Part shown: positions 1 through 64,000 of the stretch, piece after piece
Position numbering within the stretch: the first letter of the stretch is position 1
How the letters are laid out: each line of letters begins with the position of its first letter
Assembly: GCF_945957465.1 (NCBI RefSeq)
Contig: NZ_CAMFLC010000006.1
Span: 62,001 to 126,000 of the forward strand
DNA: 64,000 bases
Direction of reading: 5' to 3'
DNA from: an uncultured Leifsonia sp.
Lineage (GTDB): Bacteria; Actinomycetota; Actinomycetes; Actinomycetales; Microbacteriaceae
Made by a program: the position numbers and the translations under genes
Notes under the pieces: model-generated
Database searches by the model: none
Seen by the model: the letters and a program-made list of their open reading frames with translations, nothing else
What the model was told of the DNA's origin: nothing

Positions 1-275
1 TCACCCTGGAGGACGCCGTCGTCCACCTGTCCGCGCGTCCCGCGCGGCGGCTCGGCCTCGCCGACCGCGGGCGCATCGCACCGGGCGCGGTCGCGGACCT
101 CGTGGTCTTCGATCCGGCGACCGTCGCCGACCGGGCGACCTTCGACGAGCCGCGACAGCAGGCCGCCGGGATCCCCTGGGTGCTCGTCGCCGGGGTCCCG
201 GTCATCGAGGAGGGCGTGCGCGCGGAGACCGCGCCCGGCCGGGCGCTACGCTCGGCAGCATGCGTGCCTTCCTGA
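1..275 (+). CDS. N-acyl-D-amino-acid deacylase family amidohydrolase, C-terminal fragment
   Basis: Only the last 90 or so residues are in the window; the gene enters from the left edge in the frame that begins at base 3 and stops with TGA at 273-275. The visible part has the C-terminal signature of D-aminoacylase-type amidohydrolases: a 'G.I.PGAVADLVVFDP' strand, 'TVADRATFDEP', and 'GIPWVLVAGVPVIEEG' ending in 'APGRALR'. Such enzymes are zinc hydrolases that remove the acyl group from N-acyl-D-amino acids; the metal-binding barrel lies outside the window. The stop overlaps the next gene's start by 16 bases. The family call is firm, the exact substrate is not. Confidence 0.75.
   Translation, partial: TLEDAVVHLSARPARRLGLADRGRIAPGAVADLVVFDPATVADRATFDEPRQQAAGIPWVLVAGVPVIEEGVRAETAPGRALRSAACVPS
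247..252 (+). promoter_or_regulatory. -10 box of a probable leaderless promoter for the 260 gene
   Basis: TACGCT lies seven bases before the ATG at 260, inside the end of the upstream deacylase gene. No Shine-Dalgarno sequence is visible between them, so transcription probably starts at or next to the start codon. Confidence 0.45.
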
Positions 276-835
276 TCCTGCACGGCTGGGACAACTTCCG
301 CCCGCCCGGCCACTGGCAGCACGAGCTCGCCGCGAGCCTGCGCCGCGCCGGCGAGCACGTGGTCTACCCGCAATTGCCCGACGCCGCGCACCCGCAGGTG
401 GAGGCGTGGCGGACGGCGGCCTCCGCGGCGCTCGCCGAAGCAGCGGACGACGGCGCGCAGGTGACGGTCATCGCGCACAGCCTGGGAGCCGCGCTCTGGC
501 TGGGCGCGCGGCCGGACGACGCGGGCGCGGGGTCCGTGGTCGACCGCGTGCTCCTGGTCGCGCCGCCGTCTCCCGGCTTCCTGCGCGACAACCCCGACGT
601 CGCGGCGTTCGCCGACCTGCCGATCAGCCGGCCGACAGCGCAGACGCACATCGTCGCCTCCGACGACGACCCGTGCTGCCCCGAGGGAGCGGAATCGGTC
701 TTCGCCGCGCCGCTCGGCCTGCCGATCACGACGATCCCGGGCGGCGGGCACCTCACGGTCTCTAGCGGATACGGAGAGTGGCCGTCGGTTCTCGACTGGT
801 GTCTCGATCCGACGGCCACGATCGTCCCGCGCTGA
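260..835 (+). CDS. RBBP9/YdeN-family alpha/beta hydrolase
   Basis: This 191-residue protein is a small cytosolic serine hydrolase. It opens with 'FLILHGWDN', typical of the RBBP9/YdeN family. The nucleophile elbow is 'IAHSLGA' with Ser74; an Asp in 'ASDDDPCC' and the His in 'GGGHLT' near residues 160-165 complete a plausible catalytic triad. The length matches the family (about 180-200 residues). The natural substrate is unknown for most members. The start overlaps the preceding deacylase stop by 16 bases, so the two may be partly co-transcribed, but a -10-like TACGCT seven bases upstream suggests its own promoter. Confidence 0.8.
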   Translation: MRAFLILHGWDNFRPPGHWQHELAASLRRAGEHVVYPQLPDAAHPQVEAWRTAASAALAEAADDGAQVTVIAHSLGAALWLGARPDDAGAGSVVDRVLLVAPPSPGFLRDNPDVAAFADLPISRPTAQTHIVASDDDPCCPEGAESVFAAPLGLPITTIPGGGHLTVSSGYGEWPSVLDWCLDPTATIVPR

Positions 836-859
836 CGTCCCCGCTGCGCCGGACCGGTC

Positions 860-2011
860 TCACTCCTGCGCTGCGCGCACGACCTCCACGAGCGGCTCGA
901 ACAACGCGTCGCCGCGCTGGACGCCCATCACCTCGTCCACGATGTCCTCGGCGTCTGCGCGCTGGAGGAGCTGTTGCAGCTCGAAGCTCTGCGAGTCCTC
1001 CGGAACGTCGAACCGCAACGCGGCGCCCACCGCGGCCAGCAGGGCTTCCGGGATGCCGCCGACGTACTGCACGTAGTCGGCGGCCGGCCCGATGAACCGG
1101 TCGTTACGGCCGAGCTTGCGCAGCGGCTCACGGCCGACGCGCGTCACTTCGTCGACCAGGTACGGATTGCGGAATCGGCTCAGGATCTTCGCCCGGTACG
1201 CCGCCAGCTCCTCGGGGTCGAGCCCGTGCTTGGCGCTCAGTGCGGCCGAGGTCTCCGCGAGCGCGGCTTCGGCCGCTTCGGCCACGGCCGGGATCCCGAT
1301 CGCCTGGCTGATCGTGGTCGCCCCCGCCACGAAGCCCGTGTACGCCACCGTCGCGTGCCCGGTGTTGACCGTGAACAGCTTGCGCTCGATGTACGGTCCG
1401 AGCGAGTCGACGAAGTGGGCGCCGGGGATGGCCGGCTCGTGGCCGTTGAACGGGCTGCGGTCCACGACCCACTCGTAGAACGTCTCGACGGTCACGTCGA
1501 TGCCGGCGTCGGGCGCCTGAGCGGGCACGATCCGGTCGACGGCGGTGTTGGCGAACACGGCGCGGGAGGCGAGCTCGTCGCGGGCGTCGTCGTCGGGGAG
1601 GCCGTCCATCAGCTCGGCGGCGAGCAGATCGGTCGCGCCGATCGCGTTCTCGCACGCCATGACCGCCAGGCGCGGCGCGTCCGTCGGCCGGGCCGCCAGA
1701 CCACGGGCGATCACCGGCGCGACGAAACGCAGGATGCGCGGTCCGACCGCCGTCGTCACCACATCGGCCGACGCGATCTCGGCGACCAGGGCCTCCTCGT
1801 CGGTCGCGCTGTTGATCGCGCGGAACCCGGTGACGGTCTTCGTCTGCGACTCGTCGCCCACCAGGTGCACGTCGTACGAGTCGGCCGACGCGAGAGCGTC
1901 AATCAACTCCGCGTTCACATCGGCGAACACCACTTCGTAGCCGGCCTCGTGCAGCAGGAGCCCCACGAAGCCGCGCCCGATGTTGCCCGCACCGAAATGG
2001 ACCGCCTTCAT
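860..2011 (-). CDS. mtlD: mannitol-1-phosphate 5-dehydrogenase
   Basis: MtlD oxidises mannitol-1-phosphate, the product of the mannitol PTS, to fructose-6-phosphate with NAD+ in the cytosol. The 383-residue protein begins '[15 protein letters not shown]', the classic dinucleotide-binding N terminus of this family, and has the usual length. The later '[12 protein letters not shown]' and 'ILSRFRNP' segments also fit the polyol dehydrogenase C-terminal domain. It is the last gene of the leftward operon; its ATG follows the mtlF stop by 13 bases, which supports co-transcription with the transporter. Confidence 0.95.
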
Positions 2012-2024
2012 TCGAACCTCCGCC

Positions 2025-2462
2025 TCACTCGTTGACGTCGCCGAGGAGCGCGAACAGGGCGTCCGCGTCCGGGGCGTCGATGAGCTTCTGCACGTCGTCG
2101 TCCTCCGAGAAGAGGATCGCGATCTTGCTCAGGATGTCGAGATGCTCGTTGTTCCGCCCGGCGATGCCCACGACGAACCGCACCTCCTCGCCGCCCCAGT
2201 CGAGCGGCGAGGAGTAGCGGATGAAGGAGAGCGCCGATCGCACGATCTCGTCCTTGGACTCGTTGGTGCCATGCGGGATGGCGAGGCCGTTCCCCATGAA
2301 GGTGGAGACGGTCGCCTCCCGCTGCGCCATCGAGTCGACGTAGGCCGGCTGAACGGCGCCCGCCCTCACGAGCAGCTCACCCGCCTCCCGGATCGCGTCC
2401 TCCCGTGTGGTCGCGGTACCCGCGGCCACGACGTTCGCCCGGTCGAGAATCGTGTCGGTCAT
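2025..2462 (-). CDS. mtlF: PTS mannitol-specific EIIA component
   Basis: This 145-residue cytosolic protein passes phosphate from HPr to the IIB domain of MtlA. The phosphorylated histidine is His64 in '[16 protein letters not shown]', the EIIA(Mtl) signature. The open frame runs further upstream, but the ATG at 2462 is chosen because it overlaps the mtlA stop in an ATGA arrangement and begins the conserved domain. A separate EIIA with an EIICB transporter is the usual Gram-positive layout; in Escherichia coli the three domains are fused. Confidence 0.95.
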
Positions 2463-4075
2463 GTGGTGGCGTCCTCCGTTGCGTTCTGCTGCTGCGTGGC
2501 GACCAGGTCGACGACCTCGTCGTACTTCGGGCTGTTCATGAAATTGTCGACCGACACGTGGAGCGAGTTCGGCGACTGTCCCTTGGCGCGATCGGTGAGC
2601 TCCCGCTGGGTGATCACCAGGTCGGCCGTGCCGTCGAGGTTGCTGATGGCCTGATTGGTCACCGTGACCCCCTCCACGCCGGCCTTCTTGATCTTGTTCC
2701 GCAGCACGGACGCGCCCATCGCGCTCGAGCCCATCCCAGCGTCGCACGCGAACACGATGTTGCGCACCAGCCGATCGGTGCCGTCGCCCTGAGCGTCGCC
2801 GGGGTCGTGCTCGCCCTCGCGCACGAGGCCCTCGAGGATCGAGGACTCCTTGCCCTTGTTGGCCTCGGTCTGCGCGACGGCGGCGGTCAGGTCGCCCAGC
2901 TTGCCCGCGGCGATGTCGCGGCGGCGGCTCGCCCGGAGGATGATCGACGCGACGACGAACGACACCGTCGCGGCGCCGACCACCGAGATCACGACACCCG
3001 GGATGCTGGTGAGCGGTGCCTGCAGCAGCACGGCGATGATCGAGCCGGGGGACGCCGGGGCCCGCAGGCCGGAGTTGAAGGTCACGTTGATCGCGATACC
3101 GGTCATGCCGCCCAGGATGGCCGCGATGACGATCATCGGCTTCATGAGCACGTAGGGGAAGTAGATCTCGTGGATGCCGCCGACGAACTGGATCAGTGCG
3201 GCGCCCGGGGCGCTGGCCTTGGCGATGCCCATGCCGAAGATCGAGTACGCGATCAGGATGCCGAAGCCGGGGCCGGGGTTGGCCTCCAGCAGGAACAGGA
3301 TCGACTTGCCCTGCTGCTGCGCCTGCTCGATGCCGAGCGGGGTCAGCACGCCGTGGTTGATCGCGTTGTTGAGGAACAGCACCTTGCCCGGTTCGATCAG
3401 GATGCTCGCGAACGGCAGCAGGTGCAGCGAGATCAGCCAGTTGACGGCATTGCTCAGCACGCCGCTCAGCCACTCGACGATCGGGGCGATGCCGAAGAAC
3501 GCGCCGATCGAGAGCAGCATGCCGACGATGCCGGCCGAGAAGTTGTTCACCAGCATCTCGAAGCCGGCCTTGATCCTGCCCTCCCAGAGGCCGTCGACCT
3601 TCTTCATGATCCAGGCGCTCAGCGGGCCCATGATCATGGCGCCGATGAACATCGGGATGTTCGACCCGACGATGACACCCATGGTCGCGATGCTGCCGAC
3701 CACGCCGCCGCGCACGCCGTAGACCATGCGGCCGCCGGTGTTCGCGATGAGGAGCGGGAGCAGGTAGGTGATCATCGGGCCGACGAGGCCGACGTACTGC
3801 TGGAACGTGTGGCCGCTCGGGTCCTGTGCCAGCACGGTGGCGGCGCCGGTCCAGCCGATCTTGGCCTGGTCGCCGAAGCCTCCGAGGATGCCGTTGATCG
3901 CCCATCCGGTGGTCTGCAGCCACCCGGTCGCGATGAACAGGGCCGTGATGAACCCCCAGGCGATGAACGCCGGGATGTTCGGCATGACCATGTTCGAGAG
4001 GAAGGTCCCGAAGCGCTGCACGTGGACGCGAGCGCTGCTGGGCTGCTTCGGCGTCGTCGCTGTCGCCGATGTCAT
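2459..4075 (-). CDS. mtlA: PTS mannitol-specific EIICB transporter
   Basis: MtlA takes up mannitol and phosphorylates it during transport. Residues from about 20 to 350 form the multi-helix membrane IIC domain ('GAMIMGPLSAWIMK', 'GGIHEIYFPYVLMKP' with the conserved GGIHEIYF loop). A linker leads to a C-terminal IIB domain whose phosphorylated cysteine is Cys444 in 'VFACDAGMGSSAMG'. At 538 residues there is no fused EIIA, which is supplied by the next gene. It overlaps mtlF by four bases and lies 30 bases after ptsI. The IIC/IIB order and motifs make the assignment firm. Confidence 0.95.
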   Translation of the reverse strand: MTSATATTPKQPSSARVHVQRFGTFLSNMVMPNIPAFIAWGFITALFIATGWLQTTGWAINGILGGFGDQAKIGWTGAATVLAQDPSGHTFQQYVGLVGPMITYLLPLLIANTGGRMVYGVRGGVVGSIATMGVIVGSNIPMFIGAMIMGPLSAWIMKKVDGLWEGRIKAGFEMLVNNFSAGIVGMLLSIGAFFGIAPIVEWLSGVLSNAVNWLISLHLLPFASILIEPGKVLFLNNAINHGVLTPLGIEQAQQQGKSILFLLEANPGPGFGILIAYSIFGMGIAKASAPGAALIQFVGGIHEIYFPYVLMKPMIVIAAILGGMTGIAINVTFNSGLRAPASPGSIIAVLLQAPLTSIPGVVISVVGAATVSFVVASIILRASRRRDIAAGKLGDLTAAVAQTEANKGKESSILEGLVREGEHDPGDAQGDGTDRLVRNIVFACDAGMGSSAMGASVLRNKIKKAGVEGVTVTNQAISNLDGTADLVITQRELTDRAKGQSPNSLHVSVDNFMNSPKYDEVVDLVATQQQNATEDATT

Positions 4076-4105
4076 GATGGTGCCTCGTTTCTGTGTCGGC
4101 CCGCG

Positions 4106-5794
4106 CTAGGGAGCGGCGGGAGTGGGGAATCCGGCGGCCGTGGTTCGGACGGCCTCCCGGGCTTCGGCCGCGCCATCGGCGGCCAGGGCGGCCTCGGCCA
4201 GGGTCCGTGCCTGGTCGAGGGTGTAACGGGTGAGGGAGAGCCGCACGTCGGCGAGCGCCGCCGGCGACATCGAGAGGGTCGTCGCGCCGAGGCCGACGAG
4301 GACGACCGCGAGGAGCGGGTCTGCGGCGGCCTCGCCGCAGATTCCCACGGGCTTCCCGTGCGCGGCTCCGGCGGAGCCGACCTCGCCGATGAGGCGGAGG
4401 ACGGCCGGATGCCACGGGTCCTGGAAGCCGGCGACCGAGCCGAGGAGGCGGTCGGCCGCGAGCGTGTACTGGGTGAGGTCGTTGGTGCCGATGGAGGCGA
4501 AGGCGGCCTCGCGCAGGACGCGATCGGCGAGCAGGGCGGCCGACGGCACCTCCACCATCACGCCGACGGTCTTCAGCCCGAACTCGGTGGCGAGGCGGAC
4601 GAAGTACCGTGTCTCCTCCACGGTGGCGACCATCGGCGCCATCACCCAGAGGTCGGCCTCCGTGGCGGCGTCCGCCTCTGCGAGGGCTGTGAGCTGCTCG
4701 CGCAGGATGTCCTCGTTGGCGCGCAGCGAGCGGATGCCGCGCAGGCCGAGCGCCGGGTTGTCCTCGTGGGCGTCGTTCAGGAACTCCAGCGGCTTGTCGG
4801 CGCCGGCGTCGAGCACGCGCACCACGACCTTCTTGCCGGGGAACGCCTCCAGCAGTTTCACGTACTGCTCGCGCTGCTGCTCGACGGTGGGGGCCATGCG
4901 GGCGTCGAGGAAGAGGAACTCGGTGCGCAACAGGCCGACACCCTCTGCTCCGGCCTCGATCGCCTTGGCAGCCGCGTCGGCCGAGCCGAGGTTCGCCAGC
5001 AGGGGGACGGGGGTGCCGTCGGCGAGCGCGCCGGGCTCGAGGCCGCCGGCGAGGGCCGCCTCCCGGTCGGCGATGCGGCTGCGGGCGGTGTCGCTCTGTT
5101 CGGCGCTCGGTGCGACGGTCACCGTTCCGGCGCCGGCGTCGAGGATCACCTCGGTGCCCTCCGTGAGCGCGTCGGCCCCGGTCACGCCCACGATGGCGAC
5201 GATCGCCTTCTCGCGGGCGAGGATCGCGGTGTGGGAGGTCGGGCCGCCCTCGCGGGTGACCAGGCCGAGCACCTTCGTCAGGTCGAGGAGTGCGGTGTCT
5301 GCGGGTGCGAGGTCGGTCGCCACCAGGATGTACGGCCGGTCCGACTCGGGGACGCCCGGCGCGGGCCGCCCCTCCAGCGCGGCGATCACCCGCTGGGCCA
5401 CGTCGTCGAGGTCGGTGGCCCGCTCGCCCATGTAGCCGCCGAGGCCGATGAGCATGTCGCGGAACACGCCGAAGCCTTCGAAGACGGCGCGCTCGGCGGT
5501 GGCGCCGGCGTCGATCCGGGAGGCCACATCCTCGGCGAGGGAGGAGTCCTCCGCCATCATCGACTGGGCTTCGAGCACGTCGGCGGCGGTGCCGGAGACC
5601 GTGCCGGCGCGTGCGCGCAGGTCGGCGGCGACGGTCTGCACGGCGGCGGTGACGCGCGCCTTCTCCTCGTCGGGTGTGCGCGTGCTGGGCGTCGTCGCCG
5701 GCTCGGGCAGGGGGTCGGACATCCGCAGGACCGGGCCGAGGGCGATGCCCTGGCCGATTCCGGCGCCGGTGAGGACTGTGCTGGTCTCGGTCAT
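4106..5794 (-). CDS. ptsI: PTS enzyme I (phosphoenolpyruvate-protein phosphotransferase)
   Basis: Enzyme I transfers phosphate from phosphoenolpyruvate to HPr and feeds all PTS sugars. The 562-residue protein has the expected length. The active histidine is His188 in 'GGPTSHTAILARE'. The C-terminal PEP-binding barrel shows 'GVGLLRTEFLFLD', 'PALGLRGIRSLR', 'MVEVPSAALLAD' and 'GTNDLTQYTLAADR', with the catalytic Cys in 'PVGICGEAA'. The gene starts two bases after the ptsH stop. Having the general PTS genes inside a mannitol operon suggests this strain's main PTS sugar is mannitol, though that is inference. Confidence 0.95.
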   Translation of the reverse strand: MTETSTVLTGAGIGQGIALGPVLRMSDPLPEPATTPSTRTPDEEKARVTAAVQTVAADLRARAGTVSGTAADVLEAQSMMAEDSSLAEDVASRIDAGATAERAVFEGFGVFRDMLIGLGGYMGERATDLDDVAQRVIAALEGRPAPGVPESDRPYILVATDLAPADTALLDLTKVLGLVTREGGPTSHTAILAREKAIVAIVGVTGADALTEGTEVILDAGAGTVTVAPSAEQSDTARSRIADREAALAGGLEPGALADGTPVPLLANLGSADAAAKAIEAGAEGVGLLRTEFLFLDARMAPTVEQQREQYVKLLEAFPGKKVVVRVLDAGADKPLEFLNDAHEDNPALGLRGIRSLRANEDILREQLTALAEADAATEADLWVMAPMVATVEETRYFVRLATEFGLKTVGVMVEVPSAALLADRVLREAAFASIGTNDLTQYTLAADRLLGSVAGFQDPWHPAVLRLIGEVGSAGAAHGKPVGICGEAAADPLLAVVLVGLGATTLSMSPAALADVRLSLTRYTLDQARTLAEAALAADGAAEAREAVRTTAAGFPTPAAP

Positions 5795-5796
5795 GA

Positions 5797-6063
5797 TCAG
5801 GCGTCGTGGTCGGTGGTCAGGATCTCGGCCAGGTCGTCGAGGACGGCCTCGGCGTTCGGTGCGTCGGTCGTGAGCACGATCTTGTCGCCGTGATCGATGC
5901 CGAGCGAGATCACGCCGAGGATGCTGCCCGCGTCGACGGTGCGGCCGCCCTCCTTCGAGAGCGACACCTTCGCGCCGGAGGCGCCGACGGCTTCGACGAA
6001 GAGCTTTGCCGGACGGGCATGCAGCCCGTGGGTCGATCCGACAGTGATGATCCGCTCAGCCAT
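5797..6063 (-). CDS. ptsH: phosphocarrier protein HPr
   Basis: HPr shuttles phosphate from enzyme I to EIIA proteins. The 88-residue protein carries His15 in 'STHGLHARPA', the universal phosphorylation site. Ser47 in 'DAGSILGV' sits where Firmicute HPr is regulated by HPr kinase, but most actinobacteria lack that kinase, so no regulatory role should be assumed. The start at 6063 is preferred over upstream in-frame codons because GAAGGAG lies nine bases before it and it gives the standard HPr N terminus. Confidence 0.95.
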   Translation of the reverse strand: MAERIITVGSTHGLHARPAKLFVEAVGASGAKVSLSKEGGRTVDAGSILGVISLGIDHGDKIVLTTDAPNAEAVLDDLAEILTTDHDA

Positions 6064-6126
6064 GGTTTCGGTCTCCTTCGTTCTCCGGTGGCACAGTACG
6101 CCGCGATTCCGCGGTGCCATTCGTTC

Positions 6127-6435
6127 TCATCGTGCCCCCGCCTTCGCGCTCAGGGCCAGATCCAGCGCGCTCGAGCCGTCGAGTGCGGCGGGCGAGAGGG
6201 GCGGCAGGACGGCGACGGCGGTGCCGGTCGCGACCGCCCGTTCGCGCAGTGCGGGAACGGCGGCCTCCAGGTGCGAGCCGACGAGCACGACATCGACGCC
6301 GGCGAGCGAGCCGAGCTGACTCGCACTCCCCGCGGCGACGTCCACCTGCAGGCCGCGCGCGGCGGCGGCGGAGCGGAGCTTCACGGCGACGAAGGTGCTG
6401 GAGGCGCCCGCGCCGCAGACAACGATGATCTTCAT
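6127..6435 (-). CDS. stand-alone PTS IIB-like protein (lactose/cellobiose-type fold)
   Basis: This 102-residue protein begins 'MKIIVVCGAGASSTF'. Cys7 is in the phosphorylation-loop position of lactose/cellobiose-type IIB subunits, and the rest fits the small alpha/beta IIB fold. It is the first gene of the pts-mtl operon, before ptsH. MtlA already has its own IIB domain and no matching IIC or IIA is visible nearby, so its partner is unclear. It could serve a IIC encoded elsewhere or act as a phosphorylation sensor. The start at 6435 has AGAGG seven to eight bases upstream; an in-frame ATG nine codons earlier is possible. Confidence 0.75.
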   Translation of the reverse strand: MKIIVVCGAGASSTFVAVKLRSAAAARGLQVDVAAGSASQLGSLAGVDVVLVGSHLEAAVPALRERAVATGTAVAVLPPLSPAALDGSSALDLALSAKAGAR

Positions 6436-6637
6436 CGACCTCTTGCCTTTCGGTGATGCCATTCGGTGAAACGGGTACGGCGGATGGAACGGGACGGATG
6501 GTCCGGTGGATCGTGACCATGCTCGTCCCGCCGCCCGGGTGAGGCCAGCAGCCTTTCTTCCGGGGGTGCGGAAGTGCGTAAGGCGATGCTCGTCATGACA
6601 TTTAAACATCAAGCATTTATGCCCTAACATGTGAGCC
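6436..6637. promoter_or_regulatory. divergent control region between the pts-mtl operon and the GH97 gene
   Basis: This 202-base gap must hold the promoter of the leftward pts-mtl operon and that of the rightward GH97 gene. The stretch at about 6595-6630 is distinctly AT-rich against its surroundings (TTTAAACATC, AAGCATTTATG). On the plus strand TAACAT at 6625-6630 lies seven bases before the ATG at 6638 and fits a leaderless -10 box. A PTS-regulator binding site is expected for the mtl operon but I cannot identify it from one sequence. Confidence 0.5.
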
Positions 6638-9379
6638 ATGACGTCACAGTCCCGCCGTACGACGCTGTCCAGGGTGAGTCGCATCGCTGCGGCCGTCGCC
6701 GCAACGCTCGCGCTCGTCGCCACCGGCACAGCGGCCCGCTGGTCCGGCGACCAGGCGCTCGCCGAGGTCCGGTCCGTCGCCTCCGCCGACGGTCGCATCT
6801 CGGCCGCGCTGACGACACGACCCGACGGGGGCGTCGGTCTCGCGATCGCCTTCGACGGACGCCCGGTGCTCGACGATGTGCGCCTCGGACTCGTGACCGA
6901 GGCGATGGATCTCACGACCGGCCTGACGTTCGAGAGCGCACAGCAGCGCCGGTTCGACCAGGCGTATGTGCCGGGCGCAGCGGTGAACGGCGCCGTCTCG
7001 TCGACCACGGACGAACTCGTGGCGGTCTACCGTGGGGGCGCGGCCGGATTGACCATCCACCTCCGGGCGACCTCCGACGGCGTCGCGTTCCGCTACGAAG
7101 TGTCGGTTCCCGGCCGTTCGGCGGTCGTCTCCGAGGCCACCGCGTTCGATCTCCACGACGGATCGACCCTGTGGGCGAGCGAGTACGAGCGGAACTACGA
7201 GGGCAAGCCGCAGCGCATCGACGCGGCAGGACTGGCCGGCCATCGGCTGGCGATGCCCGCCCTGGTCTCCACTCCGTCCGGGCCCTGGCTGCAACTGACG
7301 GAGGCCGACGTGCGGGCCGGCGGGAGCTATCCGGCGGTTCGGCTGGACGCCGGTCCCGGTTCCGGCGGCGTCCTCCGAACAGCCCTGCCCGGGCCGGACT
7401 CCGCGGTGTTCGACACGGCGCCCGCGCGGGTGCGCGTGCCGTTCGACGGGTCCCTCGTCACCCCGTGGCGCGTCGTCGGCATCGCCGCCGAGCTCGAGGC
7501 GCTCGCCGGGTCGAGCCTGCTCACCGACCTCAACGACGCACCGTCCGGCCAGCTCACGGGAGCGGCGGCGAGCTGGATCAAGCCGGGCGTCTCGCTGTGG
7601 CCGTGGTGGGCGTACTCCACGACGGGTGACGGCTACGTCCCGCTGCACCGCGAATACGTGGAGGCGGCCGAGCGCCTCGGGATCCCCTACGTGACGGCGG
7701 ACTCCGGCTACAGCTCCTGGGACGAGCTGGGGGAGCTCGCCGCTTACGGCGCCTCCCGCGGAGTCGGGATCTTCGCCTGGATGCACCGCAACGAGTTCCG
7801 CCGCACGGACGGGACGCTGTTCGACCAGACGGAGATCGACTCCGCGATGACGTCCATCGCCGCGCGTGGCGTCGTCGGGCTCAAGATCGACTTCTTCGAC
7901 TCCGACCGCGCCGACATCATGCAGTTCTACGACCGGCTCAGCATCGGCGCGGGCCGCGCGAAGCTCATGGTCGACTTCCACGGCTCGACGAAACCGGGCG
8001 GCGAGCAGCGGACCTACCCTCACGTCCTCACGAGCGAAGGCGTCGCCGGGGCGGAAGGCTACAAGAACGGCAATCCGGCGTCGGCCCGGGACAACGTCGA
8101 CCTCGCGCTGGTCCGCGGCCTCGTCGGCGGAGCCGACGCCACACCGGTCGCACTCTCGCTCGGGGCTGCGCTGACGACCCAGGCCCATCAGCTCGCGCTC
8201 ACCGTCGCTTTCACCTCGGCTCTCACCACGTTGGCCGATTCGCCGGCTGCATACGAGGGCTGGAGCGGCCTGGACGTGCTGCGGTCGCTTCCGACGGTGT
8301 GGGACGAGTCCCGCCTGATCGACGCCGCGCCCGACAGCCACGCGGTCTTCGCCCGTCGCTCGGGTCAGACGTGGTACCTCGGGGCGATCTCCGACTCGGC
8401 GAAAGAGCTCGCGGTGCCGCTGGGCTTCCTCTCCGCCGGCGGGTACACCGCGACCGTCTACCGCGATGGCGCGCCCGGCGGCCAGCCCATCGTCGAGCAG
8501 TCCACCGTCACGGCGGCCGACGCGCTGTCGCTGTCGCTGGCGCTGCACGGAGGCGCGACGGTCGTCCTGAGCCCGGACCCGGCTGAGCGGGCGCGCCTCG
8601 GCGGCTCCGGTGCCGACCGGGTGCTCGAGGCCGAGTCGGCGACGATGACCGGTGCTGCGCGGGTCGCGACCTGCGCTTCGTGCTCGGGCGGCGCCAAGGC
8701 CGGCTACGTGGGATCGGGCGGGATCGTATTCCGCGATGTCGAGGCCGAGGGGGCGTACACCGCCCGCATCGCCTATCTCTCGGGCGAGCAGCGACCGCTC
8801 GCCGTCTCCGTCGACGGCGTGCCCGTCCCGTCGCGGACGGTGGCCGAGTCCGGGCGCGGAAACGGCGAGCCGAGCGGCTGGAACGTCCCGCGGTACGTCG
8901 ACGTGCCCCTGGAGCTCGGCCCGGGGAAGCACTCCATCGCCCTCTCGGGCGCGAACGGGTACGGTCCCGACATCGACCGGGTGGTCCTGATCCGGAGCTA
9001 CGAGGCGGAAAGCTCTTCCGCGGTCCGCACCGGTCCAGCCGAGCGCCGGGCGTGCGCCGGCGCGGGGTGCGCGGGTGAGTCGGTCGCGAACATCGGGCAG
9101 GGTGGCTCCCTCACCTTCACCGGTGTCACGGCGCACACGGCCGGACTCACGACGGTGGGTATCCGGTACGCCTCGGCTCAGCCCCGCACGGCCGTCGTGC
9201 GGGTGAACGGCGGTGCCGAACAGGTCGTGTCCTTCCCGGCCACCGGCGGCTGGGACTCCTGGAGCGTGCGCACCATCCGGCTGGAACTCGCCCCCGGGCG
9301 GAACGCCATCTCGATCTCGGCGGAGGCCGACTGGTGGGAGTGGGCACCCGATATCGACGGCATCGACGTCGCCCAGTGA
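6638..9379 (+). CDS. secreted glycoside hydrolase family 97 protein with two C-terminal carbohydrate-binding modules
   Basis: The 913-residue protein has an N-terminal signal-like helix (about residues 15-35). A GH97 N-terminal beta-sandwich (about 45-290) contains 'GVAFRYEVSVPG'. The catalytic barrel (about 300-560) contains 'GIFAWMHRNEF' and 'GLKIDFFDSDR', and the barrel-end domain follows. Asp418 in 'KIDFF' sits where retaining GH97 alpha-galactosidases carry their nucleophile, while inverting SusB-type alpha-glucosidases differ there, so an alpha-galactosidase-like enzyme is my inference. Two beta-sandwich modules end the protein, each starting 'EAES' and each with a closely spaced cysteine pair. 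It acts outside the cell. GH97 is best known from Bacteroidota. The start lacks a Shine-Dalgarno sequence and follows TAACAT. Confidence 0.85.
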   Translation: MTSQSRRTTLSRVSRIAAAVAATLALVATGTAARWSGDQALAEVRSVASADGRISAALTTRPDGGVGLAIAFDGRPVLDDVRLGLVTEAMDLTTGLTFESAQQRRFDQAYVPGAAVNGAVSSTTDELVAVYRGGAAGLTIHLRATSDGVAFRYEVSVPGRSAVVSEATAFDLHDGSTLWASEYERNYEGKPQRIDAAGLAGHRLAMPALVSTPSGPWLQLTEADVRAGGSYPAVRLDAGPGSGGVLRTALPGPDSAVFDTAPARVRVPFDGSLVTPWRVVGIAAELEALAGSSLLTDLNDAPSGQLTGAAASWIKPGVSLWPWWAYSTTGDGYVPLHREYVEAAERLGIPYVTADSGYSSWDELGELAAYGASRGVGIFAWMHRNEFRRTDGTLFDQTEIDSAMTSIAARGVVGLKIDFFDSDRADIMQFYDRLSIGAGRAKLMVDFHGSTKPGGEQRTYPHVLTSEGVAGAEGYKNGNPASARDNVDLALVRGLVGGADATPVALSLGAALTTQAHQLALTVAFTSALTTLADSPAAYEGWSGLDVLRSLPTVWDESRLIDAAPDSHAVFARRSGQTWYLGAISDSAKELAVPLGFLSAGGYTATVYRDGAPGGQPIVEQSTVTAADALSLSLALHGGATVVLSPDPAERARLGGSGADRVLEAESATMTGAARVATCASCSGGAKAGYVGSGGIVFRDVEAEGAYTARIAYLSGEQRPLAVSVDGVPVPSRTVAESGRGNGEPSGWNVPRYVDVPLELGPGKHSIALSGANGYGPDIDRVVLIRSYEAESSSAVRTGPAERRACAGAGCAGESVANIGQGGSLTFTGVTAHTAGLTTVGIRYASAQPRTAVVRVNGGAEQVVSFPATGGWDSWSVRTIRLELAPGRNAISISAEADWWEWAPDIDGIDVAQ

Positions 9380-9461
9380 GCGCATCGCGGAACACTGCGG
9401 TCCAGTACACATAAGCTGATATTTTTACTCTGAAATGACAGCCGTTTCCAGGAGCCTACGC

Positions 9462-10586
9462 ATGCCGATGCCCATCGACCACGCCGCGCCGACCCTCTCG
9501 CGCACACGCACCCGTGATGCGCGCGGGCGCTCCCGGCTGGCGCTCCTCGACATCCTCCGGCTCGCAGCGGCGCTCTCCGTGGTCGCGTACCACTGGCTGT
9601 TCTGGGGCATCGAGCACGACGCGATCCACTCGTTCTCCACGACGCCGGTCTCCTGGCTGGCCGCCTACGGCTTCCTGGGCGTCCAGCTGTTCTTCCTCAT
9701 CAGCGGCTTCGTCATCTTCCTGTCCGCCTCCGGCCGCGAAGCCTCCGCGTTCGCGGCCGGGCGCGCGACGCGGCTGTACCCCGCCTACTGGGCCGGAGTC
9801 GCGCTCACCTCGGCGACTCTGCTGCTGACCGCGCAGGCGCAGCCGCTCGACCTGCTGCCGAAGTTCCTGGCCAACCTCACGATGGTGCCCGCCCTCTTCC
9901 GCCAGCCGCAGCTCGACGGCGTGTACTGGACGCTCACCCTGGAACTGCAGTTCTACGCGCTGGTCTTCCTCTTCCTCCTGCTGCGCAAGCGGCACTGGCT
10001 GGAGACCTTCTTCCCGCTCTGGTCGATCGCGATGCTCGGTACGACGCTCTTCCTGCCGGCTGTCGCCCGCCTGCCGCTCGGGGGCGACCTGTTCACGCTG
10101 TTCGCGGGCGGCGCGATCATCGCGATGGTCTCCCGCACGGGGTGGACGGCGTTGCGCGCGGCCGGTCTGCTGGCGAGCGTGATCGGCGGTGTCGTCGCCA
10201 CCACCCGGCAGGCGGAGGAGTCGGGTGACGCGGCGACCGACCCCATCGTCCTCGGGGTCCTGGTGGTGCTGCTCTTCGCGCTCGTGCTCGTGCTGACGCG
10301 GCCGCCGGTCGCCGCGCTGCCGGTGCCGGGGAGCCGGTTCTTCGGGGCCTTGACCTACCCGCTGTACCTCAGCCACGCCGTCTTCGGGTATGCGCTGCTC
10401 AACCGGTGGGTGGATCCCGCGATGCCCTGGCCGGGGATCGCCGCGGCCCTGATCGTGGTCCTCGTCGTGTCGACGGCGATCAACCTGCTCGTCGAACGCG
10501 TGGCGGCTCCGGTCTGGCGAACGCTGTTCCGGTGGCTGTTCTCGCCCGTCGCGTGGTCGGAGCGGCGGTCCAGCCGAACTTCCTGA
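9462..10586 (+). CDS. acyltransferase 3 family membrane protein
   Basis: This 374-residue, roughly ten-helix membrane protein belongs to the OafA/Acyltransferase_3 family, which transfers acyl groups, often acetyl, to cell-surface sugars. The conserved histidine is in 'VVAYHWLFW' and the 'LISGFVIFLSAS' and 'YPAYWAGV' segments are typical. An ATG at 9435 is in frame, but the start at 9462 is preferred because AGGAG precedes it by eight bases. It follows the GH97 gene by 82 bases. A joint role in surface-glycan handling is possible but unproven. Confidence 0.85.
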   Translation: MPMPIDHAAPTLSRTRTRDARGRSRLALLDILRLAAALSVVAYHWLFWGIEHDAIHSFSTTPVSWLAAYGFLGVQLFFLISGFVIFLSASGREASAFAAGRATRLYPAYWAGVALTSATLLLTAQAQPLDLLPKFLANLTMVPALFRQPQLDGVYWTLTLELQFYALVFLFLLLRKRHWLETFFPLWSIAMLGTTLFLPAVARLPLGGDLFTLFAGGAIIAMVSRTGWTALRAAGLLASVIGGVVATTRQAEESGDAATDPIVLGVLVVLLFALVLVLTRPPVAALPVPGSRFFGALTYPLYLSHAVFGYALLNRWVDPAMPWPGIAAALIVVLVVSTAINLLVERVAAPVWRTLFRWLFSPVAWSERRSSRTS

Positions 10587-10663
10587 GGGGAGGAAATCTG
10601 TCGCGGGCGCCTGCGGCAACCGGTGTCGAGTGATTGACTCGGTTCGGAAAGGTGGTCGCGCGG

Positions 10664-12565
10664 ATGGCGCTCTCGGCGAAGCAGACGAGGATGCTCGACA
10701 TCCTGTCGCGTCGGGCTGCCTGGGTGACGGCGGCGGAGCTGGCCCACGACCTCGGCGTCACCTCCCGCAGCATCCGCAGCTACGCGGCAGCGCTCGGGGA
10801 GCTCGTCGAGTCGGGCCCGAACGGCTACCGGGTGAAGGGCGACGCCTATGCGGCGTATCTCGCGGACGCGCCGTCGACGCCTCCCTCCGCCGGGTCGCCG
10901 CAGGAACGGCTGGCCTTCCTCGCGCGCCGGCTCCTCGACGAGCCGGACGGAATCGACGTGTACGAGACGGCGGAGAGCCTGTTCGTCAGCGACTCCACGA
11001 TCGAGGCCGACCTGACCCGCGTGCGCAGCCTCCTCGCCGGCACCGAGCTGGAGCTGGAACGGCACGGCGCCGTCGCGCGTCTCACCGGTCCGGAGATCGC
11101 CCGGCGCAAGCTCATCAGCCGGCTGTTCCGCGACGAGGCCCGGCAGGGCGTCGTGGACGTGTCCCGCATCCAGGAGGCGTTCGCATCGGAAGGTCTCGCC
11201 GCGTTCAAGTCCGACCTGGTCGAGATGCTCGATGCCCGCGGCTTCTTCGTCAACGAGTACGGCATCAACGACGTACTGCTGCACATGGCCGTGGCGCTCG
11301 ACCGGGTGGCCAAGGACCGCGTGCTCCCCGCAGCCGGCGTCGCCGACGCGGGGGAGGCGCTGCGCGGCCTCGCCGACGACCTGGGGCGCTTGGTGCGCAC
11401 ACACTTCGACGTCGAGCTCGACGCGACCGAACTGCGCTACCTCGCGATCCTGCTGCGCACGCGCGTCATCGCACCCGGGGCTCGCGCGGACAGCGTCGCG
11501 GAGTTCGTCAGCGAGGAAGACCTGGCGAGCGTGCGGGGGATCGTCGCCCGTGCCTCCACCGAGTACCTGGTCGACCTCCGCGACGAGGATTTCATCGTGC
11601 GTCTCACCCTGCACGTGCAGAACCTGGTGGCCCGTGCGCACGAGAACACCTACTCGCGCAACCCGCTCACCCGCTCCATCAAGAGCTCGTACCCGATGAC
11701 GTACGAGCTCGCCGTGTACATCGCGAGCCGGCTTCAGGCCGCCGAGGGCATCGCGGTGAACGACGACGAGATCGCCTACATCGCCATGCACGTCGGCGCG
11801 TATCTGGAGCAGCAGTCGCGGCGGCGGGACGCGGTGCGCACCGCAGTGGTGTGCCCCAACTACTACGACATGCACATCCTCCTGCGTGAGAAGCTCGAGA
11901 GCACCCTCGGCGACGAGCTCGACATCGTGAGCATCATCACCTCCACCGACGCCGACTGGTCGGGGATCGATGCGGACCTGGTGCTGACGACCATCGATCC
12001 GCGCGGGCGGCGCGAGAACACCGTGATCGTGCAGCCGTTCCTGACCGAGACCGACGTGGAGCACATCCGGCAGTCGGTTGCGCGCATCCGCAGGCAGCGC
12101 CGTCGCGCCGGGATCAAGAACGAGCTGCTCGAGTACTTCGACGAGAGCCTCTTCCTGCGCAACTTCTACGCGCGCGATGCGATCACCATGATCCGTGCCC
12201 TCGGCGACCGGATGATCGCGGCCGGCGCGATCGGGAGCGACTACGTCGAGCAAGCGGTGGAGCGGGAGCAGATGTCCTCCACGGCGTTCACCGACACCCT
12301 CGCGGTGCCGCACGCGATGACGATGGACGCCAAGCGCACGGCCATCGCGATCGTGGTCAACGACACGGCGATGGACTGGGGCGACGCCCGCGTGAATGTG
12401 ATCGCCTTCATCGCATTCTCTGAGGGCGGTCGCGCGGCCTTCCAGACGGTGTTCGATCAGTTCGTGGAGGTCTTCTCCGATCGGGAGGCCGTGCTCGGCC
12501 TGATCCGCCGCGCCGACACCTTCACTGCGTTCATCGACGAGCTCGTCCGCATCATCGACGCCTGA
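10664..12565 (+). CDS. mtlR: MtlR-type PRD-containing PTS transcriptional activator
   Basis: This 633-residue regulator has the full BglG/MtlR-type architecture. A winged helix-turn-helix comes first ('TAAELAHDLGVTSRSIRSY', about residues 20-45), then two PTS regulation domains (about 185-290 and 300-395). A IIB-like domain follows (from about 390, 'RTAVVCPNYYDMH'), and a C-terminal EIIA-like domain ends it ('LAVPHAMTMD', about 545). Such proteins are phosphorylated by HPr and EII components and switch on mannitol genes when substrate is present. The start at 10664 has AAAGGTGG upstream; a TTG at 10634 is a weaker alternative. It lies 4 kb from the mtl operon, on the opposite strand. Confidence 0.85.
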   Translation: MALSAKQTRMLDILSRRAAWVTAAELAHDLGVTSRSIRSYAAALGELVESGPNGYRVKGDAYAAYLADAPSTPPSAGSPQERLAFLARRLLDEPDGIDVYETAESLFVSDSTIEADLTRVRSLLAGTELELERHGAVARLTGPEIARRKLISRLFRDEARQGVVDVSRIQEAFASEGLAAFKSDLVEMLDARGFFVNEYGINDVLLHMAVALDRVAKDRVLPAAGVADAGEALRGLADDLGRLVRTHFDVELDATELRYLAILLRTRVIAPGARADSVAEFVSEEDLASVRGIVARASTEYLVDLRDEDFIVRLTLHVQNLVARAHENTYSRNPLTRSIKSSYPMTYELAVYIASRLQAAEGIAVNDDEIAYIAMHVGAYLEQQSRRRDAVRTAVVCPNYYDMHILLREKLESTLGDELDIVSIITSTDADWSGIDADLVLTTIDPRGRRENTVIVQPFLTETDVEHIRQSVARIRRQRRRAGIKNELLEYFDESLFLRNFYARDAITMIRALGDRMIAAGAIGSDYVEQAVEREQMSSTAFTDTLAVPHAMTMDAKRTAIAIVVNDTAMDWGDARVNVIAFIAFSEGGRAAFQTVFDQFVEVFSDREAVLGLIRRADTFTAFIDELVRIIDA

Positions 12566-12584
12566 CCGCCGCGCTCGGCGCGGT

Positions 12585-12637
12585 ATTCGTCACGAATGTC
12601 GCGATTCGTGGCACGAAACGCGCGATTCGTCACGAAT
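12585..12637. repeat. three-palindrome intergenic element, copy 1
   Basis: Three perfect 13-base palindromes lie in a row with their centres exactly 20 bases apart (12591, 12611, 12631). They read ATTCGT-C-ACGAAT, TTCGTG-G-CACGAA and ATTCGT-C-ACGAAT. The same arrangement recurs at 20002-20054. The element lies between two genes whose ends face each other (mtlR and the 12706 lipoprotein). Confidence 0.85.
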
Positions 12638-12658
12638 GTGGGCCTCCCGAACGCGAAA

Positions 12659-12693
12659 GACCGCCGGGCACGCGGAGTGCGTGCCCGGCGGTC
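12659..12693 (-). terminator. strong hairpin, probable terminator of the lipoprotein gene
   Basis: A perfect 15-bp stem (GACCGCCGGGCACGC with its complement) closes a five-base loop, 12 bases past the stop of the lipoprotein gene. On the minus strand it is followed by TTTCGCGTT, a weak T run. It could also stop transcription arriving from mtlR. Confidence 0.7.
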
Positions 12694-12705
12694 CGGATGG
12701 CGCGG

Positions 12706-13116
12706 TCAGTTGGCGGTGACGATGTACGTCACGGCCACGCCGGGAGTGCCCACGGCGACGGTGTACTTCGCGTTCGCGTACACGGCCTTGCTGTCGGTCG
12801 CGCCGGGCTGGACGGTGTAGCCGGCCTTCTCGAGAGCGGCCTTCGCGTCGGCGAAGCCGCTCTTGTCCTTCGGCTGCACGGTGACGGACCAGCCGTCGTT
12901 GTGGTCGCCGTTGGCGACGATGATCGTGCCGTCGACGAGCGGGACGTCCGACTTCGGGAAGTCGGACGGAAGCGACTTGGAGGCCGCCTCCGGCGAGGCC
13001 GTCGCCGTCGGCGACGAACTCGAACCGCTCCCGTCACCGGAGCAACCGGTCAGCGAGGCGATGGCGAGAGCCGCGACGATGGCGGCGGGGACGAGCAATT
13101 TACTGTTGGTGCGCAT
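12706..13116 (-). CDS. small secreted lipoprotein of unknown function
   Basis: The 136-residue product has a lipoprotein signal peptide with lipobox 'LTGC' (Cys at about residue 25), then a Ser/Thr/Pro-rich linker to about residue 50. A compact domain of about 85 residues follows, containing 'GWSVTVQPKDKSGFADAKAALEKAGYTVQPG'-like sequence. It should be anchored on the outer face of the membrane. The domain has a PASTA-like 'A...L..AGY.V' pattern, but I do not recognise a named family. TAGGCT at 13160-13165 could be its -10 box, giving a leader of about 38 bases with AGGA before the ATG. Confidence 0.75.
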   Translation of the reverse strand: MRTNSKLLVPAAIVAALAIASLTGCSGDGSGSSSSPTATASPEAASKSLPSDFPKSDVPLVDGTIIVANGDHNDGWSVTVQPKDKSGFADAKAALEKAGYTVQPGATDSKAVYANAKYTVAVGTPGVAVTYIVTAN

Positions 13117-13200
13117 GATTCTTCCTAGTGCTGTACGCGGTGCGGTAATGCAACACTCAAGCCTAATGCGCGACCTCCGACGCCCTCAGCCGGGGGCGGG

Positions 13201-13896
13201 TCACCCCAGCAGCAGTGCGCTGAGCTGGTCCGCCGAGTGGACCACCGCGATCGCGCCCGCCGCCTCCGCGGGGGACCCGTAGCCCCACTCCACGAGGATG
13301 GTGGGCAGGCCGTGCTCGCCCGCGCCCTCCACGTCGTACTGGCGGTCGCCCACCATGACGGTGTGGTCGAGGGCGACGCCGCGCTCGGCCAGGCGACGAA
13401 GCGCCTCGGCGACCACGTCGGCCTTGGCGCTACGGCTTTCGTCGTCGGTCGCTCCTGCGATGACGTCGAAGTACTGGGCGAGTCCGAAGTGCTCCAGGAT
13501 GCGCGTGGCCTGGGTCTCCGGTTTGCTGGTGGCGACGGCGAGCGGGATGCCCGCCGCCTGGAGGCGCTGCAGGAGGCCGCGGATGCCGGGGAAGACGGCG
13601 CTGTCGAAGGCGCCGTGGGTCGCGTAGTCGGCTCGGTAGACGGTGAGGGCGGCACGCGCTCCCGGTTCGTCGAAGCCGGCCATCGACTGCAGCGAATCGA
13701 GCAGCGGAGGGCCGACGTATTCGACGAGTTCGGCCGGGGTCGGCACGGGCAGGCCGAGGGTCTCGAAGGTCCGCGCGAGCGAGGCGGTGATCCCGGGCGC
13801 CGAGTCGGTGAGGGTGCCGTCGAGGTCGAACAGCACGCACGTCCAGGTGCGTGCGACCGTCGGCGTCGACGAAGTGGTGGTGGTCGGGTTGGTCAT
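13201..13896 (-). CDS. HAD-family phosphatase, phosphoglycolate phosphatase-like
   Basis: The 231-residue cytosolic protein has the HAD motifs in order: I 'LFDLDGTLTDS' (nucleophile Asp in the first DLD), II 'VATSKP', III Lys in the 'SRSAKADVV' region, and IV 'VMVGDRQYDVEGA'. The helical cap after motif I places it in the Gph/PgmB-type group, which dephosphorylates small phosphates such as 2-phosphoglycolate. Length is normal. The substrate cannot be fixed from sequence. It stands between the lipoprotein and the sseB-like gene, with no obvious operon partner. Confidence 0.85.
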   Translation of the reverse strand: MTNPTTTTSSTPTVARTWTCVLFDLDGTLTDSAPGITASLARTFETLGLPVPTPAELVEYVGPPLLDSLQSMAGFDEPGARAALTVYRADYATHGAFDSAVFPGIRGLLQRLQAAGIPLAVATSKPETQATRILEHFGLAQYFDVIAGATDDESRSAKADVVAEALRRLAERGVALDHTVMVGDRQYDVEGAGEHGLPTILVEWGYGSPAEAAGAIAVVHSADQLSALLLG

Positions 13897-13933
13897 AGCG
13901 GTCCTATGGTATGTGACGTATTCGCGAGCGGCG

Positions 13934-14353
13934 TCAGTGGTCGCTGAGAGCGGACTCGACGTGCGAGCGGGCGACGACCATCGTGTGGGCGGCCCCTGGG
14001 TCGAACTGCACCGCGACGAAGTCCGCGTTGCGGATGTAGCCGAGAGCCTCTGCGGCCGGCACGATCACCGCCTGCACTCTGGTGCCCTTGCCTCCCGCCC
14101 CGCCGACGGCGTTGCGCAGTGCCTTCATCGACGTGAACAGCGGGAGGACCGGCTCGCCCGCGGTCGATCGGATGGTGCGCAGCCGGACTTCGTCGGGTGT
14201 CGAACCGGTGACGTCGACGACGAGGCCGCCCTTCGTCGCCGCACCGAGCAGCGCCTCCAGGTTCTCGAGCGTCGGCTCCTTCGCGATGTCGGCGAGAGCC
14301 TTGCGGACCGGAGCGTTCTCGTAGCTCTGCGGGAAGCGACCAGGGGCGGCCAT
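13934..14353 (-). CDS. SseB-family protein
   Basis: The 139-residue protein matches the SseB N-terminal-like domain found in many actinobacteria, with 'PLFTSMKALRNAV' and 'IVPAAEALGYIRNADFVAVQFDPG'. The family name comes from a secretion component, but the bacterial stand-alone versions have no known biochemical role. The ATG at 14353 overlaps the nucS stop by one base (TGATG), so it is translated with nucS. That link makes it worth testing for a role next to NucS, but nothing in the sequence shows one. Confidence 0.75.
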   Translation of the reverse strand: MAAPGRFPQSYENAPVRKALADIAKEPTLENLEALLGAATKGGLVVDVTGSTPDEVRLRTIRSTAGEPVLPLFTSMKALRNAVGGAGGKGTRVQAVIVPAAEALGYIRNADFVAVQFDPGAAHTMVVARSHVESALSDH

Positions 14354-15048
14354 CAGAACAGCCTCGATTCGCTGTCGTCGAGGCCGCGCATGGCGTCGTA
14401 GTCGAGGACCAGGCAGCGGATCCCGCGGTCTTCGGCCAGCGTGCGGGCCTGGGGTTTGATCTCCTGTGCGGCGAACACGCCGCTCACCGGAGCGAGCAGC
14501 GGGTCGCGGTTCATCAGTTCGAGGTAGCGGGTCAGCTGCTCGACCCCGTCGATGTCGCCACGGCGCTTGAGTTCGACGGCGACGGACGCGCCGCGCCCGT
14601 CCCTGGCCAGGATGTCCACCGGACCGATCGCCGTCATGTACTCGCGGCGCACGAGCACGTGGCCGTCGCCGAGGAGGTGGATCTGCTCGGCCAGAAGCTT
14701 CTGCAGGTGCGCCTCCACCCCGTCCTTCTGCAGCCCCGGATCGATGCCGAGATCGTGAGCCGAGTCGTGCAGCACCTCGTGGATCGACACGATGAGGAGG
14801 TCGGCGGTCTTCGCCTGGGTGACCCGCCACACCTGCGTGATGCCGGCCTCCCGCTGCAGCTCGTCCGGCTCGTCGATCGTGATCGTGCAGGGCGGGCTCA
14901 TCCAGTTGAGCGGCTTGTACGAGCCGCCGTCGGAGTGGACCAGCAGGCTGCCGTCGGCCTTCAGCATCAGGAGTCGCTTGGCAAGGGGGAGGTGAGCGCT
15001 CAGTCGCCCGGCGTAGTCGACGGAGCAGTTGGCAATCACGAGGCGCAC
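14353..15048 (-). CDS. nucS: mismatch-specific endonuclease NucS (EndoMS)
   Basis: NucS cuts both strands at mismatches and replaces MutS/MutL in most actinobacteria. The 231-residue protein begins '[19 protein letters not shown]', the family's N terminus (GTG start). The C-terminal restriction-enzyme-like domain carries 'GPVDILARD' followed by '[10 protein letters not shown]', which supplies the Asp and the Glu-x-Lys active-site residues. Length matches the family. The GTG at 15048 has TACACT six bases upstream and no Shine-Dalgarno sequence, so the message is probably leaderless. The next gene, sseB-like, is translationally coupled. Confidence 0.93.
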
Positions 15049-15105
15049 CGGTCAAGTGTACGGTGCCCCACGCCTGCCCGCCCGGCCTGCTGGCAGGATG
15101 ATGGC
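15049..15105. promoter_or_regulatory. divergent leaderless promoters for nucS and the lactonase gene
   Basis: On the minus strand TACACT (15055-15060) lies six bases before the nucS GTG. On the plus strand CAGGAT (15094-15099) lies six bases before the ATG at 15106. Both fit the -10-to-start spacing seen repeatedly in this window. Confidence 0.45.
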
Positions 15106-16155
15106 ATGGCTCACGACCTCGTCATCGGCACGTACACGCAGCGACTCGGGCACGTCGACGGGCACGCGGACGGCCTGCTCTCCGCCCGGTTCGACGGGGA
15201 TGCCGTCGTCGACGTCGCTGTCGCGGCACGCGTACCCAATCCGTCGTGGGTCGCTGTCGCGGGCGATGGCGCACGGGTCTACGCGGTGGAGGAGACCGGC
15301 CCGGACGGCGGCGTCGCAGCCTTCGCGCGAGGCTCGGACGGGCGACTCCAGCCGCTCGGTCGGGTGTCGAGCGGAGGTGATTCGCCTGCGCACCTGACGG
15401 TGCACCCGTCAGGCCGGCTGCTGGCGACCGGCACCTATGTCGGCGGTACCGTCTCGGTCTTCGAGCTGTCCGGCGACGGCTCCATCGGCGAGCGGACCGC
15501 ATTCGTCCAGCACGAGGGGCGCGGCCCCGACCCGGCCCGGCAGGATGCGCCGCACGTGCACCAGCTCGTGATCGATCCCGTCACCGGCGACCTGGTGGTC
15601 GTGGACCTCGGGCTCGGCGACGTGCGCTGGTATGCGCTGTCGGAGTCGGGCGGGCTCTCGCTGCGGCCCGAGGCGACGGTCACGGTCGGTGCGTCCGGTC
15701 CCCGTCACCTGGCGTTCCATCCCGATGGGCGGCACGCATTCCTCGTGAACGAGCTCGACAGCACCCTCACCCTGCTGCGGCGCGACGGCGACCGCTTCGA
15801 GCAGGTGGCGTCGCTCGGCACGCGCGGCCCTGCTGCCGAGAACGGCGGCAATCTGACCGCGGCGGTGCGCGTGACCGGCGACGGGCGGACGGTGCTGGTG
15901 ACCAACCGCGGCGACGACAGCATCGGAGTGTTCGCGTTCGATGCCTCCGGCTCCGCGCTCGAATTCGTGCGGGCCGTGCCGGTGGGAGGCCGCACCCCGC
16001 GCGACCTGGTCGTCGCACCCGGTGGCGATCGGGTGCTCGCCGCCTGTCAGGACAGCGACGAGGTCGTGGTCTTCGCCTTCGACGCGGCCTCCCGCACGCT
16101 CGACCGGCTCGGTGCGTCGCGCGTGCCGACCCCGGTCTGCCTCGCGTTCGTGTAG
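15106..16155 (+). CDS. lactonase family beta-propeller protein (6-phosphogluconolactonase-like)
   Basis: The 349-residue protein begins 'MAHDLVIGTYTQRLG' and shows propeller-blade repeats such as 'NPSWVAVAGDGARVYAVEE', 'PAHLTVHPSGRLLATGTY', 'GPRHLAFHPDGRHAFLVNE' and 'TPRDLVVAPGGDRVLAACQ'. This is the seven-bladed lactonase fold of the YbhE/Pgl family, in which some members hydrolyse 6-phosphogluconolactone in the pentose phosphate pathway. Length is normal and there is no signal peptide. No pentose phosphate genes lie nearby, so the substrate is uncertain. The ATG at 15106 is chosen because it begins the conserved strand. Confidence 0.85.
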   Translation: MAHDLVIGTYTQRLGHVDGHADGLLSARFDGDAVVDVAVAARVPNPSWVAVAGDGARVYAVEETGPDGGVAAFARGSDGRLQPLGRVSSGGDSPAHLTVHPSGRLLATGTYVGGTVSVFELSGDGSIGERTAFVQHEGRGPDPARQDAPHVHQLVIDPVTGDLVVVDLGLGDVRWYALSESGGLSLRPEATVTVGASGPRHLAFHPDGRHAFLVNELDSTLTLLRRDGDRFEQVASLGTRGPAAENGGNLTAAVRVTGDGRTVLVTNRGDDSIGVFAFDASGSALEFVRAVPVGGRTPRDLVVAPGGDRVLAACQDSDEVVVFAFDAASRTLDRLGASRVPTPVCLAFV

Positions 16156-16239
16156 GCGTCGGCGTTCGCGAGGCGGCGCACTGTCCGCCGTCTGGGCGCC
16201 CTTCGGCCGATTTCGCGCCGTCTCGGCGCCGCGACGAGG

Positions 16240-17499
16240 CTACTCGGCGGCCGGGGCGACCGAGCGGGCCCGGCGCTCGGCGAGCGGGCGCACGGCGGGT
16301 GCCGCCAGGAACGAGGCGACCAGCAGCACGAGGATGAGGTAGAGCGCGTTCAGGAGGCCGAACTCCTTGCCGAGGAAGCCGATGAGCGGCGGCCCCACGA
16401 GGAAGGCGCAATAGCCGATGATGGCGACGGCAGAGACGCGGGCCGCCGGGTTGTCCTGCCCCTCCGAGGCTGCCGACATCCCGAGCGGGAAGCCGAGCGA
16501 GACGCCGAAGCCCCAGAGCACGGTGCCGATCACGACCACCCAGAGCGGGCCTCCGAGGATGAACAGCAGCAACCCCGCCACGCCCAGGGCCGCCGTCATC
16601 CGGATGGCCGTGACGCGGCCCACCCGATCGACGATCGGGCCGCCGAGCACGCGGCCCAGTGTCATCGCCGCGACGAAGAAGCCGAAGACCACGGCGCCGG
16701 TGGAGTTCTGCTGGCCGTGGCCGTCGACGGTCGCCAATGCGATCCAGTCGTTCGCCGACCCCTCCCCGAACGCCATGCCCAGCATGACCACGCCGATCAG
16801 GATGAGACGCCAGTCCGCCCACACCGCGAGGGAGGCGCGCAGCCGCTGCGCGAACGGCAGACGCGGCTGCGCCTCGGTCTCGTCGCCGAGCTCGGCCTCG
16901 CGCGGGATGAACCGGATGGCGACGAGCGCCACGGCCACCATCAGCACAGCGATCACCGCGAGATGCCACGACACCGCGATGTGGAGGGCCGCCGCTGCCG
17001 CGCCGATCCCCGCGCCGAGCACGGTGCCGAAACTGAAGAAGGCGTGCATGAGCGGCATCAGCGTCTTGCCGATCTCGCGCTCGACCGCCGTGCCCTCGAC
17101 GTTCATCATCACGTCCACCATCCCGTTGCCGAAGCCGAGCAGGACCAGGCCGATGGCGACGAACGGGACGGCGTGGAAGACGCTGGAGCCGAACCCGATG
17201 AGGAGGGTGCCGGCCGCCACGATCACGAGGCTGCCGACCATGCCCTGGTGCGGCCCGAACCGCACCAGCACCAGGGAGGACACCGAGAGCCCGATGATCG
17301 CGCCGATCGACATCCCGAGGATGAGCAGGCCGACGGCCGACGGGTCGCGGCCGAGCCCGAGGTCGTCGCGCACGCCGGGGATCCGGGCGACCCAGGTGGC
17401 CATCGCGAGCCCGCTCAGGATGAAGATGACGAACACCGCGTTGCGCCAGGCACGCAGCTCACGGCGCGAACGGGTCGTCGTCGGGGTCGGCTGTGACAT
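16240..17499 (-). CDS. major facilitator superfamily transporter
   Basis: The 419-residue protein has about twelve membrane segments and MFS features such as 'VLGGPIVDRVGRVTAIR' between helices. Its early 'TWVARIPGVRDDLGL' resembles the YbjJ/fucose-permease-like group of sugar transporters and exporters. The ATG at 17499 is preferred because AGGA lies six bases before it; longer starts at 17505 and 17523 are in frame. It is divergent from a LacI regulator across a perfect palindrome, so its expression is probably repressed by that protein. The substrate is unknown, though LacI control points to a sugar or related compound. Confidence 0.85.
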   Translation of the reverse strand: MSQPTPTTTRSRRELRAWRNAVFVIFILSGLAMATWVARIPGVRDDLGLGRDPSAVGLLILGMSIGAIIGLSVSSLVLVRFGPHQGMVGSLVIVAAGTLLIGFGSSVFHAVPFVAIGLVLLGFGNGMVDVMMNVEGTAVEREIGKTLMPLMHAFFSFGTVLGAGIGAAAAALHIAVSWHLAVIAVLMVAVALVAIRFIPREAELGDETEAQPRLPFAQRLRASLAVWADWRLILIGVVMLGMAFGEGSANDWIALATVDGHGQQNSTGAVVFGFFVAAMTLGRVLGGPIVDRVGRVTAIRMTAALGVAGLLLFILGGPLWVVVIGTVLWGFGVSLGFPLGMSAASEGQDNPAARVSAVAIIGYCAFLVGPPLIGFLGKEFGLLNALYLILVLLVASFLAAPAVRPLAERRARSVAPAAE

Positions 17500-17523
17500 C
17501 GGCATTCCTGGTGAATTCGGCAC

Positions 17524-17551
17524 TCGAATCGTTTCGATCGAAACGATTCGA
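17524..17551. promoter_or_regulatory. 28-bp perfect palindrome, probable LacI-family operator
   Basis: The half-site TCGAATCGTTTCGA is followed directly by its reverse complement, with no mismatch over 28 bases and a central CG..CG step typical of LacI-family operators. It lies between the divergent MFS and LacI genes, and TAAGCT at 17553-17558 begins just after it. A repressor bound here would cover the -35 region of the regulator gene and also block the MFS promoter. Confidence 0.85.
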
Positions 17552-17552
17552 C

Positions 17553-17558
17553 TAAGCT
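17553..17558 (+). promoter_or_regulatory. -10 box of the LacI-family gene
   Basis: TAAGCT is placed seven bases before the GTG at 17566, with no Shine-Dalgarno sequence between. It directly follows the palindromic operator, which suggests autoregulation. Confidence 0.5.
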
Positions 17559-17565
17559 ACCACAC

Positions 17566-18636
17566 GTGAACGACAGCAGCACACCCCTCCTGGGACCCCG
17601 GCCGACACTGGCCGCGGTCGCCCGGCTGGCGGGTGTCTCCAACTCCACCGCCTCCCTGGCGTTCTCCGGCACGGGGCCGGTCTCGGACGCCACCCGCGAG
17701 CGCGTGCTCGAGGCCGCCAAGCAGCTCAACTACGCCGGCCCCGATCCGCGCGCCCGCTCGCTGCGGCGCGGCCGTTCCGGCATCGTCGGGGTCGTCATGG
17801 AGGAGCGCGTCGGCGACGCGTTCCGCGACCCCATCAAGATCGCCCTGCTCGACGGCATCTCCGACGAGATCGCCGCGGTCGACGCGGGACTGCTGATCCT
17901 GACCGACGCGGGCGAGACGGCGCAGCGCATCGAGGACGCCCCGATGGACGCGGTGGTGCTGGTCGGCTGCAGCCCACGCCTCGACGAGTCGGTGGCCATG
18001 CTGCGGCAGCGCGGCATCCCCCTGGTCGCGATCGAGGGCGGTCCGTCCGACGATGTGCCGTCGATCGGCCAGGACAACCGGGAGGCCACCCGGCTGGCCG
18101 CCCAGCACCTCCGCGACCTGGGCCACCGCGACGTCGCCATCGTCGCCCTCCCGCTGACGCGCGACCGCGCCCGAGGGCCGCTCACGGCCGAGAACGTCAG
18201 CCACAGCAGCTCGACCACGGCCAACGAACGTCTCGCCGGCGCGCGCGACGTCTTCCCCGAGGCCGGCGGGTGGATGACGCGCGGCTCCTTCGTCGAGGAG
18301 GGCCGGATCGCCGGCACGGCGCTGCTCAGCGACCCCGCCCATCGGCCGACCGCCGTCATCGCGCAGAGCGACCTGCTCGCCGCGGGAGTGATCCGCGCGG
18401 CCGAGGAGCTCGGGCTGACCGTGCCGGGAGACGTCAGCGTCGTCGGCTTCGACGGCGTGCGCGTCGACGGCCTGTGGCCCTACGACCTGACCACGCTCGT
18501 CCAGCCCGCCGTCGACAAGGGACGTGCCGCCGGCCACGCGATCGTCGAGATGCTCGAAGGTCGCGTCCCGCGCCCAGCCTCGTTCACGAGCGAGTTCCAC
18601 CGCGGCAACACGACCGCGGAGCCGCGCCGGGCGTAG
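17566..18636 (+). CDS. LacI-family transcriptional regulator
   Basis: The 356-residue protein has an N-terminal LacI helix-turn-helix ('TLAAVARLAGVSNSTASLAFSG', residues about 14-35) with a hinge, then a periplasmic-binding-protein-like sensor ending 'PGDVSVVGFDGVRVDG' and 'LTTLVQPAVDKGRAAGHAIVEML'. Such regulators bind palindromes as dimers and respond to sugars or nucleosides. It starts with GTG. The neighbouring palindrome and divergent MFS gene suggest it controls that transporter and itself. Its effector cannot be read from sequence. Confidence 0.92.
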   Translation: MNDSSTPLLGPRPTLAAVARLAGVSNSTASLAFSGTGPVSDATRERVLEAAKQLNYAGPDPRARSLRRGRSGIVGVVMEERVGDAFRDPIKIALLDGISDEIAAVDAGLLILTDAGETAQRIEDAPMDAVVLVGCSPRLDESVAMLRQRGIPLVAIEGGPSDDVPSIGQDNREATRLAAQHLRDLGHRDVAIVALPLTRDRARGPLTAENVSHSSSTTANERLAGARDVFPEAGGWMTRGSFVEEGRIAGTALLSDPAHRPTAVIAQSDLLAAGVIRAAEELGLTVPGDVSVVGFDGVRVDGLWPYDLTTLVQPAVDKGRAAGHAIVEMLEGRVPRPASFTSEFHRGNTTAEPRRA

Positions 18637-18675
18637 CCGCGCCGCGGCGCCGCCGCGCGCTGCGTCCGTGGTCAG

Positions 18676-18754
18676 CGGAGGAGATCCTTCCCGCATGCTC
18701 GCCAGTTCCTCCGTTGCCTGCGATTCCTGAGGCCCGCGCCGCCGATCTCCTCCG
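18676..18754. repeat. inverted repeats between the LacI and amidohydrolase genes
   Basis: CGGAGGAGATC at 18676-18686 has an exact reverse complement at 18744-18754. A middle copy, TCCTCCG at 18707-18713, can pair with the first seven bases of the left arm instead, so two alternative hairpins can form. The 150-base gap (18637-18786) holds no other gene that I can support. Confidence 0.6.
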
Positions 18755-18774
18755 TAGGCCGCACCGCGCGCACA

Positions 18775-18780
18775 TAAGGT
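18775..18780 (+). promoter_or_regulatory. -10 box of the M20 amidohydrolase gene
   Basis: TAAGGT is six bases before the ATG at 18787, without a Shine-Dalgarno sequence, matching the leaderless arrangement seen elsewhere here. Confidence 0.5.
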
Positions 18781-18786
18781 GGACCC

Positions 18787-19995
18787 ATGGATCTCGAAGC
18801 CCTGTACCGCGACCTGCACGCCCACCCCGAGCTCTCGTTCGAGGAGCACCGCACCGCCGGCATCGTCGCGGAGCAGCTGGCCGCGCTCGGCCTCGAGGTG
18901 CACACGGGGATCGCCCGGACCGGTGTCGCGGGTGTGCTCCGCAACGGCGATGGACCGACGGTGCTGCTGCGCGCCGACATGGACGGTCTGCCCGTGCTCG
19001 AGCAGACCGGACTGCCCTGGGCGTCCACCGCGACGGCACCGGGCGACGACGGGCATCCCGTGCCGGTCATGCATGCGTGCGGCCACGACATCCACATCAC
19101 CTGCCTGCTCGGCGCCGTCGAGCAGCTCGTCGCGACCTCCGACGACTGGTCGGGCACCGTCGTCGCGGTGTTCCAGCCTGCCGAGGAGCACGGCGGCGGC
19201 GCCGAGGTCATGGTGCAGGACGGTCTCTACACCACCGTGCCGCTGCCCGACGTCGTGCTCGGCCAGCATGTGACGCCGTTCCCCGCCGGCATGGTCGGCG
19301 CGCACCCCGGAGCGGCGATGGCGGCGGTCGACGCCTTCGAGGTGACGCTGCACGGCCGCGGCGGCCACGGATCGCGCCCGGAGACGACCATCGACCCGGT
19401 CGTGATGGCCGCTGCGGCGGTCATGCGGCTGCAGGGCGTCGTGTCACGCGAGATCGCGCCTCAGGACACCGCGGTCGTGACGGTCGGGACGCTCCACGCC
19501 GGGACGAAGAACAACATCATCGCACCGTCCGCGACGCTGGGGATCAGCGTGCGCAGCTTCGACGAGACGGTCCGCAGCCGGGTGCTGGAGGGAGTGGATC
19601 GCATCCTCCGCGCCGAGATGCAGGCGAGCGGATCGCCGCACGAGCCGACGGTCGAGTGGGGCGAGCGCTACCCCGTCACCGTCAATGACGTGGAGGCCAC
19701 CGCGCGGGTCAACGCGGCTTTCGCCGCGGAGTTCGGCGCGGAGGCCGTGCTCGAGCCCGGTGCGCTCTCCGGTAGCGAGGATGTCGGCAACCTGGCCACG
19801 GCCGCGGGCGTCCCCCTGGTGTACTGGCTTCTCGGGGGCGGTGACCCCGAGGTCGTGCGCGCAGCGATGGCGGCGGGCACGGTCGACACGGACATCCCGT
19901 CGAATCACTCGCCGTTCTTCGCGCCGCTGGCCCAGCCGACCATCGACACCGGTGTCCGCGCGCTCGTGGTGGCGGCCCGCGAGTGGCTGGCCTGA
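18787..19995 (+). CDS. M20-family amidohydrolase (hippurate hydrolase / N-acyl-amino-acid amidohydrolase-like)
   Basis: This 402-residue cytosolic metallohydrolase has the M20D pattern: 'HPELSFEEHRTA' at about residue 14, metal ligands in 'MHACGHDIHITC' (about 94-105), 'FQPAEEHGGGAEVMV' (about 134-148) with the catalytic and ligand glutamates, and the dimerisation insert with 'GRGGHGSRPETTIDP'. These enzymes cut N-acyl amino acids or conjugates such as hippurate. Length is normal. It follows the LacI gene on the same strand with a 150-base gap and its own -10 box, so it is probably a separate unit. Confidence 0.88.
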   Translation: MDLEALYRDLHAHPELSFEEHRTAGIVAEQLAALGLEVHTGIARTGVAGVLRNGDGPTVLLRADMDGLPVLEQTGLPWASTATAPGDDGHPVPVMHACGHDIHITCLLGAVEQLVATSDDWSGTVVAVFQPAEEHGGGAEVMVQDGLYTTVPLPDVVLGQHVTPFPAGMVGAHPGAAMAAVDAFEVTLHGRGGHGSRPETTIDPVVMAAAAVMRLQGVVSREIAPQDTAVVTVGTLHAGTKNNIIAPSATLGISVRSFDETVRSRVLEGVDRILRAEMQASGSPHEPTVEWGERYPVTVNDVEATARVNAAFAAEFGAEAVLEPGALSGSEDVGNLATAAGVPLVYWLLGGGDPEVVRAAMAAGTVDTDIPSNHSPFFAPLAQPTIDTGVRALVVAAREWLA

Positions 19996-20001
19996 CGCGA
20001 G

Positions 20002-20054
20002 ATTCGTGACGAATGTCGCGATTCGTGCCACGAAAGTGGCGATTCGTGACGAAT
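20002..20054. repeat. three-palindrome intergenic element, copy 2
   Basis: It has the same design as at 12585-12637: three perfect 13-base palindromes with centres 20 bases apart (20008, 20028, 20048), reading ATTCGT-G-ACGAAT, TTCGTG-C-CACGAA and ATTCGT-G-ACGAAT. All three central bases are the complement of those in copy 1. It again lies between convergent genes (the amidohydrolase and the MATE exporter). Confidence 0.85.
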
Positions 20055-20098
20055 GTGCGGCGGCGGGACGGCGGTGAGCGACCGCATGAGGGGCGGCG

Positions 20099-21433
20099 CT
20101 AGCGTTCGGCGCCGGGTCGCATCCAGGCCCGGCCGCGGGCGCGGAGGCCGAGCGTGAGCGCCCGCGCACCGAGGTAGCCGAACGCGAAGGCGGCGGTCAG
20201 CGCCGCCAAGCCTCCGGCGTCGTGCGAGCCCCACGCGACGACGGCCAGGGCGAGCGGCGCGAAGACCGCCACGTTGAGCGCGCCGGTCAGCGCCAGGTAG
20301 CGCGCGTCGCCGGCCCCGATGAGCACGCCGTCGAGCACGAAGACGTACCCACCGAGCGGAGCGCTCGCGCCGATGACGGCGAGAGCGGGAGGCAGTAGAG
20401 CCGCGACCGTGGAGTCGCTCGTGAAGAGTCCCGCCGCGATCGGGCTGAGCACGACGGTCACGGCCCCGAGCACCGCTCCGGCCCCGACCCCCCACTGCAC
20501 GCAGCGGCGGAGCACCTCGCGGACGTCCGCCAGCTCGCCCGCGCCGAGCCCCTTGCCCACCAGTGCCTGCGCGGCGATCGCGAGCGCGTCGAGGGCGAAC
20601 GCGAGCGTGGCGAAGACGGTCATCCCCACCTGGAACGCCGCGAGCTCGTCCGGGCCCAGCCGGGTCGCAGCGAAGACCGCCAGCAGCATGGCCGCCCGCA
20701 GGCTCGCGGTGCGCAGGAACAGCCAGCCTCCCGCGCGCGCCGTGCGGCCGATGCCGCCGTTGTGCGGGAGGAGCGGAGCGCCGACACGGCGCGCGTGGCG
20801 CACCACGATCAGCGCGTAGACCGCGACCATCGCCCACTGCGCCGCGACCGTCCCGAGCGCCGATCCGGCGATGCCCAGACCGGCCCCGTAGATGAAGACG
20901 AAGTTCAGGATGATGTTCGCCCCGAACCCGCCGACCGCGACCACGAGCGGCGTCCGGGTGTCCTGCAGGCCGCGCAGGAGTCCGGTCGTGGCGAAGACGA
21001 GCAGCATGGCCGGGAGGCCGAGCATCGACAGCGTGAGATAGGTCGTCGCCTCGGCCGTGACCGCCGGCCCGGCGCCGAACAGCCCGACGAGCAGCGGCGA
21101 GGCGAACCAGCCGGCGGCGGCCAGGACGATCCCCAGGGCCAGTGCGAGCCAGCTGCCGTCAACGCCCGCGGCGACGGCGCCGCGTTCATCCCCGGCGCCG
21201 AGCCGTCGGGCGACCGCGGGCGTGGTCGAGTAGGCGAGGAACACCATCAGTCCGACGATCGTCTGCAGCACGGCGCTCGCGATGCCGAGGCCGGCCAGCG
21301 GCGCGACGCCGAGATGCCCGACCATCGCCGAGTCGGCGAGCAGGAAGAGCGGCTCGGCGACGAGCGCTCCGAGAGCCGGCACGGCGAGGCGCAGGATCTC
21401 GCGGTCGAGCGGGCGGCGGAGGCGGAGGTTCAC
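20099..21433 (-). CDS. MATE-family efflux transporter (DinF-like)
   Basis: The 444-residue protein has twelve predicted membrane segments in two homologous halves, with 'AVPALGALVAEPLFLLADSAMVGHLG' at the N terminus, the signature of DinF-type MATE proteins. MATE pumps export cationic drugs or organic compounds using H+ or Na+ gradients. It starts with GTG. TAGCGT lies nine bases upstream and could be its -10 box. It ends against the amidohydrolase gene, with the palindrome element between. Confidence 0.9.
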   Translation of the reverse strand: MNLRLRRPLDREILRLAVPALGALVAEPLFLLADSAMVGHLGVAPLAGLGIASAVLQTIVGLMVFLAYSTTPAVARRLGAGDERGAVAAGVDGSWLALALGIVLAAAGWFASPLLVGLFGAGPAVTAEATTYLTLSMLGLPAMLLVFATTGLLRGLQDTRTPLVVAVGGFGANIILNFVFIYGAGLGIAGSALGTVAAQWAMVAVYALIVVRHARRVGAPLLPHNGGIGRTARAGGWLFLRTASLRAAMLLAVFAATRLGPDELAAFQVGMTVFATLAFALDALAIAAQALVGKGLGAGELADVREVLRRCVQWGVGAGAVLGAVTVVLSPIAAGLFTSDSTVAALLPPALAVIGASAPLGGYVFVLDGVLIGAGDARYLALTGALNVAVFAPLALAVVAWGSHDAGGLAALTAAFAFGYLGARALTLGLRARGRAWMRPGAER

Positions 21434-21495
21434 GGCTCGACAACGCTACCGTGCACCCCCGACGTGTCGCGGCCCCCGGTGTCGGAGGCCCTTCT

Positions 21496-21501
21496 TACAG
21501 T
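21496..21501 (+). promoter_or_regulatory. -10 box for the 21508 gene
   Basis: TACAGT is six bases before the ATG at 21508. GGAG overlaps the short spacer, so either a leaderless or a very short-leader message is possible. Confidence 0.4.
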
Positions 21502-21507
21502 GGAGTC

Positions 21508-22137
21508 ATGAGCCACCTGATGCCGGAACTGCTGTCGACCTGGTCCTGGCGTCTCGATCGCGTCCGCAACGGTCGCACGGTGCTCACGAAGGGGCAGGCG
21601 GCCTCCGCGCGCACCGACCTGGCCCACGATCGTTCCGCGCATCCGTCCGATTACGCCGGGTATGAAGAGGAGTACGCGTCGGCCGTCGAGGCGCTCGACG
21701 TGCTGGCGCAGCAGGCCAACCGCACCGACGACCTCCTGGCGGTGCTCCGCGCCGAACGGCGCACGAGCGACCAGCCGCCTGCGCGCGAGCGTTACGCGAC
21801 GGCTCCCGACAGTGCGGGAGTGCCGCGCACGTCCCTCGCCGCCGAGCACGACCGCGTGCCCGCAGGGCTTCCGGAGGCCCTCGACGAGTGGGTGCACCGG
21901 CTGATCCGGTATCGCGGCGGCGCCAAGGTCATCGCGCCCATCGAGGCGGCCCGGGCCGAGATCCGGCTGCGCAACGAGGCCGACCTTCATCCGGGTGCCT
22001 ATCGCAACGCGGCGGCGGCGCCGTTCTTCGGGCGCGTGATGCGCGAGCTCGGTGAGATCGCGACGGCGCAGCGCCCCGGCGTCCACGTGTCGCGACGCGG
22101 GCTGCACCGTGGGCTCGCCGACGACTCGTTCCTGTGA
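21508..22137 (+). CDS. hypothetical protein
   Basis: A 209-residue, probably soluble protein that I do not recognise. It is rich in Arg, Ala and Glu, with predicted helices throughout, no signal peptide and no membrane segment. Recognisable stretches include 'STWSWRLDRVRNGRTVLTKGQA' and a C-terminal 'ADLHPGAYRNAAAAPFFGRVMRELGEIATAQRPG'. The start at 21508 is chosen because longer in-frame starts would overlap the divergent MATE gene. The stop overlaps the next gene's GTG (GTGA), so it is co-translated with the secreted HNH nuclease; the two may act together. Confidence 0.7.
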   Translation: MSHLMPELLSTWSWRLDRVRNGRTVLTKGQAASARTDLAHDRSAHPSDYAGYEEEYASAVEALDVLAQQANRTDDLLAVLRAERRTSDQPPARERYATAPDSAGVPRTSLAAEHDRVPAGLPEALDEWVHRLIRYRGGAKVIAPIEAARAEIRLRNEADLHPGAYRNAAAAPFFGRVMRELGEIATAQRPGVHVSRRGLHRGLADDSFL

Positions 22138-22901
22138 CGCGCTCGCGCGTGCGCGGTCGTCGCACGGCTCCCTGGCCGGTGGTCGCGGTCGCCCTGGTGC
22201 TCGCGATCGCGGGCGCGGGAGGCTACGCGGCCCTGACCCGCGTGACGGCAGACGGCGGCACTGCCGCATCGGTCGCAGACGACGCCGCGAGCAGTGCGCC
22301 GTCCGCAGCGGCGCCGGCCGGCTCTCGGTCGGCCTCCGGCCTCCTCGATGCGGCAGCGGCACGAGTCGCCCTCGCCGCCCTGCCGGTCAAGGGCCGCGCG
22401 CCTGCCACCGGGTACGACCGCGTGGCGAAGTTCGGCCAGGCCTGGCTCGACGTCGACCGCAACGGCTGCGACACCCGCGACGACATCCTGGCCCGCGACC
22501 TCTCCGGCGTCACGCGCCGGGCGGACTGCCGGGTGCTCAGCGGCACGCTGGCCGACCCGTATACGGGCGCGACCATCGTCTTCACGCGCGGGCAGGAGAC
22601 GTCGGCCCGGGTGCAGATCGACCACGTCGTGGCCCTCCTCGACGCCTGGGAGACCGGTGCGCAGTCGCTGAGTCAGGAGAGACGGGTCGAGCTGGCGAAC
22701 GACCCGCTCGAACTCCTGGCCGTGGACGGTCGCGCCAACCAGGCGAAGGGCGCGGGGGATGCGGCCACCTGGTTGCCGCCCGCTGCGGGGTTCCGCTGCG
22801 AGTACGCCGCCCGTCAGGTCAGCGTCAAGACGAAGTACGGACTGTGGGTCAAGCCGGCGGAGAAGGCGGCGCTCGATCGCGTCCTCGCACGGTGCCGATA
22901 G
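22134..22901 (+). CDS. secreted HNH/DUF1524-type nuclease
   Basis: The 255-residue protein has an N-terminal membrane anchor or signal (about residues 13-35), a Ser/Ala-rich linker, then a DUF1524/GmrSD-C-like HNH domain. Its marks are 'DVDRNGCDTRDDILARDL', the metal-site motif 'QIDHVVALLDAWETGA' with the key His, and 'LANDPLELLAVDGRANQAKGAGDAATWLPP' carrying the Asn and Lys of the HNH core. Cysteine pairs fit an extracellular protein. Related actinobacterial proteins are annotated as secreted nucleases. It starts with GTG overlapping the previous stop. Confidence 0.85.
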   Translation: MTRSRVRGRRTAPWPVVAVALVLAIAGAGGYAALTRVTADGGTAASVADDAASSAPSAAAPAGSRSASGLLDAAAARVALAALPVKGRAPATGYDRVAKFGQAWLDVDRNGCDTRDDILARDLSGVTRRADCRVLSGTLADPYTGATIVFTRGQETSARVQIDHVVALLDAWETGAQSLSQERRVELANDPLELLAVDGRANQAKGAGDAATWLPPAAGFRCEYAARQVSVKTKYGLWVKPAEKAALDRVLARCR

Positions 22902-22928
22902 ACATGCGTAAAGAAGTCGTTAGCAGTT

Positions 22929-22957
22929 TTCACAAATTACTGAATTAAGCGTATAGT
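22929..22957 (+). promoter_or_regulatory. promoter of the ABC exporter operon
   Basis: TTCACA (22929-22934) and TATAGT (22952-22957) are separated by 17 bases, close to the sigma-70-type consensus. The -10 box ends seven bases before the ATG, so the message should be leaderless. The spacer is AT-rich, in contrast to its flanks, and CAGT...ACTG half-sites flank the -35 region. A repressor such as the MarR-like protein of this operon could bind here. Confidence 0.65.
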
Positions 22958-22964
22958 CCCGCCT

Positions 22965-23924
22965 ATGAGCACAGTGATTGAGGCCTCGGGCCTCGAGAAG
23001 CGATTCGGCCGGGTGCGGGCCCTCGACGGACTCGACCTCGCCGTCACCGAAGGAGAGGTCCACGGTTTCCTCGGGCCGAACGGCGCGGGAAAATCCACCA
23101 CCATCCGCATCCTGCTGGGCCTGGCCCGCTCGAACGGGGGAAGCGCGCGCGTCTTCGGCAGCGATCCGTGGCGCGACGCGGTCGCGCTGCACCGACGCAT
23201 CGCGTACGTCCCGGGCGATGTCAGCCTCTGGCCCAATCTCTCCGGCGGAGAGGCGATCGACCTGCTCGCGCGTCTGCGAGGAGGCACGGCCGACAAGAGC
23301 GCGTACGCCGAGCGCAAGAAGCGGCTCGTCGAGGTCTTCCAGCTCGACCCCACCAAGAAGGGGCGCGCCTACTCGAAGGGTAACCGCCAGAAGGTCGCGC
23401 TCGTGGCCGCGTTCGCCACCCCCGCCGACCTCTACATCCTCGACGAGCCGACCAGCGGGCTCGACCCGCTGATGGAGGCCACGTTCAACGCCGAGATCGC
23501 GCGTATCGCGCGTGACGGTGCGACCGTGCTGCTCTCGAGCCACATCCTGTCGGAGGTCGAGCAGCTCTGCGACCGCGTGAGCATCATCCGTGCGGGCACG
23601 ACCGTCGAGTCCGGCACACTCGAACAATTGCGTCACCTCACGCGTACCGAGATCTCGTTCGCGGCCGACAGCGTCTCGCAGGAACAGCTCGCCGGCATCC
23701 CGGACGCACACGATCTGCGCGTCGTCAACGGCCGCGTGAGGTTCACGGCCGACAGCGACGCCCTCGCGCCGGTGCTCGCCGTCCTCGCCGCGCTCGATGC
23801 CAAGAGCCTGACGGTCGCTCCGCCGTCGCTCGAGGAGCTCTTCCTCCGGCACTACGGCGACGAGCTCGCCGCCGTCGAGCAGCCCCACGCGGATCGCGGT
23901 CGGGAGGGGGCGAAGGCACGATGA
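22965..23924 (+). CDS. ABC exporter ATP-binding protein
   Basis: The 319-residue ATPase has Walker A '[10 protein letters not shown]' (about residues 39-48), signature '[16 protein letters not shown]' with SKGNR in place of the usual LSGGQ, Walker B '[13 protein letters not shown]', and the switch His in '[10 protein letters not shown]'. The C-terminal extension of about 90 residues is typical of the DrrA/antibiotic-exporter group. It overlaps the permease gene by four bases and works with it as a drug or lipid exporter. The message is probably leaderless. Confidence 0.92.
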
Positions 23925-25621
23925 GCGCCACCGCCACCGACCGTGCGACCGCCCGCTCGGGAGGCCGCTCCGTCGCGCCCGCGCGCCGCCGAGGTGCGAC
24001 CATGCGGGTCCTGCTCCGGCAGCGACTGCGGCGTGACCGCTGGCAGCTGCTGATCTGGATCCTGAGCATCGCTTTCCTCGCGCTGTTCTCGGCCGCCAGC
24101 ATCGAGCAGACCTACGGCTCGGCGTCCGGCCGTGCCGAACTGATCCGGCTCGCGATCGCGAACCCGACCGTGCTCGTGCTGCGCGGCCTTCCCCAGGGGA
24201 CCGGGCTCGCCGCGGTCACCTTCTTCGAGATCTACACTTTCCTCGCGCTGCTCGCGGGCCTGATGAACACGTTCCTGGCCGTGCGGCACTCCCGCGCAGA
24301 GGAGGAGTCCGGTCGTGCCGAGCTCGTGGGCTCGACGCCGGCGGCCCGGCTCCTGCCGACAGTCGCCACTGTCGTGCACGGTGTCGTCGCCGACATCGCG
24401 CTGGCTCTGGCCACAGCGCTCGGCTTCATCGCCGCCGGGCTCCCGGTCTACGGATCGTTCATCGCGGGTGCCGCCGTCGGCGGAGCCGGCATCGCGTTCC
24501 TCGCTGTCGGGCTCCTGCTCTCGCAGGTCATGACCACCTCCCGCGGAGCGAACGGCTACGCCGCCGCGATCGTGGTGGCCGCCTGGGCGCTCCGCGGGAT
24601 CGGCGACGCGATCGGAACCGTGACGAGCACGGGCACCACGATGGTGTCGGGATGGCCGACCTGGCTCAGCCCGATCGGCTGGGGCGAGCAGTTCTCGCCG
24701 TATGAGCAGAACGATTGGTGGCCTCTGCTCCTGCAGCTCGGTTTCGCAGCCGTGCTCATCGCCGGTGTGTTCGGCCTGCAGACCGTCCGCGACTCCGGCG
24801 CCGGAATCGTGCCGGAGCGCGCGGGTCGGCGCACTGCCCTCCCGATGCTGAACGGACCGCTCGGGCTGGCCTGGCGCCTCCAGTGGCCGATCATCGTCGG
24901 CTGGGCGGTCGGCGGTCTGCTCACCGGTGTGCTGGCGGGTGCGCTCGGGAGCGTGGTGAGCTCGTCGATCGCCTCCGACCCCAACCTGTCGAACATCCGC
25001 GACGCCGTCGCCCATCTGGGCGCGGGCGGATCTGGTCCGCTGACCGCGCTGTTCCTCTCGGCCATCATGTCCATCGTCGGCGTCCTTGCCGCCGCGTGCG
25101 CTGTCCAGGCGGTGATCCGGCTGCGGCAGGAAGAGGTGAGCGGCTCCGCCGAAGTGATGATGGCGACGCCGGTCTCGCGGGTGCGGTGGCTGCTCGAGTT
25201 CGTCCTGGTCGGATTGTTCGCGATCGCGCTCGTGCTGGTCGCGGCCGCTCTCGCCGCCGGACTGTCGGCCGTGGCGGCGGGGGAGAAGGCGTCGACCTTC
25301 AATGACGCCTTCGCCGCCGCGGCCGCTCAGTTCCCGGTCGCGCTGGTCTACCTCGGTGTGCTGACGCTGATCTTCGTGCTGCTGCCGAGCTGGACCGTCC
25401 CGGTCGGCTGGGCCGCGCTCGGCGCGGGGGCCTTCATCGGCATCTTCGGCGCGCTCATCAAGCTGCCCGATTGGCTGCGGCACGTGTCGCCGTTCGCTGA
25501 CGCACCGGTCGTCGTCGGAAAAGTCGATTGGACCGGGGGATACTGGATGTTCGGCATCGCGCTGGTCGCGCTCGCCGCTTCGGCGATGCTCATCCGTCGC
25601 CGGGACTTCGCGATCGGTTAG
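23921..25621 (+). CDS. ABC exporter permease (polyketide-antibiotic exporter type)
   Basis: The 566-residue protein has about twelve membrane segments in two similar halves, each with an external '[16 protein letters not shown]' or '[16 protein letters not shown]' loop. That repeat is the mark of the fused permeases annotated as exporters of polyketide antibiotics. It is translationally coupled to the ATPase and followed directly by a MarR-like regulator. The substrate is unknown; the setting suggests self-protection from an antibiotic or stress lipid. Confidence 0.88.
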
Positions 25622-25629
25622 GAGGCGGC

Positions 25630-26106
25630 ATGGCCAGGGACGAGCAGGCTCTCGCCGACATGATGGAGCACTCGGCGGCGGTCCTCACCGCCGCCGGGTT
25701 CCCCAAGATGCCCGCGCGCGTGCTGATGGCCCTGACCGTGACGGAGTCCGCCGGTCTCACAGCGGCTCAGCTCGCCGAGCGACTGGATGTGAGCGCCGCC
25801 GCGATCTCGGGGGCGGTGCGCTACCTTCAGACGCTGGGTATCGTCCGCCGGCTCTCGCAGAACGGCAGTCGCCGCGACCTCTACCAGATGCCCTCCGATT
25901 GGTATTCGCTGATGGTGAGCAACAGCCCCATCTACGGCGTGCTCGCCGACCAGGCCGAGACCGGCCTCGCTGCGATCGATGACCCCGCCGACCCGGCGAC
26001 GGAGCGTCTGCGCGATATGGCGGGCTTCTACCGATTCATGCAAGAGCGGCTGCCGGTCATGATCAACGAGTGGGAGCAGATCCGGGCGGAGCGCCTCCGC
26101 ACCTGA
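25630..26106 (+). CDS. MarR/GbsR-type transcriptional regulator
   Basis: The 158-residue protein has a winged helix-turn-helix ('MALTVTESAGLTAAQLAERLDVSAAAISGAVRYLQTLGIVRRL', about residues 28-70), then a helical dimerisation part. The start at 25630 has GGAGG, which overlaps the permease stop, so it is the third gene of the operon. Regulators in this position commonly repress their own exporter and are released by the exported compound. The AT-rich promoter at 22929 is the likely target. Confidence 0.88.
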   Translation: MARDEQALADMMEHSAAVLTAAGFPKMPARVLMALTVTESAGLTAAQLAERLDVSAAAISGAVRYLQTLGIVRRLSQNGSRRDLYQMPSDWYSLMVSNSPIYGVLADQAETGLAAIDDPADPATERLRDMAGFYRFMQERLPVMINEWEQIRAERLRT

Positions 26107-26409
26107 TGAGGCTTGCTCGACACGCCCGGCCGGGATCGATTTGCAAAACTCTACATATCAACAATAGAGTTTCAGGCGCGCCTGAATCGGGCGCCGCGCT
26201 GTCTCGTGGGGGGAGTCAGCTGCGCCGGTTGTCGGGCGGGAGTCCGGCGATCGGGCTCGAGTGCACGCCGGATCCCAGGGGGCCGCGCCTTCGAGTCCGT
26301 TGCTGATCGGTGCCGGGGCGGCACTGCGTCCGCCCGACTTCCGGCGCGCCGCGCGAGGGCGCTTGCCAAAATCTGAAATGCTAGCCTTCGAACTCATCCA
26401 GGGAGCACC
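26107..26409. other. 303-base intergenic region with an AT-rich inverted repeat
   Basis: No gene is supported here. An inverted repeat with arms AAACTCTA (26146-26153) and TAGAGTTT (26165-26172) around an 11-base loop lies shortly after the MarR-like gene. TTGCAA at 26141 and TAGAGT at 26165 are 18 bases apart and would also pass as a promoter. TAGCCT at 26382-26387 is a plausible -10 box for the 26410 gene. The rest is GC-rich without visible features. Confidence 0.5.
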
Positions 26410-26811
26410 ATGCGTTTCACCAGTCCGGCCCAGAAGGCGCTCGTCGTCGTCGTGCTGCTGGTGGTCGACCTCGGGCTGGTCCTGCTCTTCGACGCACTGC
26501 ACTCGGAGGTCGCCTCCATCCTGCTGACGACGCTCCAGCTCCTGGGGTGGTACGTCGTATCGCGTGTCTTCCGCGGCCCAGGCGAGCCGGTGCGCGCGGC
26601 CCGGCCCTGGTGGCGGATGACGAACCGGCCGCTGCTCTCCGGTGTGCTCGGAGCCGGCTACGGCCTCCTCGCGCTGATCAACATCGGGTTCTCCGTCGCC
26701 GGCTACGGCAGCGTCTCCGGCGCGGCCTCGATTCTCGCCGAGCTCGTCCTGGCCGCGCTCTTCCTCCTCTCCTTCTCCCGGCTCCGCGCAGGTGGTCCCG
26801 CGCGCGCCTGA
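26410..26811 (+). CDS. small integral membrane protein, unknown function
   Basis: The 133-residue protein has four predicted membrane helices (about residues 10-30, 33-52, 77-98 and 104-124) with a basic loop 'RVFRGPGEPVRAARPWWRM' in the middle. I do not recognise a family. The start at 26410 has GGGAG five bases before it. It stands alone between the exporter operon and the M13 peptidase gene, on the same strand. Confidence 0.75.
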   Translation: MRFTSPAQKALVVVVLLVVDLGLVLLFDALHSEVASILLTTLQLLGWYVVSRVFRGPGEPVRAARPWWRMTNRPLLSGVLGAGYGLLALINIGFSVAGYGSVSGAASILAELVLAALFLLSFSRLRAGGPARA

Positions 26812-26831
26812 CAGCCGGGCCGCCCGCCACG

Positions 26832-26837
26832 TAGGCT
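26832..26837 (+). promoter_or_regulatory. -10 box of the M13 peptidase gene
   Basis: TAGGCT ends six bases before the ATG at 26844; no Shine-Dalgarno sequence is present. Confidence 0.55.
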
Positions 26838-26843
26838 GGCCCC

Positions 26844-28835
26844 ATGACGCTCACTTCCGGCATCGCAACCGACGAACTCGACCCCACGATCCGACCCCAG
26901 GACGACCTGTTCCGGCATGTCAACGGCACCTGGATCTCCCGAACCGAGATCCCGTCCGACAAGGCGCGCTGGGGTTCGTTCGCGGAGCTCGCGGAGCAGT
27001 CCGAGGCTGCCGTGCGCGCGATCGTCGAGGCGGCCCAGAGTGCGCCGGAAGGGACGGAGGAGCGCGCGTTCGGCGACCTCTACACCAGCTTCCTCGACGA
27101 GGAACGGGTCGACGCGCTCGGGGCGAAGCCGATCGAGTCGCAGCTCGCGCTCGCGAGCGATGTGGACAGCATCCCGTCGTTCCTGCAGACCCTCGGCCGG
27201 CTCGAGCGCCACGGGGTCGGCGGCTTCTACCAGCTCTTCGTGGACAACGACCCGGGCGACCCGGAGCGCTACCTCGTCTTCGCCGAACAGGCCGGCATCT
27301 CGCTGCCCGACGAGTCGTACTTCCGCGAGGAGCGATTCGCGCCGGTCCGTGAGGCGTTCGCCGCGCACATCCAGCGCATGTTCGAGCTGGCCGGCTTCGA
27401 GGACGCGCCCGAGCGCGCTCAGCGGGTGTACGACCTCGAGGTGGAGATCGCCGCACAGCACTGGGACAACGTGCGCTCGCGCGACTCCCAGAAGACGTAC
27501 AACCTGTACTCGTGGGCCGACGCCGCGACCCTGTTCGCCGGTGGCGCCGACGCCGGTGGCGCCGCCGAGGGCGGCGCCGCGAACCTCGACAGCTGGGCCG
27601 AGGGGCTCGAGGCCCCCGAGGGCGCGCTCGCCGAGATCGTGCTGCGGCAGCCGTCGTTCACCTCGGGCGTCGCCGGGCTGCTCACCGACGACCGCCTCCA
27701 GTCGTGGAAGGACTGGCTGGCGTGGCAGATCATCCACGGGTCGGCCCCCTACCTTTCGGGCGACTTCGTCGACGCCAACTTCGACTTCTACGGACGCACC
27801 CTCACCGGCACGCCCGAGATGCGGGCGCGGTGGAAGCGCGGCGTCTCCCTCGTCGAGGGCGCGATGGGGGAGGCCGTCGGGCGCATCTATGTCGAGAAGC
27901 ACTTCCCGCCCACGGCCAAGCGGGCGATGGACGCCCTGGTGGCCAACCTGATCGAGGCGTACCGGCAGAGCATCGAGAAGCTCGAGTGGATGGGTGAGGA
28001 GACCCGTCGCCGCGCGCTCGACAAGCTCGGCAAGTTCACGCCGAAGATCGGGTACCCGGTCAAGTGGCGCGACTATTCGTCGCTGATCATCGACCCGACC
28101 GATCTCATCGGAAACGTCCGGGCTGGGGCGCTGTTCGAGTTCAACCGCGAGCTCGGCAAGATCGGCAAGCCGATCGACCGCGACGAATGGTTCATGACAC
28201 CCCAGACGATCAACGCGTACTACAACCCGGGCTTCAACGAGATCGTCTTCCCCGCCGCGATCCTGCAGTACCCGTTCTTCGACGAGGGCCGCGATGACGC
28301 CGCCAACTACGGCGCCATCGGCGCGGTGATCGGCCACGAGATCGGGCACGGCTTCGACGACCAGGGGTCCAAGTTCGACGGCGACGGCCGCCTCCACGAC
28401 TGGTGGACGGCCGCCGACCGGGAGGCGTTCGAGAAGCGCACCGGCAGCCTGATCGCGCAGTACGACGCCCTCGCTCCGGCGCAGGTGCCCGATCACCACG
28501 TCAACGGCGCCCTCACCATCGGCGAGAACATCGGCGACCTCGGCGGCCTCGGCATCGCCTGGAAGGCCTACCTGCTGTCCCTCGGCGGCCAGGAGCCTCC
28601 CGTTGTCGACGGTCTCACCGGCGCCGAGCGCTTCTTCCTCTCCTGGGCGCAGGCCTGGCAGCAGAAGTCGCGGGACGAGGAGGTCATCCGCCTGCTCGCG
28701 ATCGACCCGCACTCGCCGAACGAGTTCCGCTGCAACCAGATCGTGCGCAACATCGACGCCTTCTATGACACGTTCGGCGTGACCGAGGCGGACGCGCTGT
28801 GGCTCGCTCCGGAGGACCGCGTCACCATCTGGTGA
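26844..28835 (+). CDS. pepO: M13-family zinc metallopeptidase (PepO/neprilysin type)
   Basis: The 663-residue enzyme has the full M13 layout: 'PQDDLFRHVNGTWI' at the N terminus and the substrate-binding 'NAYYNPGFNEIVFPAAIL' motif. Zinc ligands are in 'GHEIGHGFDD' (His498-Glu-x-x-His502), with Glu561 in 'GENIGDLGG' and Asp565 next to it. The C terminus ends in 'DRVTIW', the usual CxxW-like end without Cys. There is no signal peptide, so it should be cytosolic and degrade oligopeptides, as in other actinobacteria. The message looks leaderless. Confidence 0.95.
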   Translation: MTLTSGIATDELDPTIRPQDDLFRHVNGTWISRTEIPSDKARWGSFAELAEQSEAAVRAIVEAAQSAPEGTEERAFGDLYTSFLDEERVDALGAKPIESQLALASDVDSIPSFLQTLGRLERHGVGGFYQLFVDNDPGDPERYLVFAEQAGISLPDESYFREERFAPVREAFAAHIQRMFELAGFEDAPERAQRVYDLEVEIAAQHWDNVRSRDSQKTYNLYSWADAATLFAGGADAGGAAEGGAANLDSWAEGLEAPEGALAEIVLRQPSFTSGVAGLLTDDRLQSWKDWLAWQIIHGSAPYLSGDFVDANFDFYGRTLTGTPEMRARWKRGVSLVEGAMGEAVGRIYVEKHFPPTAKRAMDALVANLIEAYRQSIEKLEWMGEETRRRALDKLGKFTPKIGYPVKWRDYSSLIIDPTDLIGNVRAGALFEFNRELGKIGKPIDRDEWFMTPQTINAYYNPGFNEIVFPAAILQYPFFDEGRDDAANYGAIGAVIGHEIGHGFDDQGSKFDGDGRLHDWWTAADREAFEKRTGSLIAQYDALAPAQVPDHHVNGALTIGENIGDLGGLGIAWKAYLLSLGGQEPPVVDGLTGAERFFLSWAQAWQQKSRDEEVIRLLAIDPHSPNEFRCNQIVRNIDAFYDTFGVTEADALWLAPEDRVTIW

Positions 28836-28957
28836 GGCGGTCGGTGCCCCGGCGCGAAAGGTCTCTCGGTGACCCCCCGATCGGGGTAACATCGTGCCTA
28901 TCGTGTCGGGGCGCCCTCCCCGTCGCGACGCGGCCCGGGGGGACCGCCCAACTGCCG

Positions 28958-29908
28958 ATGGCCCGAGTCGGAAGAAAGAGCCCAGCGCAACCCGTGACGA
29001 TCCAGACCCCCGAGACCGACCACAGACGCCGCCACGTGACCACGCGTCGTGGGCGCCATCGCGGATCCGCGGCATCGACGCCCGAGGTGTTCACCCGTGG
29101 GTTCGACGCGCTCGGCCGGCTGGCCCTGCACGGCGTGCAGGTGTCGGCCCGGGCGACGGACCTGTCGACGGGTGAGGTGCTGTTCTCGGTCGACGACCAC
29201 GTGGTGATGCCGACGGCCAGCATCGGCAAGGTGCTGCTGCTGGTGGAGGTCGCGGCCCGGCTGCAGTCCGGGCAGCTGAGCCCGCTGGTCCAGCTCGATC
29301 GCGCGCCGCAGGACATCGCGGGCGACTCGGGCATCTGGCAGCACCTGCAGGTGCCGGCCCTGCCCGTCGCCGACCTGGCCGCCCTGGTCGGAGCCACGAG
29401 CGACAACCTCGCCACCAACGTGCTGCTCCGCCGCGTGGGGCTGGAGGCCGTGAGCGCCCGCACCGAGTCGCTCGGGTTGACCCGCACGGCACTCCTCGAC
29501 CTGGTGCGCGACCACCGCGGCCCGGACGATGCCCCGCAACTGTCGGTCGGCAGCGCCAACGAGCTCACGTGGCTGTTCTCCGCGCTCGCGCGCGGCGAGG
29601 TCGTCGATGCGCAGACCAGCCGCCAGGTGATCTCCTGGCTGTCGCTCAACAGCGACTTCTCGCTGGTCTCGAGCGCCTTCGGCCTCGACCCGCACTCCCA
29701 CCGCCACCCCGAGCACGGCATCCTGCTCGTCAACAAGACCGGCACCGACGCGGGCGTACGCAGCGAGGTCGGCGTCCTGCGCGGCCCGCGCGCCGGCGTC
29801 ACGTACGCCGTCTCCACCTATTTCGACGACTCGTCGCTCCCGGCACGCTTGGCGGTCATCGACGGCATGCGGACGGTCGGGCTCGACCTCCTGGAGTACG
29901 TCTTCTGA
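28958..29908 (+). CDS. class A beta-lactamase-related serine hydrolase
   Basis: The 316-residue protein keeps the three penicillin-recognition motifs: SxxK as Ser88-Ile-Gly-Lys91 in 'PTASIGKVLL', SDN in 'GATSDNLATN', and KTG in 'VNKTGTDAG'. No signal peptide is visible with any start, so it probably is not a secreted beta-lactamase; a cytosolic esterase or peptidase is more likely. The start is uncertain: 28958 (ATG) gives the length used here, and in-frame GTGs at 28994 and 29036 would shorten a low-complexity basic N terminus. Confidence 0.75.
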   Translation: MARVGRKSPAQPVTIQTPETDHRRRHVTTRRGRHRGSAASTPEVFTRGFDALGRLALHGVQVSARATDLSTGEVLFSVDDHVVMPTASIGKVLLLVEVAARLQSGQLSPLVQLDRAPQDIAGDSGIWQHLQVPALPVADLAALVGATSDNLATNVLLRRVGLEAVSARTESLGLTRTALLDLVRDHRGPDDAPQLSVGSANELTWLFSALARGEVVDAQTSRQVISWLSLNSDFSLVSSAFGLDPHSHRHPEHGILLVNKTGTDAGVRSEVGVLRGPRAGVTYAVSTYFDDSSLPARLAVIDGMRTVGLDLLEYVF

Positions 29909-29913
29909 CGTGA

Positions 29914-29929
29914 GAGCGGATGGCCGCTC
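29914..29929. terminator. short hairpin between convergent genes
   Basis: GAGCGG and CCGCTC form a six-bp stem with a four-base loop directly after the serine hydrolase stop and before the MacB-type gene end. There is no T run, so its role as a terminator is weakly supported. Confidence 0.35.
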
Positions 29930-29935
29930 CCACCC

Positions 29936-31736
29936 TCAGGCGGTGAGTGCCGACGTCGGCGGGGTCTTCGCCGCACGGACCGCCGGGTAGAGGCCTGCCG
30001 TCGCGCCGATCGCCAGGGTGGCGGCGAGACCGGTGAGGACGGTCTCGGGCGGAAGCGTCGTCGGCCAGCCGCTGGCGATCGCCGCAGCAGCCGTCGCGCC
30101 GGCGCCGAGGAGGACGCCGAGCGCGCCTCCGGACGCCGAGAGCAGGAGCGCCTCCGCGAGGAACTGTGACCGGATGTGTCCTCTCGTGGCTCCCAACGCC
30201 CTCCGCAGACCGATCTCGCGGCGGCGCTCCAGCACCGAGATGATCATCGTGTTCGCCACGCCGATGCCGCCGACGAGCAGGGCGACGGAGCCGAGGCCCA
30301 CGAGGAGGCCGGTGAAGGCCTGATCGGCGGCACTTTTGGCAGCGAGGGCGTCGGAGGGGCGCGACACCTCGACGTCGGTGGGGGACTGCGGACTGATGGT
30401 CCGGTTCAGCAGGCCGCGCACGTGCTCTACGGAGTCGTCGGCCAGGCGCTGATAGACCGTGGTCGGGCTTCCCCCGAAGCCGAAGAGCTCTGTCGCCGAT
30501 GCCTCGCCGATCAGTGCTCCGGAGTCCAGTTCGGGGGCGAGCGCGACCGGGTCGAGGATGCCCACGACGGTCAGTGAGCGACCCCCCAGCCAGATCTGGG
30601 TGCCCGGGGTGACGATGCCGAGCCGCCTGGCCGCCGAGCTGCCGAGCACCACGGCCGGGAACGATCCCGTGGCGGCGTTCAACCAGGTTCCCGAATGCAC
30701 CGTGCCGCCGACGACCGCGAGCAGGTCGAGGTCGGCCGCGAGGGTCGCGATTCCGCTGGTGGCGGACGGATCGGAGAGCGGGCTGCGGTAGACCTTCTGC
30801 TTCAGGTCGGCGACGCTGCTCGCCTTCTCGACACCGTCGAGGAGGCGCACCTTGCCGACCGTATCCGACGGCAGCTCGGTCTGTTCGCCGAACAGGCTCA
30901 TGCCGGCCTGCGCGGTCAGCAGGTTCGTGCCGAGCGCGTCCAGCTGCGCGGTGAGGCGGGCTTGGCTGGAGGCGGAGATGCCCACCACCGAGATCATCGC
31001 CGCGATGCCGATGGCGATGCCGAGCGCCGACAGGACGGCTCTGGCAGGCCGGGAGCGCAGGCCCGCGGTGCCCAGGCGCAGGGCGTCGCGGCCGAGCAGC
31101 CGGGAGCGAAGGGTGCGGGGCGCGACCGGGGGTGGCGCGGAGGCCGCGATCGCCGCGGTATCCGACACCACGGCCCCGTCGCGGATCGTGATCCGCCGTG
31201 GCAGTCTCTCGGCCAGCTCGGTGTCGTGGGTGATCACGACGATGGTCGTCCCCTGCCGGTTGAGCTCGTGCAACAGCTCGATGATCGCCTCGCCCGAGGC
31301 GCTGTCGAGGTTGCCGGTCGGCTCGTCCGCCAGCAGGAGTGGCGGGTCGCCGACGACGGCGCGGGCGATCGCGACGCGCTGCCGCTCGCCGCCCGAGAGC
31401 TGTGACGGCTTGTGGGTCATCCGGTGGCCGAGGCCGACGCGATCCAGGGCCCGAGCGGCCCTTCTCCGCCGTTCCGCACGTGGGACACCCGAATAGAGCA
31501 GCCCGTTCGCCACGTTGTCGAGCGCGGTGACTCCCTCTGCGAGGTGGAACTGCTGGAACACGAAGCCGATGCGGTGGGCCCGCAGGGCGGAGAGCTCGCC
31601 GTCGGAGAGCGCGTGCACGTCCCGGCCGTCGACGAGGGCGGTGCCTGCGGTGGAGGGTCACGCCGGCGCAGGCCAGCACGGGAGGCTCGCCGTAGCTCCG
31701 CTCGACGCCGGAGAGGGAGATGATCTCGGAGCTCAT
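29936..31736 (-). pseudogene. MacB-type ABC exporter (ATPase-permease fusion) with a frame-shifting internal deletion of the Walker A region
   Basis: The gene starts at 31736 ('MSSEIISLSGVERSYGEPP') and reads normally for about 28 codons to 'AGVTL'. The next recognisable MacB sequence, '[17 protein letters not shown]', is in another frame and joins at about 31650-31657. The roughly 30 residues expected between, including Walker A, are absent. The remainder is intact: Q-loop 'FVFQQFHL', signature '[14 protein letters not shown]', Walker B '[12 protein letters not shown]', four membrane segments and the MacB periplasmic domain. An in-frame GTG at 31618 could restart translation but would give an ATPase without a nucleotide-binding P-loop. 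It overlaps the upstream adaptor stop by four bases. A sequencing error is possible. Confidence 0.8.
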
Positions 31737-32851
31737 AACGACGGCACCACCACGTTCCGGCCCTCCTTCAGGCCCTTCCCGGCGATCTCGACGCGTCCGG
31801 CTGCGAACAGCCCGGTCGTCACAGGAACCCGCTCGGTGCTGCCGTCGGGTCGCACGACCTCCACGCCGAACCGGTCGCCGTTCAGTGCGAGGAGCGCCCC
31901 GACCGGCACCGAGAGCACGTTCTCCCGCTTCTCAGTGGGGAAGCGCACCATCACCGAGGCCTGTTGGAGCGCGCCGGTCGCCGCGGGATCGTCGAGGGCG
32001 ATCACCACCGGGATGACCACGGCCTTGCCCCCGCTCGGGGCATCCTTCTCGGTCGGCACGCCTACCGAGGCGACCGTGCCCGTGGTCCGCTTGCCGTCCG
32101 GCAGGTCGATGGCGACAGACGCGTCCAGCACGCCGAGCTGCTGGTCGGCCAGCTTGAGGTCGACGCTGACGGATTTGGTCAGGTCGGTCGCCGTGAGCAT
32201 CCGGGCACCCGGCGCGATCTGGTCGCCGACCGCCGCGCCGAGCTCGGCCACCCGGAGCTCCCCGGGCGCGAAGACGATGCGCCCGAGCGGGATGCTGCCG
32301 GTCTGCTCCTGGCCGGTGGCCTTCTGCCAGCGCGTGATCGCAGCTCTGGTCGCCCAGGTGAACTCCTCGTCCGGTGCACGGTCGAAGTGGCCGAGGGCGG
32401 TGAGGCTCTCCTCGAGCGCCTTCACGTCCGGTCCGTCGTCCATCCCCGACTCGAACGCGCGCCACGCCGGAATGGTGCCGAGCATCAGGTACGTGGGCTG
32501 GTTGTCCACGGCGAAGAGCGATTGGCCGAGGCCGATGCTGGCACCCGCGACGGGCAGCGCAGTGATGACCCCGCCGCTGCCGCTTCCGATGCTGCGCGAG
32601 CCGGAATATGCCAGGGTCCCGGTCGTACTGCTGGTGCCCTGCAGTGTTCCCCGTTCGATCGGCGCGGTCGCGGCGTTCAGCTTCTTCGGGGCCGCCGGCT
32701 TGCGGTCGGCGGCCCCGGCCGTCAGCACTGCGGCCACACCGCCCCCGGCGAGCAGCGCGGCGAGCACGCACGCGGTCACGATGACCGCCCGCCGTAGCCC
32801 GGTCTTCCCCGTTGTGCGGATGTCCACGGATTCGTCTACGTGCACCGTCAT
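31733..32851 (-). CDS. efflux adaptor protein with peptidoglycan-binding-like domain (HlyD/MacA type)
   Basis: The 372-residue protein has an N-terminal membrane anchor (about residues 18-42) and a lipoyl-like barrel half ('GTLQGTSSTTGTLAYSGS'). An inserted peptidoglycan-binding domain follows ('DVKALEESLTALGHFDRAPDEEFTWATRAAITRWQKATG'), then the closing barrel ('RENVLSVPVGALLAL', 'GRVEIAGKGLKEG'). It would link the exporter to the cell wall. The start at 32851 is preferred since AGGAG lies nine bases before it; the frame also has an ATG at 32881. It is coupled to the broken MacB gene by ATGA. Confidence 0.88.
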   Translation of the reverse strand: MTVHVDESVDIRTTGKTGLRRAVIVTACVLAALLAGGGVAAVLTAGAADRKPAAPKKLNAATAPIERGTLQGTSSTTGTLAYSGSRSIGSGSGGVITALPVAGASIGLGQSLFAVDNQPTYLMLGTIPAWRAFESGMDDGPDVKALEESLTALGHFDRAPDEEFTWATRAAITRWQKATGQEQTGSIPLGRIVFAPGELRVAELGAAVGDQIAPGARMLTATDLTKSVSVDLKLADQQLGVLDASVAIDLPDGKRTTGTVASVGVPTEKDAPSGGKAVVIPVVIALDDPAATGALQQASVMVRFPTEKRENVLSVPVGALLALNGDRFGVEVVRPDGSTERVPVTTGLFAAGRVEIAGKGLKEGRNVVVPSL

Positions 32852-32888
32852 CGCGGTGCGCTCCTGTCCGTTGCCGTCCACGCTCTTC

Positions 32889-33395
32889 CTACCCCTCGGT
32901 GACCGACTTGGTGGAGGTGGTGGTCCCCGGCATGCACTTCTTCACGACCTCGTCCGGCGCATCGCTGGGAATGGTGAGCGCACGGGGGTCCTCCGGATCG
33001 GGCATGTCGAACCCGGCATCGCGGAAGCACTGGGCGAGCTTCAACGCTTGTTCTTCGAGCTCCGCAGGCGACTTCTGGGTTCCCGGGTCCACCGGGGCGT
33101 CGCCGATCTTCCCGATGCACGTGTCGGATGCCGCCTCGTACACTTCCATGTCCTCCACTTTGCTGGCTTGCACGCGACCGTCCGCGTCGGGATCGGGCAT
33201 GTCGATGCCCTCGTCGCGCATGCACGTGGCGTATGCGAGCTGCCACTCCTTCATGTCCGTGTACGTCTTCCCGGACGATGTCGGCGGCGTGCCGTCTCCG
33301 CCCGCGGGCGGAGTGGAACTGCAGCCGGTCATCAGGGCGAGCGCGAGCGGCAGCACGGCGAGGGCTGTCAGGGTGGCGGTCTTCTTGGTGCGCAT
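32889..33395 (-). CDS. lipoprotein of a MacB-type export module, with internal repeat
   Basis: The 168-residue protein has a lipobox 'LMTGC' (Cys at about residue 25). The mature part carries two copies of a motif, 'CMRDEGIDMPDP' (about 58-69) and 'CFRDAGFDMPDP' (about 124-135), plus two further cysteines, which suggests two similar disulfide-bonded units. Proteins of this kind regularly precede an adaptor and a MacB-type exporter in actinobacteria; their role is unknown. It is the first gene of the three-gene operon and has AGGAG before its ATG. Confidence 0.8.
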   Translation of the reverse strand: MRTKKTATLTALAVLPLALALMTGCSSTPPAGGDGTPPTSSGKTYTDMKEWQLAYATCMRDEGIDMPDPDADGRVQASKVEDMEVYEAASDTCIGKIGDAPVDPGTQKSPAELEEQALKLAQCFRDAGFDMPDPEDPRALTIPSDAPDEVVKKCMPGTTTSTKSVTEG

Positions 33396-33540
33396 CAGAT
33401 CTCCTCATGTGGGTGGTCTTCTCGTGAATCGGACGTCACCAGTCCACTCGTTCGCACGTTGTCAGGCTGTTCAGAAAATGCTTTATGTTTCCTTGATGTC
33501 TGACGTGCTGTACTGCATCCACGACCGAAAGAGAGGCACC
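33396..33540. promoter_or_regulatory. divergent control region of the export module and its two-component system
   Basis: The 145 bases separate the lipoprotein gene from the response regulator gene and must hold both promoters. The AT-richer part at 33470-33500 may be the core. TTGTCA at 33459-33464 with a weak TTTATG 17 bases on is the best, still poor, rightward promoter candidate. No clear regulator repeats can be named. Confidence 0.4.
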
Positions 33541-34206
33541 ATGCGCGCATTGATCGTGGAGGACGAGCCGTTCCTGGCCGAGGCCATCCAGACCGGTCTG
33601 CGCCGGGAGACCATCGCCGCCGACGTCGTCAACGACGGCGACAGCGCGCTGGAGCACCTCGCGGTCAACGATTACGACGTCGTCGTGCTCGACCGCGACA
33701 TTCCCGGGACCCACGGTGACGACGTCTGCGCACACATCGTCGCCGCGTACCCCTCGTGCCGTGTCATCATGCTCACCGCGGCGCGCACACTCGGCGACAA
33801 GGTCGCGGGCTTCGAGCTCGGCGCAGACGACTACCTGGCCAAGCCCTTCGACTTCCCCGAACTGGTCATGCGGCTGCGCGCACTCGAGCGGCGCACCCAG
33901 GCCGCCCGGCCGCCGGTGATCGAGGCCGGCGGCGTCCGCCTCGATCCGTTCCGGCGCGAGGTGTACCGCGGCGGCCGGTTCATCCGGCTGAGCCGCAAGG
34001 AGTTCGCCGTGCTCGACGTCCTGATGAACGCCGCCGGGGGAGTGGTGAGCGCCGAGACCCTGCTCGAGAAAGCGTGGGACGCGAACGCGGACCCGTTCAC
34101 CAACACCATCCGGGTGACCGTCTCGAATCTCCGCAAGCGCCTCGGCGAACCCGCTGTCATCCACACCGTGCCCGGGGCCGGCTACCGCTTCGAGGGCCCG
34201 GCGTGA
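33541..34206 (+). CDS. OmpR/PhoB-type response regulator
   Basis: The 221-residue protein has a receiver domain (residues 1-115; acidic 'VEDE' at 6-9, phosphorylated Asp51 in 'VVVLDRDIPG', conserved Lys in 'YLAKPFD') and a winged-helix DNA-binding domain ('FIRLSRKEFAVLDVLM' to 'VHTVPGAGYRFEG' type ending). The ATG at 33541 has AGAGAGG upstream. Its stop overlaps the kinase start (GTGA). The divergent lipoprotein-adaptor-MacB genes are its probable targets. Confidence 0.95.
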   Translation: MRALIVEDEPFLAEAIQTGLRRETIAADVVNDGDSALEHLAVNDYDVVVLDRDIPGTHGDDVCAHIVAAYPSCRVIMLTAARTLGDKVAGFELGADDYLAKPFDFPELVMRLRALERRTQAARPPVIEAGGVRLDPFRREVYRGGRFIRLSRKEFAVLDVLMNAAGGVVSAETLLEKAWDANADPFTNTIRVTVSNLRKRLGEPAVIHTVPGAGYRFEGPA

Positions 34207-35492
34207 GCGCACAACCCGACGCGAGCCCCCTGCTCTCCTGGCGGCCCCGGTTCACCATCCGGTCGCGCCTGACCCTGACCTACGCCGGGCTGGTGACGGG
34301 ATGCGGCGCAGTGCTCATCGCCGTCGTCTGGGTGTTCATGCGCTTCGTGCCGTCCTACGCGATCGTCGCGTCCACGACCGCAGACGGCAGTCCGGCGACG
34401 TTCGGCACCAGGACCCCGATGCCCGTGGCCACAGCGGAGCAGCCGGCGACCGTCGACACGGAACGCGTCGAAGCCCTTCGGGCCACCGCCCCGTTCTCGG
34501 TGACGAGTGAGGCCGATTTCCTGCAGCTGCTGCTGCTCATCTCCGTCGTCGCCCTCGCGCTCCTTGCCGTGCTCAGCGGGATCATCGGCTGGATCGTGGC
34601 AGGGCGCGTGCTCCGCCCCCTGAAATCGATCAACGACGCCGCCACCCTCGCCGCGGCCGGATTGCTCGACCATCGCATCGGTCTGCGGGGCCCGAAAGAC
34701 GAGATCCGCAGTCTCTCCGACACCTTCGACGGCATGCTCGATTCGCTCGCCCGCTCCTTCGAGGCGCATCGTCGTTTCGCCGCCAACGCCTCCCACGAAC
34801 TGCGGACTCCGCTCGCGACCGTGCAGACCATGATCGACGTCGCGCTCGCCGACCCGGAGGCGGACTCCGCGGCCCTGCGCGCGCTGGCCGGCCGCATCCG
34901 CACCGTCAACAGCACGAACCTGCAGACCGTGGAGGCGCTGCTCGACCTCGCCGACATCAGCGAGGGCAGGCTGACGTGCGAGCCCGTCGACCTGGCACTC
35001 GTCGTGGCGGGGGCGGCCCGCGCCGTCGCCCCGGAGGCCCGCCGCCGCAACGTGCAGGTTCTGGTCTCGCCGTCGAGCGCGGTGCCCGGGCACTCCGTCG
35101 TGCTCGGCGACACCGTCCTCTTGCGGCAATGCATCGGCAACCTGATGCGGAACGCGGTCGAGCACAACCACCACGGCGGAAGGGTTGAGGTCCGCGTATC
35201 CGGGCAGGGCGACACCATCGCGGTCGTGGTCCGCAACACCGGGGAGCGCGTCCCCGACGAGATCGTCGAGACTCTGCTCGAGCCGTTCGTGCGGGGCGCC
35301 GGGCGCACCTCCGGCGGCGACGCCACCCGCGGGCGCGGTCTGGGCCTCGCGATCGCGGCGAGCGTCGCCGACGCGCACGGCGGCGTCGTGCGGCTGCGCG
35401 CCAACCCCGCCGGCGGCCTGCTCGCCGAGCTGCGCCTACCACCGGCTCGTCCCCGCGGGAATCACCCCAGGAACGCACGCTCCGCCGCGTAG
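34203..35492 (+). CDS. sensor histidine kinase
   Basis: The 429-residue membrane kinase has two membrane segments (about residues 25-48 and 117-140) enclosing an external sensor of about 65 residues. A HAMP domain follows ('GRVLRPLKSINDAA'), then the phosphorylation site His198 in 'NASHELRTPLATVQT', and N, G1 and G2 boxes ('NLMRNAVEHN', 'RGRGLGLAIAASVADAHGG'). It starts with GTG overlapping the regulator stop, so the pair forms a two-component system. The signal is unknown; related systems respond to envelope stress. Confidence 0.95.
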   Translation: MSAQPDASPLLSWRPRFTIRSRLTLTYAGLVTGCGAVLIAVVWVFMRFVPSYAIVASTTADGSPATFGTRTPMPVATAEQPATVDTERVEALRATAPFSVTSEADFLQLLLLISVVALALLAVLSGIIGWIVAGRVLRPLKSINDAATLAAAGLLDHRIGLRGPKDEIRSLSDTFDGMLDSLARSFEAHRRFAANASHELRTPLATVQTMIDVALADPEADSAALRALAGRIRTVNSTNLQTVEALLDLADISEGRLTCEPVDLALVVAGAARAVAPEARRRNVQVLVSPSSAVPGHSVVLGDTVLLRQCIGNLMRNAVEHNHHGGRVEVRVSGQGDTIAVVVRNTGERVPDEIVETLLEPFVRGAGRTSGGDATRGRGLGLAIAASVADAHGGVVRLRANPAGGLLAELRLPPARPRGNHPRNARSAA

Positions 35493-35549
35493 TCGAACCA
35501 GCGGTCCGCCTCAGCCCGTTTCACGCGGTGCGCTGCGGCGTGTCCGCGC

Positions 35550-38120
35550 TCAGCGCATCAGCGTCTTGGCGAGCGCGACGTACTCCTTCGCGTTCGCGTC
35601 CGGGAGGTACGCGCGGCCGATCGCGTTGCCGATCGCGGGCAGCGCGACCGCGTCGGGGTACGCCATCCACAGTGTCTCGTAGGTCGGGTTGAACTTGCTC
35701 TTGAAGGTGAAGAGCGACGCGAAGCCGTAGGCCGGCTCCAAGGTCTTCGCGAGGAAGGCCAGCAGACGGTCCATCACGGCCGGTTCGGCCCCACCCTCGG
35801 CCTCGGTCTGGTCGTCGAGGGCGCCGGCGGGCTTGGTGGCGAGCGGCGCGCCCGACAAGCTGAGCACCTCCACGCCCTCTCCGCGCATCCGCTGGGCCGC
35901 CGAGGCGATCACGAACTCCATGATCCCGGGGATGCTGCGGTCGGCGCGGCGCATGAAGTCGATCGTGTAGCCCACCACACGGTCGTCGCGCCAACTGGGC
36001 AGCCAGCTGGTCACGGCCTGCAGGTCGCCCTGCGGATCGTATGCGAGGTACAGCCGCACCTCCGGGTCCTTCAGCTCGGCCATCCCGCCGAGCGTGAAGC
36101 CCATCTCCGGCAGCTCCTTCTCGGAGACCCACTGCTCGCTGAGCGCGACGATCTGGCTCTGCTGCAATGGGGCCAGTTCGTCCCAGGTCGTCCACAGTGT
36201 CGAGATGCGCTCCTTCACGCCCCGGTTGTGCGCCTGCCGCACCTTCTGCCAGGGCTTGCCCTGCATGTCGAAGCTCTGCGGGTGCATGAGGGTCTCCTCG
36301 CCGACCGAGACGGTCTGCCAGCCGAGCGACTCGAACACCGGCAGGAACGAGCCGTGGATGCTGTAGAACGCGGGAGTCCAGCTGTTGGCGTCGCAGAAGC
36401 CGATGAAGTCGATGACGGTCTGCTCCGCGCGCTCGGGGCGGCAGACCGGATCGGACAGGGTGATGGCGACACCGTTGATGACGCGGTACGCCACGGCCGC
36501 CTCGCCGTCTTCGGAGAACCAGTAGACATTTCCGGGCCAGGTTCCCATGAATCCCAGTGTCCCGCCGCCGCCGGCGTGGAGCAGCTCGCGGAAATGCACC
36601 TCGTCGCCGAGCGTGCGCCCGGTCGACGTCGCCCGGTAGAGCCGCATCGTGCCGATGACGAAGATCGTCCAGAACACCGGTCCGACCCACTGATAGAGGA
36701 ACAGGACCACCGGCGCCGTCGGCACGATCACCGGCCCCAGCACCGACTCGAAACCCGATGGCACGAAGAGCCTCAGCGTCGAGAGGAACACGTCGCCGAT
36801 GCTCGCCTCCGGTACGAACGAGCCGAGAGCCGCGAGGCCCGCGATCAGGTAGGCGACTGCGAGCAGGGCGAACGAGACGACGACCAGGATCGTGAAGCGC
36901 ACGACGGCATCCCGTGGCGCCCGGATCTGGAACTGCCGCCGGGTCGCCAGCAGCAGCACGATCGACGCGAACGGCACCAGGAAGGCGGCCAGCAGCCAGA
37001 GCAGCACCTCGATCGCGGGTGCGAGCGCGTCGAGGCTGTCCACCCGCACGTTGACGTCGCCCCCGGGGAGCGCGGTGAACGGCAGCACGATCATCGCGAC
37101 GTTCACCACGATCCCGAGCAGCCACCCGAAGTGGCGGCCGCGGCGCAGGCCGATCGCCGTCACGATCAGCAGGACCAGCGGCAGCAGGGTGAGCAGCAGG
37201 GGTCCGACGCCCTGGATGGCGACCGAGGCGAGCTCGTCGCGGCAGTTGGAGGTGTCGGCGACCCGGCAGGCGGCGAGCACGGAGGCGGCATCCACCTCCT
37301 GGTGCAGGAACAGCGCGGCCACGAACGAGAGCGGACCCAGACCGCCCGGCGGCAGCAGCGCCGCGAGGGGCCCGACGGCGGTGATGGCGACGATCGCCGC
37401 AACGAGGTTGCGCGTCTCGGCGTGGGAGCTGCGGCGCATCCTCTGGAGGCGGCCCCGTCGCAGGATCACGCCCAGCGCGAGACCGAGCAGTGCGGCGAAC
37501 AGGCGGTAGACGTTGTTCTGGTCGCCGTTGTAGAGCACGAACATCACCACGACCGCGAACGTCAGCAGCCGGATGCGCCTCCGCCACAGCGTGCTCGCGA
37601 AGGCGCTGGCCGCGACGAGCGCTCCGACGATTCCGATGGTCGGGTCGAGCGTGAAGTCGAACTCGGTCGCCCGGGCCAGGATCTCTCCGATGCCGGCCGC
37701 GGCCCATTGCCCGAGCACCCCGAGCGTGACGCCCACGACACCCGTGACGAGAAAGGCGAGCACCAGCCGGGCGGTGCCGAGCAGCCGCTCCGCCGCGGCC
37801 ACGAGTGTCAGAGCGAGCACGAACGACACCACGACCTGGATGGGATCCTCGGGCACGAACAACGCCGTCAGCGGTGTCCACCAGAAGCCCGCGTGGATGG
37901 TCGTCGACACACCGGCGGCCCAGACGAGCGCCCCGCCGCCCGCGGTGGCCGCGCTCCACAGCGTCCCGGTGGCGATGGAGGTCGCCAGCACGATGAGCGC
38001 GAGCGCGACACTCGCCGGTGCGACCTGAACGTACGCGCGCAGCATCGCCCAGGCCGGGGGTCTCTCCGGCGAGGGAGTGGCCGGCGGGGCCGGCGCGGTG
38101 TTGGGGGGAGCCGTGCTCAT
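35550..38120 (-). CDS. MprF-like membrane protein with C-terminal DUF2156 aminoacyl-lipid transferase domain
   Basis: The 856-residue protein has an N-terminal membrane half with a dozen or more helices, including a rhomboid-like first part (about residues 30-220, 'TTIHAGFWWTPLTALF'). A cytosolic GNAT-like domain follows from about residue 540, with 'GTWPGNVYWFSEDGEAAVAYRVINGVAITLSDPV', 'GFTLGGMAELKDPEVRLYLAY' and 'FTFKSKFNPTYETLWM', as in MprF/LysX-type lysyl-phosphatidylglycerol synthases. Such proteins add amino acids to lipids and raise resistance to cationic peptides. The ATG at 38120 has GGAGAC upstream, and TAAGGT at 38144-38149 could be its -10 box. The far longer open frame upstream is an overlap with glyS. 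Confidence 0.85.
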   Translation of the reverse strand: MSTAPPNTAPAPPATPSPERPPAWAMLRAYVQVAPASVALALIVLATSIATGTLWSAATAGGGALVWAAGVSTTIHAGFWWTPLTALFVPEDPIQVVVSFVLALTLVAAAERLLGTARLVLAFLVTGVVGVTLGVLGQWAAAGIGEILARATEFDFTLDPTIGIVGALVAASAFASTLWRRRIRLLTFAVVVMFVLYNGDQNNVYRLFAALLGLALGVILRRGRLQRMRRSSHAETRNLVAAIVAITAVGPLAALLPPGGLGPLSFVAALFLHQEVDAASVLAACRVADTSNCRDELASVAIQGVGPLLLTLLPLVLLIVTAIGLRRGRHFGWLLGIVVNVAMIVLPFTALPGGDVNVRVDSLDALAPAIEVLLWLLAAFLVPFASIVLLLATRRQFQIRAPRDAVVRFTILVVVSFALLAVAYLIAGLAALGSFVPEASIGDVFLSTLRLFVPSGFESVLGPVIVPTAPVVLFLYQWVGPVFWTIFVIGTMRLYRATSTGRTLGDEVHFRELLHAGGGGTLGFMGTWPGNVYWFSEDGEAAVAYRVINGVAITLSDPVCRPERAEQTVIDFIGFCDANSWTPAFYSIHGSFLPVFESLGWQTVSVGEETLMHPQSFDMQGKPWQKVRQAHNRGVKERISTLWTTWDELAPLQQSQIVALSEQWVSEKELPEMGFTLGGMAELKDPEVRLYLAYDPQGDLQAVTSWLPSWRDDRVVGYTIDFMRRADRSIPGIMEFVIASAAQRMRGEGVEVLSLSGAPLATKPAGALDDQTEAEGGAEPAVMDRLLAFLAKTLEPAYGFASLFTFKSKFNPTYETLWMAYPDAVALPAIGNAIGRAYLPDANAKEYVALAKTLMR

Positions 38121-38173
38121 CGTGTCTCCGTCGCGGTGGCCCCACCTTAGCGGTCGGTGGCCCTGCGCGGAGG

Positions 38174-39562
38174 TCAGATCTCGCGCAGACGCTCCGCGAG
38201 GTAGCGGTCGAGGCCTTCCAGGGGGATGCGCTCCTGCTTCATCGTGTCGCGGTCGCGCACGGTCACCGCGTCGTCCTCGAGGGAGTCGAAGTCCACGGTC
38301 ACCGCGAGCGGCGTGCCGATCTCGTCCTGCCGGCGGTAGCGGCGGCCGATAGCGCCGGAGTCGTCGAAGTCGACGTTGCGGCGCTTGCGCAGCGTGTCGG
38401 CCAGGCCGCGTGCGAGGGGCGAGAGCGCCTCGTTGCGAGAGAGGGGGAGCACGGCGACCTTCACCGGCGCCAGACGCGGGTCGAGGTGCAGCACGGTGCG
38501 CTTGTCGGTGCCGCCCTTGGCGTTCGGCACCTCCTCCTCGTCGTAGGCGTCGACGAGGAACGCCATCAGCGCGCGGGTGAGACCGAACGACGGCTCGATC
38601 ACAAACGGCACATAGCGTTCGTTCTTGTTCTGGTCGAAGAAGCTGAGGTCTTTGCCCGAGTGCTCGATGTGGGTCTTGAGGTCGAAGTCGGTGCGGTTGG
38701 CGACACCCATCAGCTCGCCCCACTCGCTTCCCACGAAGTCGAACTTGTACTCGATGTCGATGGTGCGCTTGGAGTAGTGCGCGAGCTTGTCCTTCTCGTG
38801 CTCGAGACGGCGGATGTTCTGCGGGTCGATGCCGAGGTCGACGAACCAGTCCCAGCAGAGGTCGATCCAGGTCTGGAACCACTCCTCGTCCGTTCCGGGC
38901 TCGACGAAGAACTCGATCTCCATCTGCTCGAACTCGCGGGTGCGGAAGATGAAGTTGCCCGGCGTGATCTCGTTGCGGAACGCCTTGCCGATCTGGCCGA
39001 TGCCGAACGGCGGCTTCTTGCGTGCGGTCTGCAGCACGGCGGCGAAGTCGGTGAAGATGCCCTGCGCGGTCTCGGGACGCATGTAGTGGAGGCCCGACTC
39101 GTCGTCCACGACACCCAGGTAGGTCTTCATCAGACCGGAGAACTGGCGGATGGGCGTCCACTGGCCCACCTTGTCCGGGTGGTCCGGGTCGGCGATGTCG
39201 GCGAGACCGTTCGCCGGCGGGTGGCCGTGCTCGGCCTCGTACGCCTCGAACAGGTGGTCGGCGCGGTAACGCTTGTGGGTGATCAGCGACTCGGTCAGCG
39301 GGTCGCTGAAGACCTGCACGTGACCGGAGGCCTCCCACACCGCGGTGGGGAGGATGATCGCCGAATCGAGGCCGACCATGTCGCCGCGGCCGCGCACGAA
39401 GGCGTTCCACCACTCGCGCTTGATGTTCTCCTTGAGCTCGACGCCGAGGGGGCCGTAGTCCCACGCCGAGCGGGTACCGCCGTAGATCTCGCCGGAGGGG
39501 AACACGAATCCGCGGTGCTGCGCCAGCGTGATGACGGAATCCAGTCTCGACGGTGCGGCCAT
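38174..39562 (-). CDS. glyS: glycyl-tRNA synthetase (single-chain type)
   Basis: This 462-residue class II synthetase charges tRNA-Gly. It starts '[29 protein letters not shown]' and contains '[18 protein letters not shown]', '[25 protein letters not shown]' (motif 2) and '[15 protein letters not shown]' (motif 3), all characteristic of the homodimeric form used by actinobacteria. The ATG has GGGAG upstream, and TAGGAT at 39605-39610 is a plausible -10 box, giving a short leader. No T-box or riboswitch fits in the 65 bases before it. Confidence 0.97.
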
Positions 39563-39627
39563 GGGTGCTCCCTGTTCGGTGCCGGGTGGTGTGGGGACCC
39601 GTCCATCCTACTGAGGATGCGCGGAGG

Positions 39628-40251
39628 TCATCGGCCCGCGCGGAACTCCTGCTCGAGGATCGCGAACACCGCGGTGTCCGTCCATTCGCCCTTGGCGATC
39701 TCGGTCTGGCGCAGAAGCGCCTCCTGCCGCATCCCGAGGATCTCGCACAGGCGGGCGGAGGCCTCGTTGCGGGCGTCGAGCTGTGCGAAGACGCGGTGCC
39801 CGCCGAGCGTGTCGAAGCACAGTTCGAGCAGGCGCGTGGTGGCCTCGGTGGCGTAACCACGACCGTGGACCGCCGGGTGGAAGACCCAGCCCATCTCGAA
39901 CTTCGCCCACTCGGCCTTCTTGAGGAACAGGCTCACGTGGCCGATGACCCGTCCGTGGCCGCCATCGGGCTCCGGCAGCTCGACGGCGTACACGATCCCG
40001 TCGCCGTCGGCGGCGAGCCGGTTCATGGCGATGCGCTTGCGCAGGTGCTCCGCCGACTCGTCGTGGTCGTGCACCTCCCAGTAGAGGTAGCGGGCCACGT
40101 CTTTCACACGCTTGAACTCGTGCTCGTTCTCGAGGTCTCCGCTGTTGAGCGGGCGCAGCAGCAGGCGGTCCGTGCGGAGTTCCTCCGCGGCGTACGGGAG
40201 CCCGGCGGCGGCGTGCGGCTCTTCGGTGGTGATCGTGGCCTCGTCGCTCAC
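39628..40251 (-). CDS. GNAT-family N-acetyltransferase (RimJ/RimL type)
   Basis: The 207-residue protein begins its domain with 'LRTDRLLLRPLNSGDLENEHEF' and contains the acetyl-CoA loop as 'FEMGWVFHPAVHGRGYATEATTRLLELCF' and 'HRVFAQLDARNEASARLCEILGMRQEALLR', the RimJ/RimL pattern. It probably acetylates an N terminus or a small molecule. It starts with GTG, has GGAGG upstream and follows hemA by 32 bases, so it may share the hemA message, but no link to haem synthesis is evident. Confidence 0.88.
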   Translation of the reverse strand: MSDEATITTEEPHAAAGLPYAAEELRTDRLLLRPLNSGDLENEHEFKRVKDVARYLYWEVHDHDESAEHLRKRIAMNRLAADGDGIVYAVELPEPDGGHGRVIGHVSLFLKKAEWAKFEMGWVFHPAVHGRGYATEATTRLLELCFDTLGGHRVFAQLDARNEASARLCEILGMRQEALLRQTEIAKGEWTDTAVFAILEQEFRAGR

Positions 40252-40283
40252 GTGTCCTCCTCGGTCGGTTGTCGGGTGATCCG

Positions 40284-41588
40284 TCAGGATGCCGCGGTCT
40301 CGTCGTCGACGGCGTGCAGCGTCCGCGTCGCCGGCACGTCGTCGACCTCCAGGCCGAACAGGGCGGAGGTCGCGTCGACGAAGGCTTGCGCATCGCCCTG
40401 GCGGGCGAGCTCCCTCGCGCGCACCGACGGCGTGTGCAGCAGGACCCCGGCGAGGTGACGCAGGGCCGCCTCGGTCTGCTCCGACGAGTCGCCGCGCGAG
40501 CGCGCACGGGCGATCTCGGCGTCGAGGACGCCGAAGACGTGGGAGCGGAGCGCGATGAGAGCCGGCGTCACGGCCTGCTCGGTGGTGCGAGCGGCGAACT
40601 CGGCCGCGGCCGCGTCGACGAGCTCGCGGGCGTCGGCGGCGGCGTTCAGCTCCTCCACCGGGGCATGGATGCTGATGGTCTCGAGGTCGAGCAGCTCGAC
40701 TCCGGACAGCCCGGCGACCGCAGGGTCGACGTTGCGCGGCAGGCCGAGGTCGATGACGAGGCGGCGCTCCGCGGCTCCCGGGAGGCGGAGCGCCTCGGCC
40801 AGCAGGGCGTGCGTGACGACGTGGTCGGTGACGGCGGAGCAGGCGACCACGAGGTCGGCGCCCGCCAGCTCCTCGAGGAGGCCTCCCGGCGCCACGGCCG
40901 TCACGTCGTGCGAGAGCGCGAACTTCGCCGCCCGTCCGGTGGGCGAGTAGACGCGCACATCGCTCACGCCGTGGTCGCGCAGCGCCGCCAGGCTGGCACC
41001 GGCGTACTTGCCCGTGCCCACCAGCAGCACGCGCACGCGACTCCAGTCGGCGACCCGGCTCTCGGCGAGCTCGAGTGCGAGCCGCACCATCGAGCGCCCG
41101 GCGGTCATGATGCCGGTGCGGTTCTTGACGCCGCGCGAGGTGCGGGACGCGACCTGGAAGAGGCGTTCGAGGTCGCCGGTCACCGTTCCCGCCGCACGCG
41201 CCGTCTGGAGCGCCCGGCGCACCTGTCCGGCGATCTCGCCCTCGCCGACCACGACGGACTCGAGGCCGCTGGAAACGGAGAAGAGGTGCTCGGCGACGTC
41301 GTCGTCGCGGTAGACGGAGCTGGAGGCCCGGAGCTCGTCGGCGTCGATGCCGGTGGCGGCACTGACCGTGTCGATGACGGCCTCCGCCGGGACGGCGCGC
41401 GCGGCTGGGAGGGGCTCGTCGATGTCGAGGTAGGCCTCGAAGCGGTTGCAGGTGGCGAGAACGACCGATCCGCTCACGAATTCGCTGTGCTCTGCGAGTG
41501 CCGCTGTGACGGCCGGCGCATGGCGCTCGAGCCGTTCGAGGAGGTCGAACCCCGCGGTGCGGTGGCTCGACGAGAAGCAGAGAAGCAC
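40284..41588 (-). CDS. hemA: glutamyl-tRNA reductase
   Basis: HemA reduces glutamyl-tRNA to glutamate-1-semialdehyde, the first committed step of tetrapyrrole synthesis. The 434-residue protein starts at a GTG ('[20 protein letters not shown]'). The nucleophilic cysteine is Cys47 in '[11 protein letters not shown]'. The '[13 protein letters not shown]' motif, an NADPH-binding '[17 protein letters not shown]' and the C-terminal dimerisation helices follow. The longer frame to 41651 is rejected since TAGGCT lies seven bases before the GTG and the extra residues are unrelated to the family. It is divergent from hemE. Confidence 0.95.
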
Positions 41589-41701
41589 GGGGGAAAGCCT
41601 ACGCTCGCCGCCCGCGTTCCTCGAATCGGGATACCGCGTCCGGCGGACCATCGCCGAGATTCCCGGAGGATTGGCAGATTCGTCCCTGGGAGAATGGGCG
41701 G
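41589..41701. promoter_or_regulatory. divergent promoter region of hemA and hemE
   Basis: On the minus strand TAGGCT (41596-41601) lies seven bases before the hemA GTG. On the plus strand GAGAAT (41690-41695) lies six bases before the hemE GTG. Neither start has a Shine-Dalgarno sequence. Both halves of the haem pathway thus seem to be transcribed from adjacent leaderless promoters. Confidence 0.5.
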
Positions 41702-42871
41702 GTGACCTCCCTCGACCCGTCCCACCCGCTCTCCGCCGGCCGCACTGCCGACAGCCGCCTCGTGCGCTCCTACCAGGGAGAGCGCCAAGAGGTCGTGCCC
41801 GTCTGGTTCATGCGCCAGGCCGGTCGGTCCCTTCCCGAGTACCGCGAACTGCGCGTCGGCACCCGGATGCTCGACGCCTGCCTCGATCCGGCGATGGCCA
41901 GCGAGATCACCCTGCAGCCGGTGCGCAGGCACGGCGTCGACGCCGGCATCTTCTTCAGCGACATCGTCGTCCCGCTCAAGCTCGCCGGCGTCGCCGTGGA
42001 GATCCAGCCCGGTCGCGGCCCGGTGTTCGAGCAGCCGGTGCGCACGGCGGCCGACGTCTCGCGGTTGGAGGAGACCGACCCGGCCGCCCTCGACGCCGAG
42101 ACCTTCGCGCCGATCGCCGAAGCCGTGCGGCTAACGACGGCCGAGCTGGGATCGACGCCGCTGATCGGCTTCGCCGGAGCGCCGTTCACGCTGGCCGCGT
42201 ACCTGGTCGAGGGCGGCCCGTCGAAGGACCACATCCGCGCGCGGACGCTGATGCACGCCGACCCGCAGACCTGGGCGCGGCTCATGGCCTGGAGCGCCGA
42301 TGTCACGGGCGCCTTCCTCCGCGCGCAGCTCCTGGCGGGTGCGAGCGCCGCGCAGCTCTTCGACTCGTGGGCCGGATCGCTGTCGTTGCGCGACTATGTG
42401 GAGCACGTCGCTCCGGCGTCGGCGCGCGCCCTGTCGCACGTGCGCGACCTCACGTACGAGGTGCCGCGGCCCGCGGGCGAGGCGTCGCCGACGGAATCCG
42501 GGGAGCCGGCGGAGGCCGATGCGAACGAACCGCTGGTGCGCAACGTCCCCATCGTCCACTTCGGCGTCGGGACGGGGGAGCTGTTGAAGGCGATGCACGA
42601 TGTGGGCGCCGACACGGTCGGCGTGGACTACCGCACCCCGCTCGACGAGGCGGCCCGCCGGCTCGGCCACGTCGTGCCGGTGCAGGGCAACGTCGACCCG
42701 GCGATGCTGGACGCACCATGGGAGGTGCTGTCGGCGCACGTCGTCGATGTGCTGGAGCGGGGGCGCGAGGCGCCGGCGCATGTGCTGAACCTCGGCCACG
42801 GCGTCCCGCCCGAGACCGATCCTGCCGTGCTGACCCGCGTCGTGGAGCTCGTCCACGGGTGGCGCGCGTGA
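41702..42871 (+). CDS. hemE: uroporphyrinogen decarboxylase
   Basis: HemE removes four carboxyl groups from uroporphyrinogen III to give coproporphyrinogen III. The 389-residue protein carries the signature '[19 protein letters not shown]' near residue 30, '[17 protein letters not shown]', and the C-terminal '[25 protein letters not shown]'. It starts with GTG. A variable insert rich in Glu and Ala ('[19 protein letters not shown]', about residues 256-275) is not in most homologues. It is the first gene of the rightward haem operon. Confidence 0.96.
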
Positions 42872-44511
42872 CCTCCGGGCCGCTCGACCACGACGCTCTC
42901 GCCGCGGAGGTGCGGCACGCGGTGGAGGCTCCGCCCACGCGCATCGCGATCGTCGGCGGAGGCGTAGCGGGACTCGTGGTCGCGCGGGAGTGCGCCCGGC
43001 CCGGGTTCGAGGTCACGGTGTTCGAGGCCTCCGATCGCGTCGGCGGCTCGGTGGCTCCGCTCGCGATCGACGGCCTGACGCTGGACGCCGGTGCCGAGAG
43101 CTTCGCGACGCGGGGCGGCCACGTGGCCGACCTCCTCGACGACCTCGGCCTCGGTGAGGCGATCGTCACGCCGAACCCGGCCGGGGCGTGGGTGCGGAAC
43201 GGCTCGCGCAGCGTTCCCTTGCCCCGGGCGGGTCTGCTGGGGATCCCGAGCTCCCCCCTCGCCACCGACGTCGTCGCGGCGATCGGGTGGGGCGGCGCGG
43301 TTCGCGCATACATGGACCGGCTGCTTCCCGTGCTCAAGATCGGCCAGGAGCGCCGACTCGGAACGCTCGTCCGCAAGCGCATGGGGTCGAAGGTCCTCGA
43401 CGAGCTGGTGTCGCCGGTCGTCACCGGTGTCTACTCGGCGAACCCCGACGAACTCGACGTCGATGTGGTCGCCCCCGGACTGAACGCCGCGCTGACACGG
43501 CTCGGCTCGCTCTCCGGCGCGGTGGGCGACCTGCGCTCGTCCGCCAAAGCGGGCAGCGCTGTGCAGGGAATCCGCGGCGGCATGTGGAAGCTGCCGGCTG
43601 CGCTCGCCGACGACATCGTCGCCCGCGGCGGCGTCATCCGCACGGAGGCGCCGGTGATCGGCGTGGAGCCATGGGTCGCCCCTGGCCCGGAGGAAGTCGC
43701 GGCACACGCTGTCGAGGAGGCCCTGGCCGGATCGTACGACGATGCCGATGCCGATGCCGACGCCGGCGCCGGCAGGGCGGCCGGGGAGCCGTCCCCGCCG
43801 CTGCCGAGCCCCGCGGACGACCGTCCGGCGCGCTGGACGCTCCGGCTGGCCGGTGGTTCGACCGTCGATGCCGACGTCCTCGTCGTGACGGCCCCCGCCG
43901 ACGCCGCGCTCGCGCTGCTGCCCGGCACCGACGCGCGGCTCGCCGATCTGGCTGCGCTGGACTGGCCCGCCGCGTCCAGCGTCGAGCTGGTCACGCTGGT
44001 CCTGACGGACGATCGCATCGGCGCCGCTCCGGTCGGCACGGGTGTCCTCGTCGCCGACACCGGCGCGTCGGGCGTCGGCGCGAAGGCGATGACGCACTCC
44101 AGCGCCAAGTGGGCGTGGGTGGCGGAGGCCGCGGGGCCCGGGCGTCACGTGGTGCGCCTGTCCTACGGCCGTGCCGGCCGCCCGGCCGAGACGGTCGCCC
44201 TCAGCGACGACGAGCTCCGCCGTCGCGCCGTCGCGGATGCCGCGGCTCTCCTGAATATTCCGCTCACGGAATCCGATGTCTCCGCATTCGCCCGGACCCC
44301 CTGGACGAACGCGCTTCCCTATGCGACAGTGGGGCAGCGGGAGCGCATCCAGCGGGTCCGCGACGAGGTCGAGGGCGTCGAGGGTCTCGAGGTGACCGGC
44401 TCCTGGCTCACCGGCACCGGGCTGGCATCCGTCATCCCGGACGCACGCCGGGTGGCGGAGCGAGCACGGGGTCTACGCTGGAAGGCACTGACCGACGACC
44501 TGAAGAGGTGA
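42868..44511 (+). CDS. hemY: coproporphyrinogen III / protoporphyrinogen oxidase (HemY/CgoX type)
   Basis: This 547-residue FAD protein oxidises the porphyrinogen ring. It has the Rossmann start '[18 protein letters not shown]' (about residues 25-42), '[26 protein letters not shown]', and the C-terminal FAD contact '[28 protein letters not shown]'. Because hemQ and a Cys-rich ferrochelatase lie downstream, the substrate is most likely coproporphyrinogen III (CgoX). An acidic '[12 protein letters not shown]' insert at about residue 290 lies in a loop. It starts with GTG overlapping hemE (GTGA). Confidence 0.92.
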
Positions 44512-44518
44512 GGGACGT

Positions 44519-44833
44519 ATGCGGGGAAAGCTTCTCTTCGTGACCGGAGCGGCCGTGGGCTACGTGCTCGGCACGCGCGCCGGGCGCAAGCGCTACGAGC
44601 AGATGAGGTCGGCGGCGCTGAAGGTCTGGGAGTCGCCCGGCGTGCAGAAGCAGGTGAACGCCGTCGAGGACTTCGTCGCCGAGAAGATCGGCGAGGTCCC
44701 CGAGGCCGTGTACATCACGGTCAAGAAGGCCGTCGTGCGCGCCAACGACCGCCGCAGGGAGGCGCGGCAGCCCGGCCCGCGGCCGTCGGGGGTGGCCGTG
44801 GTGCCCGCGACGCGGGATGATCACCAGGAGTAG
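44519..44833 (+). CDS. YtxH-like small protein
   Basis: The 104-residue protein starts 'MRGKLLFVTGAAVGYVLGTRAGRKRYEQM', a single membrane segment followed by the basic 'GTRAGRKRYEQ' motif of YtxH-like actinobacterial proteins, then an amphipathic helix and a disordered tail. Its role is unknown; related proteins are tied to envelope stress. It starts seven bases after hemY, has GAGG before its ATG, and is the first of three small envelope genes inside the haem operon. Confidence 0.75.
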   Translation: MRGKLLFVTGAAVGYVLGTRAGRKRYEQMRSAALKVWESPGVQKQVNAVEDFVAEKIGEVPEAVYITVKKAVVRANDRRREARQPGPRPSGVAVVPATRDDHQE

Positions 44834-44869
44834 CGGCCGCCGGATGCGACCGAAGGGGCAGGTGAGCGG

Positions 44870-45280
44870 ATGACCGATCGAGAGCGGGCGAGATCTCAGT
44901 CGTTGGGCGAGCTGATCACGGCGCTGCCCCGGCTCCTCATCGGCTTGCTGAAGGCCGAGCTGGCCCACCTGCGTGCGGAGTTCGCCGAGAAGGCCAAGTA
45001 TGCCGGCATCGGCATAGGGCTCTTCGTGGTCGCCGCGGCCCTGCTGTTCTTCGCCGTGGGCGTCCTCGTCGCGGCCGCGATCCTCGCGCTGGCCGTGGTG
45101 CTCCCGGGATGGGCGTCGGCGCTCATCGTCTTCGCGGCGCTCGTGATCGTCGCCGTCGTCCTCGCTCTGATCGGCGTCTCGTCGCTCAAGCGGATGAACG
45201 GCGTCGCTCCGACGGAGACGATCGCGAGCGTCAAGACCGACATCGACGCGCTGAAGGGGCTGGGCAAGTATGACAACTGA
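44870..45280 (+). CDS. phage-holin-superfamily (Holin-X) membrane protein
   Basis: The 136-residue protein has a conserved N-terminal amphipathic part ('SLGELITALPRLLIGLLKAELAHLRAEF') and two membrane segments (about residues 45-70 and 76-100), the pattern of the actinobacterial Holin-X family. Despite the name these are chromosomal proteins of unknown role, and no phage gene is near. It overlaps the next gene by 11 bases. Confidence 0.8.
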   Translation: MTDRERARSQSLGELITALPRLLIGLLKAELAHLRAEFAEKAKYAGIGIGLFVVAAALLFFAVGVLVAAAILALAVVLPGWASALIVFAALVIVAVVLALIGVSSLKRMNGVAPTETIASVKTDIDALKGLGKYDN

Positions 45281-45485
45281 CCGCAGTGACGTCGATCGTG
45301 CTCGCGCCGAACTGGCCGCCACCGTCGACGCGATCACCTACAAGCTGAATGTGCCCCAGCGCACCGCGGAACGGGTTCGCCGGCTGCGGGAGGACAACCC
45401 GCTCGCCCTCGTCGGCATCGCGGTGGGGGCCGCCGTCGTGGTGGGCGGAGTCGTCTGGGGGATCGTGGCGGCCTCCCGCCGGTGA
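45270..45485 (+). CDS. DUF3618 protein
   Basis: The 71-residue protein has the DUF3618 pattern: 'DVDRARAELAATVDAITYKLNVPQR' followed by a single C-terminal membrane helix (about residues 46-67, 'ALVGIAVGAAVVVGGVVWGIVAA'). YtxH-like, Holin-X and DUF3618 genes commonly sit together in actinobacteria and probably form one membrane-associated assembly. Function is unknown. Confidence 0.8.
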   Translation: MTTDRSDVDRARAELAATVDAITYKLNVPQRTAERVRRLREDNPLALVGIAVGAAVVVGGVVWGIVAASRR

Positions 45486-45525
45486 CCGTTTTTGCCTTCA
45501 CAGGTTTGCGAGGGAGACTGTCGGT

Positions 45526-46275
45526 ATGAGTACCCCGGCTGCCGTCCCGGCAGAGTCGACCTCCCCCGAATCACGTCCCTCCGAACAGGCTGCCCCCGAA
45601 GTCCCGAGCGGGTTCACCCTGTGGGCTGTGCTGCGCCGTGACCCGGCGCGCCCCGACGACCTCGACGGCACCGACGTCCCGAAGGCGGTGCAGGAACTCG
45701 AGGGCGTCATCGCCGATCTCGAGCTGCAGAACGTCACCACCCGCGGCCTGTACGACGTGAGCGGCCTCCGCGCCGACGCCGACGTGATGGTCTGGTTGCA
45801 CGGCCCGGACGCGGAGGGCCTGCAGTACGCGCTGCGCCAGCTCCGCCGCACCCGTCTGCTCAAGGCGCTGCTGCCGACGTGGAACGCCATGGGCGTGCAC
45901 CGCGACGCGGAGTTCAACCGCTCGCACGTCCCCGGATTCCTGCGCGGCAAGGAGCCGAAGGGCTGGCTGTGCGTGTACCCGTTCGTGCGCAGCTACGAGT
46001 GGTATCTGCTTCCCGAGGAGGAGCGGTCGCAGATGCTGGCCGAGCACGGGCGCAAGGGCGCCGCGTTCCGCGGGGTGCTGGCGAACACCGTCGCATCGTT
46101 CGCGCTCGGCGACTACGAGTGGATCCTCCCGCTCGAGGCCGACGACCTCACCGACCTCGTCGACATGATGCGCGACCTCCGCTACACCGAGGCTCGGCGC
46201 CATGTGCGCGAAGAGGTGCCGTTCTTCACCGGCCGCCGCATCCTCCCGGCCGAGATCGTGGAGGTCCTGCAGTGA
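45526..46275 (+). CDS. chdC: coproheme decarboxylase (HemQ)
   Basis: HemQ/ChdC turns coproheme into haem b with hydrogen peroxide, the last step of the coproporphyrin-dependent pathway. The 249-residue protein has a disordered first 30 residues, then the chlorite-dismutase-like fold with 'SHVPGFLRGKEPKGWLCVYPFVRSYEWYLLPEEERSQMLAEHGRKG'-region motifs: the catalytic Tyr in 'PFVRSYEWYLL' and the proximal-side histidine in 'AEHGRKG'. GGGAG precedes the ATG by ten bases. Its stop overlaps the hemH start (GTGA). Confidence 0.95.
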   Translation: MSTPAAVPAESTSPESRPSEQAAPEVPSGFTLWAVLRRDPARPDDLDGTDVPKAVQELEGVIADLELQNVTTRGLYDVSGLRADADVMVWLHGPDAEGLQYALRQLRRTRLLKALLPTWNAMGVHRDAEFNRSHVPGFLRGKEPKGWLCVYPFVRSYEWYLLPEEERSQMLAEHGRKGAAFRGVLANTVASFALGDYEWILPLEADDLTDLVDMMRDLRYTEARRHVREEVPFFTGRRILPAEIVEVLQ

Positions 46276-47453
46276 CGGGGACCGAGGCTGCGCCCCGGGT
46301 CCTGGGCGCCACGCCTGCCGCCGCATCCGGCCCGGCGCACGTCACCGAGCCCGTCGCCTACGACGCGATCCTCCTCGCCGGGTTCGGCGGGCCGGAGGGC
46401 CAGGACGACGTCATCCCCTTCCTGCGGAACGTGACCAGGGGCCGTGGCATCCCGGAGGAGCGCCTCGAAGAAGTCGCGCACCACTACCGTCACTTCGGGG
46501 GCGTGAGCCCGATCAACGACCAGAACCGCGAGCTCAAGGCGGCCCTGGAGGCCGAGCTCGCCTCGCGCGGGATCGACCTGCCCGTGCTGTGGGGCAACCG
46601 CAACTGGGACCCGTATCTCGAGGACGCGCTCCGGGAGGCCGACGAGCGCGGCCACCGGCGGATCATCGCGATCGCCACCAGCGCATACTCCTCGTACTCG
46701 AGCTGCCGCCAATACCGTGAAGACTTCGCCCGCGCGCTCGAGGAGACCGGGCTGGAGGGCACGATCCAGATCGACAAGGTGCGTCAGTTCTTCGACCACC
46801 CGGGCTTCGTCGAGCCGTTCATCGAGGGTGTGCGCAACGCCGTCGACGAGCTCCGCGAGCGGGTGCCGGGAATCGACCCGGCCACCGAGATCCGTATCCT
46901 CTATTCGACGCACTCGATCCCGTCGACCGACGCGGCCAAGTCCGGGCCGGCCGAGCGCGGCTTCGGCGAGGGCGGCGCCTACGCCGCTCAGCATCTGGCG
47001 GTGGCCGAAGTCGTCTCGCAGGCGGCGGCGGACGGCGTCATCGGGTGGGACCTGGTCTACCAGTCCCGCTCCGGCCCTCCCTCGATGCCGTGGCTCGAAC
47101 CCGATATCAACGACCGGATCGCGGAACTGCCCGCGCTCGGCGTCAAGGCCGTCATCATCGTGCCGCTCGGGTTCGTCAGCGATCACATGGAGGTGCTCTG
47201 GGACCTCGACAACGAGGCGATGGAGACGAGCGAAGAGAACGGTCTCATCGCGGTGCGCGTCCCGACGCCCGGTACGCACGCGCGCTACGTGAAGGGCCTG
47301 GTGGATCTGGTGCTCGAGCGGCGTGACGGCCTTCCCGTGGACCAGCGCCCGGCCCTGACTCCGCTCGGCCCGTGGTACGACGTGTGCCGCCCGGGCTGCT
47401 GCGAGAACGTCCGACTGGGCTTCAAGCCCGCCGCTGCGGGGCTCGCGCCGTGA
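46272..47453 (+). CDS. hemH: coproporphyrin III ferrochelatase with probable [2Fe-2S] ligands
   Basis: The enzyme (also CpfC) inserts ferrous iron into coproporphyrin III. The 393-residue protein shows 'LLAGFGGPEGQDDVIPFLRN', the active-site region 'ILYSTHSIPSTD' with the key His, and 'VIIVPLGFVSDHMEVLWDLDNEA'. Cys145 in 'YSSCRQYRED' and Cys372, Cys376 and Cys377 in 'VCRPGCCENV' match the places where mycobacterial ferrochelatase binds a [2Fe-2S] cluster. It starts with GTG, overlapping hemQ, and overlaps hemC in the same way. Confidence 0.94.
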   Translation: MTGTEAAPRVLGATPAAASGPAHVTEPVAYDAILLAGFGGPEGQDDVIPFLRNVTRGRGIPEERLEEVAHHYRHFGGVSPINDQNRELKAALEAELASRGIDLPVLWGNRNWDPYLEDALREADERGHRRIIAIATSAYSSYSSCRQYREDFARALEETGLEGTIQIDKVRQFFDHPGFVEPFIEGVRNAVDELRERVPGIDPATEIRILYSTHSIPSTDAAKSGPAERGFGEGGAYAAQHLAVAEVVSQAAADGVIGWDLVYQSRSGPPSMPWLEPDINDRIAELPALGVKAVIIVPLGFVSDHMEVLWDLDNEAMETSEENGLIAVRVPTPGTHARYVKGLVDLVLERRDGLPVDQRPALTPLGPWYDVCRPGCCENVRLGFKPAAAGLAP

Positions 47454-48451
47454 CCGGCACGGTGAGCCTGGCCGAGGGCCGCGCCGACCGGCGCGACGGC
47501 GTTCTGCGCATCGGCACCCGCGGGAGCGCGCTCGCGATCGCGCAGACCCGCGCGGTCGCCGAGTCGATCGCGCGTGCGACCGGCCTCGATGTCGAGCTGA
47601 TCACCGTGACCACCCACGGCGACACCTCACGGGAGTCGCTGTCCGACCTGGGCGGCACCGGCGTGTTCGCGACCGCATTGCGGGAGGCGCTCCTGGCCGA
47701 CGAGTGCGACCTGCTGGTGCACTCGCTCAAGGACCTCCCGACGGCTGCGGCCCCGGGCTTGATCGTCGGAGCCGTGCCGAAGCGCGCGGACGCCCGCGAC
47801 GCGCTGTGCGCCCGCGAAGGCTGGACCCTCGAGACCCTGCCCGAGGGGGCGACGGTGGGCACCGGCTCGCCACGCCGCGTCGCGCAGCTGAAGTCGGCAC
47901 GACCGGATCTGCAGGTGATCGACATCCGCGGCAACGTGGACACGCGGCTCGGGAGGGTGACCGAGGGCGACCTCGACGCCGTCGTGCTGGCGGCCGCCGG
48001 CCTCGGCCGGCTGGGCCGGACCGACGCGGTCACCGACTTCTTCGCGCTCTCGCAGGTTCCGACCGCACCGGGCCAGGGCGCCCTGGCGCTGGAGGTCCGC
48101 GAGGGCGAGCAGAGCGGCCGCGGCGACGTCGCGCGTGCGCTCAAGGCGGTCGACCACGCGACGACGCACGCCTGTGCGACCGCGGAGCGGGCCGTGCTCG
48201 CCGGCCTCGAAGCGGGCTGCGCGGCACCGATCGGCGCGTCGGCACTCGTCGACGACGGTCTGCTCTTCCTCACCGCCACCGTCTACCGTCCCGACGGCAC
48301 CGAACGACTCACCGCCTCCCACGCCGCCACTCCCGACTCGTTCGGCGCCGCCGACCTCGACGAGGCCGCGCGCGACGTCGGCGCACGCGTTGTGGCCGAA
48401 CTCCTCACGGCGGGAGCCGCCGACCTGGCCCCACTGGGGAGCTCACGATGA
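47450..48451 (+). CDS. hemC: porphobilinogen deaminase (hydroxymethylbilane synthase)
   Basis: HemC joins four porphobilinogen units. The 333-residue protein has '[16 protein letters not shown]' at about residue 20, '[11 protein letters not shown]', '[31 protein letters not shown]' and the cofactor cysteine in '[12 protein letters not shown]', where the dipyrromethane cofactor is attached. It starts at GTG 47450 (overlap with hemH) and its stop overlaps the hemD ATG. Confidence 0.96.
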
Positions 48452-49236
48452 CCTCCACGTCTCCTGCCCCGAAGCCGCTCGCCGGCTGGCGGGTGCTCGT
48501 GCCGCGGGGCGGTCCGTGGGGAGACTCCGTCGCGGCCGACCTGCGCGCCAAGGGCGCCTCGCCGGTCGTCGCCGCGATGATCAACTTCGCGCCCACCGCC
48601 GACGCGCCGGCACTCGAGGCCGCCCTGGCTCGCCTCGCCGCCGGCGGGTTCGACTGGGTCACCGTCACCAGTGCGACGACCGTGGACGTCCTGAGCGCGG
48701 CGCGGGCGGTCGTGCCGCCGACCACGCGCATCGCAGCGGTCGGCGAGACCACGGCGGCAGCGCTCGCCGCCGCCGGCTACAGCGTGGACCTCGTCCCCGC
48801 CGAGGACAACTCGGCGCGCGGGCTCCTCGAGGAGTGGGAGGCCGCGACCGGAGGTGCCGTCCCGCTGCGCATCCTCACGCTCCGTTCGGAGATCGCCAAG
48901 CCGCTCCTGACCGAGGGGCTGCGTCGCATCGGTCACCACGTCGAGTCGGTCGTCGCCTACCGCACGGTCGGCATCCCGGTGCCAGAGAACATCGTCGCCG
49001 ACGTGCGCGACGGGCTGGTGCAGGCCATCCTCGTCACCAGCGGTTCGGTGGCGGAGCAGGTCCAGGTGCAGCTCGGCCCGATCCCGGAGACGACCCTGGT
49101 CGCGGCCATCGGGCCGCAGACCGCGCGCGATGCGCGCGAGTACGGCCTGCGGGTCGACGTGGTGGCAGAGGAGCGCACGGCGGCCTCCCTCATCGATGCC
49201 GTCGCCGCTGCCGCCGGTCGCGCGAACGCCTCCTGA
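48448..49236 (+). CDS. hemD: uroporphyrinogen-III synthase
   Basis: HemD closes and inverts the linear tetrapyrrole made by HemC. The 262-residue protein has the two-domain HemD fold with '[25 protein letters not shown]', '[15 protein letters not shown]', '[21 protein letters not shown]' and the C-terminal '[34 protein letters not shown]'. Sequence conservation is low in this family, but these motifs and its position between hemC and hemB make the call firm. It overlaps hemC by ATGA. Confidence 0.93.
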
Positions 49237-49261
49237 CGGCGGGCACCCAGCGGCGCGGGCG

Positions 49262-49267
49262 TAGGCT
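49262..49267 (+). promoter_or_regulatory. -10 box before hemB
   Basis: TAGGCT stands seven bases before the hemB GTG at 49275 in the 38-base gap after hemD, suggesting an additional internal promoter for hemB and hemL. Confidence 0.55.
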
Positions 49268-49274
49268 GGGGAGA

Positions 49275-50255
49275 GTGAGTGAGTTGCATCCCGTTGTGCG
49301 GCCGCGACGGCTCCGGCAGTCGCCGGCGCTGCGCCGTCTGACCGCAGAGACCCGCCTCCATCCGGCGGAGCTGATCCTCCCGCTGTTCGTCCGGGAGGGC
49401 GCCTCCGAGCCGCAGCCGATCGCGTCGATGCCGGGCGTCGCGCAGCACAGTCTCGACTCCCTGAAGCGTGCGGCTGTGGAGGCCGCGGAGGCCGGTGTCG
49501 GCGGAGTCATGCTCTTCGGCGTGCCCGAAACCCGCGATGCGACCGGCACCGCCGCCACCGACCCGCATGGCATCCTCAACGTCGCGACGCGCGCGGTCGC
49601 CGACGAGGTCGGCGACGCCCTCGTGGTGCAGACCGATCTGTGCCTGGACGAGTTCACCGATCACGGTCACTGCGGCGTCCTCGACGGCGACGGTCACGTC
49701 GACAACGACGCGACGCTCCTGCGCTACCGCGACATGGCGATCGCGCAGGCCGAGGCCGGTTCGCAGCTGCTCGGCCTGAGCGGCATGATGGACGGTCAGG
49801 TGGCCGCCGTCCGCGACGCCCTCGACGCGGCGGGCCGCACGGACGTCGTGATCCTCGCGTACGCCGCGAAGTACGCCTCCGGCTTCTACGGCCCGTTCCG
49901 GGAGGCCGTGGACTCCCAGCTCTCCGGCGACCGCCGTGCTTATCAGCAGGACCCGGCGAACCGCCGTGAGGGTCTGCGCGAGGCACGGCTCGACCTCGAG
50001 GAGGGCGCGGACATCCTGATGGTGAAGCCGGCCCTGAGCTACCTCGACGTCCTGAGCGATGTCGCGGCGATGAGCGACGTCCCCGTCTGGGCCTATCAGG
50101 TCTCCGGCGAGTACGCGATGGTGGAGGCCGCGGCCGCGAACGGCTGGATCGACCGTGAGCGCGTGATCGAAGAGACCCTGGTCGGCGCGCGCCGCGCGGG
50201 CGCCGACGCCGTGCTCACCTACTGGGCGACCGAGGTCGCGGGATGGCTGCGATGA
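49275..50255 (+). CDS. hemB: delta-aminolevulinic acid dehydratase (porphobilinogen synthase)
   Basis: HemB condenses two aminolevulinates to porphobilinogen. The 326-residue protein has 'PLFVREG', the active lysines in '[19 protein letters not shown]' and '[13 protein letters not shown]', and 'YQVSGEYAM'. The metal-loop motif reads '[14 protein letters not shown]': it keeps the first and third cysteines of the zinc-type site but has Asp at the middle one. The GTG at 49275 is chosen from the TAGGCT box seven bases upstream and the family N terminus; the same frame stays open far upstream in overlap with hemC and hemD. Confidence 0.96.
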
Positions 50256-51631
50256 ACGACGTGAACAGGGGCAGCGGTCACGCCGGCGACACGCAGGATC
50301 TGCAAAGTCTGGCCGACGGCGCCGCGCTCGGCGACGTCAACCTCGCGCAGTTCGAGCGTGCGCAGCGCGTGATCCCGGGCGGGGTCAACTCGCCGGTGCG
50401 TGCGTTCCGCTCGGTCGGCGGTACCCCGCGCTTCATGGTGTCTGCGCGCGGCCCCTACATCGTCGACGCCGAAGGGCGTGAGTACGTCGACCTGGTCGCA
50501 TCCTGGGGGCCGGCGATCCTCGGTCACGCGCATCCCGCCGTCGTCTCGGCGGTCCAGGAGGCCGCGGGTCGGGGGCTCTCGTTCGGCGCCTCCACGCCCG
50601 CCGAGACCGAGCTGGCGGAGGCCGTGCTCGGCCGGGTGCCGTTCATCGACAAGCTGCGGCTGGTCTCCACCGGCACGGAGGCGACGATGACGGCGATCCG
50701 CCTGGCGCGCGGCTACACAGGCCGTCCGTTGCTGATCAAGTTCGCCGGGCATTACCACGGCCACTCCGACGGCCTGCTCGCCGAGGCCGGGTCGGGTCTC
50801 GCGACCCTGTCGCTGCCGGGCTCCGCCGGCGTGACCGAGGCGACCGCGGCGCAGACGCTCGTGCTGCCGTACAACGACCTCGACGCCGTGCGTGCCGCGT
50901 TCGAGGCGAACGGCCCGGACATCGCGGCCGTGATCACCGAGGCGGCCGCGGCGAACATGGGCGTCGTCGCGCCGGACGAGGGCTTCAACGCCGCGTTGAC
51001 CGACCTGGCCCACGAGTACGGCGCCCTGCTCATCCTCGACGAAGTGCTCACGGGATTCCGGGTGAGCGAGGCAGGCTATTGGGGGCTCGACCGGAGCTAC
51101 ACGCCCGATCTCGTCACGTTCGGCAAAGTGATCGGCGGCGGGATGCCGTTGGCCGCCGTGGGCGGTCGGACCGAGCTCATGGACTTCCTCGCGCCGACCG
51201 GGCCGGTCTATCAGGCCGGCACCCTGTCGGGCAACCCGGTCGCGGTGGCGGCCGGCCTCGCTACGCTGGCGCACGCCGACGAGGCGGTGTACGACCGGCT
51301 CGACGTCGTGGCCGGCACGCTGTCGGCCGCGGTCTCGGGCGCGCTGGCGGCGGAGGGCGTCGCGCATCGCGTCCAGCGCGCGGGCAACCTGTTCAGCTTC
51401 GTGTTCGGCGACTTCGCGGCAGCACCGCGCTCGTATGCCGAGGTCCAGTCGCAGGAGGCGTTCCGCTACCGGCCGTTCTTCCACGCAATGCTGGATGCCG
51501 GAGTATCACTGCCGCCGAGCGTGTTCGAGGCGTGGTTCGTCACGGCCGCTCACGACGACGCGGCGGTCGACCGCATCCTGGACGCGCTCCCCGCCGCCGC
51601 GCGAGCCGCGGCCGCGGCCTCCGCGAGCTGA
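50252..51631 (+). CDS. hemL: glutamate-1-semialdehyde 2,1-aminomutase
   Basis: HemL turns glutamate-1-semialdehyde, made by HemA, into aminolevulinate. The 459-residue PLP enzyme has '[18 protein letters not shown]', '[21 protein letters not shown]', '[14 protein letters not shown]', '[12 protein letters not shown]' and the PLP-binding lysine Lys292 in '[12 protein letters not shown]'. The ATG at 50252 overlaps the hemB stop (ATGA); an in-frame ATG three codons earlier is equally possible. It closes the haem operon. Confidence 0.96.
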
Positions 51632-51650
51632 TACCCCTCGGCGGGGCGGA

Positions 51651-51887
51651 TCACTCGTCGGCGGCGGAGGGGTCGCGCGCGAGCGACTCGACATAGGTGT
51701 AGGTGGCCGACGCGGGCCAGCCATCGGCGTCGAGCAGCGCGTACACGTCGAAGTTGAGCTGACCTCCGCCACCTGCTGCGCGCCGCAGCGTGCGGGGAGG
51801 CACGTCGGACGGCGCCCGCACCGTCACCGTCTGCGGGTCCGCTCCGGAACGCAGAAGGCGGGCGTGGAAGGTGGTGGTCCGGGTCAC
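51651..51887 (-). CDS. small hypothetical protein
   Basis: The 78-residue protein begins 'MTRTTTFHARLLRSGADPQTVTVRAPSDVPPRTLRRAAGGG' and continues 'LNFDVYALLDADGWPASATYTYVESLARD'. It looks like a small beta-rich soluble protein and I do not recognise a family. It starts with GTG. It ends 19 bases from the hemL stop and lies upstream, on the same strand, of the sugar permease gene. Reading of its frame is supported by codon-position GC bias rather than by homology, so confidence is moderate. Confidence 0.55.
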   Translation of the reverse strand: MTRTTTFHARLLRSGADPQTVTVRAPSDVPPRTLRRAAGGGGQLNFDVYALLDADGWPASATYTYVESLARDPSAADE

Positions 51888-51925
51888 CGATCCACCTTCT
51901 CACACCCGCCCCGGGTCGCCGGCCG

Positions 51926-53179
51926 CTAAGCCTGCCCGTGCGATTCGCGCGAGCGGCGGGACAGCGAGTCGATGATGACCGCGAGCAGCAGCACCGCGCC
52001 CGTGATCATGAAGCGGTACGACGAGTCGAGGTTCAGCAGCGTCAGGCCGTTGGAGATCGACTGGATGACCAGGATGCCCAGCAGCGCCGACCACGCCGAC
52101 CCGCGGCCGCCGAAGAGGCTCGTGCCGCCGATGACCGCCGCGGCGATGGCGTTCAGGTTCGTGTCGGTGCCGCCGGACGATGCGCTCACCGACGCGAGGC
52201 GTGCCGCGGCGAGCAGACCGCCGAGCGCAGCGAACGTGGAGCACAGGATGAAGACGCTGATGAAGACGCGGTTGACCTTGATGCCGGCTCGACGGGCGGC
52301 CTCCACCGAGCCTCCGACGGCGAACACCGAGCGGCCCCACTTGGTGCGGGTGAGGAAGAAGTTCATCACGATCACCAGGATCACGAACAGCAGGAACATC
52401 GCGCCCGTGCCTCGGTCGGTGGAGAGGTACCAGACGGCGATGCACAGGCCGATCAGCAGGAGTGCTGCCTTGACCAGGACGACGGCTACGGAGCCCTCGG
52501 ACAGCCCGGCCTTGCGTCGGCGGGCGTTGCGGCGCCAGTCCGAGAAGAACATGCCGAGCGCGGCGATCGCGGCGAGCGTGTACGCGGCCCACGGCGGCAG
52601 GAAGGTCTGCTGCGCGAACTTCACGATCCACGAGTCGTAGGGGATGTTGATCGAGCTGTTCGGTCCGAGGATCCAGAGCTGGACGCCCAGGAAGCCGAGG
52701 AGGCCGGCCAACGTGATCACGAAGCTCGGGACGCCGAACCGGGTGAACAGCAGCCCGTACAGGTAGCCGATGGCCGAGCCCGCGAGGATCGCGACGATCA
52801 CGGTCAGGGCGAGCGGCCAGTGCAGCTGGGTGAAGCCGACGCCGAGGATGGCCGCCGCGACACCGCTCACCGAGCCGACGGACAGGTCGATCTGCCCGAG
52901 CAGCAGCACCAGGACGATGCCGATCGAGATCGTACCGATCGCCGCGCACTGCAGGGTGAGGTTGACCAGGTTGTTGGCGCTCAGGAAGTTGGGGTTCAGG
53001 ATCTGGAACACGACCCAGATCACGATGAGCCCCACGACGACGGGCAGCGAGCCGAGGTCGCCTCCCCGCACGCGACGCCCGAAGGCGCGCACCGCGCCGC
53101 CGAGGCCCTCCTCACGGATCAGGCGTTCGTCCTGCAGGTCGGCGGCGACCTGGGCCGGAGTCTCTGGTGCCTTGGTCAT
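51926..53179 (-). CDS. sugar ABC transporter permease (XylH type)
   Basis: The 417-residue protein has about ten membrane helices with the BPD_transp_2 features 'GQIDLSVGSVSGVAAAILGVGF', 'AVGGSVEAARRAGIKVNRV', and 'GTDTNLNAIAAAVIGGTSLFGGRGSAWSALLGILV', typical of xylose- and ribose-type permeases. It imports a monosaccharide together with the ATPase and binding protein upstream. It overlaps the ATPase stop by one base. The sequence resembles XylH most, but the sugar is not proven. Confidence 0.92.
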   Translation of the reverse strand: MTKAPETPAQVAADLQDERLIREEGLGGAVRAFGRRVRGGDLGSLPVVVGLIVIWVVFQILNPNFLSANNLVNLTLQCAAIGTISIGIVLVLLLGQIDLSVGSVSGVAAAILGVGFTQLHWPLALTVIVAILAGSAIGYLYGLLFTRFGVPSFVITLAGLLGFLGVQLWILGPNSSINIPYDSWIVKFAQQTFLPPWAAYTLAAIAALGMFFSDWRRNARRRKAGLSEGSVAVVLVKAALLLIGLCIAVWYLSTDRGTGAMFLLFVILVIVMNFFLTRTKWGRSVFAVGGSVEAARRAGIKVNRVFISVFILCSTFAALGGLLAAARLASVSASSGGTDTNLNAIAAAVIGGTSLFGGRGSAWSALLGILVIQSISNGLTLLNLDSSYRFMITGAVLLLAVIIDSLSRRSRESHGQA

Positions 53180-54021
53180 CAGGCCTGGTTCCCTTCGCTG
53201 TTCTCAAGGCGCTCGACGCGCTCCTCGATGCGTTCGGCCCGCTGCGCGACGACGTTGTCGGTCGCGCCGGTGATCGCCGAGATGATCTCTTCGTAGCTGA
53301 CGTCGGGAACCCGGAAGTCCCCGTTGTTCCGGCCGAGCCGCAGCACGGCGACGCGGTCGGCGACGGCCTGCACATCGGCCATGTTGTGGCTGATCAGGAT
53401 GACGCCGAGCCCGCGCTCGCGGAGGCGCTCGATGAGGTTGAGCACCTCCGCGGTCTGTGCGACGCCGAGGGCGGCGGTCGGCTCGTCGAGGATGACCACG
53501 CGCGGGTCGCCGATGAGCGAGCGCGCGATGGCGACGGTCTGCCGCTGGCCTCCCGAGAGCGAGGCGACGGCGATCCGCACCGAGGGGATCCGCGCCGAGA
53601 GCTGACGGAGCAGGCTCCACGAACGCTTCTCCATCTCCTCCTCGTCGAGCGTCCCGCGGGTGATCTCGCGCCCGAGGAAGAGGTTGGAGACGACGTCGAG
53701 GTTGTCGCACAGCGCCAGGTCCTGGAAGACCGTCGCGATGCCGAGCGCGCGCGACGCGGCCGGCGAGGGGATGTGGACGTCCTGCCCGTCGAAGCTGATG
53801 GTCCCGGAGTCCTGCGGGTGGACTCCCGCGAGGATCTTGACCAGCGTCGACTTGCCCGCTCCGTTGTCTCCCACCAGGGCAACGACCTCTCCGGGGTAGA
53901 CGTCGAGGTGGATGTCCGTCAGGGCTTGGACGGCACCGAATCCTTTCGATACTCCTCGTAATGAGAGGACGGGCTGTCGGCTGGACCGCTCCTGGTCGGT
54001 GACCGCGGATTCCATCGTCAC
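53179..54021 (-). CDS. sugar ABC transporter ATP-binding protein, single-domain
   Basis: The 280-residue ATPase has Walker A 'GDNGAGKST' (residues 51-59), signature 'LSGGQRQTVAIARSL', Walker B 'VVILDEPTAALG', and the switch 'LISHNMADV'. It contains one nucleotide-binding domain, whereas XylG, RbsA and MglA usually carry two; two copies would be needed per transporter, as in FrcA-type systems. The C terminus ends in a heptad-like acidic helix 'QRAERIEERVERLE'. The GTG start at 54021 has GGAG six bases upstream; an ATG two codons later is possible. Confidence 0.9.
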   Translation of the reverse strand: MTMESAVTDQERSSRQPVLSLRGVSKGFGAVQALTDIHLDVYPGEVVALVGDNGAGKSTLVKILAGVHPQDSGTISFDGQDVHIPSPAASRALGIATVFQDLALCDNLDVVSNLFLGREITRGTLDEEEMEKRSWSLLRQLSARIPSVRIAVASLSGGQRQTVAIARSLIGDPRVVILDEPTAALGVAQTAEVLNLIERLRERGLGVILISHNMADVQAVADRVAVLRLGRNNGDFRVPDVSYEEIISAITGATDNVVAQRAERIEERVERLENSEGNQA

Positions 54022-54100
54022 GGCGTTCTCCTTCGAGCCTGACGCTACCGATCACGCTGCGCGATCGTTCGCGTGCTTTCTTGCTAACTGTATGGCGGAA

Positions 54101-54146
54101 CCACCCGGCCCGGGATGGCGGATGTCCGCATGCCCGGGCCGGGTGG
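54101..54146 (-). terminator. very stable intra-operon hairpin after the binding-protein gene
   Basis: CCACCCGGCCCGGG pairs perfectly with CCCGGGCCGGGTGG over 14 bp; the 18-base loop can itself form a five-bp GCGGA/TCCGC stem. It begins 17 bases past the binding-protein stop and lacks a T run. Such hairpins usually protect the binding-protein mRNA or weaken read-through, so that the binding protein is made in excess over the ATPase and permease. Confidence 0.75.
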
Positions 54147-54162
54147 GTGGTGCTCTCGGTGA

Positions 54163-55281
54163 CTACTTGATGCCGTACTTGTCGCAGTACGCCTTGTAGT
54201 CGGCGGTGCAGATCTTCGAGGCGGAGTCGGGGCCGTAGAAGTTGTCCTTCACGACCGTCGACTCGATGTTGTCGGTCGTCACCGCGACCGGGTTCAACAG
54301 GATCGAGGCGATCTTCGCGCCGCCTGCCGTGGCGACCTCGGTGGTCTGCTCGGTCGGCTTCTGGCCCTTCGTCAGAGCGACGGCGAGGGTCGCCGCCTGC
54401 TCGGCCTCGGGCTGGAGCGCCTTGTAGACCGTCATGTACTGGTCGCCTGCGAGGATCCGCTGGATGCCAGCGAGCTCGGCGTCCTGACCGGTGACCGGCG
54501 GGAGCGGGCTCAGGTTGGCCGCCTTCATGGCTGCGATCGCACCGCCGCCGGTGCCGTCGTTGGCCGCGTAGACGCCCTTGATCTGGTCCTTGAACTGCGA
54601 GACCTGACCGGACACCCAGTCCTGGGCCTTGGCGGGGTCCCATCCTGGTGTGTCGTACTCGGCGAGCACCTTGTAGCCGCTGGAGTCGATGACGCTGTGC
54701 GCACCCTTCTTGAACAGGGTGGCGTTGTTGTCGGTCGGCGAGCCGTTGACCATCAGGATGCCGCTGCCGGCGGGAACGTTGTCCTTCTTCAGCTTGTCGA
54801 CCAGGGCCTGCGCCTGCAGCTTGCCGACCTTCTCGTTGTCGAACGAGATGTAGTAGTTGAGGTCGGGGCTGTTGATGAGGCGGTCGTAGGAGATGACCGG
54901 GATGTTCTTGGCCTTCGCCTCGCCGACGATCGACGCGGCGGCCTCACCGTCGAACGGGTCGAGGACCAGGACCTTGACGCCCTGGGTCAGCATGGACTCC
55001 GCCTGCTGCTGCTGCTTGCTGGCGTCGCCGTCCGCGTTCGCGTAGAGGACCTGGCAGCCGGAGCAGAGGTCCTTGACCTTCGCCTCGAAGAACGGCTTGT
55101 CCGCCGACTCGTAGCGGGCGGTGACCGAGTCGGGCAGCAGGAGGCCGATCTTTGCGTTGGCGGCATCCGAGGCGTTGTTCGACGAGGAGTTTCCGGAACC
55201 GTTCGAACACGCTGTGAGTGTGAGGGCTGTGGCCAGGATCGCTGCGGACGCGACGACCGCTCTCTTGGTGGCGATCTTCAT
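54163..55281 (-). CDS. sugar ABC transporter substrate-binding lipoprotein (XylF type)
   Basis: The 372-residue protein has a signal peptide with lipobox 'LTAC' (about residue 25), a Ser/Asn-rich linker, then a periplasmic-binding-protein domain: 'KIGLLLPDSVTARYESADKPFFEAKV', 'QQQQAESMLTQGVKVLVLDPFDGEAA', 'PVISYDRLINSPDLNYYISFDNEKVGKLQA', and 'GVYAANDGTGGGAIAAMKAA'. The 'YDRLI...SFDNE' segment is characteristic of D-xylose-binding XylF and ChvE. It sits on the outer face of the membrane and delivers the sugar to the permease. The two cysteines in 'LCSGCQV' and two more near the C terminus could form disulfides. Confidence 0.9.
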   Translation of the reverse strand: MKIATKRAVVASAAILATALTLTACSNGSGNSSSNNASDAANAKIGLLLPDSVTARYESADKPFFEAKVKDLCSGCQVLYANADGDASKQQQQAESMLTQGVKVLVLDPFDGEAAASIVGEAKAKNIPVISYDRLINSPDLNYYISFDNEKVGKLQAQALVDKLKKDNVPAGSGILMVNGSPTDNNATLFKKGAHSVIDSSGYKVLAEYDTPGWDPAKAQDWVSGQVSQFKDQIKGVYAANDGTGGGAIAAMKAANLSPLPPVTGQDAELAGIQRILAGDQYMTVYKALQPEAEQAATLAVALTKGQKPTEQTTEVATAGGAKIASILLNPVAVTTDNIESTVVKDNFYGPDSASKICTADYKAYCDKYGIK

Positions 55282-55429
55282 TGAAAAACCTCCGATTCGA
55301 GGCCGCCTTCTTTGGCGGCTGGGTTGAGTGTGTCAGTGCGGGAGCTTGGCGTCAATACTTGAATTCAAGCTTTCGATAACGGTTCGTCACGGACGGGGGG
55401 CACGGCGGGCCGAGGATGGGGGACGAGCG
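55282..55429 (-). promoter_or_regulatory. promoter and probable operator of the xylose-type transporter operon
   Basis: Reading on the minus strand, TTGACG (55350-55355) and CACACT (55327-55332) are 17 bases apart. Just upstream lies the 12-bp palindrome CTTGAATTCAAG (55358-55369). A repressor bound there would overlap the -35 box. The ROK regulator gene lies immediately upstream and is the likely binder. Confidence 0.6.
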
Positions 55430-56611
55430 TCACACGGCGACGCCGACGCCGGTGATCGAGACGCTGTCGACGGCATGCGCGACGGCTCCCAGCGTCGCGG
55501 CCCGCACTCCGAGCTGGCCTTGGACGATATCGGGCATCAGGTCTTCGTTGACGATGATCGAGCGCTCCACCGCGTGCCGCATCGGCCCGAGCAGCAGCTC
55601 GCCGGCGCGCGCCAGTTCGCCGCCGACGACGACGCGCTCCGGGTCGAGGAGGTTGCAGAGGTTCGCCGTGGCGATGCCGATGTGCTTGCCGGCGTCGGCG
55701 ATCGCCCGGATGCAGCGGGCATCGCCGGCCATCGCCTGCAGCACGACGTCGCCGAGCTTCAGGCTGCCCAGATGGTCGCGCAGCTCGTCGAGGATGGCGG
55801 GGCCTCCCGCGATCGCCTCCAGGCAGCCGCGGTTGCCGCAGCGGCAGAGCGGGCCGTTCTCGCGGATCGTGGTGTGACCGAACTCGCCTGCCACCCCGTT
55901 GTTGCCGCGGAACAGCTGCCCGTTGAGGAGTAGCCCGGCGCCGATCCCGTCGCCGACATCCAGCGTGATGGTCGTGCGCTTGCCGCGGCCCGCGCCGAGG
56001 CGCGACTCCGCGAGCGCGGTCAGATTCGCGGCGTTGTCGATGAACACCGGCCGCTTGACGCGGCGCTCCAGGGCCTCGGCGATGACCACACCGTCCCAGC
56101 CCCGCATGATGCCGCTGCGGGCGATGGTGCCGGTGCGGCGGTCGAGCGGCGCCGGCACCGCGAGCCCGATGGCGAGCACCTCGTCTCGCGATGCGCCGAC
56201 GGACTCGAGCATGTCGGTGAGGAGCATCGACACCTTGTCGAGCTCGTTGTCGGCACGATGGTCCTTGGCCAACGGCATGTGGTTCTCGGCCACCACGGTG
56301 TTGGCCACGTCGGCTAGCGCGACGCGCAGGTGGCGCGTGGAGAAGTGGACGCCGACGACGAGGCCGAGCGCGTGCGCGAGCGTCACGTGCTGGGCGCGTC
56401 GTCCCGAGCGGATGCTCTGCGCAGTGTGGAGCACGCCCGAACTCGACAGCTCCTTGACGATGTTCGAGACCGTCGCGGGGGAGAGGCCCGTCGCGCCGGC
56501 CAACTCGACCTGGGTCAGGCCGCCGTGCTTCTTGATGGCGTCGACGATGCGAGCCCGGTTGGCTTCACGAAGTGAAGTCTGCGAGCCCGGAGTCCGCCGC
56601 TGCGTTGCCAC
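55430..56611 (-). CDS. ROK-family transcriptional regulator (XylR/NagC type)
   Basis: The 393-residue protein has an N-terminal helix-turn-helix ('GLTQVELAGATGLSPATVSNIVKEL', about residues 28-52) and a ROK sugar-kinase-like domain with 'GIGAGLLLNGQLFRGNNGVAGEFGH', and the zinc-binding 'CRCGNRGCLEAIA' motif. ROK repressors bind a sugar and then leave the operator. It lies directly upstream of the xylose-type transporter genes and very likely regulates them. The GTG at 56611 is chosen because TATCCT stands seven bases before it. Confidence 0.92.
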   Translation of the reverse strand: MATQRRTPGSQTSLREANRARIVDAIKKHGGLTQVELAGATGLSPATVSNIVKELSSSGVLHTAQSIRSGRRAQHVTLAHALGLVVGVHFSTRHLRVALADVANTVVAENHMPLAKDHRADNELDKVSMLLTDMLESVGASRDEVLAIGLAVPAPLDRRTGTIARSGIMRGWDGVVIAEALERRVKRPVFIDNAANLTALAESRLGAGRGKRTTITLDVGDGIGAGLLLNGQLFRGNNGVAGEFGHTTIRENGPLCRCGNRGCLEAIAGGPAILDELRDHLGSLKLGDVVLQAMAGDARCIRAIADAGKHIGIATANLCNLLDPERVVVGGELARAGELLLGPMRHAVERSIIVNEDLMPDIVQGQLGVRAATLGAVAHAVDSVSITGVGVAV

Positions 56612-56775
56612 GACGAGAAGGATACATGGCGGCTGCGTCGGCGGATCATGTGAGTCCGTGCAGCCCAGGGCTGCGACCCGGCAGCCCTGCGGATGCCGTC
56701 GATTCCAAGCCAACGGTTACGGCTTTGTGAGATTCGCGACCCCCGCGCACGGCGGTCGCCGGGCAGGATAGACCT
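56612..56775. promoter_or_regulatory. divergent promoter region of the ROK regulator and the 56776 gene
   Basis: On the minus strand TATCCT (56619-56624) is seven bases before the ROK GTG. On the plus strand CAGGAT (56764-56769) is six bases before the ATG at 56776. The 164 bases hold nothing else that I can name. Confidence 0.45.
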
Positions 56776-57162
56776 ATGGCCGACCTGCACGTTCACCCCG
56801 ATCGCCTGGAGATCCATCTCACGCGGGCTGAGAAGGCGCTGTCGTTGCGCCGGGACGATCTCGTCATTCCGCGCGACAGCATCCGGTCGGTGGCCATCAC
56901 GGAAGACCCGTGGATCTGGATCCGCGGCATCCGCGCACCGGGTGCCGCTGTCCCGCTCACGCTCTCGGTCGGCACCTGGAAGTTCCACGGCGGCAAGGAC
57001 TTCCTGCTCATCAAGGGCAAGCAGCGCGCGGCCGTGGTGGTCGACCTCGACGGCGAGGAGTTCTCGCGCGTGATCGTCTCGACGCCGCACGCCGCGAAGC
57101 TGGTGGAGGCCCTGCGGGTCGACGTCAGCGAGATTCCGGCCGACGGGGAGATCATCGACTGA
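56776..57162 (+). CDS. small conserved beta-rich protein, PH-like
   Basis: The 128-residue soluble protein alternates beta strands in the style of small PH-like actinobacterial proteins: 'HPDRLEIHLTRAEKALSLRRDDLVIPRDSIRSVAI', 'WIWIRGIRAPGAAVPLTLSVGTWKFHGGKDFLLIKGKQRAAVVVDLDG' and a C-terminal helix 'HAAKLVEAL'. No enzymatic motif is visible. I recall similar proteins as hypothetical. It probably has a leaderless message. Confidence 0.7.
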   Translation: MADLHVHPDRLEIHLTRAEKALSLRRDDLVIPRDSIRSVAITEDPWIWIRGIRAPGAAVPLTLSVGTWKFHGGKDFLLIKGKQRAAVVVDLDGEEFSRVIVSTPHAAKLVEALRVDVSEIPADGEIID

Positions 57163-57188
57163 CCGTCACCCCGGCAGTGTCGTATAGC
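57159..57188 (+). promoter_or_regulatory. candidate promoter of the DUF3800 gene
   Basis: CTGACC (57159-57164) and TATAGC (57183-57188) are 18 bases apart, about 70 bases before the ATG at 57256. The -35 box overlaps the end of the preceding gene. The local sequence is visibly richer in A and T than its surroundings. Confidence 0.4.
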
Positions 57189-57255
57189 CGATTTCACATT
57201 TGAGTACCGGGCGTGGCGTGCCGGTTTCCTTCGAATCCTGGGAGATCCTGGATCG

Positions 57256-58377
57256 ATGTTGCTTGCCTACATCGACGAGTCCGGGAATACGGGCAGCTCG
57301 TCACTGAGCGGGGCGACCTCGCATTACGTCTTGGGGTGCGTACTCATCCACGCGGATACGTGGTCCACGGGTTTCGATCAACTCGTGGAATTCAGGCGAC
57401 GCCTGCGTGACCGCTTCGAACTTCCAGTTACAGCGGAGGTGAAGGCAAACTACCTGATCCGCTCCAGCGGGGCGTTCAGAACACTCGGGCTCGCTCCGGC
57501 CGAGCGCGATCTCATCTACCGGGCTCACCTCGACATCGTGGGCCGGATCGGAGCGCGAGCGTTCGCAATCGTGATCGACAAGGAACGCAATGGGCTGAGT
57601 GGCTCGAACTGCTTCGAGTTCGCGTGGACGACTCTGCTTCAAAGACTCGAGCGCACGACCCACTACGAGAGGCAGAGGATGATGATCCTCCACGACAACG
57701 GGGAAAACGACTCCATCCGACGTATCGTACGAAAGGCGCGACGATTTCTGACCGCAGGAAGCATGCTCGGAGACGGGACCATCCGTGTCGACGCCAGGCA
57801 TTTCGTCGATGACCCCGTGCCAAGAGCGTCGCACGAGTCCTACTTGGTTCAAATGGCCGATCTTGTCGCGTATGCCGGGTGGCGAGCGATAGTTCCCCCG
57901 AGTAGGTCTGTCGCAGGGGTCGCTCCGCAGAGCACTTGGTCGCACGTAGGTAGTGCCGTGCATGCCGCTGTCAATCGCTATTCGGGAGGGGTGCCCGGGG
58001 TAGTTGCCCGTTACGATGAAGGCCCCCGGCAACGGCCGGGGGCGGGAAGCGCCTACCCCGAGCATGCGCCGGGCTCAGCACTTTACACCCACCTTAGCAA
58101 CAGCGCATCCACGGCACGCGAGACGCAAGCGGTGTGTCGGGAGCCCGCCGGCGCTCAGCCCGCGTGCGCGATCGAGAACAGCACGAGCGCGACCAGCGAT
58201 GGGAGTCCCTGCAGCAGTGCTGCCCGCCAGTGGCGGCGGCCCGTCGTGAGCAGCACCATCGCGGCGAGTGCCATGCACGTGCCGGTGAAGAAGATCAGCC
58301 CGAAGCCCACGTGGCGCAGTGTCGTCCAGTACAGCACCAGTCCGACTGTGGCGCCTCCGGCCAGGAACAGGTTGTAG
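57256..58377 (+). CDS. DUF3800 protein with read-through 3' end
   Basis: The first 255 or so residues fit DUF3800, an RNase H-like family: 'MLLAYIDESGNTG' with acidic residues, 'VTAEVKANYLIRS', 'FAIVIDKERNG', 'MMILHDNGEND' and 'SYLVQMADLVAYAGWRAIVPP'. The family's biochemical role is not established. Base composition is lower in GC than its neighbours and uses more A/T-ending codons, suggesting transfer. The family-like part ends near 58010, just before a terminator-like hairpin. The frame then runs on for over 110 residues, antisense to the DUF1304 gene at 58155, with no family similarity. A frameshift that removed the normal stop is likely. Confidence 0.75.
   Translation: MLLAYIDESGNTGSSSLSGATSHYVLGCVLIHADTWSTGFDQLVEFRRRLRDRFELPVTAEVKANYLIRSSGAFRTLGLAPAERDLIYRAHLDIVGRIGARAFAIVIDKERNGLSGSNCFEFAWTTLLQRLERTTHYERQRMMILHDNGENDSIRRIVRKARRFLTAGSMLGDGTIRVDARHFVDDPVPRASHESYLVQMADLVAYAGWRAIVPPSRSVAGVAPQSTWSHVGSAVHAAVNRYSGGVPGVVARYDEGPRQRPGAGSAYPEHAPGSALYTHLSNSASTARETQAVCREPAGAQPACAIENSTSATSDGSPCSSAARQWRRPVVSSTIAASAMHVPVKKISPKPTWRSVVQYSTSPTVAPPARNRL
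58022..58043 (+). terminator. hairpin at the probable original end of the DUF3800 gene
   Basis: GCCCCCGGC and GCCGGGGGC form a perfect nine-bp stem with loop AACG. A TGA in the +2 frame (58017-58019) and a TAG in the +1 frame (58001-58003) lie just before it, while the DUF3800 frame passes through. Confidence 0.6.
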
Positions 58378-58544
58378 AAGCCCTGGTTGTACGCCATCGG
58401 GCGCACGACGTCGGCGTCGCGCTGGTCGGCGATCCCGAAGCGGCGCCAGACGTTCGGCGACGACCACAGCATGCTCTCCATGGCGAAGAACACGAGCTGC
58501 ACGACTGCCGCGAGCGCGATGAGAACCGATCCGACGATCGCCAT
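58155..58544 (-). CDS. DUF1304 membrane protein
   Basis: The 129-residue protein has four membrane helices and the DUF1304 signature 'FAMESMLWSSPNVWRRFGI...VVRPMAYNQGFYNLFLAGGA'. Function is unknown. It is one of two paralogues that flank the FAD monooxygenase gene; the other is at 59796. TATCCT lies six bases before the ATG, overlapping the monooxygenase promoter. The DUF3800 frame covers the 3' half of this gene on the opposite strand. Confidence 0.85.
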   Translation of the reverse strand: MAIVGSVLIALAAVVQLVFFAMESMLWSSPNVWRRFGIADQRDADVVRPMAYNQGFYNLFLAGGATVGLVLYWTTLRHVGFGLIFFTGTCMALAAMVLLTTGRRHWRAALLQGLPSLVALVLFSIAHAG

Positions 58545-58550
58545 GTGGGG

Positions 58551-58560
58551 AGGATACGCT
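58551..58560. promoter_or_regulatory. overlapping divergent -10 boxes of DUF1304 and the FAD monooxygenase
   Basis: TATCCT on the minus strand (58551-58556) and TACGCT on the plus strand (58555-58560) share two bases. They lie six and eight bases before their respective starts, which are only 24 bases apart. Polymerase bound at one must exclude the other. Confidence 0.6.
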
Positions 58561-58568
58561 TCGGGGTC

Positions 58569-59789
58569 ATGGAAATGATGCAGGCGTCCTGCGCCATCTC
58601 AGGCGGCGGCCCGGCCGGGATGATGCTCGGGCTCATCCTGGCGCGCGCCGGGCTCGACGTGGTCGTCCTCGAGAAGCACGCCGACTTCTTTCGCGACTTC
58701 CGCGGCGACACCATCCACCCCTCGACCGTGAGCGTCCTGGGTGAACTGGGACTGCGCGACGACTTCCTGGGCCTGCCGCACAACAGCATCCGCACCCTCG
58801 ACGCCGTGGTCGACGGCACCCGGCTGCACCCCATCGACTTCGGGAGGCTGCGACCGCCCGACGATTTCCTCGTCCTCGCGCCGCAGTGGGATTTCCTGAG
58901 CTTCCTCGCCCGGCAGGCGGAGCGGTATCCGAACTTCCGGCTCGTGATGCAGACCGAGGTCACCGGCGTGATCCGTGACGGCGACGCCGTGCGCGGCCTG
59001 GTGGCGCGGGGTCCGTCCGGCGAGCTGCGGGTGGAGGCCGACCTGACCGTGGCGGCCGACGGTCGTGACTCGGTGCTGCGATCGGCCGTCGGCCTCCGCC
59101 CTCGGCGCTTCGGCGTGCCCATCGACGTGATCTGGTTCCGGCTCCCGAAGCCTGCCGAGACCCAGCCGTCGACTCTCGCGTACCTCGGCGGTGGCGCCAT
59201 GGTGGTGACGATCGATCGCGGCGACTACTTCCAGACCGGCCTGGTGATCGCCAAGGGCGGGATCGACGCGCTCCGGGAGGCCGGTCTGCCGGCGTTCCGG
59301 TCCGCCGTGGCCGGGGCCGCGCCCTTCCTCCGCGAGCCGCTGGAGACGATCACGGACTGGGAGCCGCTCAAGCTCCTGAACGTGCAGATCGACCGGCTCC
59401 CGCGCTGGTACCGGCACGGCTTCCTGGCCATCGGCGATGCCGCCCACGCCATGTCGCCGGCGTTCGGCGTCGGCGTGAACTACGCGGTCCAGGATGCCGT
59501 CGCGACAGCGAACGCTCTGGCGGCTCCGCTGCGCGACGGTCCCGTCGACCTCCGGCTGCTCGACGCCGTCCAGCGGAGGCGCCTCCCGCCGGTGGAGTGG
59601 ATGCAGCGCATCCAGTTGGCGGCGCACCGCCGCATCAGCCGGACGGGGGCGGGCCCCATCCTGCCCTCGCCGCCGCCGCCCGCGCTGAGGGCGGCGATCA
59701 CCGTGGCGACACCGCTGGCCCAGCGGTTCACGGCGCGATTGGTGGGCAGAGGGCTGCGTCCGGAGTCGGTCGCTCCCGAGCTCCGCTGA
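58569..59789 (+). CDS. FAD-dependent aromatic-ring-hydroxylase-type monooxygenase
   Basis: The 406-residue protein has the class A flavoprotein monooxygenase motifs: 'AISGGGPAGMMLGLILARAGLDVVVLEK' (FAD GxGxxG, about residues 9-36), 'RGDTIHPSTVSVLGELGL', the FAD/NADPH 'LTVAADGRDSVLRSAVG' (DG motif) and 'GFLAIGDAAHAMSPAFGVGVNYAVQDAVATANALA' (GD motif). Such enzymes hydroxylate aromatic or polyketide-like compounds. It lies between two DUF1304 paralogues transcribed the other way. The start at 58569 is preferred to longer frames that overlap DUF1304. Confidence 0.9.
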   Translation: MEMMQASCAISGGGPAGMMLGLILARAGLDVVVLEKHADFFRDFRGDTIHPSTVSVLGELGLRDDFLGLPHNSIRTLDAVVDGTRLHPIDFGRLRPPDDFLVLAPQWDFLSFLARQAERYPNFRLVMQTEVTGVIRDGDAVRGLVARGPSGELRVEADLTVAADGRDSVLRSAVGLRPRRFGVPIDVIWFRLPKPAETQPSTLAYLGGGAMVVTIDRGDYFQTGLVIAKGGIDALREAGLPAFRSAVAGAAPFLREPLETITDWEPLKLLNVQIDRLPRWYRHGFLAIGDAAHAMSPAFGVGVNYAVQDAVATANALAAPLRDGPVDLRLLDAVQRRRLPPVEWMQRIQLAAHRRISRTGAGPILPSPPPPALRAAITVATPLAQRFTARLVGRGLRPESVAPELR

Positions 59790-59795
59790 CCCGCG

Positions 59796-60176
59796 TCAGG
59801 AGAGCAGCATCAGCACGATGCCGATGAGCGGCAGCGTGCCCTGGATGATCGCCGGTCGCACGTAGCCGCGACCGGTGGTCACCAGGACGATCGACGCCGC
59901 CAGCATGCTCGCCATGGTGAACAGGATGAGCGCCAGGCCCGCCGCGTGCAGGCCGACGCCGAACAGGATCAGGCCGACGATCGCGCCGATGGCGAGGAAC
60001 AGGTTGTAGAACCCTTGGTTGTAGGCCATCGGGCGCGTGGTGTCCGCCGTCGCCTGGTCGGCCACTCCGAATCGCTTCCACACGGCCGGTCGTGCCCAGG
60101 CGACGCTCTCCATTACGAAGATGCCGATGTGCAGGGCGGCGGCGAGGGTGACGACGACGGTCGCGAGCACGATCAT
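59796..60176 (-). CDS. DUF1304 membrane protein, second copy
   Basis: The 126-residue protein has four membrane helices and 'FVMESVAWARPAVWKRFGVADQATADTTRPMAYNQGFYNLFLAIGAIVG', clearly paralogous to the 58155 protein. TAGGCT (60183-60188) lies six bases before the ATG. It converges on the monooxygenase gene with six bases between their ends. Confidence 0.87.
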   Translation of the reverse strand: MIVLATVVVTLAAALHIGIFVMESVAWARPAVWKRFGVADQATADTTRPMAYNQGFYNLFLAIGAIVGLILFGVGLHAAGLALILFTMASMLAASIVLVTTGRGYVRPAIIQGTLPLIGIVLMLLS

Positions 60177-60182
60177 GCGGTC

Positions 60183-60188
60183 AGCCTA
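60183..60188 (-). promoter_or_regulatory. -10 box of the second DUF1304 gene
   Basis: TAGGCT (reading leftward) stands six bases before the ATG at 60176, directly after the stop of the reductase gene. Confidence 0.55.
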
Positions 60189-60202
60189 CGGCAGCGCGCG
60201 CT

Positions 60203-61225
60203 CTAAGCCCGGACATCGACGACGGTGCGCCCGTGCAGACGGCCGGCCAGGATGTCCTCGGCGGCGGGGATCGCCTCGGCCAGTGGGATGAACCGGGTCA
60301 TCGCGGCGAGCGCCTCTTCGTCGAGATCGGTGGCGAGCCGACGCCATGCCGCCTCGCGGAGCGCCAGGGGCGCCTCCACCGAGTTGATCCCGGAGAGAGT
60401 GATCCCGCGCAGGATGAACGGCATGACGGTCGCCGGGAGGTCGGGGCCCTGCGCGAGCCCGCAGGCGGCGACCGTGCCGCCATAGCGGGTCTGGGCGAGC
60501 ACGTTCGCCAGGGTGTGGCTGCCGACCGAGTCGATCGCGCCCGCCCAGCGCTGCGATTGCAGTGCCCGGCCCGGGTCGGCGAGCTCGGCGCGGTCGATGA
60601 CAGCGGTGGCGCCGAGATCGGTGAGGTAACCGCCCTGCTCCTCCGGCCGGCCGGTGGATGCCGTAACCGGGTATCCCAGTTTCGCGAGAATGGCCACGGC
60701 CACCGACCCCACGCCGCCGGCCGCGCCCGTGACCAGGACGCTCGACCCCGAGGCGTGCACCTGCTCGGGATCGACGCCGTTGCGCTCCAGTGCGAGCACG
60801 GCGAGCATCGCGGTGAACCCGGCGGTGCCGATCGCGGCGGCCTGCTCGTTGAGCAGGGTGTCCGGCACCCGCACCAGGGCGTCGCCACGCACCCTGGCGC
60901 GCTCGGCCAGTCCGCCGTGGTGGCTCTCGCCGATGCCGTCCCCGTTCAGCACAACCCGGTCTCCCGGCCGCCAGCGCGGGTCCTGCGACGTGTCGACGAT
61001 ACCGACGAGGTCGATGCCGGGGATGAGCGGCGACACCCGCGCAACGCCCGGTCGGCCGGCGATGGCCAGGCCGTCCTTGTAGTTGAGGTCGGAGAACTCG
61101 ACGGCGACCGTGACGTCGCCCGGCATCAGGAAAGCGTCGGTCAGCTGCCTCACCTCCGCTGTGTGCGCCAGGATACGGCTGCCCTCAGTCTCTTGCTCGA
61201 TGACGATGGCGCGGAAGTCGGCCAT
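60203..61225 (-). CDS. medium-chain reductase of the AcuI/YhdH (acryloyl-CoA reductase) family
   Basis: The 340-residue NADPH oxidoreductase has 'EFSDLNYKDGLAIAGRPGVARVSPLIPGIDLVG', the no-zinc quinone-reductase-like N domain, and a Rossmann part 'VLVTGAAGGVGSVAVAILAKLGYPVTASTGRPEE' followed by 'LGATAVIDRAEL', as in AcuI/YhdH. The family reduces acryloyl-CoA and related enoyl compounds. AAGGAG precedes the ATG, and it follows the PEP-mutase-family gene by 33 bases, so the two are probably one operon. Confidence 0.9.
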   Translation of the reverse strand: MADFRAIVIEQETEGSRILAHTAEVRQLTDAFLMPGDVTVAVEFSDLNYKDGLAIAGRPGVARVSPLIPGIDLVGIVDTSQDPRWRPGDRVVLNGDGIGESHHGGLAERARVRGDALVRVPDTLLNEQAAAIGTAGFTAMLAVLALERNGVDPEQVHASGSSVLVTGAAGGVGSVAVAILAKLGYPVTASTGRPEEQGGYLTDLGATAVIDRAELADPGRALQSQRWAGAIDSVGSHTLANVLAQTRYGGTVAACGLAQGPDLPATVMPFILRGITLSGINSVEAPLALREAAWRRLATDLDEEALAAMTRFIPLAEAIPAAEDILAGRLHGRTVVDVRA

Positions 61226-61258
61226 GGCTCTCCTTCGGTCGGTGCGATCGCTGACGTG

Positions 61259-62035
61259 TCAGTTCAGGACGGGAACGGTGTCCGGCAGCTCGCCGCCGGC
61301 GTACAGTTCTGCGGCCGTGCCCTGCAATGCGGCGAGCGCGACCCGTTGCGTCCACGGGCCGTACGACACCCGGGCCACGCCGAGTTCGCTCAGCCGGGCG
61401 GGGGAGAGGGAGCCAGGGACAGCGATGACGCTGAGCGTGCGGTCGCCCAGGCCGCCGACCAGCCGGGACACCGTCTCCTCGTCGAGCCGCCCGGGCACGA
61501 AAACGCACGTCGCGCCCTCGTCGAGGAAGGCCCGGCCGCGCCGGATGGCCTCCTCGGTCCTCTCATCGGCCGTGGGGAACCCCTCGCGGATCCAGACATC
61601 GGTGCGGGCGTTGAGCGCGAACGGCACGCCCTCCGCCTCCGCAGCGGCCACGGCGGCCCGCACGGCGGCGACCGCCTCGTCGAAGGGGCGTACCCGGTCT
61701 TCGAGGTTCGCGCCGACTGCGCCGACGCCGATCGCCCGGCGGATGGTCTCCCCCGCATCGCCGTAGCCTGCCTCCAGGTCGGCGCTCACCGGAAGGTCGG
61801 TCGTCGCGACGATGCGGGCGACCATGTCGAGCATGAGCTCGCGCGGGATGCGTTCGCCGTCCTCGTAGCCGAGGGTGGCGGCGATCGAGTGGCTGGCCGT
61901 GGCCAGCGCCCGTGTCTCCGGCAGCGACGCGACGGCCTTCGCGCTGATCGCATCCCACACGTTGACGACCTGGAGCAGCTCGGGCGCGGCGTGCAGTCGG
62001 CGCAGCTCGGCGCCGCGTTCGGTGATGGAGGTCAT
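61259..62035 (-). CDS. isocitrate lyase / PEP phosphonomutase family protein
   Basis: The 258-residue protein has the ICL/PEPM barrel features 'LQVVNVWDAISAKAVASLPETRALATASHSIAATLGYEDGE', the Mg-binding 'LPVSADLEAGYGDAGETIRRAI', 'GVNLEDR'-like 'GANLEDRVRPFDEA' and 'ALNARTDVWIR'. It lacks the Cys-containing active-site loop of true isocitrate lyases, placing it among the carboxyphosphonoenolpyruvate mutase-like proteins of unclear substrate. It is the first gene of a probable two-gene operon with the AcuI-type reductase. Confidence 0.85.
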   Translation of the reverse strand: MTSITERGAELRRLHAAPELLQVVNVWDAISAKAVASLPETRALATASHSIAATLGYEDGERIPRELMLDMVARIVATTDLPVSADLEAGYGDAGETIRRAIGVGAVGANLEDRVRPFDEAVAAVRAAVAAAEAEGVPFALNARTDVWIREGFPTADERTEEAIRRGRAFLDEGATCVFVPGRLDEETVSRLVGGLGDRTLSVIAVPGSLSPARLSELGVARVSYGPWTQRVALAALQGTAAELYAGGELPDTVPVLN

Positions 62036-62080
62036 GAGGCCACCCTACGACCCGTGCCGTCGCCCCTCTAGGATGGGCGC
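62036..62080. promoter_or_regulatory. divergent leaderless promoters of the PEP-mutase-family and LssY-type genes
   Basis: On the minus strand TAGGGT (62042-62047) lies six bases before the ATG at 62035. On the plus strand TAGGAT (62069-62074) lies six bases before the ATG at 62081. The two starts are 45 bases apart. Confidence 0.55.
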
Positions 62081-63604
62081 ATGGTGGCCGCCGGGGAGCC
62101 GGGACGATCGCCGCGGGCCGCGCCCGTGGGCGGGAGTCCCCTGCCGCCCACGCCACGGCCCGAGCCGACGAAGACGCTTTCGGCCACCGGTCGCCGAGTC
62201 TCGGTCAACGCGGTCGTGGACAACGTGTTCTTCGTCTTCGGCGGCGTCGCGGCGATCTGGCTGGCGTGGCTCGTCCTCACCGAGAGTTTCGCGTGGGGCT
62301 GGTTCCTCGTCCTCTTCTTCCTGCTGTTCTGGATCGTCCTCGCCTATCTGGTCTTGCCGAGGCTGCACCGCATCCTCACCCAGATCTACGTTCCGGACTA
62401 CTTCATCGGGCGGGCGAGAACCAGCGACGGCCTGCTGGGAGACCCGATCAACCTTGCGCTGCTGGGTTCGGAGGCGCAGCTCGACGAGGCGATGACCGCG
62501 GCGGGCTGGACCCGTGCCGACGATGTCACAGCCGCCTCCAGCCGGCGCATCATCACCTCGACGCTGTTCCGCCGGAGCTACGACGAGGCGCCGGTGAGCC
62601 CGCTGTTCCTGTTCGGTCACCAGCAAGACATCGCGTATCAGCAGGAGGTGCGCGGCAACCCGGCGAAGCGGCATCACGTGCGGTTCTGGAGATGCCCCGA
62701 GGGCTGGCTGCTTCCGGGCGGCCATCGGGTCGACTGGCTTGCGGCGGGGACCTTCGACCGGTCGGTCGGCTTCTCGTTGTTCACGCTGCAGATCACGCAC
62801 AAGATCGACGCGAACACCGACATCGAGCGTGACCACATCGTCGCGACCCTGACCGACGCGGCCGTCGGCGCGGAGGTGTCGGTCATCCGGGACTTCTCGA
62901 CCGGCTACCACTCGCGCAACGGCGGTGGCGACAGCATCGAGACCGACGGCGACCTCCCCGTGATCGACCTGACCGCGGTGGTGGTCGAGCCGTGGGCCGT
63001 CGCTCGAGCCGCCGGCGCCGACGAGCGCCGGCTGGAGCGGGCGGAGCGGCGGCCGGTGCCGACGACGCTGGGCTTCCTGCTGATGGTCCTGCGCGTGCTC
63101 GCGGGTGTGCTCACCGTCGTCCTCACGGTGCTCGCCTGGCCGACGTTCATCCGCTCGGAGCTGGTCTCGCAGACGGGCCGTGCGCTCACAGCCACCGAGC
63201 AGCAGGGGGCCGACCTCGTGTTCGGGATCGCGATGGGAGTCTTCGCCGCGGGACTGGTGTTCTACTTCTTGCTCGCGCTGCTGGTGTTCACGGGCAGCAA
63301 CTGGGCGCGCATCGCGTCGATGTCGTACAGCGGCCTGCTGATCGTCCTGGCGGCGATCGACTTCTTCAACGGCGGCGAGCAGGTGACGCTGCGCACCAAC
63401 ATCTTCGGCTTGCCGCTGGACATCCTCGTCGTGCTCGCGCTCTCGTCGCAGCGGGCGCGACTCTGGGCACGGCGACCTCGGGTGCGGTCGCGGCGCGGTG
63501 CGGCCGCCGGCGCAGCGGCCGCCGCGGCTCAGGCGGTCGAACAGCAACGAGCGCAGGCGCTCGCCGCAGCGGACGCTCCCGCGGATGACACGACCCTCCG
63601 CTGA
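62081..63604 (+). CDS. membrane protein with LssY C-terminal-type domain
   Basis: The 507-residue protein has two membrane helices near the N terminus (about residues 48-95), then a cytosolic domain (about 120-260) matching the LssY C-terminal domain: 'GDPINLALLGSEAQLDEAMTAAGWTRAD', 'PVSPLFLFGHQQDIAYQQEVRGNPAKRHHVRFWRCP' and 'FDRSVGFSLFTLQITHKIDANTDIERD'. Three or four further helices (about 325-460) and a basic disordered tail follow. The function of this domain is unknown. In other proteins it follows DedA or PAP2 domains, which are absent here. Confidence 0.8.
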   Translation: MVAAGEPGRSPRAAPVGGSPLPPTPRPEPTKTLSATGRRVSVNAVVDNVFFVFGGVAAIWLAWLVLTESFAWGWFLVLFFLLFWIVLAYLVLPRLHRILTQIYVPDYFIGRARTSDGLLGDPINLALLGSEAQLDEAMTAAGWTRADDVTAASSRRIITSTLFRRSYDEAPVSPLFLFGHQQDIAYQQEVRGNPAKRHHVRFWRCPEGWLLPGGHRVDWLAAGTFDRSVGFSLFTLQITHKIDANTDIERDHIVATLTDAAVGAEVSVIRDFSTGYHSRNGGGDSIETDGDLPVIDLTAVVVEPWAVARAAGADERRLERAERRPVPTTLGFLLMVLRVLAGVLTVVLTVLAWPTFIRSELVSQTGRALTATEQQGADLVFGIAMGVFAAGLVFYFLLALLVFTGSNWARIASMSYSGLLIVLAAIDFFNGGEQVTLRTNIFGLPLDILVVLALSSQRARLWARRPRVRSRRGAAAGAAAAAAQAVEQQRAQALAAADAPADDTTLR

Positions 63605-63640
63605 GGAGACCCATTCGGCTCATCGCCCGCTCAGCCGGGC

Positions 63641-64000
63641 TCACATCAGCTTCTTGCCCTCGCTTCCGCCCGCTTTCAACGCCGACTCCTCCGCGTCCAG
63701 GAACGCCAGCACCGATCGCACCGCCGCCTCCTGGTAGCGGCCCTCCGCACGCGCGTCGAGCACGGCCTGCCGTTCGGCGACGATCATCGACCTCCGGAGG
63801 CGGCTGTATTCGATCGGCGGGTCCTCCGTGTCGTCGGGCGTCGGATTCTCGAGTGCGTCGGAGAGGAACACCGCATTGATCCGGAGCCGTTCGATCACCC
63901 GATCGTCCTCGTCGCCGGTGACCTGCGACTCGAGGTGCTCGAGCCCGGCGGATTGCGCCTCGGCGAGCAGCCGCTGCATCTCGCTCGCCTCCTGCGCGAA
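63641..64000 (-). CDS. Na+/H+ antiporter (CPA1/NhaP type), C-terminal fragment
   Basis: Only the last 119 residues are in the window; the gene enters from the right edge. The visible part is a cytosolic helical tail with 'YSRLRRSMIVAERQAVLDARAEGRYQEAAVRSVLAFLDAEESAL', the typical end of actinobacterial CPA1 antiporters. Such proteins exchange Na+ or K+ for H+ and help control pH. The membrane domain is outside the window, so the family call rests on this tail alone. Confidence 0.7.
   Translation of the reverse strand, partial: FAQEASEMQRLLAEAQSAGLEHLESQVTGDEDDRVIERLRINAVFLSDALENPTPDDTEDPPIEYSRLRRSMIVAERQAVLDARAEGRYQEAAVRSVLAFLDAEESALKAGGSEGKKLM

Follow-up and report, generated by a model that had tools for sequence, protein, structure and literature searches.

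A dispersed palindromic repeat family of Leifsonia and its pairing with Vsr/DUF559-like nuclease genes

A triplet of short palindromes between two convergent genes of a Leifsonia genome is one copy of a small repeat family dispersed at gene 3' ends. Elements of this kind flank genes for Vsr/DUF559-like nucleases, and the elements and the nucleases almost certainly belong together. Taken as a whole, the family is probably a REP-like non-autonomous palindromic repeat with a cognate Vsr/DUF559-like nuclease that drives its spread. This combined statement is held less firmly than the pairing because nuclease-driven spread, which we infer from sequence comparisons, is less certain than the pairing itself. 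The results suggest an enzyme-and-repeat partnership of a previously unrecognised kind.

The window, which is the whole stretch of DNA that was analysed, is 64,000 nucleotides long and belongs to the host Leifsonia assembly (G000; 4.06 Mb, 112 contigs). The comparison set was composed of 28 Leifsonia genomes. The triplet consists of box O (ATTCGTSACGAAT), box M (TTCGTGSCACGAA), and a second box O, with centres 20 bp apart. Three palindromes with centres at 12591, 12611, and 12631 and a 20-bp spacing had been described in a sequence-only reading, and direct reading located them exactly there. A second copy, which had been placed at 20002, was confirmed at 20002–20054 and was also between convergent genes. 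The two copies and their neighbours are as follows; gene names are from reading of the translations.

10634..12565, strand +, PTS-regulation-domain transcriptional regulator, left of copy 1
12585..12637, strand., O-M-O repeat element, copy 1, between convergent genes
12585..12597, strand., box O (ATTCGTCACGAAT), first of copy 1, direct sequence reading
12605..12617, strand., box M (TTCGTGGCACGAA), centre of copy 1, direct sequence reading
12625..12637, strand., box O, second of copy 1, direct sequence reading
12706..13116, strand -, small lipoprotein, right of copy 1
18787..19995, strand +, M20-type amidohydrolase, left of copy 2
20002..20054, strand., O-M-O repeat element, copy 2, between convergent genes; box O 20002-20014, box M 20022-20034, box O 20042-20054, with centres 20008, 20028, and 20048
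20099..21433, strand -, MATE-type efflux transporter, right of copy 2

The left gene stops 19 bp short of copy 1, and the right gene ends 68 bp away on its other side. The middle box differed from the outer boxes, as had been noted, but its description as offset by one base can be refined. In the exact elements, box M was usually ATTCGTGSCACGAAT, with a preceding A in 32 of 41 and a following T in 32 of 41; this usual form equals box O enlarged by two central bases.

When the whole host assembly was searched with the full O-N8-M-N8-O pattern at up to three mismatches, 45 triplets were found, 41 of them with no mismatch and four with one. The reversed control pattern had no occurrence in the same 4.06 Mb, and chance is therefore excluded. 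Exact O boxes numbered 80, about two per triplet. The sequence-only reading had listed a short non-autonomous repeat family among its options and had proposed a whole-genome search; 45 host copies rather than just two, and further copies with conserved spacing in relatives, bear that option out.

Triplets with up to three mismatches occurred in six of the 28 Leifsonia genomes: 45 in G000, 80 in G008, 126 in G017, 22 in G011, and a single triplet, with three mismatches, in each of G021 and G023. A sample of the family gave triplet matches in 5 of 398 genomes, all from Leifsonia and thus from one of 85 genera. Box O alone was found in 21 of the 28 Leifsonia genomes, with a maximum of 456 exact copies (G023), and was absent from the other seven. 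Where box M was not conserved, the spacing still was: L. virtsii and C5G2 contained stretches with box O every 20 bp, and CL147 contained tandem 40-bp units.

Other arrangements of these boxes were also observed. Leifsonia sp. CL147 (L028, L021, L106) contained tandem 40-bp units in which box O was fixed and the remaining 27 bp were array-specific, the longest array (L028) having up to 12 units. The linkers of clustered O-M-O elements in L068 (L. shinshuensis) and L090 (TF02-11) held another palindrome, ATTTG..CAAAT, which resembles the flanks of nuclease genes from another clade. A further type of palindrome, GAGTACGCAGARA..TCTGCGTACTC (L161, L163, L246, L247), had an exact match in 5 of the 28 Leifsonia genomes and one host copy, at C22:560, and resembles the elements that flank the nuclease paralogs L281, L308, and L312.

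The host copies were concentrated at gene 3' ends. Among the 45 copies, 28 had convergent neighbours, 12 had tandem neighbours, and none had divergent neighbours, while three lay at contig edges and two overlapped a predicted gene; these classes were assigned with our own gene finder, by which 40 of the 45 were classifiable. The baseline was given by the window's 28 intergenic regions of at least 60 bp, of which 4 were convergent, 17 tandem, and 7 divergent. Against this baseline, a complete lack of divergent sites had a probability of about 1e-5, and 28 or more convergent sites among 40 had one of 2e-15.

A single host gene was enclosed by two identical inverted O-M-O copies, 878 bp apart. 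These flanking copies had one mismatch from the consensus, and just two of the 45 copies were closer to it; copy 1 of the window matched them at an E value of about 1e-8 in a sequence search. The presumed cognate enzyme is chromosomal and has roughly 280–300 residues, a C-terminal Vsr/DUF559-like (PD-(D/E)XK) domain, and an N-terminal part with weak AbiEi likeness in some paralogs. The host protein scored 34.2–34.5 bits against Pfam PF18741, which has a curated cut-off of 38.2 bits, and three further proteins that were checked also stayed below the cut-off. Among 43 aligned relatives, 39 matched PF18741 at E 0.001 (best 1.7e-8) and nine matched DUF559. Residues D200, D215, H217, and D227 were invariant, and E167 and E211 were present in 42 of the 43 aligned rows; the conserved acidic residues of the nuclease domain may have a catalytic role. 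PF18741 is the Vsr-like REase domain that PMC3710099, a conflict-system survey, names as novel, and this survey also describes the MTES_1575 Vsr-like domain.

AbiEi models of the PADLOC library weakly matched two of three proteins, both of them paralogs (E 4.5e-7 and 2.4e-4), and the host protein had no AbiEi or other PADLOC match. In Pfam, an AbiEi domain was found in one of the 43 aligned proteins. A profile search of the PDB found no solved relative, and structure prediction from three sequences gave a pLDDT of 38 and was unusable.

Orthologs, a term used here for genes of 49–100% identity, were present in 25 of the 28 Leifsonia genomes, where palindromic boxes were found next to them, and absent from G003, G014, and G027. 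Most of them were at one conserved locus, between epimerase-like and AMP-ligase-like genes (names from reading). A second ortholog was located elsewhere in G004, and the ortholog of G018 appeared as two pieces. The two orthologs of G004 (L269, L275) occupied separate loci and had unlike palindromes beside them; the unit of gene and element may therefore have moved or duplicated. At L125:3989-4060 the nuclease reading frame ran on into the repeat, and several orthologs ended similarly; 19 C-terminal residues would therefore be encoded by the element. A nuclease of the record labelled Microbacterium sp. 18062 (L023:5582-6680; 39% identical) was accompanied by inverted repeats; those on one side contained box O, and those on the opposite side a diverged form of it.

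The pairing was tested within Leifsonia by aligning the upstream and downstream flanks of 71 nuclease-family genes, a test that scores sharing and not palindromes; one further gene, L311, was dropped for its short flank. Forty paralogs were fetched, mostly top-ranked, with some near contig starts skipped and some lower-ranked ones added. The flanks shared sequence in 64 of the 71 genes, namely in 21 of the 26 orthologs and in 43 of the 45 paralogs, at a threshold set to the 99% level of the controls. The controls, 300 genes of 600–1100 bp from one genome (G011), exceeded it in two cases. Shared segments of 30 bases or longer were present in 62 genes, of which 51 had at least one segment whose self-complementarity was above that of 99% of gene-body segments, and the median per base was 0.85 for shared segments and 0.26 for gene bodies.

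Five orthologs were missed by the test. In four of these (L254, L255, L261, and L269), visual inspection showed boxes in both flanks, and the fifth, L270 of G018, had boxes clearly only downstream, its tested upstream flank lying inside the gene. The two missed paralogs were L317, in which the E-x-x-G-x-x-H motif was changed, and L274, in which the motif was kept and the Glu at position 167 was absent. Different paralogs have different elements: among 53 pairs of paralogs from one genome, the elements were dissimilar, with a median score of 15 and a maximum of 26.

An unlikely explanation of these flanks is regulatory titration, by which the palindromes would be operators of the nuclease gene, as in AbiEi-like autoregulation, and the dispersed copies would be sinks or secondary sites that the nuclease does not move. 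According to the abstract of PMC7319586, inverted repeats in the promoters of AbiEi antitoxins are bound by the antitoxins themselves; in addition, two paralogs are weakly AbiEi-like (E values as above) and an element lies upstream of the nuclease gene. However, a second element lies just downstream and often overlaps the end of the nuclease reading frame. The dispersed host copies, moreover, are at 3' ends with none between divergent genes, and the host protein is without an AbiEi match.

As single-stranded DNA, the nuclease-flanking copy folded very well, with a z of -10.8, and the window copies moderately, with z of -3.0 and -3.4. Selection for pairing of the arms would predict complementary outer-box centres and complementary spacers. 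In the arm-covariation analysis, which used the exact-match elements (41 from the host and 82 from others), the outer-box centres were complementary in 20 of 41 and 30 of 82, respectively, and spacer complementarity was at or below that of shuffles. The arms are thus without covariation. Conservation falls on the sequence of the boxes, an indication of protein recognition, and an RNA hairpin or terminator was accordingly rejected as the selected feature. A protein-binding array had been among the earlier proposals: its DNA recognition part is plausible on these grounds, and what it misses is the likely nuclease partner.

When the slot of copy 1 was followed through the genomes, both neighbouring genes could be placed in 24 of them. 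An O-M-O element was present there in G000 and G017, and 13 of the 24 genomes had an element of a nuclease-flank type, of several types (E 2.1e-5 or better in the slot search). Ten shuffled sets gave 0 of 24.

Selection of the hairpins as bidirectional terminators between convergent genes, with spread by ordinary duplication and an incidental link to the nuclease, would fit the 28 convergent, 12 tandem, and 0 divergent sites, the nuclease-cognate elements in 13 of 24 copy-1 slots, and the hairpins that folded elements can form. This explanation is nevertheless quite improbable, since the O-M-O arms lack covariation, direct reading found no U-run at either window copy, and terminators need neither the box sequence, nor the 20-bp phase, nor a nuclease gene between two copies. 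We agree with the earlier judgement that the triplet looks like neither a terminator nor a CRISPR array, though the elements occupy terminator-type positions.

In order to follow turnover, host loci were compared with 1.2 Mb of the 4.2-Mb genome of Leaf336 (G011), where the flanks were 82–92% identical. This comparison used 14 loci and left out three others of G000: L132 and L147 were one-sided, and L135, where an element of G011 adjoined the matched flank, was not syntenic. At the 14 host loci, Leaf336 had the element in three, one of which bordered a 1.3-kb gap, had one degenerate box in one, and was without an element in ten. At seven clean single-element loci, the gap in Leaf336 was shorter by 49–87 bp. 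Elements are thus gained or lost at orthologous sites. No target-site duplication was detected (2.27 versus 2.07 expected). At about 908.6 kb of G011 C1, the counterpart of L153, Leaf336 had about 650 bp at the place of the host O-M-O element; from its reading, this DNA resembles a gene for a ribbon-helix-helix antitoxin together with the beginning of one for a toxin.

The element type changed together with the nuclease. On the ortholog tree, labelled from the downstream element (flanks were mixed in G006, G007, G002, G010, and G026), box type required 8 changes, where the minimum possible is 6 and shuffled labels required 14.2; none of 200 shuffles was as low. An O-M-O clade, a 20-bp O clade, and an ATTTG clade were well supported, and the backbone of the tree was unresolved. 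Across 64 genes, element similarity and protein similarity were correlated (Mantel 0.41, with 0 of 500 permutations as high), and the gene with the nearest element was among the three protein-nearest genes in 50 of 64, about 3 being expected. Because shared genomic position contributes to the Mantel correlation, stronger evidence is given by the dispersed copies, which change too.

For the dispersed copies, three types of box were counted: O, B (ATTCGTGCCGAAT), and C (ATTTGYGCCAAAT). All three were at zero copies in G003, G014, and G027, which have no ortholog, and in G004 and G012, whose orthologs have other palindromes. The remaining 23 Leifsonia genomes had 6 to 456 copies; the contrast of 23/23 with 0/5 is post hoc, as the types were defined after the flanks had been seen. 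Flank type and dispersed type did not correspond one to one. G020 and G022 had ATTTG-type flanks yet 57 and 54 ATTCGTGCCGAAT boxes, and G010, G016, and G026 had O flanks plus 19 to 38 ATTCGTGCCGAAT boxes. ATTTG boxes numbered 30 and 32 in G013 and G019, which are without ATTTG flanks, and in G024 and G025 the type seen at their own flanks had just 2 and 3 boxes. Within a 1.2-Mb part of G011, chosen regardless of elements, type O had 7 copies, the element of a second paralog had 6 including its two flanks, that of a third paralog had its two flanks alone, and that of a fourth had none.

Leaf336 provided a natural experiment on the putative active site. Its nuclease has Gln in place of E211, alone among the 43 aligned proteins; L317, outside that alignment, has Asp at position 211. 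Mismatch-free triplets were 12 of 22 in Leaf336 and 41 of 45 in the host, and the ratio of exact O boxes to triplets was 22/22, compared with 80/45, 148/80, and 226/126 in its relatives. The loss of the Glu was thus accompanied by few, worn repeats, a suggestive observation from one case that is not proof. The Leaf336 nuclease gene was still flanked by elements. The link to the active site is drawn from few and mixed cases, because Leaf336 keeps its flanks and L274 keeps the motif without them.

Beyond the genus, a search at E 1e-6 gave PF18741 matches for 83 of the 296 Actinomycetota genomes. Forty homologs were chosen by open-frame length (mostly 290–380 residues, with three longer) and by spread of genomes. 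Flank sharing above the 99% level of mismatched pairs was found for 25 of 38 homologs in other genera; the other 13, and both further members from the host (L386 and L387), had no shared flank. In self-complementarity, 19 of the 25 shared segments exceeded 95% of gene-body segments and six did not. Flank sharing was seen for all eight homologs with the E-x-x-G-x-x-H motif, versus 17 of the 32 others. One query protein matched three plasmid records and one phage record, so few that a chromosomal family is a fitting description. A phage origin was considered and rejected: the exact triplet had no match in viral_contigs, and the phage match of one nuclease query was that single record.

A further reading is genome defence or addiction, in which the palindrome, by being present or absent, would decide whether the nuclease attacks DNA, and chromosomal copies would mark self. 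The MTES_1575 Vsr-like domain was described in the conflict-system survey (PMC3710099), two paralogs have weak AbiEi matches in PADLOC, a library of defence models, and there are several paralogs per genome. Even so, such a role seems very improbable, as the host protein has no PADLOC match, mobile homologs of the query were limited to the three plasmid records and one phage record, and members of the O-M-O clade all keep the gene yet vary widely, from 22 to 226 O boxes. Chromosome-organising or nucleoid-protein sites, an option of the sequence-only reading that could draw on the fixed 20-bp phase and strict box conservation, are scarcely credible, being contradicted by fast gain and loss at orthologous positions, by the absence of box O from 7 of the 28 Leifsonia species, and by a clade-specific sequence that shifts with the nuclease.

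For a repeat that is spread by its cognate nuclease, a mechanism of four steps may be proposed. The N-terminal half of the protein would recognise the palindrome, and the nuclease would nick or cut there, on either the duplex or an extruded hairpin. Repair or replication after the cut would copy the element to new sites, and copies would persist where they are least harmful, at gene 3' ends. More broadly, we lean towards a view of selfish or domesticated replicators throughout the Actinomycetota, in which PD-(D/E)XK (Vsr/DUF559-like) nucleases may each maintain and spread their own palindromic repeat, independently of the HUH/RAYT-REP systems, with several specificities per genome competing for convergent-gene slots.

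The elements were compared with known repeat systems. RAYT is a single, vertically kept enzyme that changes together with its repeat, and the present nuclease and its elements resemble it in this respect. To our knowledge, the HUH RAYTs are the one recognised class of dedicated enzyme for REP repeats. The likeness to REP/REPIN repeats and their RAYT (TnpA-REP, Y1 HUH) lies in short, high-copy palindromes, a location at gene 3' ends, and the placing of the enzyme gene between copies of its own repeat, as set out in the abstract of PMC3733652. In contrast, the probable enzyme of the Leifsonia element is a PD-(D/E)XK (Vsr/DUF559-like) nuclease and not a Y1 transposase. The Y1_Tnp model PF01797 at E 0.001 matched 0 of 28 Leifsonia genomes, with 5 of 14 control genomes positive; a RAYT/Y1 transposase was therefore rejected as the driver, and the Leifsonia system stands outside REP/RAYT because the defining transposase was found in none of the 28. 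The nuclease-paired repeats also differ in being about 50–65 bp long, the family of the window having 13-bp boxes at 20 or 40 bp. In the flank profile of the exact-match elements, the GTAG tag that accompanies an imperfect REP hairpin was not seen.

The terms PDDEXK, DUF, and actinobacteria did not occur in PMC3733652. Its abstract describes CGTC-tagged REPs, mostly in alphaproteobacteria, which resemble the present elements as palindromic repeats apparently without a dedicated transposase. In a search of open-access literature by titles and the starts of abstracts, no link was found between DUF559/MTES_1575 nucleases and dispersed palindromic repeats. The novelty of the partnership is judged from this search and against the REP literature.

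MITEs are alike in being short non-autonomous repeats that appear related to an enzyme-coding unit, whereas the Leifsonia element has no detected target-site duplication, and the gene enclosed by its flanking copies codes for no recognised transposase. Operators of AbiEi antitoxins are likewise inverted repeats beside genes, some of them weakly AbiEi-like here, but the Leifsonia elements are dispersed genome-wide and the nuclease domain is in the same protein. Unlike the unrelated spacers of a CRISPR array, the stretches between O boxes in a CL147 array resemble one another. The proposed partnership would suggest a role for a large, little-studied actinobacterial nuclease family. Each nuclease brings a predicted substrate, so the pairing is directly testable, and the many paralog–element pairs form a natural specificity code. 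If the reading is true, the repeat-plus-enzyme life style known from REP and RAYT arose at least twice, here with an unrelated nuclease fold.
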